Shown in pieces: positions 1 to 64,000 of a DNA stretch of 64,000 nucleotides. The stretch comes from Psococerastis gibbosa. Its lineage: Eukaryota > Arthropoda > Insecta > Psocodea > Psocidae. The position numbers were made by a program, and so were the translations under genes. The stretch lies in NCBI GenBank assembly GCA_963971405.1, contig OZ020490.1, positions 22,903,464-22,967,463 of the forward strand, written 5' to 3'. Below the pieces are notes generated by a model. It was not told the origin of the DNA and searched no databases. It saw nothing but the letters and a program-made list of their open reading frames with translations. Position 1 is the stretch's first letter. Each line of letters starts with the position of its first letter.

Positions 1-2015
1 GGGATTCTGTCATATGCCTTCTCTAGATCAATGAAAACAAAGTGGATTGGACTCAGTCTTTCACGACGCTTTTCTTGGAGTTTTCTAGCGATGTATATCC
101 CGTCAGTTGTACCTCTTCCAGGCATAAAGCCAAGCTGGTTTTCGGATATAGTGTCGTTTGCCAGGGCACGTATTCTCTTCTCCACCACTCTTTCGAGCCA
201 TTTCATTGCGTGGCACAGGAGCTTAATAGGTCGGTAATTTTCACAGCTCTGGACATCTCCCTTCCGCTTGTAAATTGGCACCACCACACTTTCTCTCCAT
301 CGCTTGGGCATCGGTCCGCCGCTCACTATCAAGTTGAAAAGATGGGCTATGAGGGCCAAAGTATCTTCGCTCAAACTTTTGAAAGCTTCGATCGGGATCC
401 CATCGGGGCCCGCTGCTTTCCCGCGTTGAAACGCATTCATAGCATCAGTTAACTCTGCCATTGTTATAGGTGGGATTTCCGCCTCATTTGCTCTGGCTTC
501 GGGTAGCGGATTTCTTGGGTAGCCCTCGTTCATCACACCTTGAAAATACTCGGTCCATCTCGCTTTGATCTCGCTTTTGTCTGTAAGAACCCGTCCATCT
601 GCACTTTTGACACACACAACTGCTTCCAGATCTTGCGTTTCTTTCTGGCGACACTTTGCGATTTTAAAAATTGCTTGCTCGCCCTCTTTAGTGCCTAGAT
701 TTCGATACCAATCGTCAGTTGCTCTCCCTCTTGCCAGCACTATCTCTTACCTTGCAGCCTTCTTAGCTCTTTTATAACTTTCTTTGGCTGTAGCCATTTT
801 ATTTGCTTGCCAGACCCTGTAGGCTTCCTTTTTTACTTTCAGCGCACTCTGCACCTCCTCACACCACCACCACGTATCCCGCTCCATCGCCTTTCCACCC
901 TTTGTCTTCCCGAGCACTTCTTCCCCCGCTATTAGGATTCCAGACTCCAAGCTGTTCCAGATTTCCTCGATATTTTGCGGGTCAATATCCTCTACAAGTT
1001 GCCTCACTCGGATGGCGAACGCTGCTCTCTCTTCCACTCTTTTCAGCTTATGCCATTTCATCTTGGGCTCAACGTGCCTCTTTGTCTTTTTTCTTCCCAT
1101 TAGGACCATATCGCAGACCAATAGACGATGCTGGTCAAAAACACAAATGCCTGGTATTACTTTGCAATCCTCGATGGTTTTCTTGTGTTTTTGCCTAACT
1201 AACACATAATCAATCTGTGACTGGTATGGGCCACTTTTGTACGTCACTAGGTATTCCTCCTTCTTCATAAATTGCGTGTTCGCAATCCACAACTGATGCG
1301 CAACCGCCCATTGTAGTATTCTTTCTCCACTTGCATTTTTAGACCCATAGCCATGCCCTCCATGCACTTCTTCATAGTTGGTTCGATCACATCCCACATG
1401 GCCATTCAAATCGGCACCAATAATTACATGTTCTTCGTTTGGTATACTAAGCATCATCTGGTCCAAGTCTTCATAAAACGTGTCCTTATCTTCATCACTG
1501 CTTCCCACCTGGGGTGCATAACCACAAATAACATTTAACACAACTTTGTCCGTCATAAAAATCTTACATAACATAAGCCGGTCACTCTTCCTCACTACGT
1601 CCACGACTGCATCTTTCATCTTCGGTTCGACAACAATGCCCACGCCATTTTTGTTATTACACGTGCCGTAGTAGATTAGCTTGTAGCCGTCCCCGATGTT
1701 TCTACTTCGGTCGCCTTTCCATTTGGTCTCTTGCACACAGAGCACACTGATTCCTCTTGTTTTCATCATTTGCGCGATTTCCATGCCTTAACCCCTCATT
1801 GTGCCAACGTTTATCGTAGCAAGGCGTACCTTTGTTGTCGTCCTACCTCTATTTTCTGTTTGCTTTCTTCCTCTTCTTTTCCGATGTCTTCTTCGTTCAC
1901 CGCTGTCTACGATGGTCAATTGCCCTCGGGTTCTTGTCACAGCAGCCGGGCTGTGCTGCGGTGCGTCGCTTAAGGGGGACGCCCTAACCGTATACTCGCT
2001 TCTGTTTCGATCCAT
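1..2015 (-). pseudogene. RTE-like non-LTR retrotransposon pol (endonuclease + start of RT), truncated by window edge
   Basis: Read on the minus strand from about 2015 down to 1, one frame encodes a basic leader, an apurinic/apyrimidinic-type endonuclease and the first half of a reverse transcriptase. Endonuclease signatures seen are VQETKW near 1735, VIIGADLNGHVG near 1410 and the 3' block QSQIDYVLVR near 1210. The RT half shows AAGPDGIP near 405, NYRPIKLL near 230 and FIDLEKAYDR at the window edge. In these elements the endonuclease nicks target DNA and the RT copies element RNA at the nick. The frame is broken by two in-frame TAA codons, at about 1785-1787 (just before the endonuclease core) and at 747-749 (between endonuclease and RT). 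Each looks like a single substitution, and the frame is otherwise open. The RT active-site YxDD region lies outside the window. Host-annotated relatives are often named craniofacial development protein 2-like, which is a misnomer. Confidence 0.9.
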
Positions 2016-2180
2016 GCATTTAGTGATTGGCCACCTTTTCAGCCGGCTGGCCAGGCCTGACGCCTTGGTTTGACATCGGAGTACCTTCTCGTAGATGCTT
2101 GCCTTACTAGGCTAACGGGCGCATCCACCCGTGGATTTTTATCTTTTTTATTCTTAAAAAAAAAAAAAAAAAAAAAAAAA
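2016..2180 (-). other. Probable 5' UTR of the RTE-like element and a poly-A run
   Basis: The stretch upstream of the RTE frame up to about 2130 is moderately GC-rich and has no ORF, fitting the element's 5' leader. A run of about 24 A follows at 2155-2181 and forms the junction with the R1 repeat fragment. Confidence 0.4.
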
Positions 2181-2702
2181 AGTCTAAAAATATTATTTTT
2201 CAAAAAAGGCTCCAACGATTTATTTTAAATTCACATATATTGTAGTCGTTATTAATGTTAACAAAATGCGGGGGATCACATGCCCCTTGATAGTTTGCTT
2301 CTGGGGGTAAAAAAATAAAAATAACCAAATTTTAATGAAAAATGACTAAAAAATCATTTTCCTGCGAAACCTTTCTATTGATGATTTTTACCTAAAGGCA
2401 TGTTTTAGGTGTTAAATTGAGTAACGAAACCAGACAGGTTGCTTTCCCAAAAAACCATTTGGTTTTCTACAAAAAAATGTTTTTGAAAAAATGAAAATTC
2501 ACGCTCAAATGCATTGCATGCCCTGCCATTATTGCTGTGTGGTAATGGAATGTAACGTCTGACCTATCTAGAATTTACTTCAACTCCAGTGATGTCAGGC
2601 GGACAAACCCCCCCCCCCCCCAGATGTCCGAAATTTAACAACAGGAAAATTATTTACCATGACATTGGAAGGCATGTTCGAGTAAACTCGGACCGGTTCT
2701 TT
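2181..2702 (+). repeat. R1 repeat, truncated copy (right half)
   Basis: Matches the right half of the R1 family (see 36498-37361): the GTCTAAAAA block, a CCCCTTGATAGTTTGCTTCTGGGGG block, a poly-C run, then the right end GTTCGAGTAAACTCGGACCG. The left half with the GTCT microsatellite is absent. Confidence 0.8.
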
Positions 2703-3605
2703 TTACTGTAAAGTTGGCCACTATTTAGAAATCGTCGATTTGTTTTAAAAAGTGTTAATCGTGACCTAGATAAAACTACAGTCAATGTCATTTGCATTCT
2801 GCAATGCGAGTTTGGTGGAAACCCCGCCTAAGTCTTGTATGTCTGCTACCACGTCACCGTATTTGTATTTAGCCCTAGCCGGTCGGTGGAATATGCGCCT
2901 GTGTAATGTAAATGCAGGAGAGACAAAAAACATCTAAAATCCTCAGCAAAAGGGGTTGAAATTCCATAGATAAAAAAAATATATTTTCTTTACAAAATGA
3001 CCGGTTTCGATTTTCGAACCAACAGTGTTAAACTGGATTCTGCTGAAGTTAGTGGCCATGACAGAGTTAACTACTTATTGGCTTTAAAACTCGTAATGCA
3101 TTGTCGTAAGAATTGAGTTACTCTTAGATAAATCTTCTGTGGTGGATTAACACGTTGTTTACAGTTTACAAGGTATTTCGTTTCACGCAGGGCCCATTCG
3201 ATTGAAGTAAAATTAACCATCAAAGCGTTCTCGAGTAGAGGTAGCCTAGGCAAAGAAAAGGTCAGTCCTACGCCGGTAGTAATGACTCGCGGTATGGAAT
3301 ACAAGTCTCTTAGAGTACTTAGTGCAGGGGAGATAATGTAAACTGAGCTTGTAAATTTTGTAATATATTATTTACTTACTTACTTCCTTATTTAAAGGCA
3401 TCACCATGCATTGGAACACGTCTGTGCCGTTTAATATTACTTTTTCTTCTATTTCTAATTTGCAATTGCAATTATTGTAGTAACGAGTAAACATGTAGAG
3501 GCCGTACTTCGGCCTCTCCGAAATGAAGTTATGCATAACTTCTATAGGTAAATACATGTATGTACCCATAGAGTATCGAATGCATTTATTCATGATGACT
3601 GCACT
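2703..3605. other. No gene recognised
   Basis: AT-rich sequence with only short ORFs and no family resemblance. A short piece near 2727-2765 resembles the interior of R3 (the AAAAAGTGTT block). Confidence 0.4.
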
Positions 3606-3885
3606 TGGGAATTGTAATGCAGTGGTTTCCCGTTGTCTTCAGCATCATCCTTATGCCGTTATTTCTTCATTGAGCTCTTCCACCTTCGGGGTCAGTTTCC
3701 CAACCCTAGGACAAAAGAGTGCCCTGCACAGAAAAGACTGTGTTTTTCGCTTATCCCGGCTCAAACCCCTATCTGTTCAGTCACCATTGCGAGTTTCCAC
3801 TTTCACCACGAGAAGGTACAGATTAGAGATTTTCGCGTCTTCGCCTTTTGGACCATAGGACTCAGAAGCTTAGCTACATTGTAGA
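3606..3885 (+). repeat. SINE-B copy (diverged), lower-strand tRNA-like head
   Basis: Shares a long stretch with the better copy at 32860-33090, in reverse orientation: TGCAGTGGTTTTCCGTTGTC, a CATCCTTATGCCGTT block, a GGACAAAAGA block, then a region ending in GAGATTTTCGCGTCTTCGCC. Apparent ORFs here are repeat sequence. Confidence 0.6.
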
Positions 3886-4265
3886 CCGCCAACGGCCTTA
3901 CCACGTTGAATTCAAATCCATGAGCGCAGAGCATGTTTCAAACTGCGGCAAACTTGGTAGTGTCCACAACGTCGGCAGGGGAATTTTGGTTGGACATGAT
4001 AACGCGCTGAGACTATACCAGTCAGTCTACGTGCGTGTCGAGTCTTGGTCAACTCCGATTTAATCCTGTGACTTTACCATGTTCCCTAAGTGGTTCGGGA
4101 TCCACTATAATCAGGAGGTCCACCCTGTCAGTTAACTCCTCTTTCCCCGAGGTGAAAGAGTCTGCCCGTAGGGTGCCTCAAGTTAACAAACAGACTCACT
4201 CCCCCCACCAGGTTGACAGGGTTGCTTAAAGCTGAAATGCTGGAAGCAGTCGTTGGAAACAACAA
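3886..4265 (+). repeat. R2 interspersed repeat, near full length
   Basis: About 380 bp. It begins with CCAACGGCCTTACCACGTTG and passes through GATAACGCGCTGAGAC, AAGTGGTTCGGGATCCACTA and CAGGAGGTCCACCCTGTCAG. It ends in a GACAGGGTTGCTTAAAGCTG block followed by an ACAAC tail. Other copies lie at 15450-15637, 24945-25165, 28970-29168, 31640-31960, 40765-41880 (interrupted) and 60977-61330. No coding potential; the class is not recognised. Confidence 0.8.
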
Positions 4266-5828
4266 CAACACTTTGTAGACTAAGTATTCTTTACTGAGAT
4301 TTTATAAACGATTGTAAGATACTTGCAAACAAACTAAACGTATTAACTCTACAGAAACCAACGTCAGAATGTATGGTTTTTGGAGCTAATTCTTCACCCG
4401 CACTCTTATACAACTACTCATATTAACCAATACAAACGTATAGAAAAATATACGAAATGAAAAGAAATATCACAAAACGTAGAGCGAAGAAAATGTTTTT
4501 AAAAAAATTCTGAAGGTTTCAAACAGTAAATTTCATAGCACTCCTTGACCCATCCAATATTTCCTCAAAGAAACGTTTTTATTTAGAGCCAGTCAAGAGA
4601 TGGGGAGGAGAAAACAGGGGAGGGGGTAGGAGGAGAAGGGGTGCAGGTTGTCATGGCAACCGGGTCCCCCACACTCAAGATGCTGACTCCAGGAGATGGC
4701 TGCCCCCTCGTCCATCTTGAGTTTTGGGAACCTGGAAGCTATAGCCCCCACTTCCTTATTGTTGTAACTTATTTTATCGTCTTTGAAAAATTGCTTTTAT
4801 TGCTTGAGACTTTTGTTATATATCACAATAGATCCCTTTGTTATTGTGAATTATGGTTTAAAAAGGCAAGTACCCAATAGATATTGATGGTAGACCTATC
4901 TGAAGAGTAATGATATTATAATCCAAAATATTTAGTTATGAAACTATCTTGGTTAAAAAAAAATACAATATATTCTGGTTTCCGAGTGGTACACACCACA
5001 CTCGTCAATCCTACATTCGTTCTGCGTTCTGTGAAATAGTGGCAATGGGCAAGATGTACTAAAAACGACGAGGAACTAAAACCCGTTGTCGACTATTTTC
5101 TGAAAGACAGCTTACATGTATGTTGCAGCCAGTTATGGAGAAATAATGATTTGGAAAACAGAAAAAGGAGGCAAGGATATGGATTTCAGAGATTGTATTG
5201 GTTTTAAGACTGAGATTTCAAAATATTTTACAAACAAAGAATGACAGGATCAATTCGACGAAATTAATTAATTCTTCTTTCCACAGTTATAACGATATGA
5301 AAGTGGTCAGATGAAAACTACATAAAAATAATTAAGTCACCATTTTTTGTTTGTTTATTAAAATTAAGTCACGAGCAATCTAATTTTTTTTATATTAAAA
5401 CTGCTAGTGTAGCTGAACAACTCAAAATCTATAGGGAACATAAAGAAAAATTCACCATCGACTTAACCTCAAATTTAACCAAGATTACAAAAGACTCAAG
5501 ACTAATCTAATGTTTTTAACTTCTTTCTTTAAACATTTAAGCTTCCTCAAAACAGCAGCCGATTTACTCGACTTCGTAACTACAATTCTTTCAAATCTGT
5601 TTGATACACTTTATCGAGTTTCTTTGAAGTAATAATATTTCAGATGAGAAAATGTTAATTTTCTGCGAAAGCTTATAACTTCTGTGAATTTTTCATCTGG
5701 CTATTTTCAGAGTTTCGCGTGGCTCTTGAAGGATGAGTTAATGAATTAATGATGTACTGGGTGTGGAAACCCAGAAAAGCGAAAACAACATGAGATTTTG
5801 CAAGGAAAGAGGACCAAATAGATTATGA
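4266..5828. other. No gene recognised
   Basis: AT-rich, with many stops in all frames. A locally GC-rich patch at 4600-4745 (AGGAGA-rich, then CTCAAGATGCTGACTCCAGG) has no recognised relative in the window. Confidence 0.4.
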
Positions 5829-6832
5829 TCAGTAAGGTTTTTTGTGAGAGGTCTCGCGAGTATTGAGATTTATACGAGCAATTTGGCTGGACGGTGGCAA
5901 CCCGGCCAGCCTGATCTCTCCGGTATCCACTTGTGGATTTAAAAATCGTTCATCTTGGTTATAAGGGTCTGCGTCCGGCAACGTTCCCCACTTGCTTTTC
6001 TCATCATTACTGGTTTTCCTCTGTCTTTCCTTAACGGGGTCAGCTTGCTTTTCCACCCATTTATTTGCTCTTGGGTTCGCATTATCTGGAGTGAGTTCTT
6101 CGAATCCTTCTTCTTCGCAAGCAACCCTCCATTCGAGTATGCAAATTACACACATATTCTCTCCTTTGCCAAACATTTTCAAATCCGCATATTTTGGGCA
6201 GTTGAGAATGACCTGGATCAAGAACCTGGATCAAGAACTCCAGAAACGTTCCCCACTTGCTTCTCTCATCATTACTGGTCTTCCTTTGTCTTTCCTTAAC
6301 GGGGTCAGCTTGCTTTTCCTCCCATTTATTTGCTCTTGGGTTCGCATTATCTGGAGTGAGTTCTTCGTATCCTTCTTCTTCGCAAGCAACCCTCCATGCG
6401 CGTATGCAAAATGCACATATATTCTCTCCTTTGCCAAAAAATTTCAAATCCGCATATTTTGGGCAGTTGAGAATGAACTGGATCAAGAACTCCAGAATCG
6501 CTCCCCACTTGCTTTTCTCATCATTACTGGGTTTCCTCTGTCTTTCCTTAACGGGGTCAGCTTGCTTTTCCACCCATTTATTTGCTCTTGGGTTCGCATT
6601 ATCTGGAGTGAGGTCTTCGAATCCTTCTTCTTCGCAAACAACCCTCCATGCGAGTATGCAAAATGCACATATATTCTCTCCATTGCCAAAAATTGTCAAA
6701 CCCGCATATTTTGGGCAGTTGAGAATGAACCGGATCAAGAACTCCAGAAACGTTCCCCACTTGCTTTTCTCATCATTACTGGTTTTCCACTGTCTTTCCT
6801 TAACGGGGTCAGCTTGCTTTTCCTCCCATTTA
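5829..6832 (-). repeat. Tandem array of ~252-bp protein-coding-like units (four units) with a unique C-terminal tail
   Basis: Four head-to-tail units share the landmark TTAACGGGGTCAGCTTGC at about 6031, 6296, 6548 and 6800 (spacing 265, 252, 252). On the minus strand a 273-codon frame (6082-6903) reads through three units. Each encodes an 84-residue module with blocks ILNCPKYA, CAFCILAWRV, ELTPDNANPRANKW and VKERQRKTSNDEKSKWG. The 252-bp period equals 84 codons, so the frame is kept. The 265-bp unit carries a 13-bp duplication (TGGATCAAGAACC) that shifts the frame. The last unit runs into a distinct tail ending in SSQIARINLNTRETSHKKPY and a stop at about 5829. I do not recognise the protein. 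It could be an amplified exon of a host gene or part of an unknown element. Confidence 0.7.
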
Positions 6833-7641
6833 TTGCTTTCCAATTTATACGTAGTATAAGGAAAGCTTTGTGATGGTCGAAATTTTCGATTCCGTGATTT
6901 CATACGGATTTACACGTTTTGAGGTCCCAGGAACCAAAAAAACTGGTTTTTACGAAATGTCTGTCTGTCGCTCTGTCTGTCTGTCTGTCTGTTCATTGAT
7001 TTACGGACAAACTACTCGGTCGATTTTAATGAAATTTGGCATGTATGTTAACAAAAATCATACCTCGAGTATATTTTTTTTATTTTGGGCTAACTCAATT
7101 TGGGGGGGTTTTATTCTGAAAAAACTAAAAAAAAAACTTATGAAAAAATTATTTCTCAGAAACGGCTCCAACGATTTCTTTTAAATTCACAAATATTTTA
7201 GTCGTTAGTAATGTTAATAAAATGCCCTTTGCCCCTTGATAGTTTACTTCTGGGGGTAAAAAAATAAAAATAACTAAATTTTAATGAAAAATGACTAAAA
7301 AATTATTTTTCTTCGAAACCTTTCTATCGATTATTTCTACCTTCAGGCATGTTTTAGGTGTTAAATTGAGTAACGAAACCGGACAGCTTGCTTTCCCAAA
7401 AAACTATTTGGTTTTGTGTAAAAAAATTTTGTTATTGAAAATTCACGCTCAAAATCATTGCGTGCTCATTATTACACCCATTATTACACCTCCAGTGACG
7501 TTAGGTGGACAACCCCTCCCCCCCCCCCCCAGATATCCAAAATTTAACAATAGGAAAATTATTTACCATGAAACTACTCATTTTCTCTATCTACTAATTG
7601 ATAAATTGGAAAGCATGTTGGAGTAAACTCGAACCGGTTCT
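6833..7641 (+). mobile_element. R1 repeat, near-complete copy inside the 252-bp array
   Basis: Begins GCTTTCCAATTTATACGTAG, contains the (GTCT)n run at about 6958-6992 and ends ACTCGAACCGGTTCTT. It splits one array unit: the left flank reads CCCATTTAT and the right flank resumes TTGCTCTTGG, exactly the uninterrupted CCCATTTATTTGCTCTTGGG of neighbouring units. Only two T residues are gained, so there is no target-site duplication longer than TT. Confidence 0.85.
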
Positions 7642-7990
7642 TTGCTCTTGGCCTTGCATTATCTGGAGTGAGTTCTTCGTATCCTTCTCCATCATAAGCA
7701 ACTCTCCATGTGGGTATGCAAAATTCACACTGTCTTTTGCCAAAAATGATCAGGTCCGCATTTTCGCACAGTTGAGATTCCTCTACACCTGGATCAAGTA
7801 CTCCGGAAGCGTTTCCCACTTGCTTTTCTCATCGGTACTGTTTTTCCCCTGTCTTACCTTAACAAGGTTACCTTGCTCTACTTCCCATTTTTTGCTCTCG
7901 GGTTAGCAAAATCTGGAGTTAGTTCGTCGTATCCTTCTTCTTCATAAGCGGCCCTTCAAGTGGTATCGCGGGCGGTCTCTTCCGACATCG
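7642..7990 (-). pseudogene. Diverged continuation of the 252-bp coding-like array
   Basis: Right of the R1 insertion the same unit sequence resumes in decayed form. The minus strand gives ELTPDNARPRAK and, in a second partial unit, EEEGYDELTPDFANPRAK, separated by frameshifts and stops. The original array therefore spanned roughly 5.8-8.0 kb before R1 inserted. Confidence 0.6.
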
Positions 7991-8930
7991 CCATGTAGGG
8001 AGGGTGGAAAGGTGTACTAGGCTTTTAAAATCCATTGTACTTTAATTAATAGTAAATACTGTTATTATGCCCTATAACCTAACCAAGGGGTCGACACTCT
8101 TCAAAAACAGAAAGCAAAACTTCACAATTGCCACTTTTTCACTTTTTAAAGAGTCACAAAAATGTATCTTTCAATATTATAAAACACTGGGAGAAAGTAA
8201 TGGAAATAAGAAGGGTTAAATAAATAGTTTGCCTCTTATGTAAGTAGGTAGTAGGTAGGTAGTAGTACTGTAGTGCAAAGAAGATTCGAATCGTGCAAGA
8301 GAATTAACAGAAAGGGGGACCCGTGGATAGGGTGATGCAAGAAAAAGTTCAAAATACAGGTGTAAAAAGCCAAGATTTTACACATTTCCTAAAAGGCTTC
8401 CCTCAGATGGCCTAGCTTGTGTCAATTACTCGTAACGTGCCTCAGGCTTCACCAATTGCTAATTGATTAACTATGAAACCAAGATTTGCGGTAGAAAACC
8501 TAACTACGACACAGAAATGGCTCAGCTCAACTATGCGACAGCGTCAAATGGCCTGATACCATCCAAGGACGGCTGAAGAAGAAGAAGATAAAGAAGAAGA
8601 AGAATATTAATTTTGCTTGTTATCTCGTATTATTCCACGGAATACGCGTAAGTTACGATGGTGGAATCAGAATCAGAAGAAGTCGGCGTGAGGGCAGAGG
8701 GATGGTATTACACATGGTTATCTGCTCAATGTATCCCCCTGTCAACTATGAATGAACAAATATTGTTTCTCTAAACGAGTTTATAGGCGGCAGCTTGTCT
8801 ATCGTGTTCTTGCTTAAAACCCCTGTCTCCCATCATGACAATGACTATGAATCGATCGTAATCGTATGAATGTTTATGCAAAACATGAGAGATAGGTATT
8901 GGATAGAGTACTACTACATATCTTCCATTC
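7991..8930. other. No gene recognised; small GAA microsatellite
   Basis: AT-rich sequence without coding signal. A GTAGGTAGGTAGTAG repeat lies near 8245-8270 and a purine AAG/GAA run at 8571-8608. Confidence 0.4.
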
Positions 8931-9262
8931 CAGTGGTTCCCAAACTGTGGTCCATGGATCACCGGTGGTCCACAGGCATATATAAGGTGGTCCATGGACC
9001 AAGGTAAGAAATAATAAAATAAAACAGCTGAGTTATTGGAAATTTGAAGTAAAATACAGCAAGTCTTGGCACTGAACTATAAAATCCAACCGATAGCAGT
9101 CCTAAATATTTAGTCAAATATTAGCACTTGGCCTAATTGTACGCACAAACTACTTGATCTTGGTCCTAGAATTTGATGATTTTCCTGTCACAGCTATGGT
9201 GGTCCACGGAAAATTATAAATTAATCTAGTGGTCCACGAACGAAAAAGTATGGGAAGTCCTG
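8931..9262. mobile_element. hAT-type MITE with CAGTGGTTCCCAAACT ends
   Basis: Left end CAGTGGTTCCCAAACTGTGG and right end AGTATGGGAAGTCCTG form imperfect inverted termini typical of non-autonomous hAT elements. A second internal pair, TGGTCCATGG and GGTCCACG, recurs near both ends. The flanking 8-mers (TTCCATTC and ATCTATAA) do not match, so the insertion is old or one end is rearranged. No ORF. Confidence 0.65.
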
Positions 9263-9490
9263 ATCTATAAATTCGAGCCCACGTCCACCATGACTATAGC
9301 GCGTTCGCGTTTTATCAAATAAATGAAATTAAAGTTTTCATAAAATTAAGTTCCTCATTCAATTTTGAGCAAAAATATTCCAAATTTTTTAATACCTTCC
9401 CCCCCCCCTTTTTTTGCACTATGTTTCAGAAACGGAGGGCGTGTATACTTAGCTAACCAATGTCACTTCCAAGCACTGATGTTGATAGTT

Positions 9491-10446
9491 AAAAAAATCC
9501 CTTTCGGCTATGGCCGATCAGGTGTAGGGAGATTCCACAGACCCTGCTTTTCCTCTACGCTACCCAGAGGCGTAAAGTTTTAGAATGATGGCGGGGGCAA
9601 AACTAAGTAGACCTTATGACGTCATCAGGCAGGATTGAAGAAAAAATTGATAATATAATAGAAAAATTGTATAGAGTTTTACGCATTTTTTAATAGTTGT
9701 AAAGTATAGCTGTAGATTTTACAAAGCTAAAAAAAGAATGCTTATATTCATATTGCTGCAAAGGGGACTATGATGTAAGAACCACGTCTTACAATGCTCT
9801 AAGCTGGGGGGGGGGGGGTAAAGCCAAAGGGAGCTGGGGGGGGCAAGTTGGACCGTGCCCCCCCACCCAACTTTACGCCCCTGACGCTATGTGTAATATA
9901 AAATAAAATAAACTTCATTATTTTACCGATCACAACATCAACACACAAAACACTCTTGTGTTCCAAACTATGGCGACTATGAACTTTTACTTATTAAATT
10001 ATTATTTTTTTTTATTTTTTTAATATTTTATTTTTAGATAATAATACGATCTTTCAGTCAGATTTTAATTCATTCCTCTGCGACCAATATTGACTGAGAT
10101 ATGAATTATATAAGTTTTCAATCGGCCGCCATCTTATAACTAAATAGCGGATCTAGCTGGTTAACGAACTCGATCAAGGCATTTGTATGATCAATTTTTG
10201 TGCCAAGTTTCATCCAAATCGGATAATATTTACGGAAGTTAGAGTGTTTCCTAAAATCGATATACATATATATATATATAAATATATATATATATAATAA
10301 TATATATATATAAATATATATATAACATTTTGAACGGAGGGTGGTTTTAGGCTCAGGGGGTCATGAAATGAAAAGTTGTGAAGAAATTTTCCGAAAGTCG
10401 AACATTGGTCGCCATCTCAATAGGTAGATGAATCTCCCTAAAAGGG
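9491..10446 (+). repeat. R3 interspersed repeat with embedded hAT MITE
   Basis: About 950 bp from AATCCCTTTCGGCTATGGCC to GATGAATCTCCCTAAAA. Other copies lie at 26325-27273 and 41963-42914 (reverse), with a short deletion derivative at 33165-33325. The interior includes a (TA)n microsatellite at 10260-10325 and the block GAACGGAGGGTGGTTTTAGG. It contains an hAT MITE at 9565-9883. No coding capacity. Confidence 0.85.
9565..9883 (+). mobile_element. hAT MITE (CAGAGGCGTAAAGTT family) inside R3
   Basis: Ends CAGAGGCGTAAAGTTTTAG and CCAACTTTACGCCCCTG are inverted. Flanking 8-mers ACGCTACC and ACGCTATG match at 6 of 8 positions, a decayed 8-bp target duplication. The same insertion is present at the same site in the R3 copies at 26392-26683 and 42521-42841, so it preceded R3 amplification. 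Confidence 0.8.
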
Positions 10447-12000
10447 CTATAAATGGTTATCTTATTATTTTGATATAATTTCGCTTGGCGTGAAATTTCT
10501 TCAACTCTATTATTTCTGTAGAAAATATTTTCACGCGGTATAGTAAAGTAATTTCAAAATTGCAAAATTTTAATTTAATAAACAATTTTTTAAAATTTCA
10601 AAATCAGTGCATGGATTTGAAATCGGTTTTCCAGGTCGAACACACTGAGCGCGCTTCTGAAACATAGCGCAAAACCCTGGATTCGCCCCTGGAACAAAAT
10701 AATCCATTTTGTTACATAAACATTGTGGTATTTTGTTAAAAATTGAATGGAATACCCATTTCCTTTTTAAATTGAGCATTTTGACCAAATGCGCTCATAC
10801 TGTAGAATTAATTACGTCAAAACTAATGTATCAACATGAACATTTTCTGGCTTAAACCAGAAAGAAGGGTCTGTTTTCTTAAGAATCGCATTAAAAGAGC
10901 CAGAACTTTTTTTCTAAAACACAGAAAAAAATCAAACAATGTTTTTTTCAAACCACCATTGGTTTCCGAGCATTATTTGATTTTGGGGCCACAATTGGCC
11001 CTAAAAACTAGCCCCTAAATCGATAAAGGTGCATTTTGGTATAACAATATAGGCTTATGGGTTATTTTCGCTCCAAATTAAATGGGGAACACGCCCTCTA
11101 GAACTTTGTAGCCGTTCGCTTAAAACCCCCTATGTATAGTATACTACATTATATACTAGTAAGAATAGTAGCATTTGTATATATTGTATGCAAAAAAATC
11201 TAGCTAGAGCAATGTAACTTCCATTTACTAATTCCTCCATGATAACTCAATGCTATAGATAACTCCCGTGAAATTTGATTTTGTTTTGATTTTCCCCTTG
11301 CCTCTTTTAAGGAACAAAAATTTATGAATTAACAATTATCTTTGAAATCAATCAATCCATTACACCGGATATATTGAGCCGAGCGCTATTCAAAACATGC
11401 ACACACACAGAGAATAATAAAATAACAACTAAATAAAACTCAAAAGGGGGTGAAGCTACATGAGGGTTTATATAGAAATTCAAAGGGGAAGAGAATTTTC
11501 GCGGAACATTAGACTGTTAAAAACACAGAAAACAAATGAGATGGGAATGAAAATGCTACGAGGGATTATAGGGGAGGGGTCACCGGGAGCATGATGAGGG
11601 GGCGGAAGAGAGAGGGGGGGGGGTTAATTCATCTAAGATGTGATGCGGTATTTGCAGCCAACGACCCGTCCTATTGCTGCCCCCCCCCCCCCCCCCGATG
11701 AAGATTGACGACCCCTCGCACCACTGCTGACATTGGCCAAGTTATTAAGTGTTACATAGTGAGTCAGGGCCGTATGTAGCTTCAATAAGCGATTTATTGG
11801 TTTTAATAAACTTCCTTAAGGAAGAGACATCATCAAAATATTTTGAAAACCAGAATGTATTTTCGCTAAAATTAATTCCACTTAGACATGAATGTGGGCA
11901 AAGGAAACATAATTCATAAAAAATAATTAAAAAATACAAGCCTTTGCAAAAAGCAGTCTACGTACTCAATTGATTTCCTACTATCCTATAAAATCTTTTT
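10447..12000. other. No gene recognised
   Basis: AT-rich non-coding sequence. It contains a purine/G-rich patch at 11570-11625 and a C17 run at 11680-11697. Confidence 0.4.
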
Positions 12001-12575
12001 AAATCTTCTTTCTTTTTTTTTCTTTCTTTTCCTTGTCCAGTATTCCCTGGACAAGGAGTATATATTACAAAAATACAATACATAATAATACCATCCCGCA
12101 TCCCCAAGCTAGCGCTTATTTGGGACAAAAGACTCATACAGTGCTGCTAAACAAGGCTTAATCATTTATTTTTGTTATTTATTTATAATGTTTATTTTAT
12201 TTTGTTTTATTTTAACTTGTTATTTTAATGTCATTTATTATTATTATTATTATTATTGTTATTATTATTAACTCCCATTAACCAGCCATCTTTTTATACC
12301 CGCTTTTAACTTACCCATCTGTTTAATTTTTTTCATTTGTGGAGGAAGTTCATTAAATATCTTTGGTATAAGTACTTTGTTTAATCTCCCTCCGTATATC
12401 TTTTCTTTTCTTTCTTTTCCTTGTCCAGTATTCCCTGGACAAGGAGCATATATTACAAAAATACAATACACAATAATACCATCCCGCATCCCCAAGCTAA
12501 CGCTTATTTGGGACAAAAGACTCATACAGTGCTGCTAAACAAGGCTTAATCATTTATTTCTGTTATTTATTTATA
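12001..12575 (-). pseudogene. LINE reverse-transcriptase C-terminus fragment with duplicated 3' end
   Basis: The minus-strand frame at 12268-12525 contains GGRLNKVLIPKIFNELPPQM followed by KAGIKRWL, resembling the C-terminal end of CR1/Jockey-like RT proteins (KIFN-LP...FK--V--WL pattern). A ~150-bp stretch beginning CCTTGTCCAGTATTCCCTGG occurs twice, at about 12030-12180 and 12418-12570, in direct orientation. It flanks the coding remnant, either as a local duplication or as two element ends. Confidence 0.55.
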
Positions 12576-13230
12576 ATGTTAATTTTATATATATAATAAC
12601 CATAATAACATAACATAATATATATTAATTATTAGCATTAGTTTTTTTTTCTGAGTGAGTGTGTGTTTTGTAATTTAGCAAGTAAGTATACCCAAGGAGA
12701 AATGTAGTGGAGGCAACGGGAGACAGGGAAAATTGAAAAATACACGACATTCATTGACTCTTAGACGGTACGATACGTTCTAGTGGGCACTATTATGGAA
12801 CAAATGCATAGAGAATTCCACCACAAGTACAGAACACACATAGAGCCATGTCAAATATGAAATAATTGCCCGTGACGTCACTAATTACATAGAATAGTAT
12901 GTCTACGAAATCCAAATAATAGAGTGGACTTAAGTGTACAAAGGCGTCACAGAGTACACAAAGAATAGAGAGTAGACATCTACAGCAGGGTTGTGTTCAA
13001 TTATTCCGTTTGCGAAGAATTCAGTGGCCAATCCTATTATAGAGGGCAATCAAACTAGACGCTTAGCGCTAACACCATCGATATTACAAGGGGCGCGGAC
13101 CGGGGTGCATTTAGTTACACGTGCCGAGGGAATATATTTGCTTTTGGCCACCCTCCTGATTAAGCCACATCACGATTTACAATGCACAATTTTTGTTTCT
13201 TTCTTCTAGCTACTGCATAGTTTTGGATTT
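12576..13230. other. No gene recognised
   Basis: AT-rich sequence; a short plus-strand ORF at 12991-13209 has no recognisable domain. Confidence 0.35.
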
Positions 13231-13513
13231 TTTGAGCATTTCTGTTTCTGCAGCCCTACTATGGCGATTTGGGCTGTGCAGCGCATACTGCTGATTAAGC
13301 GATAAACATACTAATTTGAGTCCAATTGCTCAAGTTGAAGGCTGTAGCAGCAGCCCCACTATGGCGATTGGGATTAACTTTAACACCGGGAATAGAATTA
13401 AATTATTGTAAATAAACCCCAAGGTGTAAACTATTAATTCACATTGATTCAACAGTTTTAAACAAAATCTGTTCGGTTTTGTTACTCTATTTAACACCTA
13501 AAACATATACCTG

Positions 13514-13649
13514 CAGCCTGATCGAGGCGATTATAATACCGGTATTTATTTCATCCCCTGGTATTAAAAATGTAAACAAGATAATTTTATAATGGAAAGT
13601 GCTATTCAAAATTTGTTTGTTTACAGTTATAATCCACTCGATCAGGCTG
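13514..13649. mobile_element. 136-bp MITE with CAGCCTGATCGAG inverted ends
   Basis: Inverted ends CAGCCTGATCGAG and CTCGATCAGGCTG are flanked by CTG on both sides. The uninterrupted R1 site reads ACCTGAAGGT, so a 3-bp CTG duplication fits. No ORF. Confidence 0.75.
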
Positions 13650-14089
13650 CTGAAGGTAGAAGTCATCGTTAGAAAGGTTCCGCAGAAAATTTATCTTTTA
13701 GGCGTTTCACATGAAAATTGAGTTATTTTAATTTTTTTAGCCCCAAAAGGAGAGTATTAAGGGGCAAGCGACCCACCGCATTTTTTTAACATTAATTAAG
13801 GGCACAAGATATGTGAATTTAAAGAAAATCATCCGAGCCGTTTCAGAGAAATAATTTATTTAGCCGTTTCTTTTAGAATAAACCCCAAAATTGAGTTAGC
13901 CCAAAATAAAAATAAAACATTTTTCCAAGGTATGATTTTTGTGAACCTTCATGCCAAATTTCATCAAAATCCACCGATTAGTTTGCCCGCAAATCGATAA
14001 ACAGACAGAAAGACAGACATTTCGTACAAACTTTTTTGGTTTCCGAAATCTCAGAATCAAACATTTTAACCATCACACAGCTTTCCTAA

Positions 14090-14231
14090 GGCGGGGTTTC
14101 CACATACGTCAATGGTCAATGGTAAATATGGTTTTGACATGGTAGCAGACATTTTTAGTATGTCTTTAATGTTTGCTAAAACGTCAATACCACATTTACC
14201 ATTGACCATTGACGTATGTGGAGACCCTGCC
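14090..14231. mobile_element. Palindromic MITE (GGCG..TTTCCAC), 142 bp
   Basis: The arms GGCGGGGTTTCCACATACGT and the complementary right arm are near-perfect inverted repeats. The centre carries GGTAGCAGACATT. Flanks are TAA (left) and TTA (right); intact R1 has a single TTA in CTTTCCTTATAC, so a TTA duplication with one mutated copy is likely. A 3-bp TTA/TAA target fits the PIF/Harbinger type. Confidence 0.75.
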
Positions 14232-14319
14232 TTATACTACGTATAAATTGGAAAGCAATAAATATAATAAAAATTTCTAAAATAACCACCACAATACGAT
14301 TATTATAATAACGAAGGCT

Positions 14320-14455
14320 TTCACGGCCGGAGTCTAATAAGGGGACAGAAGAATCCGGGCTAATAGGCCGTGGTCGATTTGGAAGTAGGCTTCCAAACGT
14401 TTCGTCTTCCAACAACGGCGGTCGACATCTTCATTGGCACTACGTACACGTACAC
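14320..14455 (-). repeat. Short interspersed repeat (AAACGTTTCGTC type)
   Basis: Contains CCAAACGTTTCGTCTTCC and GCGGTCGACATCTTCA. A second copy in reverse at about 29300-29420 reads GATGTCGACCGC and GACGAAACGTTTGGGTGTCC. Only these two members were noticed. Confidence 0.45.
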
Positions 14456-14499
14456 TTCTAAGGTTGTATCGCGGAGGTACCGTAGCAACTAACTGACCT

Positions 14500-14716
14500 T
14501 TTAATAAATAAATAAATAAATATTGACTTTTGTTCTATTACTAAGCCATCCTAGCGGAGTTAGGGCTATAAAGCCCTCTCTTACACTCAACTAGGGAAGA
14601 CCCGGGACCGCCCGCCCTCCGAAGCATGGCCAGAAAATGTAGCTAGTGTGGGACTCGAACCAACAACCTTACGGGTGAAAGTTGGAGTCTGTACCACTAC
14701 TCTACATGTCCTGACA
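14500..14716 (-). mobile_element. SINE-A copy (tRNA-derived), reverse
   Basis: On the minus strand: tRNA-like head GGACATGTAGAGTAGTGGTA (A-box region), B-box-like GGTTCGAGTCC, body CTACATTTTCTGGCCATGCT, then the LINE-like tail AGTTGAGTGTAAGAGAGGGC and a TTTA-type simple repeat end. Sister copies: 16096-16310, 20026-20232, 28131-28240, 32268-32493, 47641-47862. Confidence 0.85.
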
Positions 14717-15289
14717 CGAATATGATTATTGACAACTTATTGTGAAACCACCCATGACCACCCACCATCCCGGACCCCCCTGATGTAGCCAAAATTCAAA
14801 TTGCCACAGCTAGGCGGGAGAATCGACCCCGGATGTCATTTCTCTTCTTTACAGACCCCCAACCTTCATTATCATACATACAGGAATGTAACAATGCAGA
14901 TTGTACAGGTGAAAGGGTTGAGGGGACGGAATGTAAATCATGGCGGGAAAGTTTGAACGGGCCGCGCGCTCTCGCCTTAATCCACCCGGATAGATTTATA
15001 GGTTTAATCAGCCGGGGATTAGCCAGCGTTGACAGACGATGATTAACTTTCGTACACACATATACGATACTCTCATCGCGTTCAAGCTAAGCTGCTCCCG
15101 ACACCTGCCCCGCTCATCAACATTGTCTTTTTGCAATTCGCAACTCTTTCAGCAAGGTTGATATGTGAAAAAGTCGCTTGCGGCTCGCGAATTTGTTTAT
15201 ATGCCACCAACTCGCAGACAGTTTCATTAATCAGACGACTTTGTAAACAAAAAGTTTTCTGTTTTTTATTTATTTTCTATTTTTAACAA
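14717..15289. other. No gene recognised
   Basis: Locally less AT-rich (14790-15060) with overlapping short ORFs on both strands but no recognised domain, splice structure or repeat match. Confidence 0.35.
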
Positions 15290-15437
15290 AAGATTATTCG
15301 CATATAAACAATTCAATAAATGTATCCAAATAACCTCTTCAGTCGCCCTGTAGGGAATACCTGTGTTGAGTTACGACAGGTCACCGATCGCAAGATGTGT
15401 AGAGACTCGCTCAATTGCGAACAAGCTACCACTATGC
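15290..15437 (-). repeat. R4 short repeat, reverse
   Basis: Reverse of the segment at 19780-19925: GCATATAAACAATTCAAT, AACCTCTTCAGTCGCC, GTGTTGAGTTACGACA and AGAGACTCGC recur. A third, diverged copy is at 60740-60905 (TTGTTTGTATGCGATTAAC). Class unknown. Confidence 0.5.
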
Positions 15438-15449
15438 TATCGAAGTCCA

Positions 15450-15637
15450 ATGCCTGCTTTCAGCATTTCTGCTTCAAGCAACCCTGTCAGCCTGGCGGAG
15501 GGGGAGTGAGTCTGTTTATTAACTTGAGGCACCCTAAGGGTAGACTCGTTCACCGCGGGGAGCGGGGAGTTGACTGACAGGGTGGACCTCCTGATTATAG
15601 TGGATTCCGAACCACTTGGGGAACATAGTAAAGTCAT
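15450..15637 (-). repeat. R2 repeat fragment, reverse
   Basis: Reads CAGCATTTCTGCTTCAAGCA, CCCTGTCAGCCTGGCGG, GGGTGGACCTCCTGATTATA and CCGAACCACTTGGGGAACAT, the reverse of the R2 right half. Confidence 0.8.
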
Positions 15638-16095
15638 ACAATTAATTTGGAGGTGGCCAGGACTCGCCTAGTAGTGGGGGGGGGGTCCTATTTTCTCGCT
15701 AATAGATATTTTTTTTAAATTTTGGTATCATATAATAATAATTGAAGATAACAATGATATGGGTGTCCAAAAAAGTAAGCTTCGAGAAAAATCGATTATA
15801 AGGATTTACACTCATCGTTTTTCCCCTGACCGCAGATTCTTCAAGCCGCTGTATCTTTGTAGTTTAATTGTTTTTGCCAATTGTAAATACACCATCGGAT
15901 TCCTTAGGAAAAACTACACTAGAATTTTTTTTTGGACATTAATCATTCTTCCCATGTGTCCCACTCGACCGCTATACAAAGACACTTGGGGAGGCCTATA
16001 TATTTTACTACACTAAGTAATAAGACCTAATCTTTTACATTGTCAGTTGCTGTCATTAAGTGGTGCAATTTGCTAAAGAAACGATTATTAACGGG
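15638..16095. other. No gene recognised (intergenic or Pitx intron)
   Basis: AT-rich. If the Pitx homeodomain 5' exon lies to the left, this is intronic. No splice-bounded coding segment was seen. Confidence 0.35.
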
Positions 16096-16310
16096 ACATT
16101 AGAGTAGAGGAACGGACTTTCACCCGAAAGGTTATTGGTTCGAGTCCTACACTAGTTACATTTTCTGGGCCATGCGTCGGCGGGCATGTAAAGCAGGCGG
16201 TCCCGGGCTTCCCTAGTTGAGTGTAAGAGAGGGCTTTATAGCCCTAACTACGCTAGGTTGGCTTAGTAATAGAACTAGAAAAGTCTTTAATTATTTATTT
16301 AGTTATTACC
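16096..16310 (+). mobile_element. SINE-A copy, about 160 bp upstream of a Pitx exon
   Basis: Plus-strand copy with TTTCACCCGAAAGG, GGTTCGAGTCC, CATTTTCTGGGCCATGC, GTTGAGTGTAAGAGAGGGCT and a TTATTTATTTAG end. If the upstream homeodomain exon lies to the left, this copy is in the Pitx intron. Confidence 0.85.
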
Positions 16311-16471
16311 CTGAATATGACTGCATATTCTGCATAAAAAATTTGCAGCGCCAAGTGCATGTTTTCGTATTGGTTAGCACATTAGCCGCAAGGGTCGCGG
16401 TATCAGGTCAATACCAATTTTAGGTATGCTACAAAATTTTCCTCTAAAACTACTCTTCTTTTCCTTTTCAG

Positions 16472-16736
16472 GTATGGTTTAAAAATAGACGTGCGAAATG
16501 GCGGAAAAGAGAACGAAATGCAATGAATGCGGCGGCTGCCGAGTTCAAAAATGGCTTCGGTTCTCAATTCAACGGTCTTATGCAACCATTCACGGATGCG
16601 GACGCACTATATTCTAGTTACTCGAGTTACAATAACTGGGCGACCAAAGTTCCGAGTCCTTTAGGCGCCAAAAGCTTCCCTTGGTCCGTTAACCCACTGA
16701 CCAGCGTTGTTCCTCCAAATCACCAGACCGGCGTAG
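16472..16736 (+). CDS. Pitx: Pitx (pituitary homeobox / Ptx1), internal exon: homeodomain C-terminus and linker
   Basis: The exon opens after a pyrimidine-rich acceptor (TTCCTTTTCAG) with codons for [15 protein letters not shown]. This is the recognition helix of a K50 paired-like homeodomain followed by the basic extension characteristic of Pitx. The preceding homeodomain residues must lie on an upstream exon, and a split at this point of the third helix is common in paired-class genes. The linker continues [20 protein letters not shown], then a Tyr/Ser-rich stretch and a [10 protein letters not shown] block. I place the donor at GTATGT (16737), leaving phase 1, which fits the GA that opens the next exon at 17882. 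Pitx proteins are nuclear transcription factors binding bicoid-type TAATCC sites. Upstream coding exons were not identified in this window. Confidence 0.93.
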
Positions 16737-18192
<1,456 letters not shown>

Positions 18193-19275
18193 GAGGAGCT
18201 GTGGGACTCTACGCTTGGGCAGCTAAGCAGTAGAGTCCCGCTGCATAAGCAGAGTTCGGACAGCAGTATGAGTCCTATGAACCAGAGTGATCGATGTACA
18301 CCAAATAACTAGTCTTGCGAGAATACGAACGAAGATGATCATTGACTGCAGGTGATGAACAGTAGATTATTGGTTTCCAATTTTTTCAGGTGCCGTGATT
18401 TTTTATAATGATTTCCTCTAACATATTCAGAGCGAATCCGTGTACGTCCACCACACGTTTTTCGTACAGAAAATATCGATAGTAGAGTCGTCAAAAATAA
18501 CCTTTAAATGAGCAGAAATGCTCCTCTAAATTTATATACATGATTCACTTAACACCAATTGCCCACAGTTCTTGAACTCCTTCCTAAGAACTACCACACC
18601 AATCGTTTTTTCAACCAATTTAATGATTATGGCCAATCTATGTTAGACACAAGTGCACACAAGGGCGGATTTTGCCTCCAATTTAGGGGGGGGGGGGGGG
18701 TCAGCGGTCAGGTTCAGTGGATTATAACATTTAAAGAAAATTTATTTTTAATTCCCACTGTAAACCCATTGTTATCCAGTGTAAATTAATTTATTGGGAG
18801 TCCGGACACATTATATACCATAACGCTCAATAGCTGAGTGATATTTCATGAAATATTTGATTATTGTACACTTAAAAGGCTTTTCCCTTCCAATAGTCTC
18901 GCAACTGATGCCATCTCCAAAGCCCAAACGAAACCCCATCCTAAGTCAGGTTTACGTATCACCATGGTCTTCCTCTTATTCATATTCCCTTATTTCTTCC
19001 TCCAGCCAATTCCGTGGCATGCTATGCAAGGAGCATAGAGAAACCATTGAACCATTCCGATTAGATGTCAATGAAGGAACTTTGGTTGCATTCCTCGCTA
19101 GACAGTGAGCGACATTTTATTTAGGCTAGTACTTATTAACGTGGAGCTTTAAAACTGTATCAACACAGTAATTCAACTCATATCTACGGTTGACTTGCAG
19201 CCAGTGATTATCTAAACTCTGTATATATAAGAATAATACCCTAAAAATGTTAATAAAGAAAAATTGTGATTGTGG
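18193..19275 (+). other. Pitx: Likely Pitx 3' UTR and poly-A signal
   Basis: Non-coding sequence after the Pitx stop, with a G12 run near 18688-18699. The first clear AATAAA in sense orientation is at about 19251 (GTTAATAAAGAAA), so the transcript may end shortly after. Earlier variant signals are possible. Confidence 0.4.
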
Positions 19276-19779
19276 TATAAGAAAGACCTAGCCTGAATGG
19301 TTGTGAACAGTAAAACAATTTCCCGTACCGTACCTGACTTACTGTTTGTATATGTGTAAGGTACGATACCTTAATTATTACAGGTTGAAAATTGTATTTT
19401 GGGCAACGAATCCTGTTTAGTTCCCTGCTAACAAAGAATAGCCTGGGGTAACGCATTTAGTGCAATATAGAAGAAAAATAACTTACTGATAAAGTACAGG
19501 GAAGTTCTGACATTAGAAATCAATTCAGCAGTTGAAGACATCGTTGAGCAGCAAACATTGAGGGTATTCATGCCATGGGTTTCAAAATAGTAATATAATA
19601 TATAATATAATGGATGTGCGGCATTAAGTGCAAAACAAGTTTTTGGGGGCTCAAATGTCCCATCTCCCTTATAATACAGAACTGTAAGGCCAATCAGCGA
19701 TAATGACGGTACTACAAATCAAAATGTAGAGAAGCCCGCCTTTACTAATTCCCTAATTCGGCTTCAATGGCCAGCAGGT
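19276..19779. other. No gene recognised
   Basis: AT-rich sequence downstream of Pitx, without coding or repeat match. Confidence 0.35.
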
Positions 19780-19925
19780 GGTAGTGTGCATGTACTTGTG
19801 TGAGTCTCTACACACCATGCGATCGGAGACGTGTCGTAACTCAACACGGGTACTAACCTACAGAGGTGACTGAGGAGGTCAGTCGGATGCATTCATTAAA
19901 TTGTTTGTATGCGATTAACCTATAA
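19780..19925 (+). repeat. R4 short repeat
   Basis: Contains GGTAGTGTGCATGTACTTGT, GAGTCTCTACACACC, GTGTCGTAACTCAACACGGG, GAGGTGACTGAGGAGGT and TTGTTTGTATGCGATTAACC, shared with 15290-15437 (reverse) and, more distantly, 60740-60905. Confidence 0.5.
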
Positions 19926-20025
19926 AAAATATATATATAAATAAATGATTGATATTTCCCGTGAACTTTGACTTCGTTCAATAAATAGAATATGGCAGAG
20001 TCCGGTTGTCTCATAATTCAAGTGC

Positions 20026-20232
20026 ATAATAATAATAACTTTTTGTCTTATTACTAAGCCAACCTAGCGGAGTTAGGACTATAAAGCCCTCTCTTACACT
20101 CAACTAGGAAGGCCCGGCACCGCCTGCTTTACATGACCTCCGAAGCATGTCCAGAAAATGTAGAATGTGTGGGCCCGAACTAACAACCTTGCGGGTAAAA
20201 GTCAGGGTTCTTACCACTAATCTACAAGTCCT
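20026..20232 (-). mobile_element. SINE-A copy, reverse
   Basis: Minus-strand element with the shared tail (GGAGTTAGGACTATAAAGCC on the plus strand), a body with GAAGCATGTCCAGAAAATGT and a tRNA-like head ending CTACAAGTCCTG at about 20232. Confidence 0.85.
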
Positions 20233-21096
20233 GTTGATCATTTCATTATTTCGAAACTCACAGCGTGATTTGCCCTAGTAGTACCCCCGATCCTCATCCT
20301 AAAACAGGGTCATTTAATAATCAGCTTTTATATTAGTTGTGACCGAAACACTTGGCACCAAAAATTTAGAGTGACTATGACTTTAGCGTACGCGGTACTG
20401 TAGGCCTAGCATTATTGGAAATGAATAACTTACCCGGAAATTATTTAAACCCAATTAAAAAAGTTATTAAACCCAACCCGTTCCAAAGCATTCAAAATTG
20501 TATCATCTACGTCTAACAGTTATAATTAATAATCACAGCAATAAATCTTTAATTTATTTGATGAATTTTTGATTTTCCTTTTCAATTCGTTTTTATTCTT
20601 TAAGTCAATTTACATTTATCGCGGTTTATTTAAGATAAGATAATTTGCATTTATTTTATTCCGGGATAAGGTATTCTTTTATGTTGTGCTAGGTTTGCTG
20701 GTCAAAAGTGCCAAACATAAATTTAATTGGCAACAAATAACAATATTTAAACTGCCTATGTCATGATTTAGCACTCCGTTTCTATTCAAGCTTTTTTTTT
20801 GACAAAATAACGGGAAAGGCTTAGACTCAAAAGAATGCTAAAGTGAGAAATTAGGTACGCGAAAAAGTTTCGTTCGGGGGTTAGGTCATTAAATTTTATT
20901 ATTTCTTTATTTTTTACTATATTACCAAACCTATTTAACATTTGTAGAAATTATTTTTTTCTTCGTAAAAGTTAAAGGAAACAGAAGAAATACTAGTACA
21001 CCAAATATTAAAAATTAGTTTCGTATTTCTGTAGACCTAGTAAATATATTATATTATCGTATAATGCTCACGAACATAAATGAATTATTTTTTTTA
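20233..21096. other. No gene recognised
   Basis: Very AT-rich, stops in all frames, no repeat match found. Confidence 0.35.
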
Positions 21097-21517
21097 GGCG
21101 GGTATTCCACAGGTCAATTTTAACTCAAATTTGATTTGAGATTTTTGTTTTACTCTATGACATTCTCCATTTTAATTTCCTCATGTTAAAATTGATCAAT
21201 GATCATAGAGTAAAATCACGCGTTGCAAACAATAACAAACTAAAATTAAACAATGGCGTCGTCTGGAGATGATAAATAATTTAAATTAATTTTTTGAGAA
21301 CGAACGAATTATTTCGTGGTATCAATCATAAAATTTCTTGTAGATTATAAAATTAAAAGAAAGGCAAACTTACAAATTTGGAAAAAATTGAAAACAAAAA
21401 TGATCAATTGTTGAAAACAAGTGGAATGGGGTGTAAAAATAAATAATGCAACATTGATGATTTTCCGTCAATGACAAAATCGAATATGAAGTGAAATTGA
21501 CCAGTGGAATACATGCC
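21097..21517. mobile_element. 421-bp MITE (GGCG..ATTCCAC ends)
   Basis: Left end GGCGGGTATTCCACAGGTCA and right end TGACCAGTGGAATACATGCC are inverted. Flanks TTA (left) and TTT (right) suggest a 3-bp AT-rich target. Unlike its relatives the interior is not a continuous palindrome. Confidence 0.65.
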
Positions 21518-22320
21518 TTTGAGTAACATAAATTAAATTAGCTTTCCTTTGAGCCTGCCTTGCCCATTATTAATAACTTACATTATTAACAGAATTAGAT
21601 TAAATTAAATTTTAAATACAGCCCTATGGGTAAGAATGTTATCATACCGGTATGGCACAAAATCTTTGTTAACTGTGTCAGAAATAAATAGATTAAAACA
21701 TACTATACAATCATTTTGTATTACTTGAGGATGCCATTATTATAGTCTTACATTCTTTACTGTTTCACTAAGTTAGGTCTATACCTACCAATGTTGGTTG
21801 TAAATTTATTACAATAAAACCAAAGATTATTATTCGTCGAAGGCGGTTCATTTGAAAACGGTTATAGGCATAGCATAACTTTAAATTACAATACAGTAGA
21901 AAATCAATTACCGTAAACCGTAAACTAAAGTGAGGGTGTTGCGATAGTGTGAATTTGCGGGTTTATTTTGAAGAATTTGGAAGCTTCACGTGTAAATTTT
22001 AGGAGCAAATCGTTTCGTTTCATTTCATAAGCTATGTTTTTGATTGCTTAACGCTTAGTTTACCTACAAATAAGCTCCAACAATTTCTCTAGGCGAAATA
22101 AATCACATCAACATCACACTGTGTCAGCAATGAAACAACTTCTTTAAATTCTTAAATTTCATTGATTAATTTTTACTTTTCAAGTGGCAGCGATTTATTA
22201 TAGTACAAAATACCGGATATTTAACACATGTGTTGTACAGTAGTAGGATTATGGTAAGCCTACGCCTTTATTTGGAATTTCGGACCTGTTTATTTTTCTA
22301 GTTCATTTCAATGTTTAATG
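21518..22320. other. No gene recognised
   Basis: AT-rich sequence without identifiable coding or repeat content. Confidence 0.35.
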
Positions 22321-23235
22321 GCCAGGTTACACGAGGAGTTTGCGGAAACGGGTCTAGCGTAAAATAATACGCTAATAAGAAAAGTAGTTTGTTTACATGC
22401 AAAGAACGAAGTATCTTTTAGGCTTTCTGGACACGATGCGTTTTTCCCAAGCGTTCTTGGTGCGTTTTACCAAGGTCAAAACGCACAGTTTTAACGCAGG
22501 GAATGGTACAATACACGATGCGTTTTTCCCGAAGTTAGTCCGCCATTTTTGTTTATTGTTATTTTTGCTTAAAAATACAATGCAAAACTAATTTTTTAAC
22601 ATGCCTAGACCAAAAGGAAGAAGAAAAGAGACTATATTCTAATTCTAATTCTACAGATGAAGCTCGAAAAAGAGCAACGACATGATAGGCAATTAGTTAA
22701 ATCATGATTTTTACTAAATCGGTACGATTACTCCCATGTTAGACTTATTAAGGAGCTACAGTTATTGCCAAGTAATTTTTCATAATTTTGTTAAAATAAT
22801 TGGAATGTTTCGTGTGCCAGAGGCACGGAAATGACTCAAACGCATCGAAAAATTCATACAAAATATCTTGTTGTAGTTGCTCCGCCATTTTGTCTCTTTC
22901 GATAGTAAACAAATCGTGGAAGCAGACATTTTTAGTAGCAAAATAGCAGGGATTTTGTGTTCGTCATGTTGCCCGCCTAACCGACGAGAAAACGCATGCG
23001 TCAAGAAATCGTTTCATTTCGAATTCCAAATAGCGCGTCCAAGCGTTTTACCGGTGCGTTTTCTCACTGGTGCCGTGTATATCCACGTTAAAACGCAACG
23101 TTTTTCCTAAACGCTTGGGAAAAACGCATCGTGTCCCGAGTCCCTTAATAAGAAGGAAACCCTTTGCACAATGTAAACACGGAATGAAAAGCTTATCCTA
23201 TGTTTATTTTACGTCAGACCCGCACCCGTAACCGC
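22321..23235. mobile_element. Two nested inverted-repeat elements
   Basis: The inner element, 22429-23136, has long inverted ends GGACACGATGCGTTTTTCCC and GGGAAAAACGCATCGTGTCC, and a diverged second inner pair around GGTGCGTTTTACC. The outer pair is GGGTCTAGCGTAAAATAA (22351) and TTATTTTACGTCAGACCC (23205), consistent with an outer element into which the inner one inserted. No clean target duplication was identified for either. Confidence 0.6.
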
Positions 23236-23359
23236 CTGCTTTAAACAGGCCGTTACATATATATATTAAGAGATTGATGCGATTACGTTATAAAAGTTCA
23301 TACTGAAATCAAATTGCACTCCACAGTATTCCAGCACACTGTTACACCACATTGTATTA

Positions 23360-23510
23360 GGCGCCCATTCCACATACGTCAATCGTCAATGAAAAATTGA
23401 AAAATGACGTTTTAGCAGACATTAAAGACATACTGAAAATTCTGCTACCACGTCAATTTACGTCATTTTTCAATTTTTCATTGACGATTGACGTATGTGG
23501 AATGGGCGCC
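23360..23510. mobile_element. 151-bp near-perfect palindromic MITE
   Basis: Arms begin GGCGCCCATTCCACATACGT and mirror each other over about 65 bp. The ~20-bp centre contains AGCAGACATTAAAGACATAC. Flanks are TTA and TAA. It would form a strong hairpin as single strand. Confidence 0.8.
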
Positions 23511-23863
23511 TAACACATCCTTCAAACAGATCATTTTCAATAATATGACTTGTAATAAACCTAAAATTAAAATGGGCCAATTTTATTATTAACAAAGTGA
23601 ACCGCCTTCTTGGCTCAAGTCCATTGTATATGATACTTTAATTGTGCAATTTAAATACAAAAGTCGATGTTTAATATAAGACATTCAAGAGAGAAACCTG
23701 GTAGATTTTATTTTACATCCGGTAACCCAACCCATTGATTAGACCAAAAAATAAAATTTGATTAAGTATTAAAAAGTAGGTACATATAACATAGGTAGAT
23801 AGGCAGACATTAACGGCACAGGAGTATTTCTAAGACTGATATCTTGTAAAAGATAATATAAAA

Positions 23864-24692
23864 AAGAACCGGTCCGAGTTTACTCGAACATGCTTTCCAA
23901 TTTATCAAAATTAGTAGATAGAGAAAATGAGTAATTTCATGGTAAATAATTTTCCAATGGTTAAATTTCCGATATCTCGGGGGGGGGGGGGGGGTGTCCA
24001 CCTGACGTCACTGGAGGTGAGGTAAATTCAAGATAGGTCAGACCAACACATTACCACACAGCAATATTGGCAGGGCACGCAATGCATTTGAGCGTGAATT
24101 TTCTATCACTTTTTCAAAAAAACATTTTTTTGCACAAAACCAAATACTTTTTTGGGAAAGCAACCTGCCCGGTTTCGTTACTCAATTTAACACCTAAAAC
24201 ATACCTGAAGGTAGAAATCATCGATAGAAAGGTGTCACAGAAAAATTATTTTTTAGTCATTTTTCATTAAAATTTAGTCATTTTTATTTTTTTACCCCCA
24301 GAAGCAACCTATCAAGGGGCAAGCCATTAACAACAACTACAACATATGTGAATTTAATAGAAATCGTTGGAGCCGTTTTTGGGAAATAATGTTTTTAGAC
24401 GTTTTTTTGAAGTTTTTTGAAAATAAAAACCCCCCCAAATTGAGTTAGCCCAAAATAAAAATAAAAATTGACCCGAGGTATGATTTTTGTGAACCTACAT
24501 GCCGATTTCATCAAAATTGACCGAGTAGTTTGCCAGGAAATCGACGAACAGACAGACAGACAGACATACATTTCGTAAAAACCACTTTTTTGGGTTCCTG
24601 GGACCTTAAAACGTGTAAATCCGTTGAAATCTCGGAATCGAAAATTTGGACCGTCACAAAATTTCCTTATAATACGTATAAATTGGAAAGCA
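23864..24692 (-). mobile_element. R1 repeat, complete, reverse
   Basis: From GAACCGGTCCGAGTTTACTC to ATAAATTGGAAAGCAA, with GACAGACAGACAGACA at about 24550-24566. It lies inside the 148-bp array, with at most two extra A/T bases at the junction and no longer duplication. Confidence 0.85.
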
Positions 24693-24939
24693 ATAAAGTC
24701 CATCTTCTAGGACGTATTAAATCTTCTAGATCGCATTAAAAAGTAGGGCCTAGGTTGGCATGCAGAGTTGCTGACATTAAGAGCACAAGCATACTGCTAA
24801 TAGGCCTAATCATGATCTTCTAAAAGATAAATATAAAGGCAGCAACGCGACAGTCTTCTAGGGCGTATTAAATCATCCAGAGCGCATTAAAAAGTAGGTA
24901 AATAAAACATAGGTAGATAGGCAGACATTAAGCCGGCCG

Positions 24940-25165
24940 CCATACCAAGTTGAATCCAGCGGACCAGAGCAGGTTCAAAGCTGCAGATAAATTGGTCGTG
25001 TGCACAGTGCCGGTAGGGGAACATGGTAGGACTTGTCCTGGTCACCTCCGAACTAATCGTGTGACTTCACTGTTTCCCAAGTGGTTCGGAATCCACTATA
25101 ATCAGGAGGTCCACTGGAGTCCTATGGGCCCACACCGTGGCCTGGGACTGTGTCAAACCATACTA
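24940..25165 (+). repeat. R2 repeat fragment
   Basis: CCATACCAAGTTGAATCCAG, CAGAGCAGGTTCAAAGCTGC, GTGTGCACAGTGCCGG and GGTCACCTCCGAACTAATCG mark a diverged R2 left half. Closely matched in reverse by 28970-29168, so the two form a subfamily. Confidence 0.75.
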
Positions 25166-25724
25166 CTACTACTAGGCAGACATTAACTGCACAGGAGCAT
25201 TGCTAAGACTGACACCTTCTAAAAGATAAAATAAAATTAAAGTCTATCTTTTAGGGCGTATTATAACATCCAGAGCGCATTAAAAAGTAGGTACATATAA
25301 CATAGGTAGATAGGCAGACATTAACGGCACAGGAGTATTGCTAAGACTGATATCTTCTAAAATATAATATAAAAAATAAAGTCCATCTTCTAGGAAGTAT
25401 TAAATCTTCTAGATAGCATTAAAAAGTAGGGCCTAGGTAGACATGCAGAGTTGCTGACATTAACAGCACAAGCACATTGCTAATAGACCTACTCATGATC
25501 TTCTAAAAGATAAATATAAAGTCAGCAACGCGACAGTCTTCTAGGGCGTATTAAATCTTCTAGAGCGTATTAAAAAGTAGGTAGGCCTACAATATGTAGA
25601 TAGGTAGATGTGCAGACATTGCTTAGTATTAATGTGCTATGTCACATTGGTCGGCCCGTTCATGCAATCGTTACTTTGGTCAATTTCATAGCTTTAACGG
25701 TGCTAATTGAGCACATCTAAACAA

Positions 25725-27101
25725 AAGAACCGGTCCTAGTTTACTCGAACATGCTTTCCAATTTATAAATTAGTAGATATACATAATGTGCAATTTCATA
25801 GTAAATAATTTCCCTATGGTTAAATTCCGGATCCATGGGAGGGGGGGGGGTGGACACCTCACTATATAAAAACCCCTTAAAGCTCGATTGCATATTCTGG
25901 AACAACGAACACACCAATACATTGTAACAGTCGTAACTATGCATTGGAGCGTGAATTTTCCATAATTTCTTCAAAAAATAATTTTTTGCATAGAACCAAA
26001 TATTTTTTTGCGAAATCATAATTTAATACTCTATTAAACACCTAAAACATACCCAAACGTAGAAATCATCGAAAGAAAAGTTCCGCAGAAAAATTATTTT
26101 TTAGTCATTTTTCATGAAAATTGAGTTATTTTTATTTTTTTACCCCCAGAAGCAAACTATCAAGGTACCGTATTTTGTTAACAATAATAACGACTACAAT
26201 ATATGTGAATTTAAAAGAAATCATTGGAGCCGTTTTTGAGAAATAATGTTTTTAGGCGTGTTTTTTTTTAGTTTTCTGAAAATAAAACCCCCCCAAACCG
26301 AGTTACCCCGAAATAAATAAAAAATCCCTTTCGGCTATGGCCGATCAGGTGTAGGGAGATTCCGCAGACCCTGCTTTTCCTCTACGCTACCCAGAGGCGT
26401 AAAGTTTTAGAATGATGGCGGGGGCAAAACTAAGTAGACCTTATGACGTCATCAGGCAGGATTGAAGAAAAATTGATAATATAATAGAAAAATTGTAGAG
26501 TTTACGCATTTTTTAATAGTTGTAAAGTATAGCTGTAGATTTTACAAAGCTAAAAAAGAATGCTTATATTCATATTGCTGCAAAGGGGACTATGAATTAA
26601 GAACCACGTCTTACAATGCTCAAAGCTGGGGGGGGGGGCAGTTGGACCGTGCCCCCCCCACCCCGCCCAACTTTACGCCCCTGACGCTATGTGTTATAGA
26701 AAATAAAAAAAACTTCATTATTTTCCCGATCACAACATCAACACACAAAACACTCTTGTGTTCCAAACTACAACGACTATGAACTTTTACTTATTAAATT
26801 ATTTTTACTTTGACTGGACGTCATCTTGAAATCGTTAATTTGTCGTAAAAAGTGTTGATTACCATTATCGTAGATAATAATATGATCTTTCAGTCAGATT
26901 TTAATTCATTCCTCTACGATCAATATTGACTGAGATATGAATTATATAAGTTTTCAATCGGCCGCCATCTTATAACTAAATAGCGGATCTAGCTGGTAAA
27001 CGAACTCGATCAAGGCATTTGTATGATCAATTTTTGTGCCAAGTTTCATACAAATCGAATAATATTTACGGAAGTTAGAGTGTTTCCTAAAATCGATATA
27101 C

Positions 27102-27132
<31 letters not shown>

Positions 27133-27487
27133 CATACATACATATATGTATATATAACATCTTGAACGGAGGGTGGTTTTAGGCTCAGGGGGTCATGAAA
27201 TGAAAAGTTGTGAAGAAACTTTCCGAAAGTCGAACATTGGTCGCCATCTCAATAGGTAGATGATTCTCCCTAAAAACTCGAGGTATGATTTTTGTGAACC
27301 TACATGCCAAATTTCATCAAAATCGACCGAGTAGTTTGCCCGCAAATCCATTCACAGAGAGACAGACAAGACAGACAGAGAGACAGACATTTCGTAAAAA
27401 CCACTTTTTTTGGTTCCTGGGACCTCAAAACGTGTAAATCCTTTGAAATCTCGGAATCGACAATTTTGACCATCACAAAGCTTTGTA
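25725..27487 (-). repeat. R1 repeat (reverse) split by an R3 insertion
   Basis: The right-end half of R1 is at 25725-26324 (AGAACCGGTCCTAGTTTACT onward to GAGTTACCCCGAAATAAATA). The left-end half resumes at about 27274 with CTCGAGGTATGATTTTTGTG and runs to CACAAAGCTTTG near 27485. R3 occupies the gap, so R3 inserted after R1. Confidence 0.8.
26325..27273 (+). repeat. R3 repeat with embedded hAT MITE, inside R1
   Basis: Same structure as 9491-10446. hAT MITE at 26392-26683 with CAGAGGCGTAAAGTTTTAG and AACTTTACGCCCCTG ends. The TA microsatellite (27098-27156) is longer and includes TACATACATACATA. Ends AATCTCCC-like at 27265-27273. Confidence 0.85.
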
Positions 27488-28130
27488 ACAGGAAAGCAAA
27501 AATAGTCACACGCTGCCGCACCTGCCTGGTATGGTATGAAACATTTCTAGACCTGCTTCGAATGTGAATCTGCAGCAAGAATCATAAATTCAGAAATATT
27601 GGAAATACATTAATGGTAGGCTATAATGTATTCTGGAAGAGGGAAAGCAGCAGAGAGAATTTAAATATACTACTAAACTCGTCCCTCTCTCAAACATTGG
27701 CCCGACGTTTCATAGCGCGCGACCAACCGGCATTCGTTGTTTCTCTGTACTTTTCATTGAACTACTTATAGTATTTACGAAACGAGCTGAACCCAACGAT
27801 AATAAAATAGAATAGATGGCGCCTGACCATAAGCTAAGTATGACAGATAACGGCGAAACGCAAGGGGAAATGTCAAAAGTAACGGCAAATGTGGTCAACA
27901 TAAAAAAGAAAACATTGGAAAAATTAAAACAAATGAACAATTCATAAGGCTGACAACGCAGACGAAGAAGTTCTGCGCACTTGACCTTTGGGTTCTTGAC
28001 GATCTCACTGGCTTAATTTTCACTATGTTTGCCTAGTGGCGAGAACCTCCTACTTAATAGCTGTCACAACTATGTAGTCGTTGATTGACTGAGCCATGGA
28101 TAACCATGTTACCCACCAAGCTATACCCCA
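27488..28130. other. No gene confirmed; one short ORF
   Basis: A 43-codon plus-strand ORF begins ATGGCGCCTGAC near 27816 and ends at TAA near 27945. It is Lys-rich at its end (IKKKTLEKLKQ) but has no recognised domain. It could be a chance ORF or a small first exon. Confidence 0.25.
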
Positions 28131-28240
28131 GGACATGTAGAGTAGTGTCACAGACTCCGATTTTCACCCGAAAGGTTGTTGGTTCGAGTCCCATACTTGC
28201 TACATTTTCTAGCCATGCTTCGGAGGGCATGTAAAGGGCG
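28131..28240 (+). mobile_element. SINE-A copy, 3'-truncated
   Basis: GGACATGTAGAGTAGTGTCA, TTTTCACCCGAAAGG, GGTTCGAGTCCC, CATTTTCTAGCCATGCTTCG, ending abruptly at GGCATGTAAAG. The LINE-like tail is missing, and it is replaced by unrelated sequence at GGCGCC. Confidence 0.8.
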
Positions 28241-28969
28241 CCAACGGAAAAGAACAACTCACCTTCAGAACTATTTAAACTCTATACTCACTACAATAGA
28301 CGCTTTATATATTAAAAAAAAAAAAAAAAAAACAGGTGCCCCGTTTTGAAGATTAGTATATTATTAACGGTATTAGGTACTCAAATCATATGTACAGTAG
28401 TCTCACCGAAAATAGGCAGCCTATGAGATTTTGCATTGAAGAGTTGCCAGTTTGAAATGTCCCGGAGAGATGAGCGGACATGTCAGTTTGGGTGTTATTG
28501 TTATTTCGCTCCCTTGGATTTAACCGTTCAATAATGCATTAACTTCTAGTCATTCCCATATCCAACATTTTTGCAATCCAGGATATCATTTTCTATTCCT
28601 ATTCAACCCCCCCCCCCCTCTCTCCCTCCCTTCAATTCCCCGTGAAACAGATAAATATTTATATACGGCCTACTATACATTAGTATGCTGTAACATATAG
28701 TACAGATATTGAAATCCAGTTAATTACGCTTCATATTGGAACTCTTGATAGTTGGTCAGATGGAGAAGTAATTAATAGAATCCGGTTATTTCAGTATTTT
28801 TTTTTCCACGTGGTAATACTTCGTAGCAACAAAAAATAAAATAAAATAACTTAGGTATTACTAAAAATACAATATATAAAATATTTCGGCACTAGTAGTA
28901 GTAGTGCTCGTCGGGTTAATAACGACTTAGGCCTCATATTTGTGCCCATAGAGCGACCCCGACTTCACT
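28241..28969. other. No gene recognised
   Basis: AT-rich with an A19 run near 28313-28331 and a C11 run near 28608-28618. Confidence 0.35.
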
Positions 28970-29168
28970 GTCCAGCCCATAGGAAAGTGGACCTCCTGAT
29001 TATAGTGGATTCCAAACCACTTGGGAAACACAGTGAAGTCACACGATTAGTTCGGAGGTGACCAGGACAAGTCCTACCATGTTTCCCTACCGGCACTGTG
29101 CACACGACCAAGTTATCTGCAGCTTTGAACCTGCTCTGGTCCGCTGGATTCAACTTGGTATGGCGGCC
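28970..29168 (-). repeat. R2 repeat fragment, reverse
   Basis: Reads GTGGACCTCCTGATTATAGT, CCAAACCACTTGGG, GATTAGTTCGGAGGTGACC, CACTGTGCACACGACC and GGATTCAACTTGGTATGGCG, the mirror of 24945-25110. Confidence 0.8.
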
Positions 29169-29965
29169 GGCTATTTCGGCACAAAGTCAACGTCTACGGG
29201 CTACAGACATGTCAACACTAGCCTACATAAATTAACAAGTAAAAACATTGGAAAATTGACCTTAAATCCGGACTGATCGGCCTATAGCGTAATTACTACA
29301 AACGTTTCGTTTAGAAACCTATACGTAGCACCACTGAAGATGTCGACCGCAGATTTTGACGAAACGTTTGGGTGTCCGCTTTCAGATCGACCACAGCCCA
29401 GCAGCTCGAATTCTGCTGCTATATCATCTGGCTCCTGTCGTCAAAGTATTTGTAATTATAAATAATGAAAAGACTTAGTTTATTAATATGAAAAAAAAAA
29501 AACAATAACCGGCGCTACTTATCATCCCGCACACGACTTCAGCCCATTTCTTCCGATACCAAATCATTCTCGAATTATTATTGTCGCTATTAAAACTTCG
29601 CTTACAAACTCTCTTAATCTAGGAATACCCGAATTTAATAAACCAATGACTTCTATTACTCGCCAAAGTGCACAGAAAGAAAAAATCCATACAGCCAGCA
29701 GCCCCAACTTTCGAGTCAACGAGTGGTCAATTTATTAGGTTTATTATTTTATTAGGAATTTGCACAGTTTTCCCCTAGACACGCCTCGGCCTAATGTTAG
29801 AAATCTTCTGAATCTGTCGGTTTTCACCAACCATTCACCATTTACTGCCCTTAGTAATGGCCACATGTCATATATCGAAATCTAGAGGCGCATTTCTGCT
29901 AATTTATCTTCTATTTTTAACGATTTATATTAAAATTTCCTGAAAATCGACTTTGTACTACGGTA
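29169..29965. other. No gene recognised; partial AAACGTTTCGTC repeat
   Basis: Includes the second copy of the short repeat at about 29300-29420. The remainder is AT-rich without identifiable features. Confidence 0.35.
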
Positions 29966-29967
29966 TA

Positions 29968-30643
29968 GGGGCATTCACTGCATTTCGATTTCCCTCAGGG
30001 AAAGTAGGAATAGAACTTTAGTTTTTCTACAGTAGAAAAATAATTACCATGGAAACGTATATCTCTAAGTTTCCGACTTTACCCGACTTAACCTAACCTA
30101 CTTCCGAAGTCTCTTTGCCTTCGCTAAACTTATGAACATCTGCTGTAGTCCACCTCTCGCCATATGATTCCTTTTTTTTATTAATTTCTGTCGCAGAGCT
30201 CATTATTTTAAAATTAAATAAAAATAAAAACCAAAATTCAATTGCAAAACAACAACAAATATGGCCGTTTGGCGTTTTCAATTTTTCAAGCTCAGTTTAC
30301 CCAATCAAAGTAGTCGGGGAATGTATGGGGGAATGTTTTGAAATACAATTCCTTATGCCCCCCCCCCCATCCTTCTTTTTTCTTTTTCTCTTCCTCTCTT
30401 GTTTCTTCTCTAATTCTCATTAATTTTAAGCATCTATCAACAATTAATACAATAGTTTTGTTTTTTAAGGTTAGCATGAAAAGAAAAGAAGACTTTATAG
30501 TCTTATTGTTCGCCGTTTGTTTTGTTTTTTTTTGCAATAAAGTCGTTTTCAATTCAACTCAATTCAATTTTTTTTCCACCGTAGAAAAACTGGAGTTTTA
30601 TTTCTACTTTCCTTTAGGGAAATCGAAATGCAGTGAATACCCC
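29968..30643. mobile_element. 676-bp DNA transposon/MITE with ~70-bp inverted termini and TA target
   Basis: Left end GGGGCATTCACTGCATTTCG and the right end, read in reverse GGGGTATTCACTGCATTTCG, agree at 19 of 20 positions. Similarity continues for about 70 bp through TTTCCC..AGGGAAAGTAG and TTTTTCTAC. TA flanks both sides (29966-29967 and 30644-30645), as for Tc1/mariner-type insertion. No transposase ORF was recognised; ORFs at 30093-30670 look fortuitous. Confidence 0.7.
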
Positions 30644-30645
30644 TA

Positions 30646-31639
30646 TTGGGGTACTCCGGTTTACTCTTAAAATACAGAGATTAGAAATTCAATAAATAAT
30701 CCTTTAGGTTAGGTTAGGTTAAATAGATAGAAAAGGTTACGTTAGGTTGGTTCAAAACTTAATAATCAATAGTCTAAATACAGTACAGACAGTGCTCTTG
30801 GATGTTTTTGCAAACTTCAGGTCCATATACCAGTGTTAAGATCTGAACTTACAAATAACTATTACACGGTATCAGGGCTGCCAAACGCCTTCAGCCGTAT
30901 TCCTTGGATTTTTTAAATAATTCCTCGGAATACCCCGGAATTTTTAAAATGTTGCTTCCCTTTATTTTATATGAATTTTTAAGACATGTCCATGGTTCCT
31001 AACTTTATCTGGTTATTTTAATTGTAACTTTCAATTGCAGCCGATAAAAAATACCCATCAGCTTCGGCTACAACCGTCACAAATTAACATGATTCCATAA
31101 ATTGGCATACAAATAAATGTGTACATAAGTAATTCCCCAAAATCCACAAAAAAAAACCTTGATCCCGGAAATTTCTCGGATTATAATTATTTCCCACGGA
31201 ATTCTGAGGTAAACCACGGAATGTGGCAGCCCTGCACGGTATATACTGTATATATAGACTACTAATCACTAGTAGCATAATATTGTAGGCTACTAAATAG
31301 ATTATAACAATAAAATCAACCAATTGCCCAACAGGGTAATATTTCATACCATCACATAAATTAATTTCAGCAGATGGAAGGAAGTAATAGGAATTGAGAG
31401 GAAAATCTAGGAGAAGTAGAAGAACAATATGGTTGGGGCTGGGGAGACGTTAGGTTCTCATTACCATAAGGTCCCCTATTTGAATAAGAATGCTTTGAAC
31501 AAGGAATCTCTCTAAATATGGCATTGTGAAATCTGCAGTTCCCCTTAATTAAAATGGTCCATTATTGTTATGAGACTTTCCCCCTTCCCCTTCCCCCATT
31601 CTCCATCTCTCAAATTCCCATCCTTACTGAACAGTACTG
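30646..31639. other. No gene recognised
   Basis: AT-rich; three TTAGG units at 30705-30720. Imperfect inverted segments around GGCAGCC (31224) and GGCTGCC (30886), with GGAAT-containing neighbours, may mark a diverged inverted-repeat element, 30886-31236. Confidence 0.35.
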
Positions 31640-31960
31640 GCCTGGTCACCAACGGCCTTACAAAATTGAATCCTCGAGAGCAGAACGTGTTTCAAACTGC
31701 GAAAAACTTGGTAGTGTGCACAGCGTTGCGTTGGCAGGGGGACATGATAACGCGCTGAGACTATACCAGTCAGTCTACGTGCGTGGCGAGTCTTGGTCAC
31801 CTTCGAATTAATCGTGTGACTTTACCATGTTTCCCAAGTGATTCGGAATCCACTATGATCAGGAGGTCCACCCCGTCAGTCAACTCCCCCTTTCCCCGAG
31901 GTGAAGGAATCTGACCTTAGGGTGCCTCAAGTTAATAAACAGACTCACTCCCCCCGCCTG
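31640..31960 (+). repeat. R2 repeat
   Basis: CCAACGGCCTTACAAAATTG, GAGCAGAACGTGTTTCAAAC, GATAACGCGCTGAGACTATA, GTCACCTTCGAATTAATCG, GGAGGTCCACCCCGTCAGTC and GACTCACTCCCCCCGCC. The junction to the LINE ORF1 fragment is at about 31961. Confidence 0.8.
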
Positions 31961-32594
31961 CTACAAATCGCAAATAAGCTTCAAATCAAAATTACAAACA
32001 ACGACATAGAAGTCGCCCATAGAATTGGTGCAGCCCAAGGAAAAATCCAATTTAATAGCAGGAAAGTGAGAGAAGCGTTTCTCAAGAAACGAAAAGAAAA
32101 AAATAATAACAAACAAAGCAATCCATGGAAATTCATCATCGAATAGCCGGATCTATATGAGAGAATCTGAGCCCATATTACAAGGACCTACTGTGGAAAA
32201 CTAAAATGGAAGCAAGAAGCGAACAATTCACGTATGTGTGGTTTAACAATGGGGTCCTAGTAAGGAACATGTAGTCGGGACATGTAGAGTAGTGGTACGG
32301 CCTCTGACTTTCACCCGAAAGGTTGTTGGTTCGAGTCCTACACTTCCTACATTTTCTGGCCATGCTTCGGAGGGAATGTAAAGCAGGCGGTCCCGGGCTT
32401 TCTTAGTTGAGTGTAAGAGAGGGCTTTATAGCCCTAACTCCGGTAGGTTGGCTTAGTAGTAGAACAAAAAAAGTCCTTATTTATTTATTTATTTAAGGAA
32501 ACAAATGAACGCTCCTGTAATGAAGATCAACAGTGAAAAAGACATTAGCAAGATCACAAACGAGAAAACGGCGGACAAAAATACGGCGCAATAG
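31961..32594 (+). pseudogene. LINE ORF1 C-terminal fragment interrupted by SINE-A
   Basis: The left piece encodes LLQIANKLQIKITNNDIEVA followed by HRIGAAQGKIQFNSRKVREA and a Lys-rich run. This resembles the RRM/C-terminal region of ORF1 proteins of CR1/L2/Jockey-like LINEs, which bind element RNA. After a short gap with a frame change, 32180-32260 gives DLLWKTKMEARSEQFTYVWF and NGVLVRK. SINE-A (32268-32493) follows, and the frame resumes VRKQMNAPVMKINSEKDISK and ends at TAG 32592-32594. The flanking TAAGGAA is duplicated around the SINE. The ORF1 start is missing, cut by R2. Confidence 0.75.
32268..32493 (+). mobile_element. SINE-A copy, full length, with target duplication
   Basis: Complete structure: tRNA-like head (GTCGGGACATGTAGAGTAGT; B-box GGTTCGAGTCC), body (CATTTTCTGGCCATGCTTCG), LINE-like tail (AGTTGAGTGTAAGAGAGGGC, then CCCTAACTCCGGTAGG) and a (TTTA)n end. 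TAAGGAA flanks both sides (32261-32267 and 32494-32500). It interrupts a LINE ORF1, so the insertion is younger than that fragment. Confidence 0.9.
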
Positions 32595-32859
32595 ACTCTC
32601 TGTACTATTTAATTGTTATTTTGTTTAAAATTACAGTATAACCCACTAACAATATGATTGACACAGAAAATACACTATTGCTGCATAAAAACATTAAAAC
32701 AATAACCACTACCCATGACAGTCACATAACAACAACAATCAATGGCTGACAGTGTTCCTTATAGCAGAAATACTGAAAGCAGGTGTTAGAGATTTAAAAA
32801 TGTCTTCTATATACGATGCTTCTTTAGGAAGTAGCTTCTCTAGGAAGTAGCTGAGCTTC
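32595..32859 (+). other. Non-coding, probably the intergenic part of the ORF1-bearing LINE
   Basis: Follows the ORF1 stop directly. A short frame beginning ATGATTGACACAGAAAAT near 32654 ends after about 32 codons. No ORF2 domain is seen. Confidence 0.3.
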
Positions 32860-33090
32860 TGAATAAAGCAATATGGCCTCAGAGGCGAAGACCCGAAAGT
32901 CCCTAATCTTTACAGCCTCGTGGTAGCGTAGTGGCGACTGAGCAGATAGGGGACCGAGTTTGAACCGGAATAAGCGATAAATACAGTCAATCACAGGGCA
33001 ATCTTTTGTCCTGGGGCTGAGAAACGGCATAAGGATGCAGAAGACAACGGAAAACCATTGCATTACAATGCCCCAGTATTTTCATTATGA
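32860..33090 (+). repeat. SINE-B copy
   Basis: Contains a tRNA-like head CCTCGTGGTAGCGTAGTGGC (A-box-like) with GACCGAGTTTGAACCGG downstream (B-box-like, degenerate). The body follows: GGACAAAAGATTGCC in reverse and CGGCATAAGGATGCAGAAGA, ending at ACCATTGCATTACAATGCCC. Matches 3606-3885 in opposite orientation. Confidence 0.6.
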
Positions 33091-33164
33091 CTACAATTGT
33101 CCTGATGATCGCCAGTCTTCAATAGAAGCGGCATTAGAAGAAGAAGAAGATGAAGACGAAGAAT

Positions 33165-33325
33165 CCTTTTCGGCTCTGGCCAATCAGCCCAATACATACA
33201 CATACCTGTACGTATTTAACATTTAGAACGGAGGGTGGTTTTAGACTCAGGGGGTCATGAAATGAAAATCTATGAAGAAATGTTCCGGAAGTGGAACATT
33301 GGTCGCCGTCTCAATAGATAGATGA
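33165..33325 (+). repeat. R3 deletion derivative
   Basis: Joins the R3 left end (TCCTTTTCGGCTCTGGCC) directly to the R3 right end (GAACGGAGGGTGGTTTTAGA to GATGAATCTTCC), omitting about 800 bp including the hAT MITE. Confidence 0.7.
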
Positions 33326-33585
33326 ATCTTCCAAAAATAAACGCCGAGGCCCAGCAGCCCATTACGCAGCAGCAGCAAGAGGATTGGTGGAGGATTCTCC
33401 TCACTTTGACATTACAGTATTATTATTATTATTAAGAGGGTTGAGCTGACATAGGTCTGGGGACCCTTTGAACAGCATAATTATTGGGATCACATCCCAA
33501 TAATTCAAACTATGCCCTTAGCCAATTAATTAGCTGTTGAAAAACAGCAGCTTAACATTGTTAGCGAAGACAACCATGTCCTTCA
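33326..33585. other. No gene recognised
   Basis: Short ATT microsatellite at 33416-33436; otherwise unremarkable. Confidence 0.3.
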
Positions 33586-33850
33586 ATGGCAAGTCAATCA
33601 GATCGAGTTGGTCGATGTAGACAGCCACAAAACAAAGGATGGGGGTTACATAAACTGAATGTCGGTAGAGTGACGGCTCGAACGACCGAAGCCCTGGTTA
33701 CTGGGCATGGTTTGTTCAGAGCCCACATGGCCAAATTGGGTCATGAAGGTCCTACCATCTGCCGGCACTGCAATGAGTCTGACGAAACCGCGTAACGTGG
33801 TTGGGCACTGTCCAGCCCTGTGGCGGGCGCGCGGCGCGGTTGGACTGGCA
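33586..33850 (+). pseudogene. Non-LTR retrotransposon C-terminal fragment (RNase H / zinc-knuckle end)
   Basis: One frame reads RVTARTTEALVTGHGLFRAH, then KLGHEGPTICRHCNESDETA before a stop at 33793-33795. The next frame resembles a continuation (VVGHCPALWRAR). The pattern (H...G..C..C....E...H....C) is the usual C-terminal end of non-LTR pol proteins. Truncated and frameshifted. Confidence 0.65.
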
Positions 33851-33889
33851 TTACAGTATGCACTGGATTAATTATTTAGATACTATGGG

Positions 33890-34140
33890 ATAAGCTTTTA
33901 ATCTTCTTCTCGAGTCACAATATAATGACTGGTTTGCAGCAACTTCCATCTTATTCTACACTCCTCCAGGTCTTCCGCAGTTCTTTTCAGATCCAAGTAG
34001 GTGGCTTGCATCCCATGTTGAAGTAATGTCTTTTAGGTACTCTTTTTTGGCCTGCCTCTGGTGGTAGTACCCTCGACTGAGTCTTCTTTAATGGTGCTGA
34101 GAAGGCTTGCATGTCTCATGAAGTGTCCCATAAACAAAGC
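33890..34140 (-). pseudogene. RTE-like RT C-terminal fragment
   Basis: Minus-strand translation gives GHFMRHASLLSTIKEDSVEG, then GRPKKEYLKDI and, after a frame change, a NQSL-type end. It matches the 'GHVMR...GRP...WL' end of RTE-type RT proteins. Decayed. Confidence 0.6.
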
Positions 34141-34399
34141 TCGTCTCGTACATAGTACATATCGTTTGAGTTTTTCTTTTGTTCAGTCTGCGAAGCATTT
34201 CTTATGTGGGATAATAGCCTCAATTTAGATTCACAAAGTTATCGTAATACTGTCCTGAAGTCAATTTTAAACAATAATTGATTCTCTATAAAGTCGTTAC
34301 TTACACTTTACGGACGGTAGTTTAACGTGACAACGTCATAATAAAACATTGATGAAATGACTGTATACTTGTAAATAATAATAATAATAATAATTTTTT

Positions 34400-34988
34400 C
34401 TTCATTGCACTAGGTTCCCCTAGCGGAGTTAGGGCCTTCGGGCCCTTTCTTACACTCAACTAGAGGGCTAGTTAATTATTGTTACAGAGCTGTAAATACA
34501 AAAATAGTTGCAATACACAAAAAATGATAACACTCATTCACACACTCATTCACACATGGAGAGCGAAACCACATCAGATCTTAGCGAATCTAGTGTATTA
34601 GTCTAATTAGATGCTCCCGATAGCGAACTTTGAAAATTGGAAGAGAGGGAGATTCTTTTATGTGGGTGGGGAGGGAGTTCCATAGGAGAACTGACGAGAC
34701 GAGGAAGGAGGCATGAAAGGTTTGGGTTAAATGAGTAGGTATAACGAGAAGATCGTCCCTTCGAGTATTGTAGTGACGGTTTGACAGAGGCTGAAAAAAG
34801 GACCGAAAGTATGAAGGAGCAAAGCCATTGAGGATTTTATACATTAAAGTACCTTGATGCAGCTTCCTTCTACCTTCGAGTTTAAGCCAAGGAATACTAA
34901 CATAAAATGGGGTGACCCTGTCTCTGTAGGGGGTATTGCAACAAAAGCGAATACAGCAGTTTTGTGCACGTTGCAGTCTTGCTTGCAA
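34400..34988 (-). pseudogene. LINE (L2/CR1-like) RT C-terminus and 3' tail; likely partner of SINE-A
   Basis: The minus-strand frame 34988-34590 encodes 132 residues ending an RT protein: LQRAQNCCIRFCCNTPYRDR, LMYKILNGFAPSYF, HYNTRRDDLLVIPTHLTQTF, LLWNSLPTHIKESPSL, FK--Y-EHL. This is the usual C-terminal end of CR1/L2/Jockey-group proteins. The 3' UTR runs to about 34400 and ends CTAGTTGAGTGTAAGAAAGG, GGCCCTAACTCCGCTAGG, then an ATT repeat. These two blocks correspond closely to the SINE-A 3' tail (CTAGTTGAGTGTAAGAGAGG, AGCCCTAACTCCGCTAGG). Upstream RT and endonuclease are missing (5'-truncated copy). Confidence 0.8.
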
Positions 34989-36126
34989 TAATAAAATTGA
35001 ATCATTTTTATTGAATTATCATTATTCTGTAAGAAGGAGTGAAATGAAATCTACAATTTAATTGATCCATAGGCTCGTCAGGTTTATCAGCCATTGGGTA
35101 ATTAAAAAAAAATATATAAATAAACTTAAAAATAAAAAATAAATAAATATGGGCCTAAATAAATAATAAATATAAATTGTAGTTTTAATAAGCAATGAAA
35201 ACCACACTAAGATGCGGCGTAGCGGACAATGAGCCTAACGCATCGGCGTAACACTTTTTCGTGCATGCACCCAGTGTTCCAGCCAGCGTTCACCGATTTA
35301 TTGGACGTTGTCCCGTCAAAAATTCAAGAAATAAGCATCCGCCTCCCATTACGTTGTCTATCAGTTGAGCTATGGAGACATGGCGTCTCTGTAAGTAAGT
35401 ACTCGGACTGTTCAAGCTCGATGGCCATTTAGTTAATATAAATCTTCGACTTGAACTTATTGGGTAAGCATTCAATTATTCACAGAGCCCAGTCCGGTGC
35501 TGATAGTCCTGGCCTCCGTCTCTACCGCATCGGACTGCTAAATCCCCTCCCTAACGAGGCGCCCAACTCCGCCAGATTCAGCTACTTAAAAACCCCCGCC
35601 TTGAATTAAAATGCGAGGTCCAGCAAGGGTTCCTAACAAAGTGCTCCAATACTAAGAAAACCACAGTTAACTCCACTTGAACTATAGCAAGCCCCGTCTT
35701 TTCATGGGTTTGACTATAAAGATTTTGTTTCGTGATAAAATAAATGTCCGGGGAGTAGAGGAGTGGGGGGGATTACGTCTCCACAAACAATTTACCGTTA
35801 ATGAACGCAATTTTTTTCGGGGGAGGGAGAAGGGCATCAAGAAAAGGAACGTCTTACTTTAGACTAACTTTTTTAAGATGTAAATAAAGCTTACCTTCAG
35901 CTCAGAAGGGGTTTTACTTATTACCTATCCTTTCGATCTTCACCAGCCGTAGCACAAGCCACAAGGTACCAAATTAACTTATTTCCGGTGTTCAAAATGT
36001 AAACAAACCCATTGGAAAAGGTTAATGCTAATGGTGTAATACTATTTAACGAAAGGTACGGTAAGTTAGATTTATATTGCCTGCTGTGTTAATAGTCATT
36101 ATAGAAGCATGGGCTTCAGAATCATC
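34989..36126. other. No gene recognised
   Basis: Mixed AT-rich sequence. A minus-strand segment near 35385-35340 (CCATAGCTCAACTGATAGAC) looks like a tRNA A-box but lacks a B-box at normal spacing. Confidence 0.3.
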
Positions 36127-36178
36127 GAATTAGGGCGGAGCCCATTGTCCGGGGAAGGGGCTCCGCCCTAATTGTTCG
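36127..36178. repeat. Short perfect hairpin
   Basis: AATTAGGGCGGAGCCC and GGGCTCCGCCCTAATT are a perfect 16-bp inverted pair around an 18-20-bp loop. It may be a minimal MITE or solo hairpin. Confidence 0.6.
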
Positions 36179-36329
36179 ATGACTATGAGGTCCTAAGTCT
36201 AATGACTTTTAATACAGAAGGCAATAAGTCCAACAATAAACAATAAACATAGGCAGTTTAGAAGAGCACTTTTTCTGTACATTGTTAACCCCGCGTATAA
36301 GTTAACATGGTTCCTTGTGCTGGCTGCAG

Positions 36330-36497
36330 TATCTTCATCTTTCAATCCCTCTTCTATCAAAGATAGACGACCATCATGGCAATTTTAACCTCGGAAACTG
36401 CTGCTCTGAAAAGGGGAGTCTTGCGGAACCACTGTCCCAGGTTATTCAACTTCTGGGATGTTCTTCTTCTGCATTCAATCCCTCATCTTCCCAATTA
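36330..36497. repeat. Interspersed repeat fragment, left part (interrupted by R1)
   Basis: TCAATCCCTCTTCTATCAAA, GACGACCATCATGGCAATTT and CTCGGAAACTGCTG correspond to the uninterrupted copy at about 40515-40660. The right part resumes after R1 at 37362 (ACAACATGCAGAAGGCGATA). Confidence 0.65.
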
Positions 36498-37361
36498 TTG
36501 CTTTCCAATTTATACATAGTATAAGGAAAGCTTTGTGACGGTCGAAATTTTCGATTCCGAGATTTCAACGGATTTACACGTTTTAAGGTCCCAGGAACCC
36601 AAAAAAGTGGTTTTTACGAAATGTCTGTCTGTCTATCTGTCTGTTCGTCGATTTCCGGGCAAACTACTCGGTCGATTTTGATGAAATTCGGCATATAGTT
36701 ACATAGTTACAAAAGTCATACCTCGGGACCATTTTTTTTATTTTGGGCTAACTCAATTTGGAGGGTTTTTATTTTCAAAAAACTTCAAAAAAAACGTCTA
36801 AAAAAATTATTTCTCAAAAACGCTCCAACGATTTCTTTTAAATTCACATATATTGTAGTTGTTGTTAATGTTAACAAAATGCGGAGGGTCGCTTGCCCCT
36901 TGATAGTTTGCTTCTGGGGGTAAAAAAATAAAAATGACTAAATTTTAATGAAAAATGACTAAAAAATAATTTTTCTGCGACACCTTGCTATCGATGATTT
37001 CTACCGTCAGGTATGTTTTAGGTGTCAAGTTGAGTAACGAAACCGGATAGGTTGCTTTCCCAAAAAAGTATTTGGTTTTGTAAAAAAAAAAAAGTTTTTT
37101 TTTGAAAAAATGATTGAAAATTCACGCTCAAAAGCATTGCGTGCCCTGCCAGTATTGTTGTGTGGTAATGTGTTGGTCTGACCTATCTCGAATTTACCTC
37201 ACCTCCAGAGACGTCAGGTGGACAACCCCCCGCCCCCCACCCACCCGAGATATCGGAAATTTAACTATAGGAAAATTATTTACCATGAAGTTACTCATTT
37301 TCTCTATCTACTAATTTTGATAAATTGGAAAGCATGTTCGAGTAAACTCGGACCGGTTCTT
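36498..37361 (+). mobile_element. R1 repeat, complete copy (reference description)
   Basis: About 860 bp. Left end TTGCTTTCCAATTTATACAT forms an imperfect hairpin with TATAAGGAAAGC. Next come ATTTACACGTTTTAAGGTCC, TTTTTACGAAAT and a (GTCT)n microsatellite (36622-36645), then CAAACTACTCGGTCGATTTT. The remainder is T/A-rich with CCCCTTGATAGTTTGCTTCT and a poly-C tract. The right end is ATAAATTGGAAAGCATGTTC (inverse of the left end), a small GAGTAAACTC hairpin and CGGACCGGTTCTT. No ORF. Non-coding body, internal GTCT microsatellite, paired inverted termini, terminal hairpin and T-T insertion without duplication together resemble Helentron-associated elements (DINE-1-like). This class call is inference. 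Confidence 0.8.
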
Positions 37362-37464
37362 ACAACATGCAGAAGGCGATACCTTTTGCTCCGCATCACA
37401 TGGCCAAATTATGTTTTTTTTTTTACGTGGTGGGTTCACATACATACAGCCATGGTGGGTAGGT

Positions 37465-38840
37465 GGGGTTAAACTATGTGTGGATTTCCTTTAGGAAGTC
37501 ATATATATAGCTTGGTAGGAGTAATTTTTGCTTTCCAATTTATACGTAGTATAAGGAAAGCTTTGTGACGGTCGAAATTTTCGATTCCGAGATTTCAACG
37601 GATTTACACGTTTTGAGGTCCCAGGAACCCAAAAAAGTGGTTTTTACGAAATGTCTGTCTGTCTGTCTGTCTGTTCATCGATCGATTTCCGGGCAAACTA
37701 CTCGGTCGATTTAAATGAAATTTTGGCATGTAGGTTTATAAAAATCATACCTCCAGACCATTTTTTTTTATTTTGGGCTAACCCAATTTGGGGGTTTTAT
37801 TCTCACAAAACTCCAAAAAAACGTCTAAAAAATTATTTCTCAAAAACGGCTCCAACGATTTCTTTTAAATTCACATATATTGTAGTCGTCATTAATGTTA
37901 ATAAAATGTGGGGGGTCGCTTGCCCCTTGATAGTTTGCTTCTGGGGGTAAACAAATAAAAATAACTCAATTTTAATTAAAAATGACGAAAAAATAATTTT
38001 TCTGCGAAACCTTTCCATCGATGACTTCTAACTTCAAGCATGTTTTAAATGACAAATTGAGTAATGAAACCGGATAGTTTGGTTTTCCAAAAAACTATTG
38101 GGTTTTGTGCAAAAAAAATCTTTTTTTGAAAAAATGAAAGCAAATTCACGCTCAAATGCATTGCGTGCCCTGCCATTATTGCTGTGTTGTGGTAATGTGT
38201 AGGTCTGACCTATCTAGAATTTAAGTCACCTCCAGTGACGTCAGGTGGACGACTCCCCCCCCCCCCCCGTGATATCCGAAATTTAACCATGATATTAATC
38301 ATTTTCTCTCTCTACTAATCGATAAATTGGAAAGCATGTTCGAGTAAACTCGGACCGGTTCTTAGAAATTATGTGGGCATAATTAAAAGGGAGGGCTGTC
38401 ATTAAGGGGAAGATGCGGTCTAGTAATTTGTTCCTAGCTATGGTGAATTCAGGGCATTCCAGTATAACATGTTGCATTGTGACTTTCCAGGCAATGACTA
38501 CAGAGGGGAGAGTGTGAGCCCAGTAGGGTATGATAGATATATGCCTCAGAGAGTCCATGGTTTGTCCTCAGACGTGAGATGTTTGATAAATACATACGAT
38601 GAGTTGGGCCAGAAACATTAGCAAACCATTCGTTTTTAAGTGGTCGAGGTAGAATAGACCTGCAGAAGGAGCCAGAAGTATTGGATATAAAGTCATTTAC
38701 CCAGAACTGGAAATGGTGTTGTTTTATGGTCTTAAAAAATTCCTCTTTATGGTTTTCGTCCTTAAACCGGCGTTGATTCTGTCCATCCCTCCAGCTGCAG
38801 GCATGGACAAGGATAACAACGAAAAAATTGAGCATATGCA
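37465..38840 (-). pseudogene. Jockey-like RT/RNase H C-terminus fragment, split by R1
   Basis: Minus-strand reading from 38840 to 38364 gives LKNEWFANVSGPTHRMYLSN, ISRLRTNHGLSEAYIYHTLL, SPLCSHCLESHNAT, then after a frame change HVILECPEFTIARNKLLDRI and NYAHIISK. This is the typical C-terminal region of Jockey/I-type non-LTR proteins. R1 (37528-38363) follows, and the same frame appears to resume left of it as ITPTKLYIYDFLKEIHT before a stop, the usual FLK end. Confidence 0.75.
37528..38363 (+). mobile_element. R1 repeat, complete copy
   Basis: TTGCTTTCCAATTTATACGT left end, (GTCT)n at 37651-37672, a C12 run near 38257-38268 and an ACTCGGACCGGTTCTT right end. It lies inside a Jockey-like C-terminus. 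Confidence 0.9.
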
Positions 38841-38843
38841 GTC

Positions 38844-38979
38844 GGGGTCTTCACAGTGTTGGTGTTTTCGAGTTAGATGTGATATCCAAGTTAACACACA
38901 ATCGTGAGTGTACCTCGGGAGTGAGTTATCATGTAGTTAACTAGGTATAACTCGATAGCACGAACACTGTGAAGACCCC
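38844..38979. mobile_element. 136-bp MITE-like inverted repeat
   Basis: GGGGTCTTCACAGTGTT at the left and AACACTGTGAAGACCCC at the right are perfect 17-bp inverted ends. A smaller inner pair is present (AGTTAACACAC and TAGTTAACTA region). No clear target duplication. Confidence 0.6.
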
Positions 38980-39208
38980 TATTATATCTTCGCAGTTAAC
39001 TCGTAAAAGTAAGGGATACTAAGAGTATCTATGATGAATTCTAAAGTTTCATATAGGATAGATGAGACGTTCGCCCCTGTCAAGGAAATTTTTTCATTTC
39101 TGGTGCCACACGTTTTCTTCGACCAATGCGAGCACGCCTAGAACACTTCCAAATAATTAAAATTCCCGTTACTAGTAAGCCTAAAGTACCCATTGCATAA
39201 CTAATAAT

Positions 39209-40081
39209 AAGAACCGGTCCGAGTTTACTCGAACATGCTTTCCAATTTATCGATTAGTAGAGAGAGAAAATGATTAATTTCATGGTAAATAATTTTCCTA
39301 TGGTTAAATTTCGGATATCACGGGGGGGGGGGGGGGGGGTCGTCCACCTGATGTCACTGGAGGTGACTTAAATTCTAGATAGGTCAGACCTACACATTAC
39401 CACAACACAGCAATAATGGCATGCATTTGAGGGCATGCATTTGAGCGTGGATTTGCTTTCATTTTTTCAAAAAAAATTTTTTTGCACAAAACCCAATAGT
39501 TTTTTGGAAAACCAAACTATCCGGTTTCATTACTCAATTTAACATCTAATACATGCTTGAAGTTAGAAATCATCGATAGAAAGGTTTCGCAGAAAAAATT
39601 TTTTTTAGTCATTTTTAATTAAAATTTAGTTATTTTTTATTTTTTTACCCCCAGAAGCAAACTATCAAGGGGCAAGCGACCCCCCGCATTTTATTAACAT
39701 TAATAACGACTACAATATATGTGAATTTAAAAGAAATCGTTGGAGCGTTTTTGAGAAATAATATTTTTAGACGTTTTTTTTTAGTTTTTTGGGAATAAAA
39801 CCCCCCCAAATTGAGTTAGCCCAAAATAAAAATAAAATGGTCTGGAGGTATGATTTTTATAAACCTACATGCCAAATTTCATTTAAATCGACCGAGTAGT
39901 TTGCCCGGAAATCGATGAACAGACAGAGCGACAGGGCGACAGAGCGACAGACAGACATTTCGTAAAGAACACTTTTTTGGGTTCCTGGGACCTCAAAACG
40001 TGTAAATCTGTTGAAATCTCGGAATCGAACATTTCGACCGTCACAAAGCTTTCCTTATACTACGTATAATTTGGAAAGCAG
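39209..40081 (-). mobile_element. R1 repeat, complete copy, reverse
   Basis: AAGAACCGGTCCGAGTTTAC to TATAATTTGGAAAGCA, with a degenerate GACAGAGCGACAGGGCGACA tract in place of the clean GTCT run and a G17 run near 39323-39339. Confidence 0.9.
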
Positions 40082-40514
40082 AAATAATAATTGGATGATA
40101 AATAAAAAACAGGGAAACTGAACTCCACAATAGCAAAACTGTCTTCTTTCGATATAGTTGGAAATCATCAGGCTCTAATGACCTGTGTAACAAGTGATGT
40201 CATCTTCCCTAGAAAGGGGGAAACAGTCTATTATATGAAAATGCAGGAAATAGTGGACTGCGGTTGCGTCGTCTTATAGCTGAAAAAGGGTTGGGTGGGG
40301 GACAACCATCCATTCTCTCACAGTTCCGTAACCATGGTTACCAAACAATGGGACCTCTATGCAGCAACGGCCAAACTCGCTGAAGCCCCCCCATTGCACA
40401 CTCATCAACTTCTAAGCGCGAAGTACTTACCACACTACTCCGGAATAAGAGCTTTATGTTTTCTTTTTTCAACGGCCTAAATATATTATAATATCAAATG
40501 TTTTAAAATCATTC
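40082..40514. other. No gene recognised
   Basis: A short ORF (40295-40480) has no recognisable domain. Confidence 0.3.
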
Positions 40515-40660
40515 TTCTTCTATAAATACCTCTTCTATCCAAGGTTGACGATCGACATGGCAATTTGTACCTTGGAGACTGCTGGATTATTATACAAGCA
40601 GAAGGCGATACTTTTCGTTCCACATGACATGGCCAAAGTATGTCAGTTTCCGTTTCTTAA
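40515..40660. repeat. Interspersed repeat fragment, uninterrupted
   Basis: ATCCAAGGTTGACGATCGAC, CATGGCAATTTGTACC, GAGACTGCTGGATTATTATA and CAAGCAGAAGGCGATAC. It gives the empty-site sequence for the R1 insertion at 36498. Confidence 0.6.
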
Positions 40661-40953
40661 CCGTCAGTCAGCAGCTACTCGGCTTCTGTATCCATTCGCC
40701 TCAGGACCACAGCATTAATTAAGGCACAATTTCTACAGGAAATTTTTGATTGTTTGCTTTCCAAGGCCCGCTTTCAACAATTTTGCTGTCAACCCTGGCG
40801 GCCTAGGGGGGGGGGGGAGTCTGTTTATTAACTTGAGACACCCTACGAGCAGACTCCTTCACCTCAGAACGAAGGGGTATTGACTGACAGGGTGGACCCC
40901 CTGTTTATAGTGGATTCCGAACAACTTGGGGGAACATAGTGAAGTCTCACGAT

Positions 40954-41732
40954 CAGAGGCGTAAAGCTTAGAATGATGGCGGGGGCAAAACTAAGTAGAC
41001 CTTATGACGTCATCAGGTAGGATAAGGAAAAATTGAAGATATAAGAGCAAAATAGTAGGGTTTTACGCATTTTAATAGTAGTTAAGTATAGCTGCAGATA
41101 TTACAAAGCTAACAAAGGAATCAGAGGCGGTCCCAGACCTCATGAAAGGGGGAGGCACTTTTTAGTAGCGTAATTACGATAGGTTTTCGAAGGGAGCGGT
41201 GTATAATTTGGCGCCCCTCCACCTATTTTCATAAAAGTGTATAAAATGGAGAAAGCCGCGTACTCATGGACGTACGCAGCTTTTACATTAATGACCTTAG
41301 TGTCCTTTGCGCATGAGCCAGAGGGTTCGGAGGATACAAAGGGGGGTATTATTATTTTTTAAATAGGGCGGAAATAGTGGGGTTTTCCGCATTTTCAGAG
41401 CAATAATCTCTTCTATATTACAGGGAATTAATAAAACAGTGCACAAGAGGGGCTCGGGGGTCTCCCCGGGAGAAATTTTTTTAAAAATAGGGCAAAAATA
41501 GTGGGGTTTTATGCATTTTGAGTGCAGTAACACTCACTTGTATTTTAGAGGCAAAGATGCCTTCCAAAGGGGGGGGGGGGGGCAATTGCCCGCAGGGCCG
41601 GTCGCTGCGTCCGCCTCTGAAAGGAATGCTTATATTCATATTGCTGCAAAGGGGACCGGGGGTCTCCATGAAGTATGAACTCGAGGCAGGGGGGGGGGGG
41701 GCAAGATGGACCGTGCCAACTTTACGCCCCTG
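40954..41732 (+). mobile_element. hAT MITE (CAGAGGCGTAAAG family) with perfect 8-bp target duplication
   Basis: Ends CAGAGGCGTAAAGCTTAGAA and CCAACTTTACGCCCCTG. Flanking CTCACGAT is duplicated exactly (40946-40953 and 41733-41740). It belongs to the same family as the MITE inside R3 but is an independent insertion into R2. It is interrupted by 41122-41619. Confidence 0.93.
41122..41619. mobile_element. 498-bp hAT-type element (CAGAGGCGG ends) nested in the hAT MITE, perfect 8-bp duplication
   Basis: Ends CAGAGGCGG and CCGCCTCTG are perfect 9-bp inverted repeats. AAAGGAAT is duplicated exactly (41114-41121 and 41620-41627). The interior contains two related segments around AAATAGTGGGGTTTT and a G14 run. 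No transposase ORF, so it is non-autonomous. Confidence 0.93.
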
Positions 41733-41962
41733 CTCACGATTAATTCAGAGGTGACCAGGACTCGACATGCACTTAGACTAACTGATAGTCTCAGCGCATT
41801 ATCATGTTCCGCGTATGTTCCCCTGCCAACACTGAGCATACTGCCGAGTTTGCTGTAGTTATGAACAGGCTCTGTTCTTATGAATTCAACATGGTATTAT
41901 TAAAGTCAGATTTTTAAATATGATAACCGAATCAATTAAAAATGAACCGAAAACGCTAGCTA

Positions 41963-42914
41963 TTTTTTAGGGAGATTCATCTACCCATTGAGATGGCGAC
42001 CAATGTTTGACTTTCGGAAAATTTATTCACAACTTTTCATTTCATGACCCCCTGAGCCTAAAACCACCCTCCGTTCAAAATGTTATATATATATATATAT
42101 ATGTATATCGATTTTAGGAAACACTCTAACTACCGTAAATATTATCCGATTTGGATGAAACTTGGCACAAAAATTGATCAAACAAATGCCTTGATCGAGC
42201 TCGTTAACCAGCTAGATCCGCTATTTAGTTACAAGATGGCGGCCGATTGAAAACTTATATAATTCATATCTCAGTCAATATTGGTCGCAGAGGAATGAAT
42301 TAAAATCTGACTGAAAGATCATATTATTATCTACGATAATGGTAATCAACACTTTTTACGACAAATTAACGATTTCAAGATGACGTCCAGTCAAAGTAAA
42401 AATAATTTAATAAGTAAAAGTTCATAGTCGTTGTAGTTTGGAACACAAGAGTGTTTTGTGTGTTGATGTTGTGATCGGGAAAATAATGAAGTTTTCTTTA
42501 TTTTCTATTACACATAGCGTCAGGGGCGTAAAGTTGGGCGGGGTGGGGGGCACGGTCCAACTGCCCCCCCCCCCCAGCTCCTTTTGGCTTTACCCCCCCC
42601 CCCCCAGCTTTGAGCATTGTAAGACGTGGTTCTTACTTCATAGTCCCCTTTGCAGCAATATGAATATAAGCATTCTTTTTTAGCTTTGTAAAATCTACAG
42701 CTATACTTTACAACTATTAAAAAATGCGTAAACTCTACAATTTTTCTATTATATTATCAATTTTTCTTCAATCCTGCCTGATGACGTCATAAGGTCTACT
42801 TAGTTTTGCCCCCGCCATCATTCTAAAACTTTACGCCTCTGGGTAGCGTAGAGGAAAAGCAGGGTCTGCGGAATCTCCCTACACCTGATCGGCCATAGCC
42901 GAAAGGGATTTTTA
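41963..42914 (-). repeat. R3 repeat with embedded hAT MITE, reverse
   Basis: Reverse of 9491-10446. The hAT MITE occupies 42521-42841, with CATAGCGT/GGTAGCGT as the decayed duplication. The TA microsatellite is at 42085-42105. Confidence 0.85.
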
Positions 42915-42976
42915 TATTTATTTTAAGTTGACACGTACTATAATTAGCATTACATAAACTATTGTAACTGCCATTA

Positions 42977-43237
42977 GGCGGCAATTCCACCGGCGATTTT
43001 ACCTCATTTGTGATTTGAGATTTTTTGTCTGTTTCGTTTTAAGGAGACTATTATGTAGATACTTAACTTATCTATTATAAATGAAGTTATAATATGGTAG
43101 CAGACATTATTAATAAGTCTCTACCATAAATTTATAATAGATAAGTTAAGTATCTACATAATTGTCTCATATTAAAACAAAACAAACAAAAAATCTCAGA
43201 TCACAAATGAAGTAACATCGCCAGTGGAATTGCCGCA
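42977..43237. mobile_element. 261-bp palindromic MITE with TTA duplication
   Basis: Arms start GGCGGCAATTCCACCGGCGA and mirror over about 115 bp. The centre has GGTAGCAGACATTATTAATA. TTA occurs on both sides (42974-42976 and 43238-43240), a PIF/Harbinger-like signature. Confidence 0.8.
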
Positions 43238-43685
43238 TTAGTTTTTGACATTTCCCACTCTTACGTTTATTGACATATATAAAACTAAGACACAGAGACC
43301 CACACCTACTGTAAGTAAAAAATCAGCGTGCTTTAAAATATACAATACAATGTGAGTGGCAATAATGAAAGGCCTGTTTGACATTAATGAAGAAGGATTT
43401 TTTGTAGGACTCCTAGCCAGTGGTTGACTATCTGCAATGGCAACTATGTAACTATGGAAACAATGCAACAATTAGTGAGTACCCCCTAGCAGACGGCCCG
43501 TACAATGTAGTATAATGTAAAACCCACACTCCCTCTAATCCTGGAAGACGACAGACACTAGCAATATCATCTCATTTTCAGCCTTTCTCCAGCACACTAA
43601 ACTCCTAGCACCAATATGAAACCCCTTACTTCACAGCCGTTGCATTACCTTCCTGGCGCATATGCCACTAAAGTGGTTTTGCGCC
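43238..43685. other. No gene recognised
   Basis: Non-coding; no repeat match. Confidence 0.3.
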
Positions 43686-44040
43686 CGTAGAAAATGAGCA
43701 CCCCAAAATTTGTTGTTTTTATTGACTTTATATTTTTTATTTAATTAACAAAGTTATGACAGATTTGGCTCATGTAAGTTATAGAAGACTACTTCATGCA
43801 TCATTTAATAGGAAATATTAAATTTTTGGTACTTTAGCTCTTTCATAAAATACCAGCGGGGACTAAAATTTCGCGTAATCTAGGATTTTTGGAACGACTA
43901 CAAAACCGAAAAGTAAAAATACTCAATTGTATGATGCACGAAGTGCTACACAACTTGAATGAGGCAAATTTTTAATAACTTGCTGAGTTAATGAAATAAA
44001 AAATGAAAAGTATTTAATTTTGGGGTGCCAATTTTCTACG
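43686..44040. mobile_element. Palindromic foldback repeat (CGTAGAAAAT ends), 355 bp
   Basis: CGTAGAAAATGAGCACCCCA and TGGGGTGCCAATTTTCTACG are inverted ends. Internal landmarks AGATTTGGCTCAT, CTACTTCATGCATCAT and ATTTAATTAAC are mirrored. The same architecture recurs, more intact, at about 55194-55545. Confidence 0.7.
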
Positions 44041-44584
44041 TAGCATATCATTATCCTCTGATAAGAAGTTGAGTATCCTAATAAGAAGGCATTCTTACAG
44101 GAGTTGGAGAGGGGTTAGACCCTTGTAGCACGTCTCTTGGTGGGGAAGGCTATCTATCTTTGTCAAGCCTTACATGCGGCTCCCCACTTACATTCTTAGG
44201 AGTCTTTACTGCTTTATTAACTATGGCCGGTCATTACGGGGGTCAGTCAGGAATTTATCAAAAACCTGGTTTTACTCATTATACCTTTTTTTTAGACTAG
44301 GAGCCAATAGGAGCGGAAAAGCTAGCAATTACACAAGTTCGTACTGTATAGTGTGACACCGTTTTTAGCCTAATGAGACTCCGCCAGGTGGGGTTAAAGG
44401 CGTATCCAGCGGTCACAAGTTGTATGTATGTTTAAAACGTAATTTGTTTGTAGAAAAGTTTAGTTTTATTCAATTAATTTCTTTTACTATTTTATGAATT
44501 AGCTTGTTTCGGGGGGGGGGGGTCATGACCCCCTCCCCCCTCCCCCGTGGATCCGCCATTGGATGGGGTAAAGTAGTTGAGCAC
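44041..44584. other. No gene recognised
   Basis: Contains a G12 run next to a C-rich tract (44511-44545). No coding signal. Confidence 0.3.
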
Positions 44585-44744
44585 CAGCGGGTCTACTATG
44601 CGCTTTACGTATTACTAACTTATTCTTGGGGCTAAAAATGTAAATAAAACAATTTTGAATAGCTCTTTCCATGCTAAAATTATTTTTGTGCACATTTTTA
44701 ATCCCAGGTTAAAATAAAAAATACTCGTCATAGTAGGCCCGCTG
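44585..44744. mobile_element. 160-bp MITE with CAGCGGGTCTACTATG ends
   Basis: CAGCGGGTCTACTATG and CATAGTAGGCCCGCTG are inverted with one mismatch. The interior carries AATGTAAATAAAACAATTTT and GCTCTTTCCATGCTAAAAT, reminiscent of the interior of the 13514-13649 MITE (AATGTAAACAAGATAATTTT, TGGAAAGTGCTATT). Confidence 0.7.
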
Positions 44745-44967
44745 GAGCAATTTCTTCATGTCCGCGTTACCTTGGTCAGGCGTTGGGGTAAACTGAAGGT
44801 TAGGGTGAAAAATTTAGCATTACGTCCAGTTTGGAACCTCGACCTTCCGTTTGACAGTCCAGTGTTCTACCAACTGGACTATACAGAAGCCTGCGGTATG
44901 CGGCGTATAATTAAATATTCGAAAGGGACGATGACCACCGGCTCAAGATTTCTCTACCCAGTTTGCC

Positions 44968-46672
44968 GCAGAAGCTTATTCAATTTACCTTCAAAAGTAG
45001 CCAAACTATTGTACACTTGCTTACAAACTTAAAGTTTCTGTTGGTAGCCTTCAAGTCCCAAGGGCTATGCGAGTCAGCAATCTCCATGGCAACTGTTGAA
45101 AGGGCTAACCCATCGTTAGTACAGCTGAGGAAAGTGGAATACGAAGCTCATTCAGTTTATCTTCTACCCTATCTATTACGCACTTGCTTATTACAAACTT
45201 TAAGTTTCTGTTGGTAGCCTTCAAGTCCCAAGGGCTATGCGAGTGAGCAATCTCCCATGCAACTGCGCTGAGAGGGCCCCACCATCGTTGGTACACCTGA
45301 GGAAAGTGGAATACGAAGCTCATTCAGTTTATCTTCTACCCTATCTATTACGCACTTGCTTATTACAAACTTAAAGTTTCTGTTGGTAGCCTTCAAGTCC
45401 CAAGGGCTATGCGAGTGAGCAATCCCCCATGCAACTGCTGAGAGGGCCACACCATCGTTGGTACACCTGAGGAAAGTGGAATACGAAGCTCATTCAGTTT
45501 ATCTTCAACCCTATCTATTACGCACTTGCTTATTACAAACTTAAAGTTTCTGTTGGTAGCCTTCAAGTCCCAAGGGCTATGCGAGTGAGCAATCTCCCAT
45601 GCAACTGCTGAGAGGGCCCCACCATCGTTGGTACACCCGAGGAAAGTGGAATACGAAGCTCATTCAGTTTATCTTCTGCCCTATCTATTACGCACTTGCT
45701 TATTACAAACTTAAAGTTTCTGTTGGTAGCCTTCAAGTCCCAAGGGCTATGCGAGTGAGCAATCTCCCATGCAACTGCGCTGAGAGGGCCCCACCATCGT
45801 TGGTACACCTGAGGAAAGTGGAATACGAAGCTCATTCAGTTTATCTTCAACCCTATCTATTACGCACTTGCTTATTGCAAACTTAAAGTTTCTGTTGGTA
45901 GCCTTCAAGTCCCAAGGGCAATGGGAGTGAGCAATCTCCCATGCAACTGCTGAGAGGGCCACACCATCGTTGGTACACCTGAGGAAAGTGGAATACGAAG
46001 CTCATTCAGTTTATCTTCAACCCTATCTATTACGCACTTGCTTATTACAAACTTAAAGTTTCTGTTGGTAGCCTTCAAGTCCCAAGGGCTATGCGAGTGA
46101 GCAATCTCCCATGCAACTGCTGAGAGGGCCCCACCATCGTTGGTACACCCGAGGAAAGTGGAATACGAAGCTCATTCAGTTTATCTTCTACCCTATCTAT
46201 TACGCACTTGCTTATTACAAACTTAAAGTTTCTGTTGGTAGCCTTCAAGTCCCAAGGGCAATGGGAGTGAGCAATCTCCCATGCAACTGCTGAGAGGGCC
46301 ACACCATCGTTGGTACACCTGAGGAAAGTGGAATACGAAGCTCATTCAGTTTATCTTCAACCCTATCTATTACGCACTTGCTTATTACAAACTTAAAGTT
46401 TCTGTTGGTAGCCTTCAAGTCCCAAGGGCTATGCGAGTGAGCAATCTCCCATGCAACTGCTGAGAGGGCCCCACCATCGTTGGTACACCTGAGGAAAGTG
46501 GAATACGAAGCTCATTCAGTTTATCTTCTACCCTATCTATTACGCACTTGCTTATTACAAACTTAAAGTTTCTGTTGGTAGCCTTCAAGTCCCAAGGGCA
46601 ATGAGAGTGAGGAATCTCCCTTTCAACTGAGAGGACCCTAGCCATCATTGGTAAAGGTGAAGAAAGTGGAAT
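44968..46672. repeat. ~170-bp satellite array, about ten units
   Basis: Ten copies of a 168-173-bp unit, anchored on CTTCAAGTCCCAAGGGC at about 45050, 45220, 45390, 45560, 45730, 45905, 46075, 46245, 46412 and 46582. The terminal units (first and last) are the most diverged and the inner ones nearly identical, as expected from unequal exchange. Variants alternate (GGGCAATGGG with CCACACCATC and CTTCAACCC, versus GGGCTATGCG with CCCCACCATC and CTTCTACCC) in units 6-9, suggesting an emerging ~340-bp dimer. Overlapping ORFs on both strands are by-products of repetition, since the unit length is not a multiple of three. Confidence 0.9.
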
Positions 46673-46879
46673 CCGAAGGAATACGCGTAGTCATCAATGG
46701 CCATTAGGACCGGTATTTACGGACAACTCGAACGCCGGTAAAATGGAGGAAATGGGTAGGTGCGAAACCCCAGAGTCTACATCAGCAGCTTTCTGCAGCA
46801 GGCTTGTCGCAGGTGCACGCGGTTTCCCCCACCTAGAAAGTATCTAAAGTGCGTTCAGAAATAAACTGTTTCACCAACC

Positions 46880-47290
46880 AATCACCAACCCATTTGTTCC
46901 CTAGACAAATTTCTCAGCACGTCTGTCGCGTTGCGATCCTGATGTCTTGGCGGACTTTCACTTCTAGTGTTCTAGCCTTCTTTTTCCCTCAGCTTCGATA
47001 TGTTTTATCCGTTTTATCAGGTCATTTCACTGCCTTCTTTCCACGTGGCCCCACTATGAGAGTCGCCGTTCATGGGCTTTATCGACTATGCTAGCTGTCT
47101 TCATTTCGTATTTCGTCTTTCAATGTGTCTATCAGCTTGTGTAAAGCCCAGGGACCGACGGGACCATTGCAGCATCCGGATCTTGGCCACGTGCAGTCTT
47201 TGTTCTTCGCGGCCTTTCTCAACGTGTATGTTGTATGCGATTGATTTAAAAACAAAATGGCAAACTGCATAATAATTCTCCAGCATAAAA
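46880..47290 (-). pseudogene. RTE-like RT C-terminal fragment
   Basis: On the minus strand: EEQRLHVAKIRMLQWSRRSL, GFTQADRHIERRNTK, then KAHERRLS-WGHVER and KRIKHIEAEGKRR across frame changes and stops. This is the conserved 'E-RMLRW..G..R.D.I.N..I...G......K..E.RLRW.GHV.R' region following the RT domain. Heavily decayed. Confidence 0.7.
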
Positions 47291-47640
47291 ATATGGAAAC
47301 AAAGGCAGTGTGCTCATGAACATAATAAAATTTTTTGATTTGTTCGTTATTCCAACAGACATGGTAGGAGCATGGGGTGAATGCGAATGGGGAGGGGGCT
47401 GGAATGGGGCAGGATGGGGGGGGGGGCTGGAAGGGGGTAGCTGTCACTTCTCTGGCGCTCCTCAATTCATCTCACTTCTCCCTTACACCTCCCATTTTGT
47501 ATTCCGCCTGCTCTGTGCCCTATTCCCCGTCTTGTCCGATAGTGTTGTACGTCATATTTACGAAATTAATACGAAAACTAGACAACCACTTGATGAAACC
47601 ATTGTTTCTGATCACTTCTTTTGGTGCGATTGAAGCAATA
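47291..47640. other. No gene recognised; G-rich stretch
   Basis: A G-rich segment at 47379-47440 (including a G10 run) and otherwise unremarkable sequence. Confidence 0.3.
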
Positions 47641-47862
47641 TAGTCAGGACATGTAGGGTAGTGGTACAGACTCCAACTTTCACCCAAAAGGTTGTTGGTT
47701 CGAGTTCCACACTTACTACATTTTCTCGCCATGCTTCGGAAGGAATGTAAAGCAGGTGGTCCCGGGCCTTCCTAGTTGAGTGTAAGAGACGGCTGTATAG
47801 CCCTAAATCCGCTAGGTTGGCTTAGTAATAGAACAAAAAGTCCATATTTATTTATATACTTA
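47641..47862 (+). mobile_element. SINE-A copy, full length
   Basis: TAGTCAGGACATGTAGGGTA head, GGTTCGAGTTCC B-box, CATTTTCTCGCCATGCTTCG body, AGTTGAGTGTAAGAGACGGC tail, and a TTTATTTATA end. Confidence 0.88.
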
Positions 47863-48489
47863 AACGGGCTAATTGTAAGAGTGGGCAGAAAGGCCCAAAA
47901 TTCGCCCATGTGGAAAATAAAGTCAATTTTCTTTCTTTCTTTAAACGCAAATTTAACTGTCCATTTTTTTTTTCATCACTGCAGCAAGTCCTAAGGAAAC
48001 TGCGTAAGAGACCACCCCTCATTCCTATGTGCTGACAACCACCTTAATTCTTCTGCCGGATCCTTCAAAAGTGTGTGACCATATTATACCTCGACCAGGT
48101 CTCAATGTGTCTTTACAAAGGTCTTATAGGTTATAGCTGGTATAGTAGCCCTTCGGGTCTAAAGCTCGCCTAATATACAGACGTTTTTCATTTCATTTCA
48201 TCCATGAAAAAAAGGCTATAGGCATGGATCTGGTTTCATATATAAGACACAGAAAAGACTTATGGTGGAATCTAGAATTTGTCTAGTAATGTACTATTTA
48301 GATCTCTTTGTGTGAGTCACTGAAGTTGTGGGCAAAGTTTCCTTTACTTTTCAGGATCTGTCTACCCTGTACAACACTTACCGGAGACTTTTTATTCTTG
48401 AACACGTACAGTATGTATTTTTTGAAATTATTTCTTAATTTTAAAAATAATTATAAAAATATGCCATGGAACCTAACATTCTTCTTCTT
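47863..48489. other. No gene recognised
   Basis: AT-rich, no coding or repeat match. Confidence 0.3.
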
Positions 48490-48655
48490 CTTTTGGCTCT
48501 ACAGCTCTTGATGAGCTTTGGCCTTCTCGACAACACTCCTCCAGTCATCTCGGCTTTGTACAACGCTCCACCATCTATGGACTCCCAACTCGCGTAGGTC
48601 AGTTTCCAACTCTTCTTTCCAGCATTTTCGAGGAATGAAACTTAACTTACAAGTA
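48490..48655 (-). pseudogene. RTE-like pol 3' end fragment with AAG/CTT tail
   Basis: Minus-strand frame: PRKCWKEELETDLRELGVHR, then WWSVVQSRDDWRSVVEKAKA and HQEL before a stop, followed by an (AAG)n tail. This W--VV--A--H-EL end is typical of RTE/Proto2-type pol C-termini. The fragment is open but only 3' terminal. Confidence 0.7.
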
Positions 48656-49017
48656 GGTACTTATAATATCGCCAAAAATAAAAAAAGAGTTTAAGTAAGG
48701 AACATGCCACAAATTCAGCCAAATTAGTGAAGAACCGGTCCGAGTTTACTCGAACATGCTTTCCAATTTATCAAAATTAGTAGATAGAGAAAATGAGTAA
48801 TTTCATGGTAAATAATTTTCCTATGGTTAAATTTCCGATATCTCGGGGGGGGGGGGGGGGGGGGGTTGTCCACCTGACGTCACTCGTCACTGGTGGTGAG
48901 GTAAATTCTAGATAGGTCAGACCAACACATTACCACACAGCAATACTGGCAGGGCACGCAATGCAGGGACGGTTTCAGAGAAAGTTTTCGGGGGGGGGCG
49001 ACCGCCCTAGAGAATAA

Positions 49018-49118
49018 AATCCCGGGATCCCGAATCCCGAAATCCCGGGATCCCGGCCAATTTTCGATCCCGAAATCCCGGGATTTTCAACAGGACAATC
49101 CCGGGATTTTCGGGATTG
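49018..49118. promoter_or_regulatory. hAT left subterminal repeat cluster
   Basis: At least six ATCCCGAAATCCC or ATCCCGGGAT-type motifs within 100 bp. A matching, inverted cluster lies at 51775-51856. The role as transposase binding sites is inferred from other hAT elements. Confidence 0.6.
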
Positions 49119-49379
49119 CTAAAAATGCAGAAAAACACAATGGCAGAAATCATTTTATGTGTATTTATACAAAAAATACGAAAGATCACGTACAAATCGT
49201 ACAATACACCATTAGTACCATGTATACGTGACTTTTGGCTGCTTTCGCACTTTTGCAGTGTCAGCGATTCGGCAGGTCAACAGGTGCGCCTGCGTCTGCC
49301 TGCATTCATTCTCTTTCATTTTCATTTAGTGTAGTTGTTGATTTAGTGCTGTGAGGACGATCACGATAACGATATCAAT

Positions 49380-51638
49380 ATGGTAAGTAAAATATTCAAA
49401 CACTTATTGGTTTTATTAAGCGTTCGGTTGTTTTGCCTCTGATCTGCATCTGCATCGTTAGAGTCTGGAGTTGTATAAGTATCATCTTAGGTCCGGACTC
49501 CGGAACGACACCTACCACTTAGCCCCTAACCTATTATCTATAATTATTGTCTTTTATAAGATTTAAAAAGTTTCTTTCGGAGCTACTGGAGAACTGAGTA
49601 AGTAGTATGTTTAACAATCATGTAAGGTGGATGTTGCATTGTTGCATTAATTAATTTTTTTTTTTAGAGTCAACCCAATCCTTCGTTTATTAAACACAAG
49701 AGAGATGCGGATCCATTGTCTCCATGGAGTCATTTCTTGATAGCTGCAGACGGCAAAAGTGCCCAGTGCAAAACTTGTAAGAGTATTCTCAAGACTCTTG
49801 GAGGATCTACGAAAGGCCTCCATGTACACTTAGAGGCAAAACATAAATTAAATCTAAAAAAACAAGACGGCGGCTCGGCCGCACCAGCAACAGCTTCCCC
49901 TTCTACATCAAGCAAGCGTCAAAAAATCAGCGATTACATGTTGCCAGCACTAGACGATGGAAGTATAGAAGCTGTTTTAGCTAGAATGACAGCGCTTGAC
50001 GGTATGCCCTTCAGGATTTTCGTTACATCTAAGGACTTGCGCAATTTGTTCCTGGCAAAGGGCTTTTCAAACTTGCCTAAATCTGAACCTACTATTAGAA
50101 GCAAAGTAATGAGCTACAGTTTGGTTGTGCGATCCAAAATAAAAGCCGAGCTGACACACCATAAGGCAATGGGACAACGCTTCAGTTTAACATTCGACGA
50201 GTGGACCTCTTCTGGAAACAAACGATTTATGAATGTCAACATTCATACTGGAGAGAAATCGTGGAGTTTGGGTTTAGTTAGGATTAAAGTTTCCCTAACT
50301 GCTGAAAACTGTCTGATACTTTTAGAAAGTCGCTTAGACTTATTTGGAATCTCTCTTAAGAAAGACGTGGTGGCCATCGTGACCGACGGTCCAAATGTTA
50401 TGCTGAAGGTCGGGAGGTTGGTTGAAGCTGAGCATCAAGTTTGTTTTGCTCATGGTGTTCATTTAGCAGTTTTAGATGTTTTATACGGAAGGAAGTCGAC
50501 AGAAACGACGCCACCTGCGTTGGCCGATTCGAATGAAAGTAGTGAGGACGAAGACGATGGTGATGGTACGGACGGGCAATTTATTATTGACGATACGGTG
50601 CAAGAACCTTCGATGACTAAATTGACAACTTTTCGGAACATTAAAGAAGTAATTTGTAAGGTCAGGAAAGTTGTGAAATATTTTAAAAAATCGCCTTTAA
50701 AGGTAGACACAATATTGGAAGCGTATGTGATTGCAGAACACGGAGCCCCCCTGAGTTTACTGCTGGACTGTAAAACAAGATGGAACAGCCTTTTTACAAT
50801 GCTTGAACGATTCATCAAACTGAAGTCTAGCATCCAAAAGGCCTTAATCGACTTAAAACATCCATTTAAATTGGAGGAATCTGATTTTGATGTAATTGCA
50901 GAGGTGGTAGAGGTCCTGTTGCCCGTGAAGTTGACAGTTGAAGCTTTCTGTCGTTCGGACGCAAATTTATTCACCGCAGATGTGGCTCTTATTTTTCTGT
51001 TCAAAAAGTTAAGGAAATTAAACACGGCCTTTGCAACTGCAATGACTGAATCCTTAGTGGAACGGGTTACAGAACGGCGGCGAAACGATCTATCTGGAGT
51101 GCTGGCATACTTACAAAACCCAGCAGCAAATGAACCTGAGGCTGATGAAGTGGGCCAAAAAGTAGTTGCCCTTTTTGCTCAACCAACAAAAGCCACCATC
51201 AGAAAAGTAATAATGTCTCTCGTGAAAAGAGTTGGTCTTTCAAACACAGAAGACGATCCGGTACCTCATATGGTTGGTAAGGATCCCCAAGCCATACCCA
51301 AACCCAACCCTGTTCCGGTTTCAAATAAGGTAACCATGAAAAATGAGCTGGAGGAGGCAATCAAACAGAGCCTCCTTCCCATGAAGGAAGATTACTCATG
51401 CGACCTCTTAAAAACTATAAAAAAAGAAATGAACATATATGATGGCGGGCAACAACCCCGAGGAACAAATTTACAGAAAGCGTTTATTTGGCTGAAGACC
51501 ATCCCTCCAACATCAATCGAGCCCGAGAGGGCTTTCTCGGCGGCGGCATACATAGGCACAAAAATAAGGAGCCGTTTAAATGATGAAACACTAGACGTTC
51601 TATTATTTTTAAGAATCAACTTGCGGCAAAACGTGTAG
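49380..51638 (+). CDS. hAT-family transposase, BED zinc finger type, two exons
   Basis: The coding sequence appears to start ATG at 49380-49382, immediately followed by a consensus donor GTAAGT. A 285-bp intron (49383-49667) ends in a T-rich tract and AG, and exon 2 opens AGTCAACCC in frame, giving about 657 residues. The first in-frame ATG within exon 2 is not near the front, which supports the spliced start. The BED finger has Cys35, Cys38, His55 and His60. The RNase H-like catalytic core has LTFDEWTS (Asp178), AIVTDGPNVM (Asp241), CFAHGVH (Cys260/His263) and a conserved LLLDCKTRWNS Trp. It finishes with the hAT dimerisation region IEPERAFSAAAY (catalytic Glu621), RSRLNDETLD and LLFLRIN. 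An acidic, low-complexity insert (SSEDEDDGDG) lies mid-protein. No frameshift or stop is present. It cuts and pastes the enclosing element. A ZBED-like domesticated host gene is unlikely, because the TIRs and duplication are intact. Confidence 0.95.
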
Positions 51639-52543
51639 AAAGGGTATGTTTAATTTTCGACATTAAATTTTTTGTTCAAGTTCAAGTTAATTATTTTTTT
51701 GTTGCAAAAAACACCTGTGAAATATGGCACTTTGTGTTTAAAGAGTAAAGACATACATGGTAGATAAATACATAATCCCGTTTCGGGATCCCGGGATCCC
51801 GGGATTGAGTCTAGCCAATCCCGGAATCCCGGGATTGGAAAAACCGTCCCGGGATTTTATTCTCTAGACCGCCCCCACCGCCCCCCCCCCAAGGATCCGT
51901 CCCTGACGCAATGCATTTGAGCGTGAATTTTTTATCATTTTTTTCAAAAAAAAACATTTTTTTGTACAAAAAAAAAATACTTTTTTGGGAAAGCAACCCA
52001 TCCGGTTTCGTTACTCAACTTGACACCAAAAATATACCTGACGGTAGAAATCATCGATAGCAAGGTGTCGCAGAAAAATTATTTTTTAGTCATTTTTCAT
52101 TAAAATTTATTCATTTTTATTTTTTTTTCCCCCAGAAGCAAACTATCAAGGGGCAAGCGACCACCTCATTTTATCAAAATTAACAACAACTACAATATAT
52201 GTGAATTTAAAAGAAATCGTTGGAGCCGTTTTTGGGAAATAATTTTTTTAGACGTTTTTTTGAAGTTTTTTGAAAATAAAAACCCTTCAAATTGAGTTAG
52301 CCCAAAATAAAAAAAATGGTTCCGAGGTATGATTTTTGTAAACCTACATGCCGAATTTCATCAAAATCGACCGAGTAGTTTGCCCGGAAATCGACGAACA
52401 GACAGATAGACAGACAGACATTTCGTAAAAACCACTTTTTTGGGTTCCTGGGACCTTAAAACGTGTAAATCCGTTGATATCTCGGAATCGAAAATTTCGA
52501 CCGTCACAAAGCTTTCCTTATACTCCGTATAAATTGGAAAGCA

Positions 52544-53105
52544 AAAATTACATAGAAATACGGCTTTAGCACATCATATAAAACGGAATAACCTCGAGTT
52601 ACGTAATGGGGCAAATTAGGAGCTTACACACAAGTTAATTTGTCGAACTTGGCATAATGTAGGATATATCGGTGAATGCATACATAAAGTAAACTATAAT
52701 GTGAAAGTGAGCATATTAGAATCTACCCTTAGTGAATTCAGTAAATAACGTAGAAGAAGGACGGCGTTTTAGAGGAGCAGTTGCGGGAAGGTGTAATTAG
52801 AGAGGCAGAGTATGGGATAGTGCAGAGGGTGATTTGTAGGCAGGGGCAGGGGGAGGGGGAGTCTCGCGACATTCCTAAGCCCCAGGATTAGTGTCGAGCT
52901 CCTGAATATAATGAGATTATTCAATGTAATCAAAACTAAAATATTTTAAAGACCCCACGTTTACTACCTCCTTTATTCAAACTTATTCAAATTTCAAGTT
53001 AGTCTCCGTTGTTAGAAGGCTGCTACAGCAAAATGGCTACAATCTCTGAATTGTCTACATTAAATTGCCAACCTCATTTATAATTAAGTTTTATTCCTTA
53101 GTATA
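52544..53105. other. No gene recognised
   Basis: AT-rich with a short G-rich stretch near 52840-52862. Confidence 0.3.
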
Positions 53106-54020
53106 CAGGTCTGCAGGGTCTGTCCGGAAAGTAATGTCAGTGAATTTTTTTACGGAGACTATGTGCGCGCAAGCGCGTGCTTTACTCGCTCAGATTTTGG
53201 TGGGGGGGGGGGATCTGGCAACAAGTTCCCACAAGTGCCAGCTGGCTGGTCGCATCAATTGTTCCATGTGAGTCGGTACAGTAACCCGGTGCAAGACGAA
53301 AAAAAGCGTTCGCTTGAGCAACGGATATGGCGATTAAGTTTTGTGTAAAACTGGAGAAGAGTGCTGCGGAAACCATTATATAATGTTGAAGAAGGCTTTC
53401 GACGACGATTACCTTTCGGGAAAATTGTCCGGAGGCACAAGGCTTTCGCAGAAGGTCGGGAATACGCCAACGACGAGCCCCGCGCTGGACGGCCATCAAC
53501 CTCCACTGCTGTTGTCTTGAAGGTTTTAGTAATGTTTAATTTATCGGAAATCAAATGGACACTTACATGTCGGTCAGTGTTCAACAAGTCACGCACATGT
53601 TGCGCATTGTCGTTGGTAGTGGAGTTTGATGGGCGTCCAGCGTGGCGCTCGTCGTTGGCGTCTTCCCGACCTTCTGTGAAGGCCTTGTCCCACCGGAAAA
53701 TTTGCCTACACAAAAGGCAATCGTCGTCGAAAGCCTTATTCATAACATTTTAATGGTTTCCGCAGCACTCCTCTCCAGTTTTACACCAAACTTGATCGCC
53801 ATCCGTTGCTCAAGCGAACGCTTTTTTCATCTTGCACCGGGTTACTGTACCGACTCACATCGAACAACTGATGTGACCAGTACAACGATCGGTAGCCAGC
53901 TGACGCTTGTTGGAACATGTTGCCTGATCCCTCCATCAAAATCTCAGCCAGTAAAGCGAGCGCTTTTGTCTATAGTCTCCGTAAAAAAATTCACTGACAT
54001 TACTTTCCGGACAGACCCTG
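53106..54020. mobile_element. Foldback mariner: two inverted copies of a mariner 5' end
   Basis: The left end (CAGGTCTG then CAGGGTCTGTCCGG) and the right end (CCGGACAGACCCTG) are followed by TA target dinucleotides. AAAGTAATGTCAGTGAATTT continues both arms. Each arm encodes the N-terminal DNA-binding part of a mariner transposase facing outward-in. The minus strand (53743-53530) reads RQIFRWDKAFTEGRED, AGRPSNSTTNDNAQHVRDLL and HVSVHLISDKLNI. The plus strand (53390-53505) reads RRHKAFAEGREYANDEPRAG and RPSTST. The arms meet near 53525. The catalytic DDD domain is absent, so it cannot mobilise itself. The left terminus also carries a tandem near-copy of its first 8-9 bp. Confidence 0.82.
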
Positions 54021-55252
54021 TATGTTAGGCGTGTATTCCACTGGTTAAAGTTTCCGTCATTTGTGATTAAAAAAAAATTGAGATTGTTGTTTCAAAGAGA
54101 CTATTATGTAGATACTTAACTTATCTCCTATTATAAATTGAGTTATAATATGGTAGCAGACATAATTAATAAGTCTCTACCATATTATAACTTAATTTAT
54201 ATTTAAGTGGCAGCCCGAAATTTAATACTTTTTATTTTTTAATTAATTAACTAAGCATGTTATTATTATTCTCCAGTTTTACACCAAACTTGATCGCCAT
54301 CCGTTGCTCAAGCGAACGCTTTTTTCTTCTTGCACCGGGTTACTGTACCGACTCACATCGAACAACTGATGTGACCAGTACAACGATCGGTAGCCAGCTG
54401 ACGCTTGTTGGAACTTGTTGCCTGATCCCTTCACCATAATCTGAGCCAGTAAAGCGAGCGCTTTTGTCTCCGTAAAAAAAATTCACTGACATTACTTTCC
54501 GGACAGACCCTGTATGTTAGGCGTGTATTCCACTGGTTAAAGTTTCCGTCATTTGTGATTAAAAAAAAATTGAGATTGTTGTTTCAAAGAGACTATTATG
54601 TAGATACTTAACTTATCTCCTATTATAAATTGAGTTATAATATGGTAGCAGACATAATTAATAAGTCTCTACCATATTATAACTTAATTTATATTTAAGT
54701 GGCAGCCCGAAATTTAATACTTTTTATTTTTTAATTAATTAACTAAGCATGTTATTATTATTCTCCAGTTTTACACCAAACTTGATCGCCATCCGTTGCT
54801 CAAGCGAACGCTTTTTTCTTCTTGCACCGGGTTACTGTACCGACTCACATCGAACAACTGATGTGACCAGTACAACGATCGGTAGCCAGCTGACGCTTGT
54901 TGGAACTTGTTGCCTGATCCCTTCACCATAATCTGAGCCAGTAAAGCGAGCGCTTTTGTCTCCGTAAAAAAAATTCACTGACATTACTTTCCGGACAGAC
55001 CCTGTATGTTAGGCGTGTATTCCACTGGTTAAAGTTTCCGCCATTTGTGATTAAAAAAAAATTGAGATTTTTGTTTTAAAGAGACTATTATGTAGATACT
55101 TAACTTATCTCCTATTATAAATTGAGTTATAATATGGTAGCAGACATCATTAATAAGTTTCTACCTTATTATAACTTAATTTATATTTAAGTGGCAGCCC
55201 GAAATTTAATACTTTTTTATTTTTTATTTAATTAACTAAGCATGTTATTAAA
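53773..55252. repeat. 492-bp tandem duplication (three copies) spanning mariner arm and MITE
   Basis: CTCCAGTTTTACACCAAACT recurs at 53773, 54271 and 54763. The second and third intervals are 492 bp and the copies are almost identical. Each unit fuses part of the mariner right arm with the left part of the GGCGTG MITE (54028 onward). The duplication therefore arose after both elements were adjacent. Identical 60-codon ORFs at 54257 and 54749 are a by-product. Confidence 0.88.
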
Positions 55253-55708
55253 GATTTGGCTCATCAAAGTTGTAGATGACTACTTCATGCATCATATTAT
55301 AAGATATTTTTAATTTTCGAAATTGTAGTTTTTTCATATAAACATGCAAATATTTTATAAACAATAATTGTAAAATATTTGCATGTTTACGAAAAAACTA
55401 CAATTTCGAAAATTAAAAATATCTTATAATATGATGCATGAAATAGTCTTCTACAACTGAAATGAACCAAATCTTTAATAACATGCTCAGTTAATTAAAT
55501 AAAAAATAAAAAGTAATAAAATTCGGGTTGCCAATTTCCTACGGGCTGTTCAATTTTAATATGGTAGACTTATTAATGATGTCTGCTGCCATATTTGAAC
55601 TTAATTTATAATAGATTTAAGTATCTACATAATAATATCCTTAAAATAAAAATCTCAACTATTTTTTAATCACAAATGATGAAAAAACTGACCAGTGGAA
55701 TACACGCC
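54028..55708. mobile_element. Palindromic MITE (GGCGTGTATTCCACTGGT ends), expanded by tandem duplication and a nested palindrome
   Basis: Left end GGCGTGTATTCCACTGGTTA and right end GACCAGTGGAATACACGCC, with TTA on both sides (54025-54027 and 55709-55711). Mirrored interior: ATGTAGATACTTAACTTATC, GGTAGCAGACATAATTAATA. It holds the 492-bp repeats and a second palindrome at 55194-55545. Confidence 0.8.
55194..55545. mobile_element. Palindromic repeat of the 43686 type nested in the MITE
   Basis: Arms GGCAGCCCGAAATTTAATAC and GTAATAAAATTCGGGTTGCC. Inner arms (AACTACAATTTCGAAAATTA and its mirror) match almost perfectly around CATGCAAATATTTTATAAAC. It would fold into a very long hairpin. Confidence 0.75.
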
Positions 55709-56396
55709 TTACACAAATGCCGTAATTATAATAAAATATCAATAGAGGTTCGGCGAAATTAAATAATTCCCTTTTACACACCCACAAAGATAAGAAACCG
55801 GTTAAATGAAATATTCATATAATAATGTTTACCTACATTATAAGAAAGCTTATATATATACAAGCTTTCTTGAATAACAGATCATTCCCCCCCCCCCACA
55901 ATTTATTACGCCCCGGTTAGGCGTAGATCGTGGGTTCGAATCCCACCAAGTCCAGTTTCTCTATATCCTCTAATTTCGGTTTTAACTAATCAAGCTACAA
56001 CTAATTAAAGCAACTAAAAACTAACTTTACATCATATTTAATATAATTCCAACCATCAAGTACTGAGTTCTTGACGCATTTTAAACGCTACCGGTAATAA
56101 AATAAGTAGTTCAACTGGTGTCACAGCCAAAAATCTATATTACTGATTTTTGAAGAGGACACCACCGAGTTTTATTTTTTAAAGGAAAATGGAAATCCGC
56201 TCTTTTCTTTCAATTGTTACTATCCCCACCACGATTTCACGACAGGCTGAACCACATTGGCCGTTTGACCAAAACCGTTTATTGCAATGGTGTTCGTCAA
56301 GGCAAACTTGAAGTTAGATTGCCTTCACTAAGCCAGCCTTGTAGTCCTGATTACTGTATGGTAGGCCTACCTAAGTTACTGTATGTTCATGAAAGT
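55709..56396. other. No gene recognised
   Basis: AT-rich flank of the BEL element. Contains a C10 run at 55888-55897 and a tRNA-like 3' half (55905-55952). Confidence 0.35.
55905..55952 (+). other. tRNA-like 3' half
   Basis: GATCGTGGGTTCGAATCCCA gives a canonical T-loop with a perfect 5-bp stem (GTGGG/CCCAC), followed by CCAAGTCCA, acceptor-like. No matching 5' acceptor or anticodon arm is visible upstream. It is probably a tRNA fragment or SINE remnant. Confidence 0.35.
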
Positions 56397-56505
56397 TGTC
56401 GAATGTTATTGTGTATGCTTTGTTTATCATAGTTTGTTGTTGTTTTTGAGTTGTGAGAAAAATACAAATGAAATATTACAATTTTTAAAACCAAATTATT
56501 TCACA
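56397..56505 (+). repeat. 5' LTR of the BEL/Pao element
   Basis: TGTCGAATGTTATTGTGTAT to TTATTTCACA. It ends at the A of the gag ATG, so the gag start overlaps the LTR/PBS junction. Differs from the 3' LTR at four positions. Confidence 0.88.
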
Positions 56506-57236
56506 TGGCGACCGTGACAGATGTATCTGAGACCGAAGAGACCGGTTACTCAAAATCCGAGATAATTTTGAAACATCTCCGAGCTCAGCGTCGGGTGATG
56601 AGAGGTTTGTTGACAAAAGCTTGCAAAGTCAAGCCAGTTTCAAAGGCAACAGTTGCTAAAGCGAAAAATAAGGCCGATCGTTTATTAGAACTGGAGAAGA
56701 CGCTGCAAGATGTAATTCTTGAAATGAATGATTTTGAATTGCTTGAGGAAGAAATGGAGAGAGCTGAAGAATATCTAGACCTATATACCGAGTATGCTAA
56801 TTCATTGGGATCTGAGGAAGATTACGAGTCCGTAGCTGGGAGTGCCATTGCTAGTGGAAGTCGACAAAAGATAAGTGTTAAATTACCACAATTAAATTTG
56901 GCTGAGTTTGATGGCAATCCTAAAAATTGGATTAATTTTTGGTCATTATTTGAAATAATTGATTCAGACGAGAACTTGAGTGACGGCCAAAAGCTTCAAT
57001 ATTTGAGACAAAGTGTGACGGATGTGGCTAAGACAGTTGTTTATTCTTTTCCACCGTCACCTGCTAATTATCGTAAAGTTATTGAGCATTTAAAGCAGAG
57101 GTTTGGTAGGAAAACACTTCTTGTTAATATTTACGTGCGTGAGCTAATGCACATAACCTTAACAAAAAACAGTCGAGATTTGGCTAATTTGTATGACAAT
57201 ATTGAGGCAAGACTATACGAGCCCTTGAAACACTAG
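56505..57236 (+). pseudogene. BEL/Pao gag, N-terminal frame
   Basis: A 243-codon frame from ATG 56505 to a TAG at 57234-57236. It has a coiled N-terminal half (ELEKTLQDVILEMNDF, EEEMERAEEYL) and a DUF1759-like core with LPQLNLAEFDGNPKNWINFW, SDGQKLQYLRQSV and VIEHLKQRFGR. Gag packages the element RNA into particles. A frame change near 57215 cuts the protein short, and its remaining domains continue in other frames up to about 57560. Recorded as a broken gene; the intact form is not reconstructed. Confidence 0.88.
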
Positions 57237-58177
57237 GACTAAAGAGTGATGAGTTCGCGGCCATAATGTGCCCGTTAGTAGAGTCCGCATTGCCAAACGA
57301 GATTTTAAGATCGTTTGAAAGAAAACGGTACTTGGTTACTAGAGACGGAGCTGAAGAGGATGATTGCACGTACGAGGAGCACAAGATCTCTTACGTTTTG
57401 TTCGGGGAGAAGTAGAATCAGAACAAAGAGTCTTGATTGCCGCTAAGGGAGTAAAGGAACATGGGAGCATTGCAGCAGACAGTGTTTGGCTCTACTACAG
57501 ACCAAGTCAGTTCAAAATTGTGTTTTCTGCCACAAACAACACCCAAGTAAAGATTGTTACAAGGCTAAGAAGAGCATGAATTATGAGGAGAAAATCAAAG
57601 CTCTACAAGACGGTGAGTGTTGCTTTCGTTGTTTAATACCGAGGCATCGAGTACAAAACTGTTCTCGTACTGATATTGTGTGCAAGATTTGTAACAAGAG
57701 GCATTACGAAGTCTTATGTAATAGAGAACCCAAGAATTATATATGCCTACTAAGGAGAAGAAGGCGAGCAGTTACTGCAGAGTCACACCAAGTTTAATGT
57801 TACTACAGACAGTCAAAGTGAGAATCGGAAAGCGAGTCTTGTTATCCGTGGAGTTTTGGATACTGGATCTGACAGATCGTACATCAGCAAAGAGATTGCT
57901 AAGAAAATACACGCCAATACCTGTGGCAAGGAAAAGATAACCCATGGTGTGTTCGGTGGGAAAGAAACCAAAGCTACTGATCACGCCAAATTTTTGGTCG
58001 AAATTTCGAGTGTTGACCATAAATACAAAAATTCATTTTGTTTATTGGACCAGGAGAAGATTTGCTGTTCCATTCCTAAACTGACTAATCTGGAGCTACA
58101 GAAAACTTTGGGTGCCAAAGGAATCAAGCTGAGTGATGCATTACCAGGTTCTGACGAGATTCACATTTTATTTGGAA
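57237..58177 (+). pseudogene. BEL/Pao gag C-terminus, zinc knuckles and protease region, frameshifted
   Basis: Successive frames show a gag continuation, zinc-knuckle motifs (CVFCHKQHPSKDC, CFRCLIPRHRVQNC, CKICNKRHYEVLC at 57510-57720) and an aspartic-protease block with LDTGSDRSYIS (57850-57890) followed by DUF1758-like sequence to 58175. At least four frame changes separate these pieces (around 57215, 57370, 57500-57800 and 58177). The protease would process the polyprotein but cannot be made intact from this copy. Confidence 0.85.
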
Positions 58178-59597
58178 TGACCACATACCTAAGATTACGA
58201 CATGCGAGAAAGTAAAAATTAACAACGACTTAGTTGCTGAACTTATGTGTTTTGGTTGGACGTTAATGGGAGTGGTTGAGCAAAATAAGAGTGCAACAAA
58301 CATTGCGTCTACATTGTTAAATACTACTTGGAGCAATGAGACGCCGAAGGCGTTGGCTGATTTATGGACACTTGACACACTAGGCACCAAAGAATCTATC
58401 GATCAACCTGTAGCCCTAAATCCCAATGAACGTGTAGAAAAGTTCTTTAAAGACACAATCCGCATCAATGAAGAAGGGAGGTACGAAGTACGGCTACCTT
58501 TCAAAGAGGGCTGTCCACCATTAGAGCAAGACGTAAACATTATGAGCCAACATCTAAAGCAAGTCACACAGACGTTGACAAAGAAGAAAGTACGAGAGCA
58601 GTATGATACAGTAAAGGGACTGGAGCCAGAGCTGTCGCGAATGGCGGCACGACAGCAACAAGAGCTAACTGAAGTGCGGGCGCTGCACAGGGCAGAGCTG
58701 GAGGCTGTGGAACTCCGGGTCACCAGACGTAATACTGAGCTTATGGTCCAGTTAAGGGTGGAGATGACCAAGGACAAGGAAGAAGCTCTGCAGCGGGAAG
58801 CCGCACTACTCAGGACCAGATGGGAGAAACAGCTGGAGGAGGAGCAGAGAAGAAGTGAAGAACAAGTTCGCAAGCTGAAAGATGAGAACAGGAGAGATAG
58901 AGATAGACTGGCTATGGTGGAAGTGCAGTTCCAGGAGACTTTGGCCGAAGCTAGAAGATCTATGGACAGGGAAAAAGAGAGGGAGAAGGCTGCTGTTGCT
59001 CGGGAGTTGGAGGGGAAGCTAGAAGATGCGCACAGACAACATCAGGTGGAGTTGAAGGACCTCAAGGTGAGTATGGTACTCGAAAAAGAGATGTGGATGA
59101 ATATTTACAAAAGAATACAAGCTAATAAGTTCCTGGAGAGAGAGGCTGAGCTTCATTATCAATATAAGGAGAGAGACAGAGATCTTGAGCTCGCGATAGA
59201 CCGGCTCGAGACCGAAGGCCACAAGGCCAAATTAGAATTGCAAGAAGCTGCTGAAAATCGACTGAAGAGGCTGCGAGAAAAACTGGAGGGAGAGTTGAAA
59301 GATGCGGAAACGGAAGTGACATCATTGAAAGCTAAATTATCTGATAGTAAACTGCTGTTGGTGGCCAAAGAGGAGTTTGAGGACAGGGTTGCCGATTTGG
59401 AGACTCAGCTGAGACATAACAAGATTGAGTTGGCGCTGCTAAAGAAATTATGTGAGGAAATGTCAGCAGAAAGGGTTGAGCTGCGGAAGGTGGTAGCTGC
59501 TGAATTGGAAGCAGAACTGTCATCAGCGGCTGAGACCGTGGAAGTAGTGCGCCAAGAGATGGCAACGCTGAAGGCCAACCACGTTGTGCAACTTTAA
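58178..59597 (+). CDS. Chimeric ORF: BEL/Pao pre-RT pol segment fused in frame to the CEP131 C-terminal third
   Basis: An uninterrupted frame of about 470 codons; its first ATG is at 58245, giving 450 residues. The first ~143 codons are BEL/Pao pol upstream of RT: MCFGWTLMGVVEQ, DLWTLDTLGTKE, EEGRYEVRLPFKEGCPPL. Near 58605-58612 the sequence changes to CEP131 (AZI1; Drosophila dilatory): TVKGLEPELSRMAARQQQEL, RALHRAELEAVE, ERDRDLELAIDRLE, ENRLKRLREKLEGELKDAE, FEDRVADLETQLRHNKIELA. These align nearly gap-free with the human protein as I remember it (VRGLEPEIQKLIARH, KGRDKEIELVIHRLE, ESRIKRLRDKYEAELSELE). CEP131 is a coiled-coil centriolar-satellite and basal-body protein needed for cilia. No introns interrupt the ~1.1-kb segment, so it came through RNA. 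The CEP131 part ends at an in-frame TAA (59595-59597), although homologous codons continue to TAG at 59706-59708. The fusion protein, if made, would be almost wholly coiled coil. Confidence 0.88.
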
Positions 59598-59708
59598 CGA
59601 CGGGACGAAGCTGTGCGAGCCGCCAAAAAGGAGGCTGAGAAAGACCTGCTGGATTTTGGCAACAGAGTTCGACTTCGAATAAAGAAGAAGAGCCAACAAC
59701 AACCATAG
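59598..59708 (+). pseudogene. CEP131 C-terminal remnant beyond the premature stop
   Basis: Directly after the TAA the same frame reads RRDEAVRAAKKEAEKDLLDF and NRVRLRIKKKSQQQP before TAG. The first part corresponds to the ARKEEAVSSLRTQHE region near the human C-terminus. The captured segment therefore appears to include the native end of CEP131, with one nonsense change in this copy. Confidence 0.75.
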
Positions 59709-59759
59709 AGGAGGCCGGAAGCCTCATTAACTCACCTCCTGGCGTTTGGAGGTCGGGAG
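59709..59759 (+). other. BEL/Pao 3' internal end and polypurine tract
   Basis: About 50 bp between the CEP131 stop and the 3' LTR, ending GGAGGTCGGGAG, purine-rich and adjacent to the LTR as expected for plus-strand priming. Confidence 0.65.
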
Positions 59760-59868
59760 TGTCGGATGTTATTGTGTATGCTTTGCTTATCATTGTTTGT
59801 TGTTGTTTTTGAGTTGTGAGAAAAATACAAATGAAATATTATAATTTTTAAAACCAAATTATTTCACA
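59760..59868 (+). repeat. 3' LTR of the BEL/Pao element
   Basis: TGTCGGATGTTATTGTGTAT to TTATTTCACA, 109 bp, with four substitutions against the 5' LTR. The element's end is followed by ACAGT. Confidence 0.88.
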
Positions 59869-60280
59869 ACAGTATATACCATCTTAACATAGAGTAATTT
59901 ATATCTTGGATATCGGTTCTGCAAGTAGTAGCTCCCTTCCAGAGATAAATACAGAGTCTAAAGTTGAAAGCTAAAAGGAAACTTACCTCATGTTCAATGA
60001 TGAGCACAATAACATTGTCATATCAGTATTCCAATGGCGACTGGTTTGAAGAGATTTTCATAGTGCGGTACAGAAATTGGATTAAGCAAATTATAATCAT
60101 TGCAAATTTACTACCTAATTTACAATTTACACAGCCTAGTAAGTATAACTACTTCTCAGGGAAAAGTGAAAACTAAAAGCCGTGGGCACTAGTAGATCGA
60201 GGGAGATTCTAGCTAGACGACCGATCACGATTTTTTCCTTGTTTACATTTACTTAAGGCACTGCACTATATATATACCCG
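59869..60280. other. No gene recognised
   Basis: AT-rich sequence; the short ORF at 59964-60176 has no recognisable domain. Confidence 0.3.
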
Positions 60281-60511
60281 GGTATTGTCATCCGCCATTT
60301 TTTACCCTATATTTCCTATATGCTAAGTATTGTAATTATTTTTAAGAAAGTAAAAGATTGAAAAAAACGAAAACAAGTTTTAGTATTTTTTTATGAAACA
60401 CTTCCCTAATTGTTAGAACGTTTTTTACATAAAAAATAAACAACGATAAATTTCTAATAATCGCTTATACACCAGACTTATATTGGATAAAAAATGGCGG
60501 ATGACAATACC
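60281..60511. mobile_element. 231-bp MITE with GGTATTGTCATCCGCCATTT ends
   Basis: GGTATTGTCATCCGCCATTT at the left and AAATGGCGGATGACAATACC at the right are perfect inverted ends over at least 20 bp. A further TTTACCC/GGATAAA partial match follows. No clear target duplication. Confidence 0.75.
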
Positions 60512-60739
60512 TGTCTAATATAGAGCCCTACATTTACTATGGTGTTCTGTGGCTTACATCGCCATATTGTGATGGTATTTGAGACACATTTTGGCGCAAT
60601 TTTTAAAAGTGTTTCGTATAATTTTTAACATTCGTCGTATTTGACTTTTCTTTCATCGTAGCATTACGAACCATTTCAGTAGGAACAGGCTATAAATCTA
60701 CTCTATTAGGTAGGTACCTAATTAGTGAATGTTGTTTTA

Positions 60740-60905
60740 TGTATACACCTAAGTCAGTTAGGTGGCTCTAACTCGCAATTAGATAGCCTAGTGTTTGTAC
60801 TTGTGCAATCTGAGACGTGTCCCCACAAGACAAGTGTTAATTTACAGGCGTCTGAAGAGGTTAATTGGATCGGATTGTTTGTATGCGATTAACATTTTTC
60901 TTAAA
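60740..60905 (+). repeat. R4 repeat, diverged
   Basis: GTGTTTGTACTTGTGCAATC, GAGACGTGTCCC, CTGAAGAGGTTA and GATTGTTTGTATGCGATTAA match the 19780-19925 copy. Confidence 0.45.
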
Positions 60906-60976
60906 AAAAAAAATCTATTCTGTATCTTTGATTAAGGCCTACTAGATAGGTTTCGCTCTGTCTACTAGTCATTAAA

Positions 60977-61330
60977 AAGCCAACGGCCTTACCATGTTGA
61001 TTCCATTAGAGCAGAGCATGTTTCAAACTGCGGCAACTTGGTAGTGTGCACAGCTTTGGCAGGGGAACCTGGTGGGACATGATAACGCGCTTAGGCAGTA
61101 TAAGTCGAGTCCTGGTCACCTCCGATCTAATCGTGTGACTTTACCATGTTCCCCAAGTGGTTCGGAATCCACTATAATCAGGAGGTCCACCCTGTTAGTC
61201 AATTCCCCTTTCCCCGAGGTGATAGAGTCTGCCCTTTGGGTGCCTCAAGTTAACAAACAGACTCACTCCCCCCGACAGGCTGACAGGGTTGCTTAAAGCT
61301 GAAATCCTGAAAGTAGGCGTTAGAAACAAC
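60977..61330 (+). repeat. R2 repeat, near full length
   Basis: GCCAACGGCCTTACCATGTT, GATAACGCGCTTAGGC, AAGTGGTTCGGAATCCACTA, AGGAGGTCCACCCTGTTAGT, GACTCACTCCCCCCGAC and GACAGGGTTGCTTAAAGCTG, with an ACAACAAAC tail. Confidence 0.85.
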
Positions 61331-62186
61331 AAACACTAGTCATTAAAAAAAAATTAATGGTACAGGAAATTAGCATTATTACCGGCAATAATATTACGTT
61401 ATTGAAATCAGCGTACCTCAACCTGCAACCCGCGCACTCTAAACAAGGGCGATGTCCATGTCATTGTAAGCTTCCCTTCGAGTAAATTTAAATTATACAA
61501 ATAAATAACCTTTCACATCAGAAATACAGTAAGTGATGGACTGATGGTTAATTACTGTCAGCAGGACGTAGGACCCATCGCGGGGCTGCAGACTGTTATC
61601 AAGATGGCGGCTAGTGAGCCTACACAAGTACGAAATTTTGCTTGGTGAGGAGTCCACAAACTGAGTGGGGTTTTGACCAGGTATCCATTTTGCTGTGCTG
61701 CAATATTTTAAGATTTCGATATTTTTTATGTTGTGTAGGTAGGCCTAATAATCTCTGATAGTCCGACTTTAATTCTCCAGATAGGAAATGAACCGTTACC
61801 AAGTCCGGTTATGAACCGAATTTTTTTATAAATTTAATTAAAAAAAGTTCAGTTATGATTAACGGGTGCCCTGTAAAGGATACCATGGGTCAGACTATTC
61901 ATCTAGTTCATTTAATTTCTGTGGCTTCTCTGTGGGTAACATTTACTCGCAGGAACGTTTACAAGAAAATGGGAACCGCCTGCTTGCCTTTAGTGAACTA
62001 TTCCAAATTGCATAAATAAAATAGAGAAAAGTTCAAGTTCAAGTTCAAAACAGGTTAGCCCTTGTTAACTGAGATATAGGCTAGGCGAATAATCCCAGTT
62101 TTAGGCTTCGTCAAGTAGGATGCACCTAACATAAACAAACAAAAAGAACACAATTGGCAAGTTAGTGGGTTAGTAAGTTAGTATTA
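61331..62186. other. No gene recognised
   Basis: AT-rich non-coding sequence. AGTTCAAGTTCAAGTTC at 62031-62047 is a short tandem repeat. Confidence 0.3.
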
Positions 62187-62492
62187 TTAGTATTTTAGCC
62201 AGGCTTGCCTCTCAAAAAATTTTCCTACAGAGTACGGACATGTATCCAACAGTTGTTTTCTGAGCGCGTAACTGAAAGCTTTGCCTTCCAGGGCTCTCAT
62301 GCTGGGCGGTAAACAGTTATAAAGTCTGGCCCCTATTACTTTGGGAGAGTTTAACGTTAACGTAAGACGGCATGGCTCCCTACTTATTTGGACAAATTTA
62401 ATAGCCTCCAGTATATAGAGGGCCGGTAAGGTAAGGATTTCCATGTTTTTAAATAGCGGTCTACAAGAGACCTTAAAAAGTAAATTTCCCAC
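62187..62492 (-). pseudogene. LINE RT C-terminal fragment
   Basis: The minus-strand frame encodes PLFKNMEILTLPALYILEAI, KFVQISREPCRLTL, LNSPKVIGARLYNCLPPSMR and ALRKQLLD. The ILTLP-LYI-E...P.....G..LYN-LP pattern is the C-terminal region of CR1/Jockey-like RT proteins. Only ~100 codons remain. Confidence 0.7.
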
Positions 62493-63729
62493 GCTTTGCG
62501 TACAGTCACTGCGATGCCATTTTCGCCATATTCCAACTTTAAAAGGCTAAAAACTGCTTAAAAAGTGAACACTTCATAGGTACAGTTGCATTAATTTATC
62601 GCATGTGGCCTGCAATTAAAAACTGTTGAGGACTGTCGATGTAAACAAACCTGTTTAGTTGAACCCTGTACATGGCCTCCAATAAGTAAACATGTTAATT
62701 ATGTTAAGGGAAAGGGGCGCTAGGCGAATGAAAAAAGTAGTCCGCAAGATTTAAATGCCACACCAACTTAGTATTGGCAGAAGTTAGTCTAATTTTCAAT
62801 GTGTTTATAAAACTAGCCAGCCTATGTCATTTTTAAAAAATCCTAATAGACAAAGTATAAAAACTAGCAAATGTAAGTTACAAGCTAAATTATAATTAGA
62901 AACTTACAAACTAGGCATGGTTTAGCAAAATATAAGAGATCTCAAATTGAGCATATCAAATAACTTAATTTCTAAACAAATAGAACGTTTACAATTTCAA
63001 TAAAAAAAATTTGCGAAGTGGGCCACAGATCAAACTAAATAGGTACTGTAGGTACAATACAGTTTAAGAATACTCACTAATCAGTAATTTTGGTTCAACC
63101 GTTGATACCTTTAAACTTCCTGAAATTAAAACTAATCAGTTGCATTGCATGACCAATTACCATAGCCAGTGGTCTAAATGAAACGTTAGTAAATCTAGTC
63201 ATATACTAAACATTAAAAAAAAATCCTGACGGCAAATAATAACGAATTTTTCTGAAATTAGAGGATAAATAAAAATTGTGACGAAACGGTGGTAGGGCCT
63301 GCTACATAGTATGTTTTAAAATTACTACGAGCATTTCTTCTACACCTTATTTATGGCTCTATGAACGATATTTTATGATAAATTTGACTTTTACAAAAAC
63401 GTCAAGAAGCCCAAAAAGGGCGGGGGGAATTTGCTCTCAAATAATTACCACTATTTAAATAAATTACTCTAAGAAAAACATATGAATCCTGGCAGTTTTG
63501 AACATATCATATTTGATAGACAGTAGCCGTAGTAGTTTTATGGTGAATTTCCGACCAAAATATGAGACTAGCCGTATGCAACCACCGTGCGACACTGTCT
63601 CATATTGCTTATGTTGATGAATATTTTAAGTTTTCGCCTTGTTCACTAAACTATTTTGTATGGAGGGTCGGAGAGATGGACGTTAACCCAAGCTATGGAG
63701 AACAGAATCAGTGCATTTCAAATGTAAAT
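62493..63729. other. No gene recognised
   Basis: Very AT-rich, stops in all frames. Confidence 0.3.
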
Positions 63730-63935
63730 ATCCAGACGAATGCTGCGCATATCTTGGAGAGATCGTGACCCTAATGCTGAGGTCCCGAGGTTCATGGACA
63801 CAGAAGCCGAGTTACTGACAATTAAGAAACGGAGACTAGCATACGTCGGCCATGTGATGAGGAACAAAATAAATCGCCTTTTGCAAGTAATATAACAAGG
63901 GAAGATAGAGGGACAGAGGGCTCCCGCTTAAAGAA
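63730..63935 (+). pseudogene. RTE-like RT C-terminal fragment
   Basis: The plus strand reads RMLRISWRDRDPNAEVPRFM, TEAELLTIKKRRLAYVGHVM and RNKINRLLQVI, then a stop and QGKIEGQRAP. This is the 'RMLRISW.D..TN..VL......LL..I..R.L.Y.GH.MR' block after the RT domain of RTE/Jockey-type LINEs. Frames break near the end. Confidence 0.75.
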
Positions 63936-64000
63936 CATCCTGGTTGTAAGCCCTGAGGTAGTGGTTTGGCAAGAGCACGAAGCACGAGCTGAACCAACTC

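Follow-up and report, generated by a model that had tools for sequence, protein, structure and literature searches.

A non-autonomous, apparently BEL-derived LTR element family of Psococerastis gibbosa with a spliced CEP131 segment in place of reverse transcriptase and integrase

The LTR element at 56397-59868 of the window (the whole 64,000-nucleotide stretch of Psococerastis gibbosa DNA analyzed here) carries an intronless segment of the host gene CEP131 in frame behind its pol stub, and reverse transcriptase (RT), RNase H, and integrase are absent from it. The same hybrid is present as several insertions and constitutes a non-autonomous mobile family. Its origin is very probably the capture of a spliced CEP131 mRNA by an element of the BEL/Pao lineage, followed by amplification.

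Two 109-bp repeats, taken for LTRs in an initial annotation made from the sequence, bound the element; they are identical at 105 of 109 bases, have the termini TGT and ACA, and delimit further copies whose target duplications are perfect, confirming that identification. The features of the window copy are as follows.

56392..56396, strand not applicable: left target-site flank AAAGT (right flank ACAGT, 59869-59873; 4/5 match)
56397..56505, + strand: 5' LTR, 109 bp, from repeat comparison
56506..56520, + strand: primer binding site TGGCGACCGTGACAG, assigned by its position directly 3' of the 5' LTR
56505..57236, + strand: gag (DUF1759, E 5e-18), frame interrupted toward its end in the window copy and open in L012
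57447..57797, + strand: Cys/His-rich (nucleocapsid-like) stretch in a displaced frame, a motif spotted by eye for which there was no convincing Pfam match
57754..58215, + strand: aspartyl protease region (Asp_protease_2, E 9e-4, weak and under the curated cut-off)
58155..58607, + strand: pol stub upstream of RT; homology to uncaptured relatives ends at 58606-58608
58608..59674, + strand: captured spliced CEP131 mRNA segment, made of joined host-gene exons without the introns
59671..59759, + strand: the element's own 3' tail, common to the uncaptured copies L039, L040, and L044
59748..59759, + strand: purine-rich tract GGAGGTCGGGAG before the 3' LTR, putative plus-strand primer by position
59760..59868, + strand: 3' LTR, from repeat comparison

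The primer binding site is identical in the relatives L058 and L059, and the purine-rich tract, which is the same or nearly the same in other copies, lies where a polypurine tract had been proposed, although it is not pure purine. As the initial annotation had read it, pol enters CEP131 without a stop, in a single open frame of 480 aa (58155-59597). Frame changes break the gag-protease part of the window copy, and one in-frame stop near 59595, private to this copy, breaks its CEP131 part, so that the chimera is not encoded here in full. No Rfam or tRNA matches were found in the window, and a PDB search returned no match. Elsewhere, the window contains a frame resembling a LINE endonuclease.

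Protein comparison of the captured stretch yielded two proteins with E ≤ 0.001 among 7998 candidates scored, the better of which was Exaiptasia CEP131 (E 2.5e-22, 99% of the query covered). The stretch also matches, exon by exon, a host multi-exon CEP131 gene with GT-AG introns at C19:4684326-4689859, the parental gene that the initial annotation had proposed locating for a comparison of exon junctions. The captured interval, about 1.07 kb long and in frame with the pol stub, aligns with exons A-E at 93-96% identity and with the first 9 nt of exon F. Four introns (A-B to D-E), each bracketed by long exon matches, are absent from it, as is the fifth (E-F), which is bracketed by just 9 nt of exon F; CEP131 introns are missing from every element copy, over whatever part each copy keeps. 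A capture extending to CEP131's own stop is ruled out by the 3' boundary, 9 nt into the last exon, and the segment therefore lacks both that stop and the last 40 residues. CEP131 was thus correctly named in the initial annotation, but the "C-terminal third" it described lacks its end, and the limit it gave, 59708, lies in the element's own tail.

The 5' boundary is 6 nt inside exon A, which rules out a capture beginning at the splice boundary. This near coincidence with an exon edge would favor a route like that of retroviral oncogenes, in which an element in or near CEP131 gives a read-through transcript spliced to CEP131 and a second switch adds the 3' end. However, the boundary is off the splice site (in 6/6 copies readable there, element sequence occupies the place of the exon's initial 6 nt), and the 40 kb around the CEP131 gene contains no matches to element pieces except the CEP131 exons; we consider such a route very unlikely.

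Comparing the window copy to uncaptured relatives revealed that its homology to L011 stops at 58606, after which RVT_1 follows in L011, and that its homology to L058 and L059 stops at 58608. The homologous words REQYDT occur in L046, whose sequence continues toward RT. In agreement with the reading that RT-integrase had been replaced, relatives lacking the capture have RT beyond the 5' junction. The uncaptured 3' tails begin at 59671-59672. At the 3' junction, GACT (59671-59674) is common to CEP131 and the element tail, while at the 5' junction AC, or 5/7 bases, is common with L046, a relative and not the progenitor, and only two shared bases are certain. Such short shared words would suit a template switch onto spliced CEP131 mRNA followed by a return switch. 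The intronless segment and the LINE endonuclease-like frame could also be read as pointing to a LINE-made processed CEP131 pseudogene inserted into an LTR element, or to DNA recombination that fused both. Against this, the 3' junction has no poly(A), the segment starts and stops inside exons A and F, and it replaces RT-integrase instead of adding to the element, so that we regard an origin of this kind as exceedingly improbable.

Of the siblings that retain RT, the closest is L011, a truncated copy; the LTR loci read included no complete sibling sharing the hybrid's LTR. The search for a full-length BEL relative proposed in the initial annotation led to the complete-looking L058, with LTRs that are 99.6% identical over 225 bp, a 5-bp target duplication, and frames of 405 and 1305 aa, but its LTRs differ from those of the hybrid, and the DNA of the two is 71-75% identical. 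L058 contains DUF1759, Asp protease, Integrase_H2C2, RVT_1 (E 1.7e-5, below the cut-off), and two domains absent from the hybrid, Pao peptidase PF05380 (E 3e-28) and DUF5641 (E 2e-16). A search for RT found an RT piece at ≥ 78% at four loci (L011, C21, C14:6.55M, and C19:25.5M), and among enzyme-bearing siblings it recovered no more than one truncated copy, one diverged copy, and some short fragments. In a pol-stub tree, there was no supported placement of uncaptured L011 outside the captured copies.

DUF1759 and DUF5641 are associated with the BEL/Pao lineage, in which target duplications are 5 bp long. Because the hybrid itself has no RT, its assignment to this lineage, made in the initial annotation and supported here, rests on RT-bearing relatives: L011 and L058 carry RT at the homologous place, and L058, with the same primer site, has the "Pao retrotransposon peptidase." DUF1759 is present in the window element, and PF05380 and DUF5641 are present in L058. 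Target duplications of 5 bp are perfect at L012, L015, and L042 and in the relatives L058 and L059; 4/5 bases match in the window. Having no RT of its own, the hybrid is apparently BEL-derived and not a full BEL/Pao member.

Nine loci bear the capture. L042 and L043, 98.6% identical, are a segmental duplicate, the only pair so classed to date, and the nine loci therefore represent eight independent insertions, bearing out the earlier suggestion that the capture could have been copied and spread. The same junctions recur at further loci on different contigs, and this recurrence rules out an assembly error, the doubt raised in the initial annotation. L013, L014, L016, and L041 each lack one end. 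The LTRs of L012 (C13) differ at 0/108 positions, and this copy has one uninterrupted gag-protease-CEP131 frame of 964 aa that crosses about 220 CEP131 residues; it lacks part of the CEP131 segment. In L013, a frame of 738 aa runs through CEP131 into the tail. The chimeric product envisaged in the initial annotation is thus encoded as a fused frame by L012 but not, as a whole, by the window copy. Searching the genome with the LTR plus leader gave 24 matches; at two further LTR loci, L060 and L061, the 3.7 kb read contained nothing of the element beyond these two parts.

Under the preferred model of mRNA capture, a BEL/Pao-lineage LTR retrotransposon would have packaged spliced host CEP131 mRNA alongside its own RNA. 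During minus-strand synthesis, reverse transcriptase would first have copied the element's 3' tail, then switched to the CEP131 mRNA in exon F and copied back to exon A, and there switched a second time, returning to the element within pol, just 5' of RT. The resulting hybrid would comprise an LTR, primer site, gag, protease, pol stub, 1.07 kb of CEP131 in frame, tail, and LTR. Lacking RT and integrase, this hybrid would have to move in trans, presumably by the enzymes of related BEL elements, and would in this way have been amplified to at least eight insertions. Since L011 is truncated and no complete same-LTR sibling was found, the helper is sought in a relative with different LTRs, and L058 is a candidate by its primer site and completeness.

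Events of this type are already known from Bs1, which is not a BEL/Pao element, and from LTR-mediated retroposition. In acutely transforming retroviruses, which need a helper, gag-onc fusions place host coding sequence in frame behind gag in place of pol. The hybrid has the same arrangement but has neither oncogene nor envelope and is an intracellular retrotransposon. LTR-mediated retroposition (Tan et al. 2016), as described in PMC8277862 and PMC5408686, involves an LTR element taking up mRNA by template switching at short shared words, and PMC8277862 gives the LTR-retrotransposon-mediated CG17604_r family as an example of further amplification. In the hybrid, too, LTRs flank an intronless copy made from a multi-exon gene, and mRNA uptake at short shared words may be common to both; the hybrid differs from what is described there in its BEL/Pao lineage, fused gag-protease-host frame, loss of RT-integrase, eight insertions, and CEP131 donor. 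Bs1 of maize (PMC13317346) similarly has host-gene pieces within the body of an LTR element and a hybrid frame but is a plant element with three donor genes. With the metazoan BEL/Pao retrotransposons (PMC3118150), the hybrid shares gag, protease, LTRs, and relatives with the Pao peptidase, whereas its RT, RNase H, and integrase are replaced by host sequence. It represents an animal case, unusually easy to read, in which a retroelement has made a host mRNA into a gene fusion that is mobile and multi-copy: a single assembly holds the donor gene, the two junctions, relatives lacking the capture, and an identical-LTR copy. An animal LTR element can thus, through capture, found a transposing lineage and not merely a single retrocopy, and the effect of a captured centriolar-satellite coiled coil on Gag trafficking becomes testable.

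One such effect would be that the CEP131 part serves the element, the coiled coil of the Gag-protease fusion directing particles or proteins toward centriolar satellites or to the centrosome and promoting the hybrid's spread. The fusion is in frame, the L012 and L013 frames run into or through CEP131, and there are nine capture-bearing loci versus the four with an RT piece. However, an in-frame join is expected one-third of the time, the identical-LTR copy has lost part of the segment, and the CEP131 part has accumulated private changes of a neutral type (42 N : 13 S on 827 : 232 sites; ratio, 0.91; p 0.75), so that this reading is unlikely; it is similarly doubtful that Gag-protease-CEP131 moves particles along microtubules to centriolar satellites and that the polymerase-less hybrid thus outspread its enzyme-bearing siblings. 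The dN/dS comparison proposed in the initial annotation accordingly gave, from private changes, no sign of purifying selection on the captured CEP131 part since capture, the mark of a domesticated host gene. Because these changes look neutral, we infer that the CEP131 part is, by default, passenger cargo. Differences common to all copies relative to the gene number 11 N : 14 S (p 2e-4), with the element and gene branches not separable, and two distant CEP131 proteins failed to polarize them. In gag-protease, constraint is only weak, at 93 N : 40 S among private changes (ratio, 0.62; binomial p 0.014).

The CEP131 stretch of the element derives from a multi-exon CEP131 gene that sits in the same genome. 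The window covers C15:22903464-22967463 of the assembly, and its element consists of the following parts:

56397-56505: 5' LTR
56472-57236: gag frame, DUF1759 (E 5e-18)
58155-59597: open frame of 480 aa, starting in pol and ending in a CEP131-like coiled coil
59760-59868: 3' LTR

The LTRs are direct repeats of 109 bp each, starting with TGT and ending with ACA, and TGGCGACCGTGACAG follows directly after the 5' LTR. The flanks, AAAGT on the left and ACAGT on the right, agree at four of five bases as a target-site duplication. The protease region gave weak aspartyl-protease matches, below the curated cut-off.

Residues 154 to 480 of the 480-aa frame matched at least two proteins at E <= 0.001 (7998 candidates scored), the better (E 2.5e-22, 30% identical, covering 99% of the query) being isoform X2 of CEP131 from Exaiptasia and the other, at E 8.6e-20, an unnamed relative. 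When the assembly (409 Mb, 68 contigs) was searched with DNA spanning the junction, a place on contig C19 matched solely from 58608 onward. There we found the parental gene that the initial annotation had proposed to look for:

C19:4682533-4682757: upstream exon with CEP131 similarity
C19:4684326-4684543: exon A
C19:4684855-4685080: exon B
C19:4686444-4686626: exon C
C19:4687820-4688032: exon D
C19:4688562-4688779: exon E
C19:4689727-4689859: exon F, with a stop at its end

AG precedes every exon from A to F, GT follows A to E, and the spliced exons form 1191 nt, open throughout. The element matches exons A to E at 95.8%, 96.2%, 96.3%, 92.8% and 95.9%, respectively. It lacks four introns, each bracketed by long exon matches, and also the fifth (E-F), on the basis of 9 nt of exon F. 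Within exon D, the window, L013 and L015 copies have nine bases in common that the assembled host gene does not contain; either the allele that served as donor was different there, or these bases have been lost from the gene.

At its 5' junction the captured sequence begins 6 nt into exon A (window TATGATACAGTAAAGG, gene GAGATGACAGTAAAGG). The relative L046 (C21) carries the homologous words GAACAGTATGATACCGTTACG (REQYDTV) and then continues towards reverse transcriptase (RT), with a stretch before these words missing in this copy; the bases shared at the junction are AC with certainty, and five of seven for a progenitor similar to L046. At its 3' junction the captured sequence breaks off 9 nt into exon F. 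Because similarity of the uncaptured copies L039, L040 and L044 to the window sets in at 59671 or 59672, GACT (59671-59674) is common to CEP131 and to the element's own 3' tail. From these comparisons, the capture spans 58608-59674. The CEP131 identity first assigned to 58612-59708 was borne out by the protein matches and host exons, while the end of that interval was not. The captured segment is without poly(A) and without the last 40 residues and stop of CEP131.

The capture has been copied and spread, as had been suggested. With the captured stretch and tail as query, at least 20 matches were obtained (genome-search counts are lower bounds): 10 from nine element loci, 5 from gene exons and 5, tail only, at three uncaptured loci. 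The capture-bearing loci are the window copy, L012 (C13), L013, L015 and L041 (C2), L014 (C1), L016 (C15), and L042 and L043 (C14). Since the flanks of L042 and L043 are 98.6% identical over 5.5 kb, these two represent one duplicated insertion, and we count eight insertions. The L042/L043 copy (C14:36.45M and 36.42M) is a miniature in which both LTRs, the start of gag and the end of CEP131 remain around a large internal deletion; its 5.5-kb segment is duplicated about 30 kb apart. The 5' junction is readable in six of the nine loci and lies at the identical place in all six; L014, L015 and L016 have small later changes near it. The 3' junction is crossed without break in eight of nine (L014 ends before it), and L013 departs from the tail shortly past it. 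Perfect 5-bp duplications flank L012 (GCACA), L015 (CCGTC) and L042 (TGCTC, the same in its duplicate L043); L013, L014, L016 and L041 have one end missing. LTR pairs differ at 0/108 sites in L012, 4/109 in the window, 6/106 in L015, 3/113 in L042 and 4/113 in L043.

Uncaptured relatives reveal what the capture replaced. L011 (C1) matches window 58094-58606 at 92%, with no match upstream of 58094, and then enters RT (RVT_1, E 8e-9). L058 and L059 match at 71 to 75% up to 58608 and no further. L058 has 225-bp LTRs (99.6% identical) and GTCCT as its 5-bp duplication, shares its primer site with the window element and has two frames, one of 405 aa and one of 1305 aa. A piecewise scan of L058 gave DUF1759, aspartyl protease, RVT_1 (below cut-off), Integrase_H2C2, DUF5641 and, at E 3e-28, Pao retrotransposon peptidase. 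The element itself carries no RT by which BEL/Pao membership could be judged, and it is the domains of L011 and L058 that place its family in the BEL/Pao lineage. Judged by what the relatives carry past the junction, the captured segment stands in place of RT, RNase H and integrase.

A genome search with LTR plus leader gave at least 24 matches. Besides capture-bearing loci, these include L039 (tail and 3' LTR only), L060 and L061 (LTR and leader only, within the 3.7 kb read), and five places seen by their match alone, one of which (C14, 6.55M) also has an RT match. They further include L044 (C19:25.54M), an old uncaptured relative that contains pieces of LTR, gag and protease and in which the tail is matched three times in a row. 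Uncaptured siblings exist, but none complete with this LTR, such as the full-length BEL relative that had been sought, was found among the LTR loci read.

L012 holds a single 964-aa frame running from gag through protease into CEP131, its CEP131 segment partly deleted and the end out of frame. In L013 there are two frames, one of 285 aa and one of 738 aa that passes through CEP131 to the 3' tail; L014, L015, L016 and the window copy have broken frames. The frames of L012 and L013 indicate that the hybrid once had a fused gag-protease-CEP131 frame and that copies with long intact stretches persist. The proposed dN/dS comparison was run on five copies (window, L012, L013, L015 and L016) against the host gene, over 827 nonsynonymous and 232 synonymous sites, with L014 and L041 to L043 left out. 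Private changes in the CEP131 part are neutral in type (42 nonsynonymous, 13 synonymous; ratio 0.91, p 0.75), the p values here and below being rough because related copies are not independent. Differences common to all copies present (11 nonsynonymous, 14 synonymous) are constrained (ratio 0.22, p 2e-4), which the host gene's own branch alone could explain; one further change, synonymous, is common to some copies. Neither class, in these five copies, supports selection keeping CEP131. Private changes in gag-protease (six copies; 7 columns excluded for showing three or more states) number 93 nonsynonymous and 40 synonymous (ratio 0.62, p 0.014), with 6 and 2 splitting two subfamilies and 14 and 12 in other patterns; five pairwise ratios against L012 range from 0.30 to 0.58.

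The best-supported model is that spliced CEP131 mRNA would have been packaged by the element, that two template switches between element RNA and CEP131 mRNA would have preceded integration, and that later spread would have relied on enzymes from related BEL elements. Element pieces other than CEP131 exons had no match in the 40 kb around the host gene, which thus gave no sign of an element residing there. The RT search gave at least 13 matches: L011 itself, six capture-bearing copies alike solely before the junction, C21 at 78%, L047 and L048 (within L058 and L059) at 70%, the remaining three being short pieces. Among these matches, RT-bearing siblings close to the element's subfamily are few, and a lineage resembling L058, whose primer site is the same, may be the helper.

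The kind of event is already known: in the portions consulted, PMC13317346 covers Bs1 and, for plants, abnormal template switching, and PMC8277862 cites LTR-mediated retroposition and the amplified CG17604_r family. Papers that name both CEP131 and retrotransposon did not concern such a capture, judged by title and abstract start, nor did the consulted text on Bel-Pao and gene capture (including PMC3118150) describe such an element; a BEL/Pao family with a gag-protease-CEP131 frame was not met in this limited search.

Other features of the window were as follows:

747-1787, minus strand: 346-aa frame with endonuclease/exonuclease domain, LINE-like
16448-16879, plus strand: open frame with a homeodomain end (weak Pfam match only, last 13 positions), which we take to resemble Pitx
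45021-46678: tandem array in which a 170-bp unit is repeated 9.7 times (95% matches)
53772-55250: 492-bp tandem unit, three copies, inverted arms nearby
49668-51638, plus strand: open frame of 656 aa that matches the BED zinc finger and the hAT dimerisation domain, a long open hAT transposase
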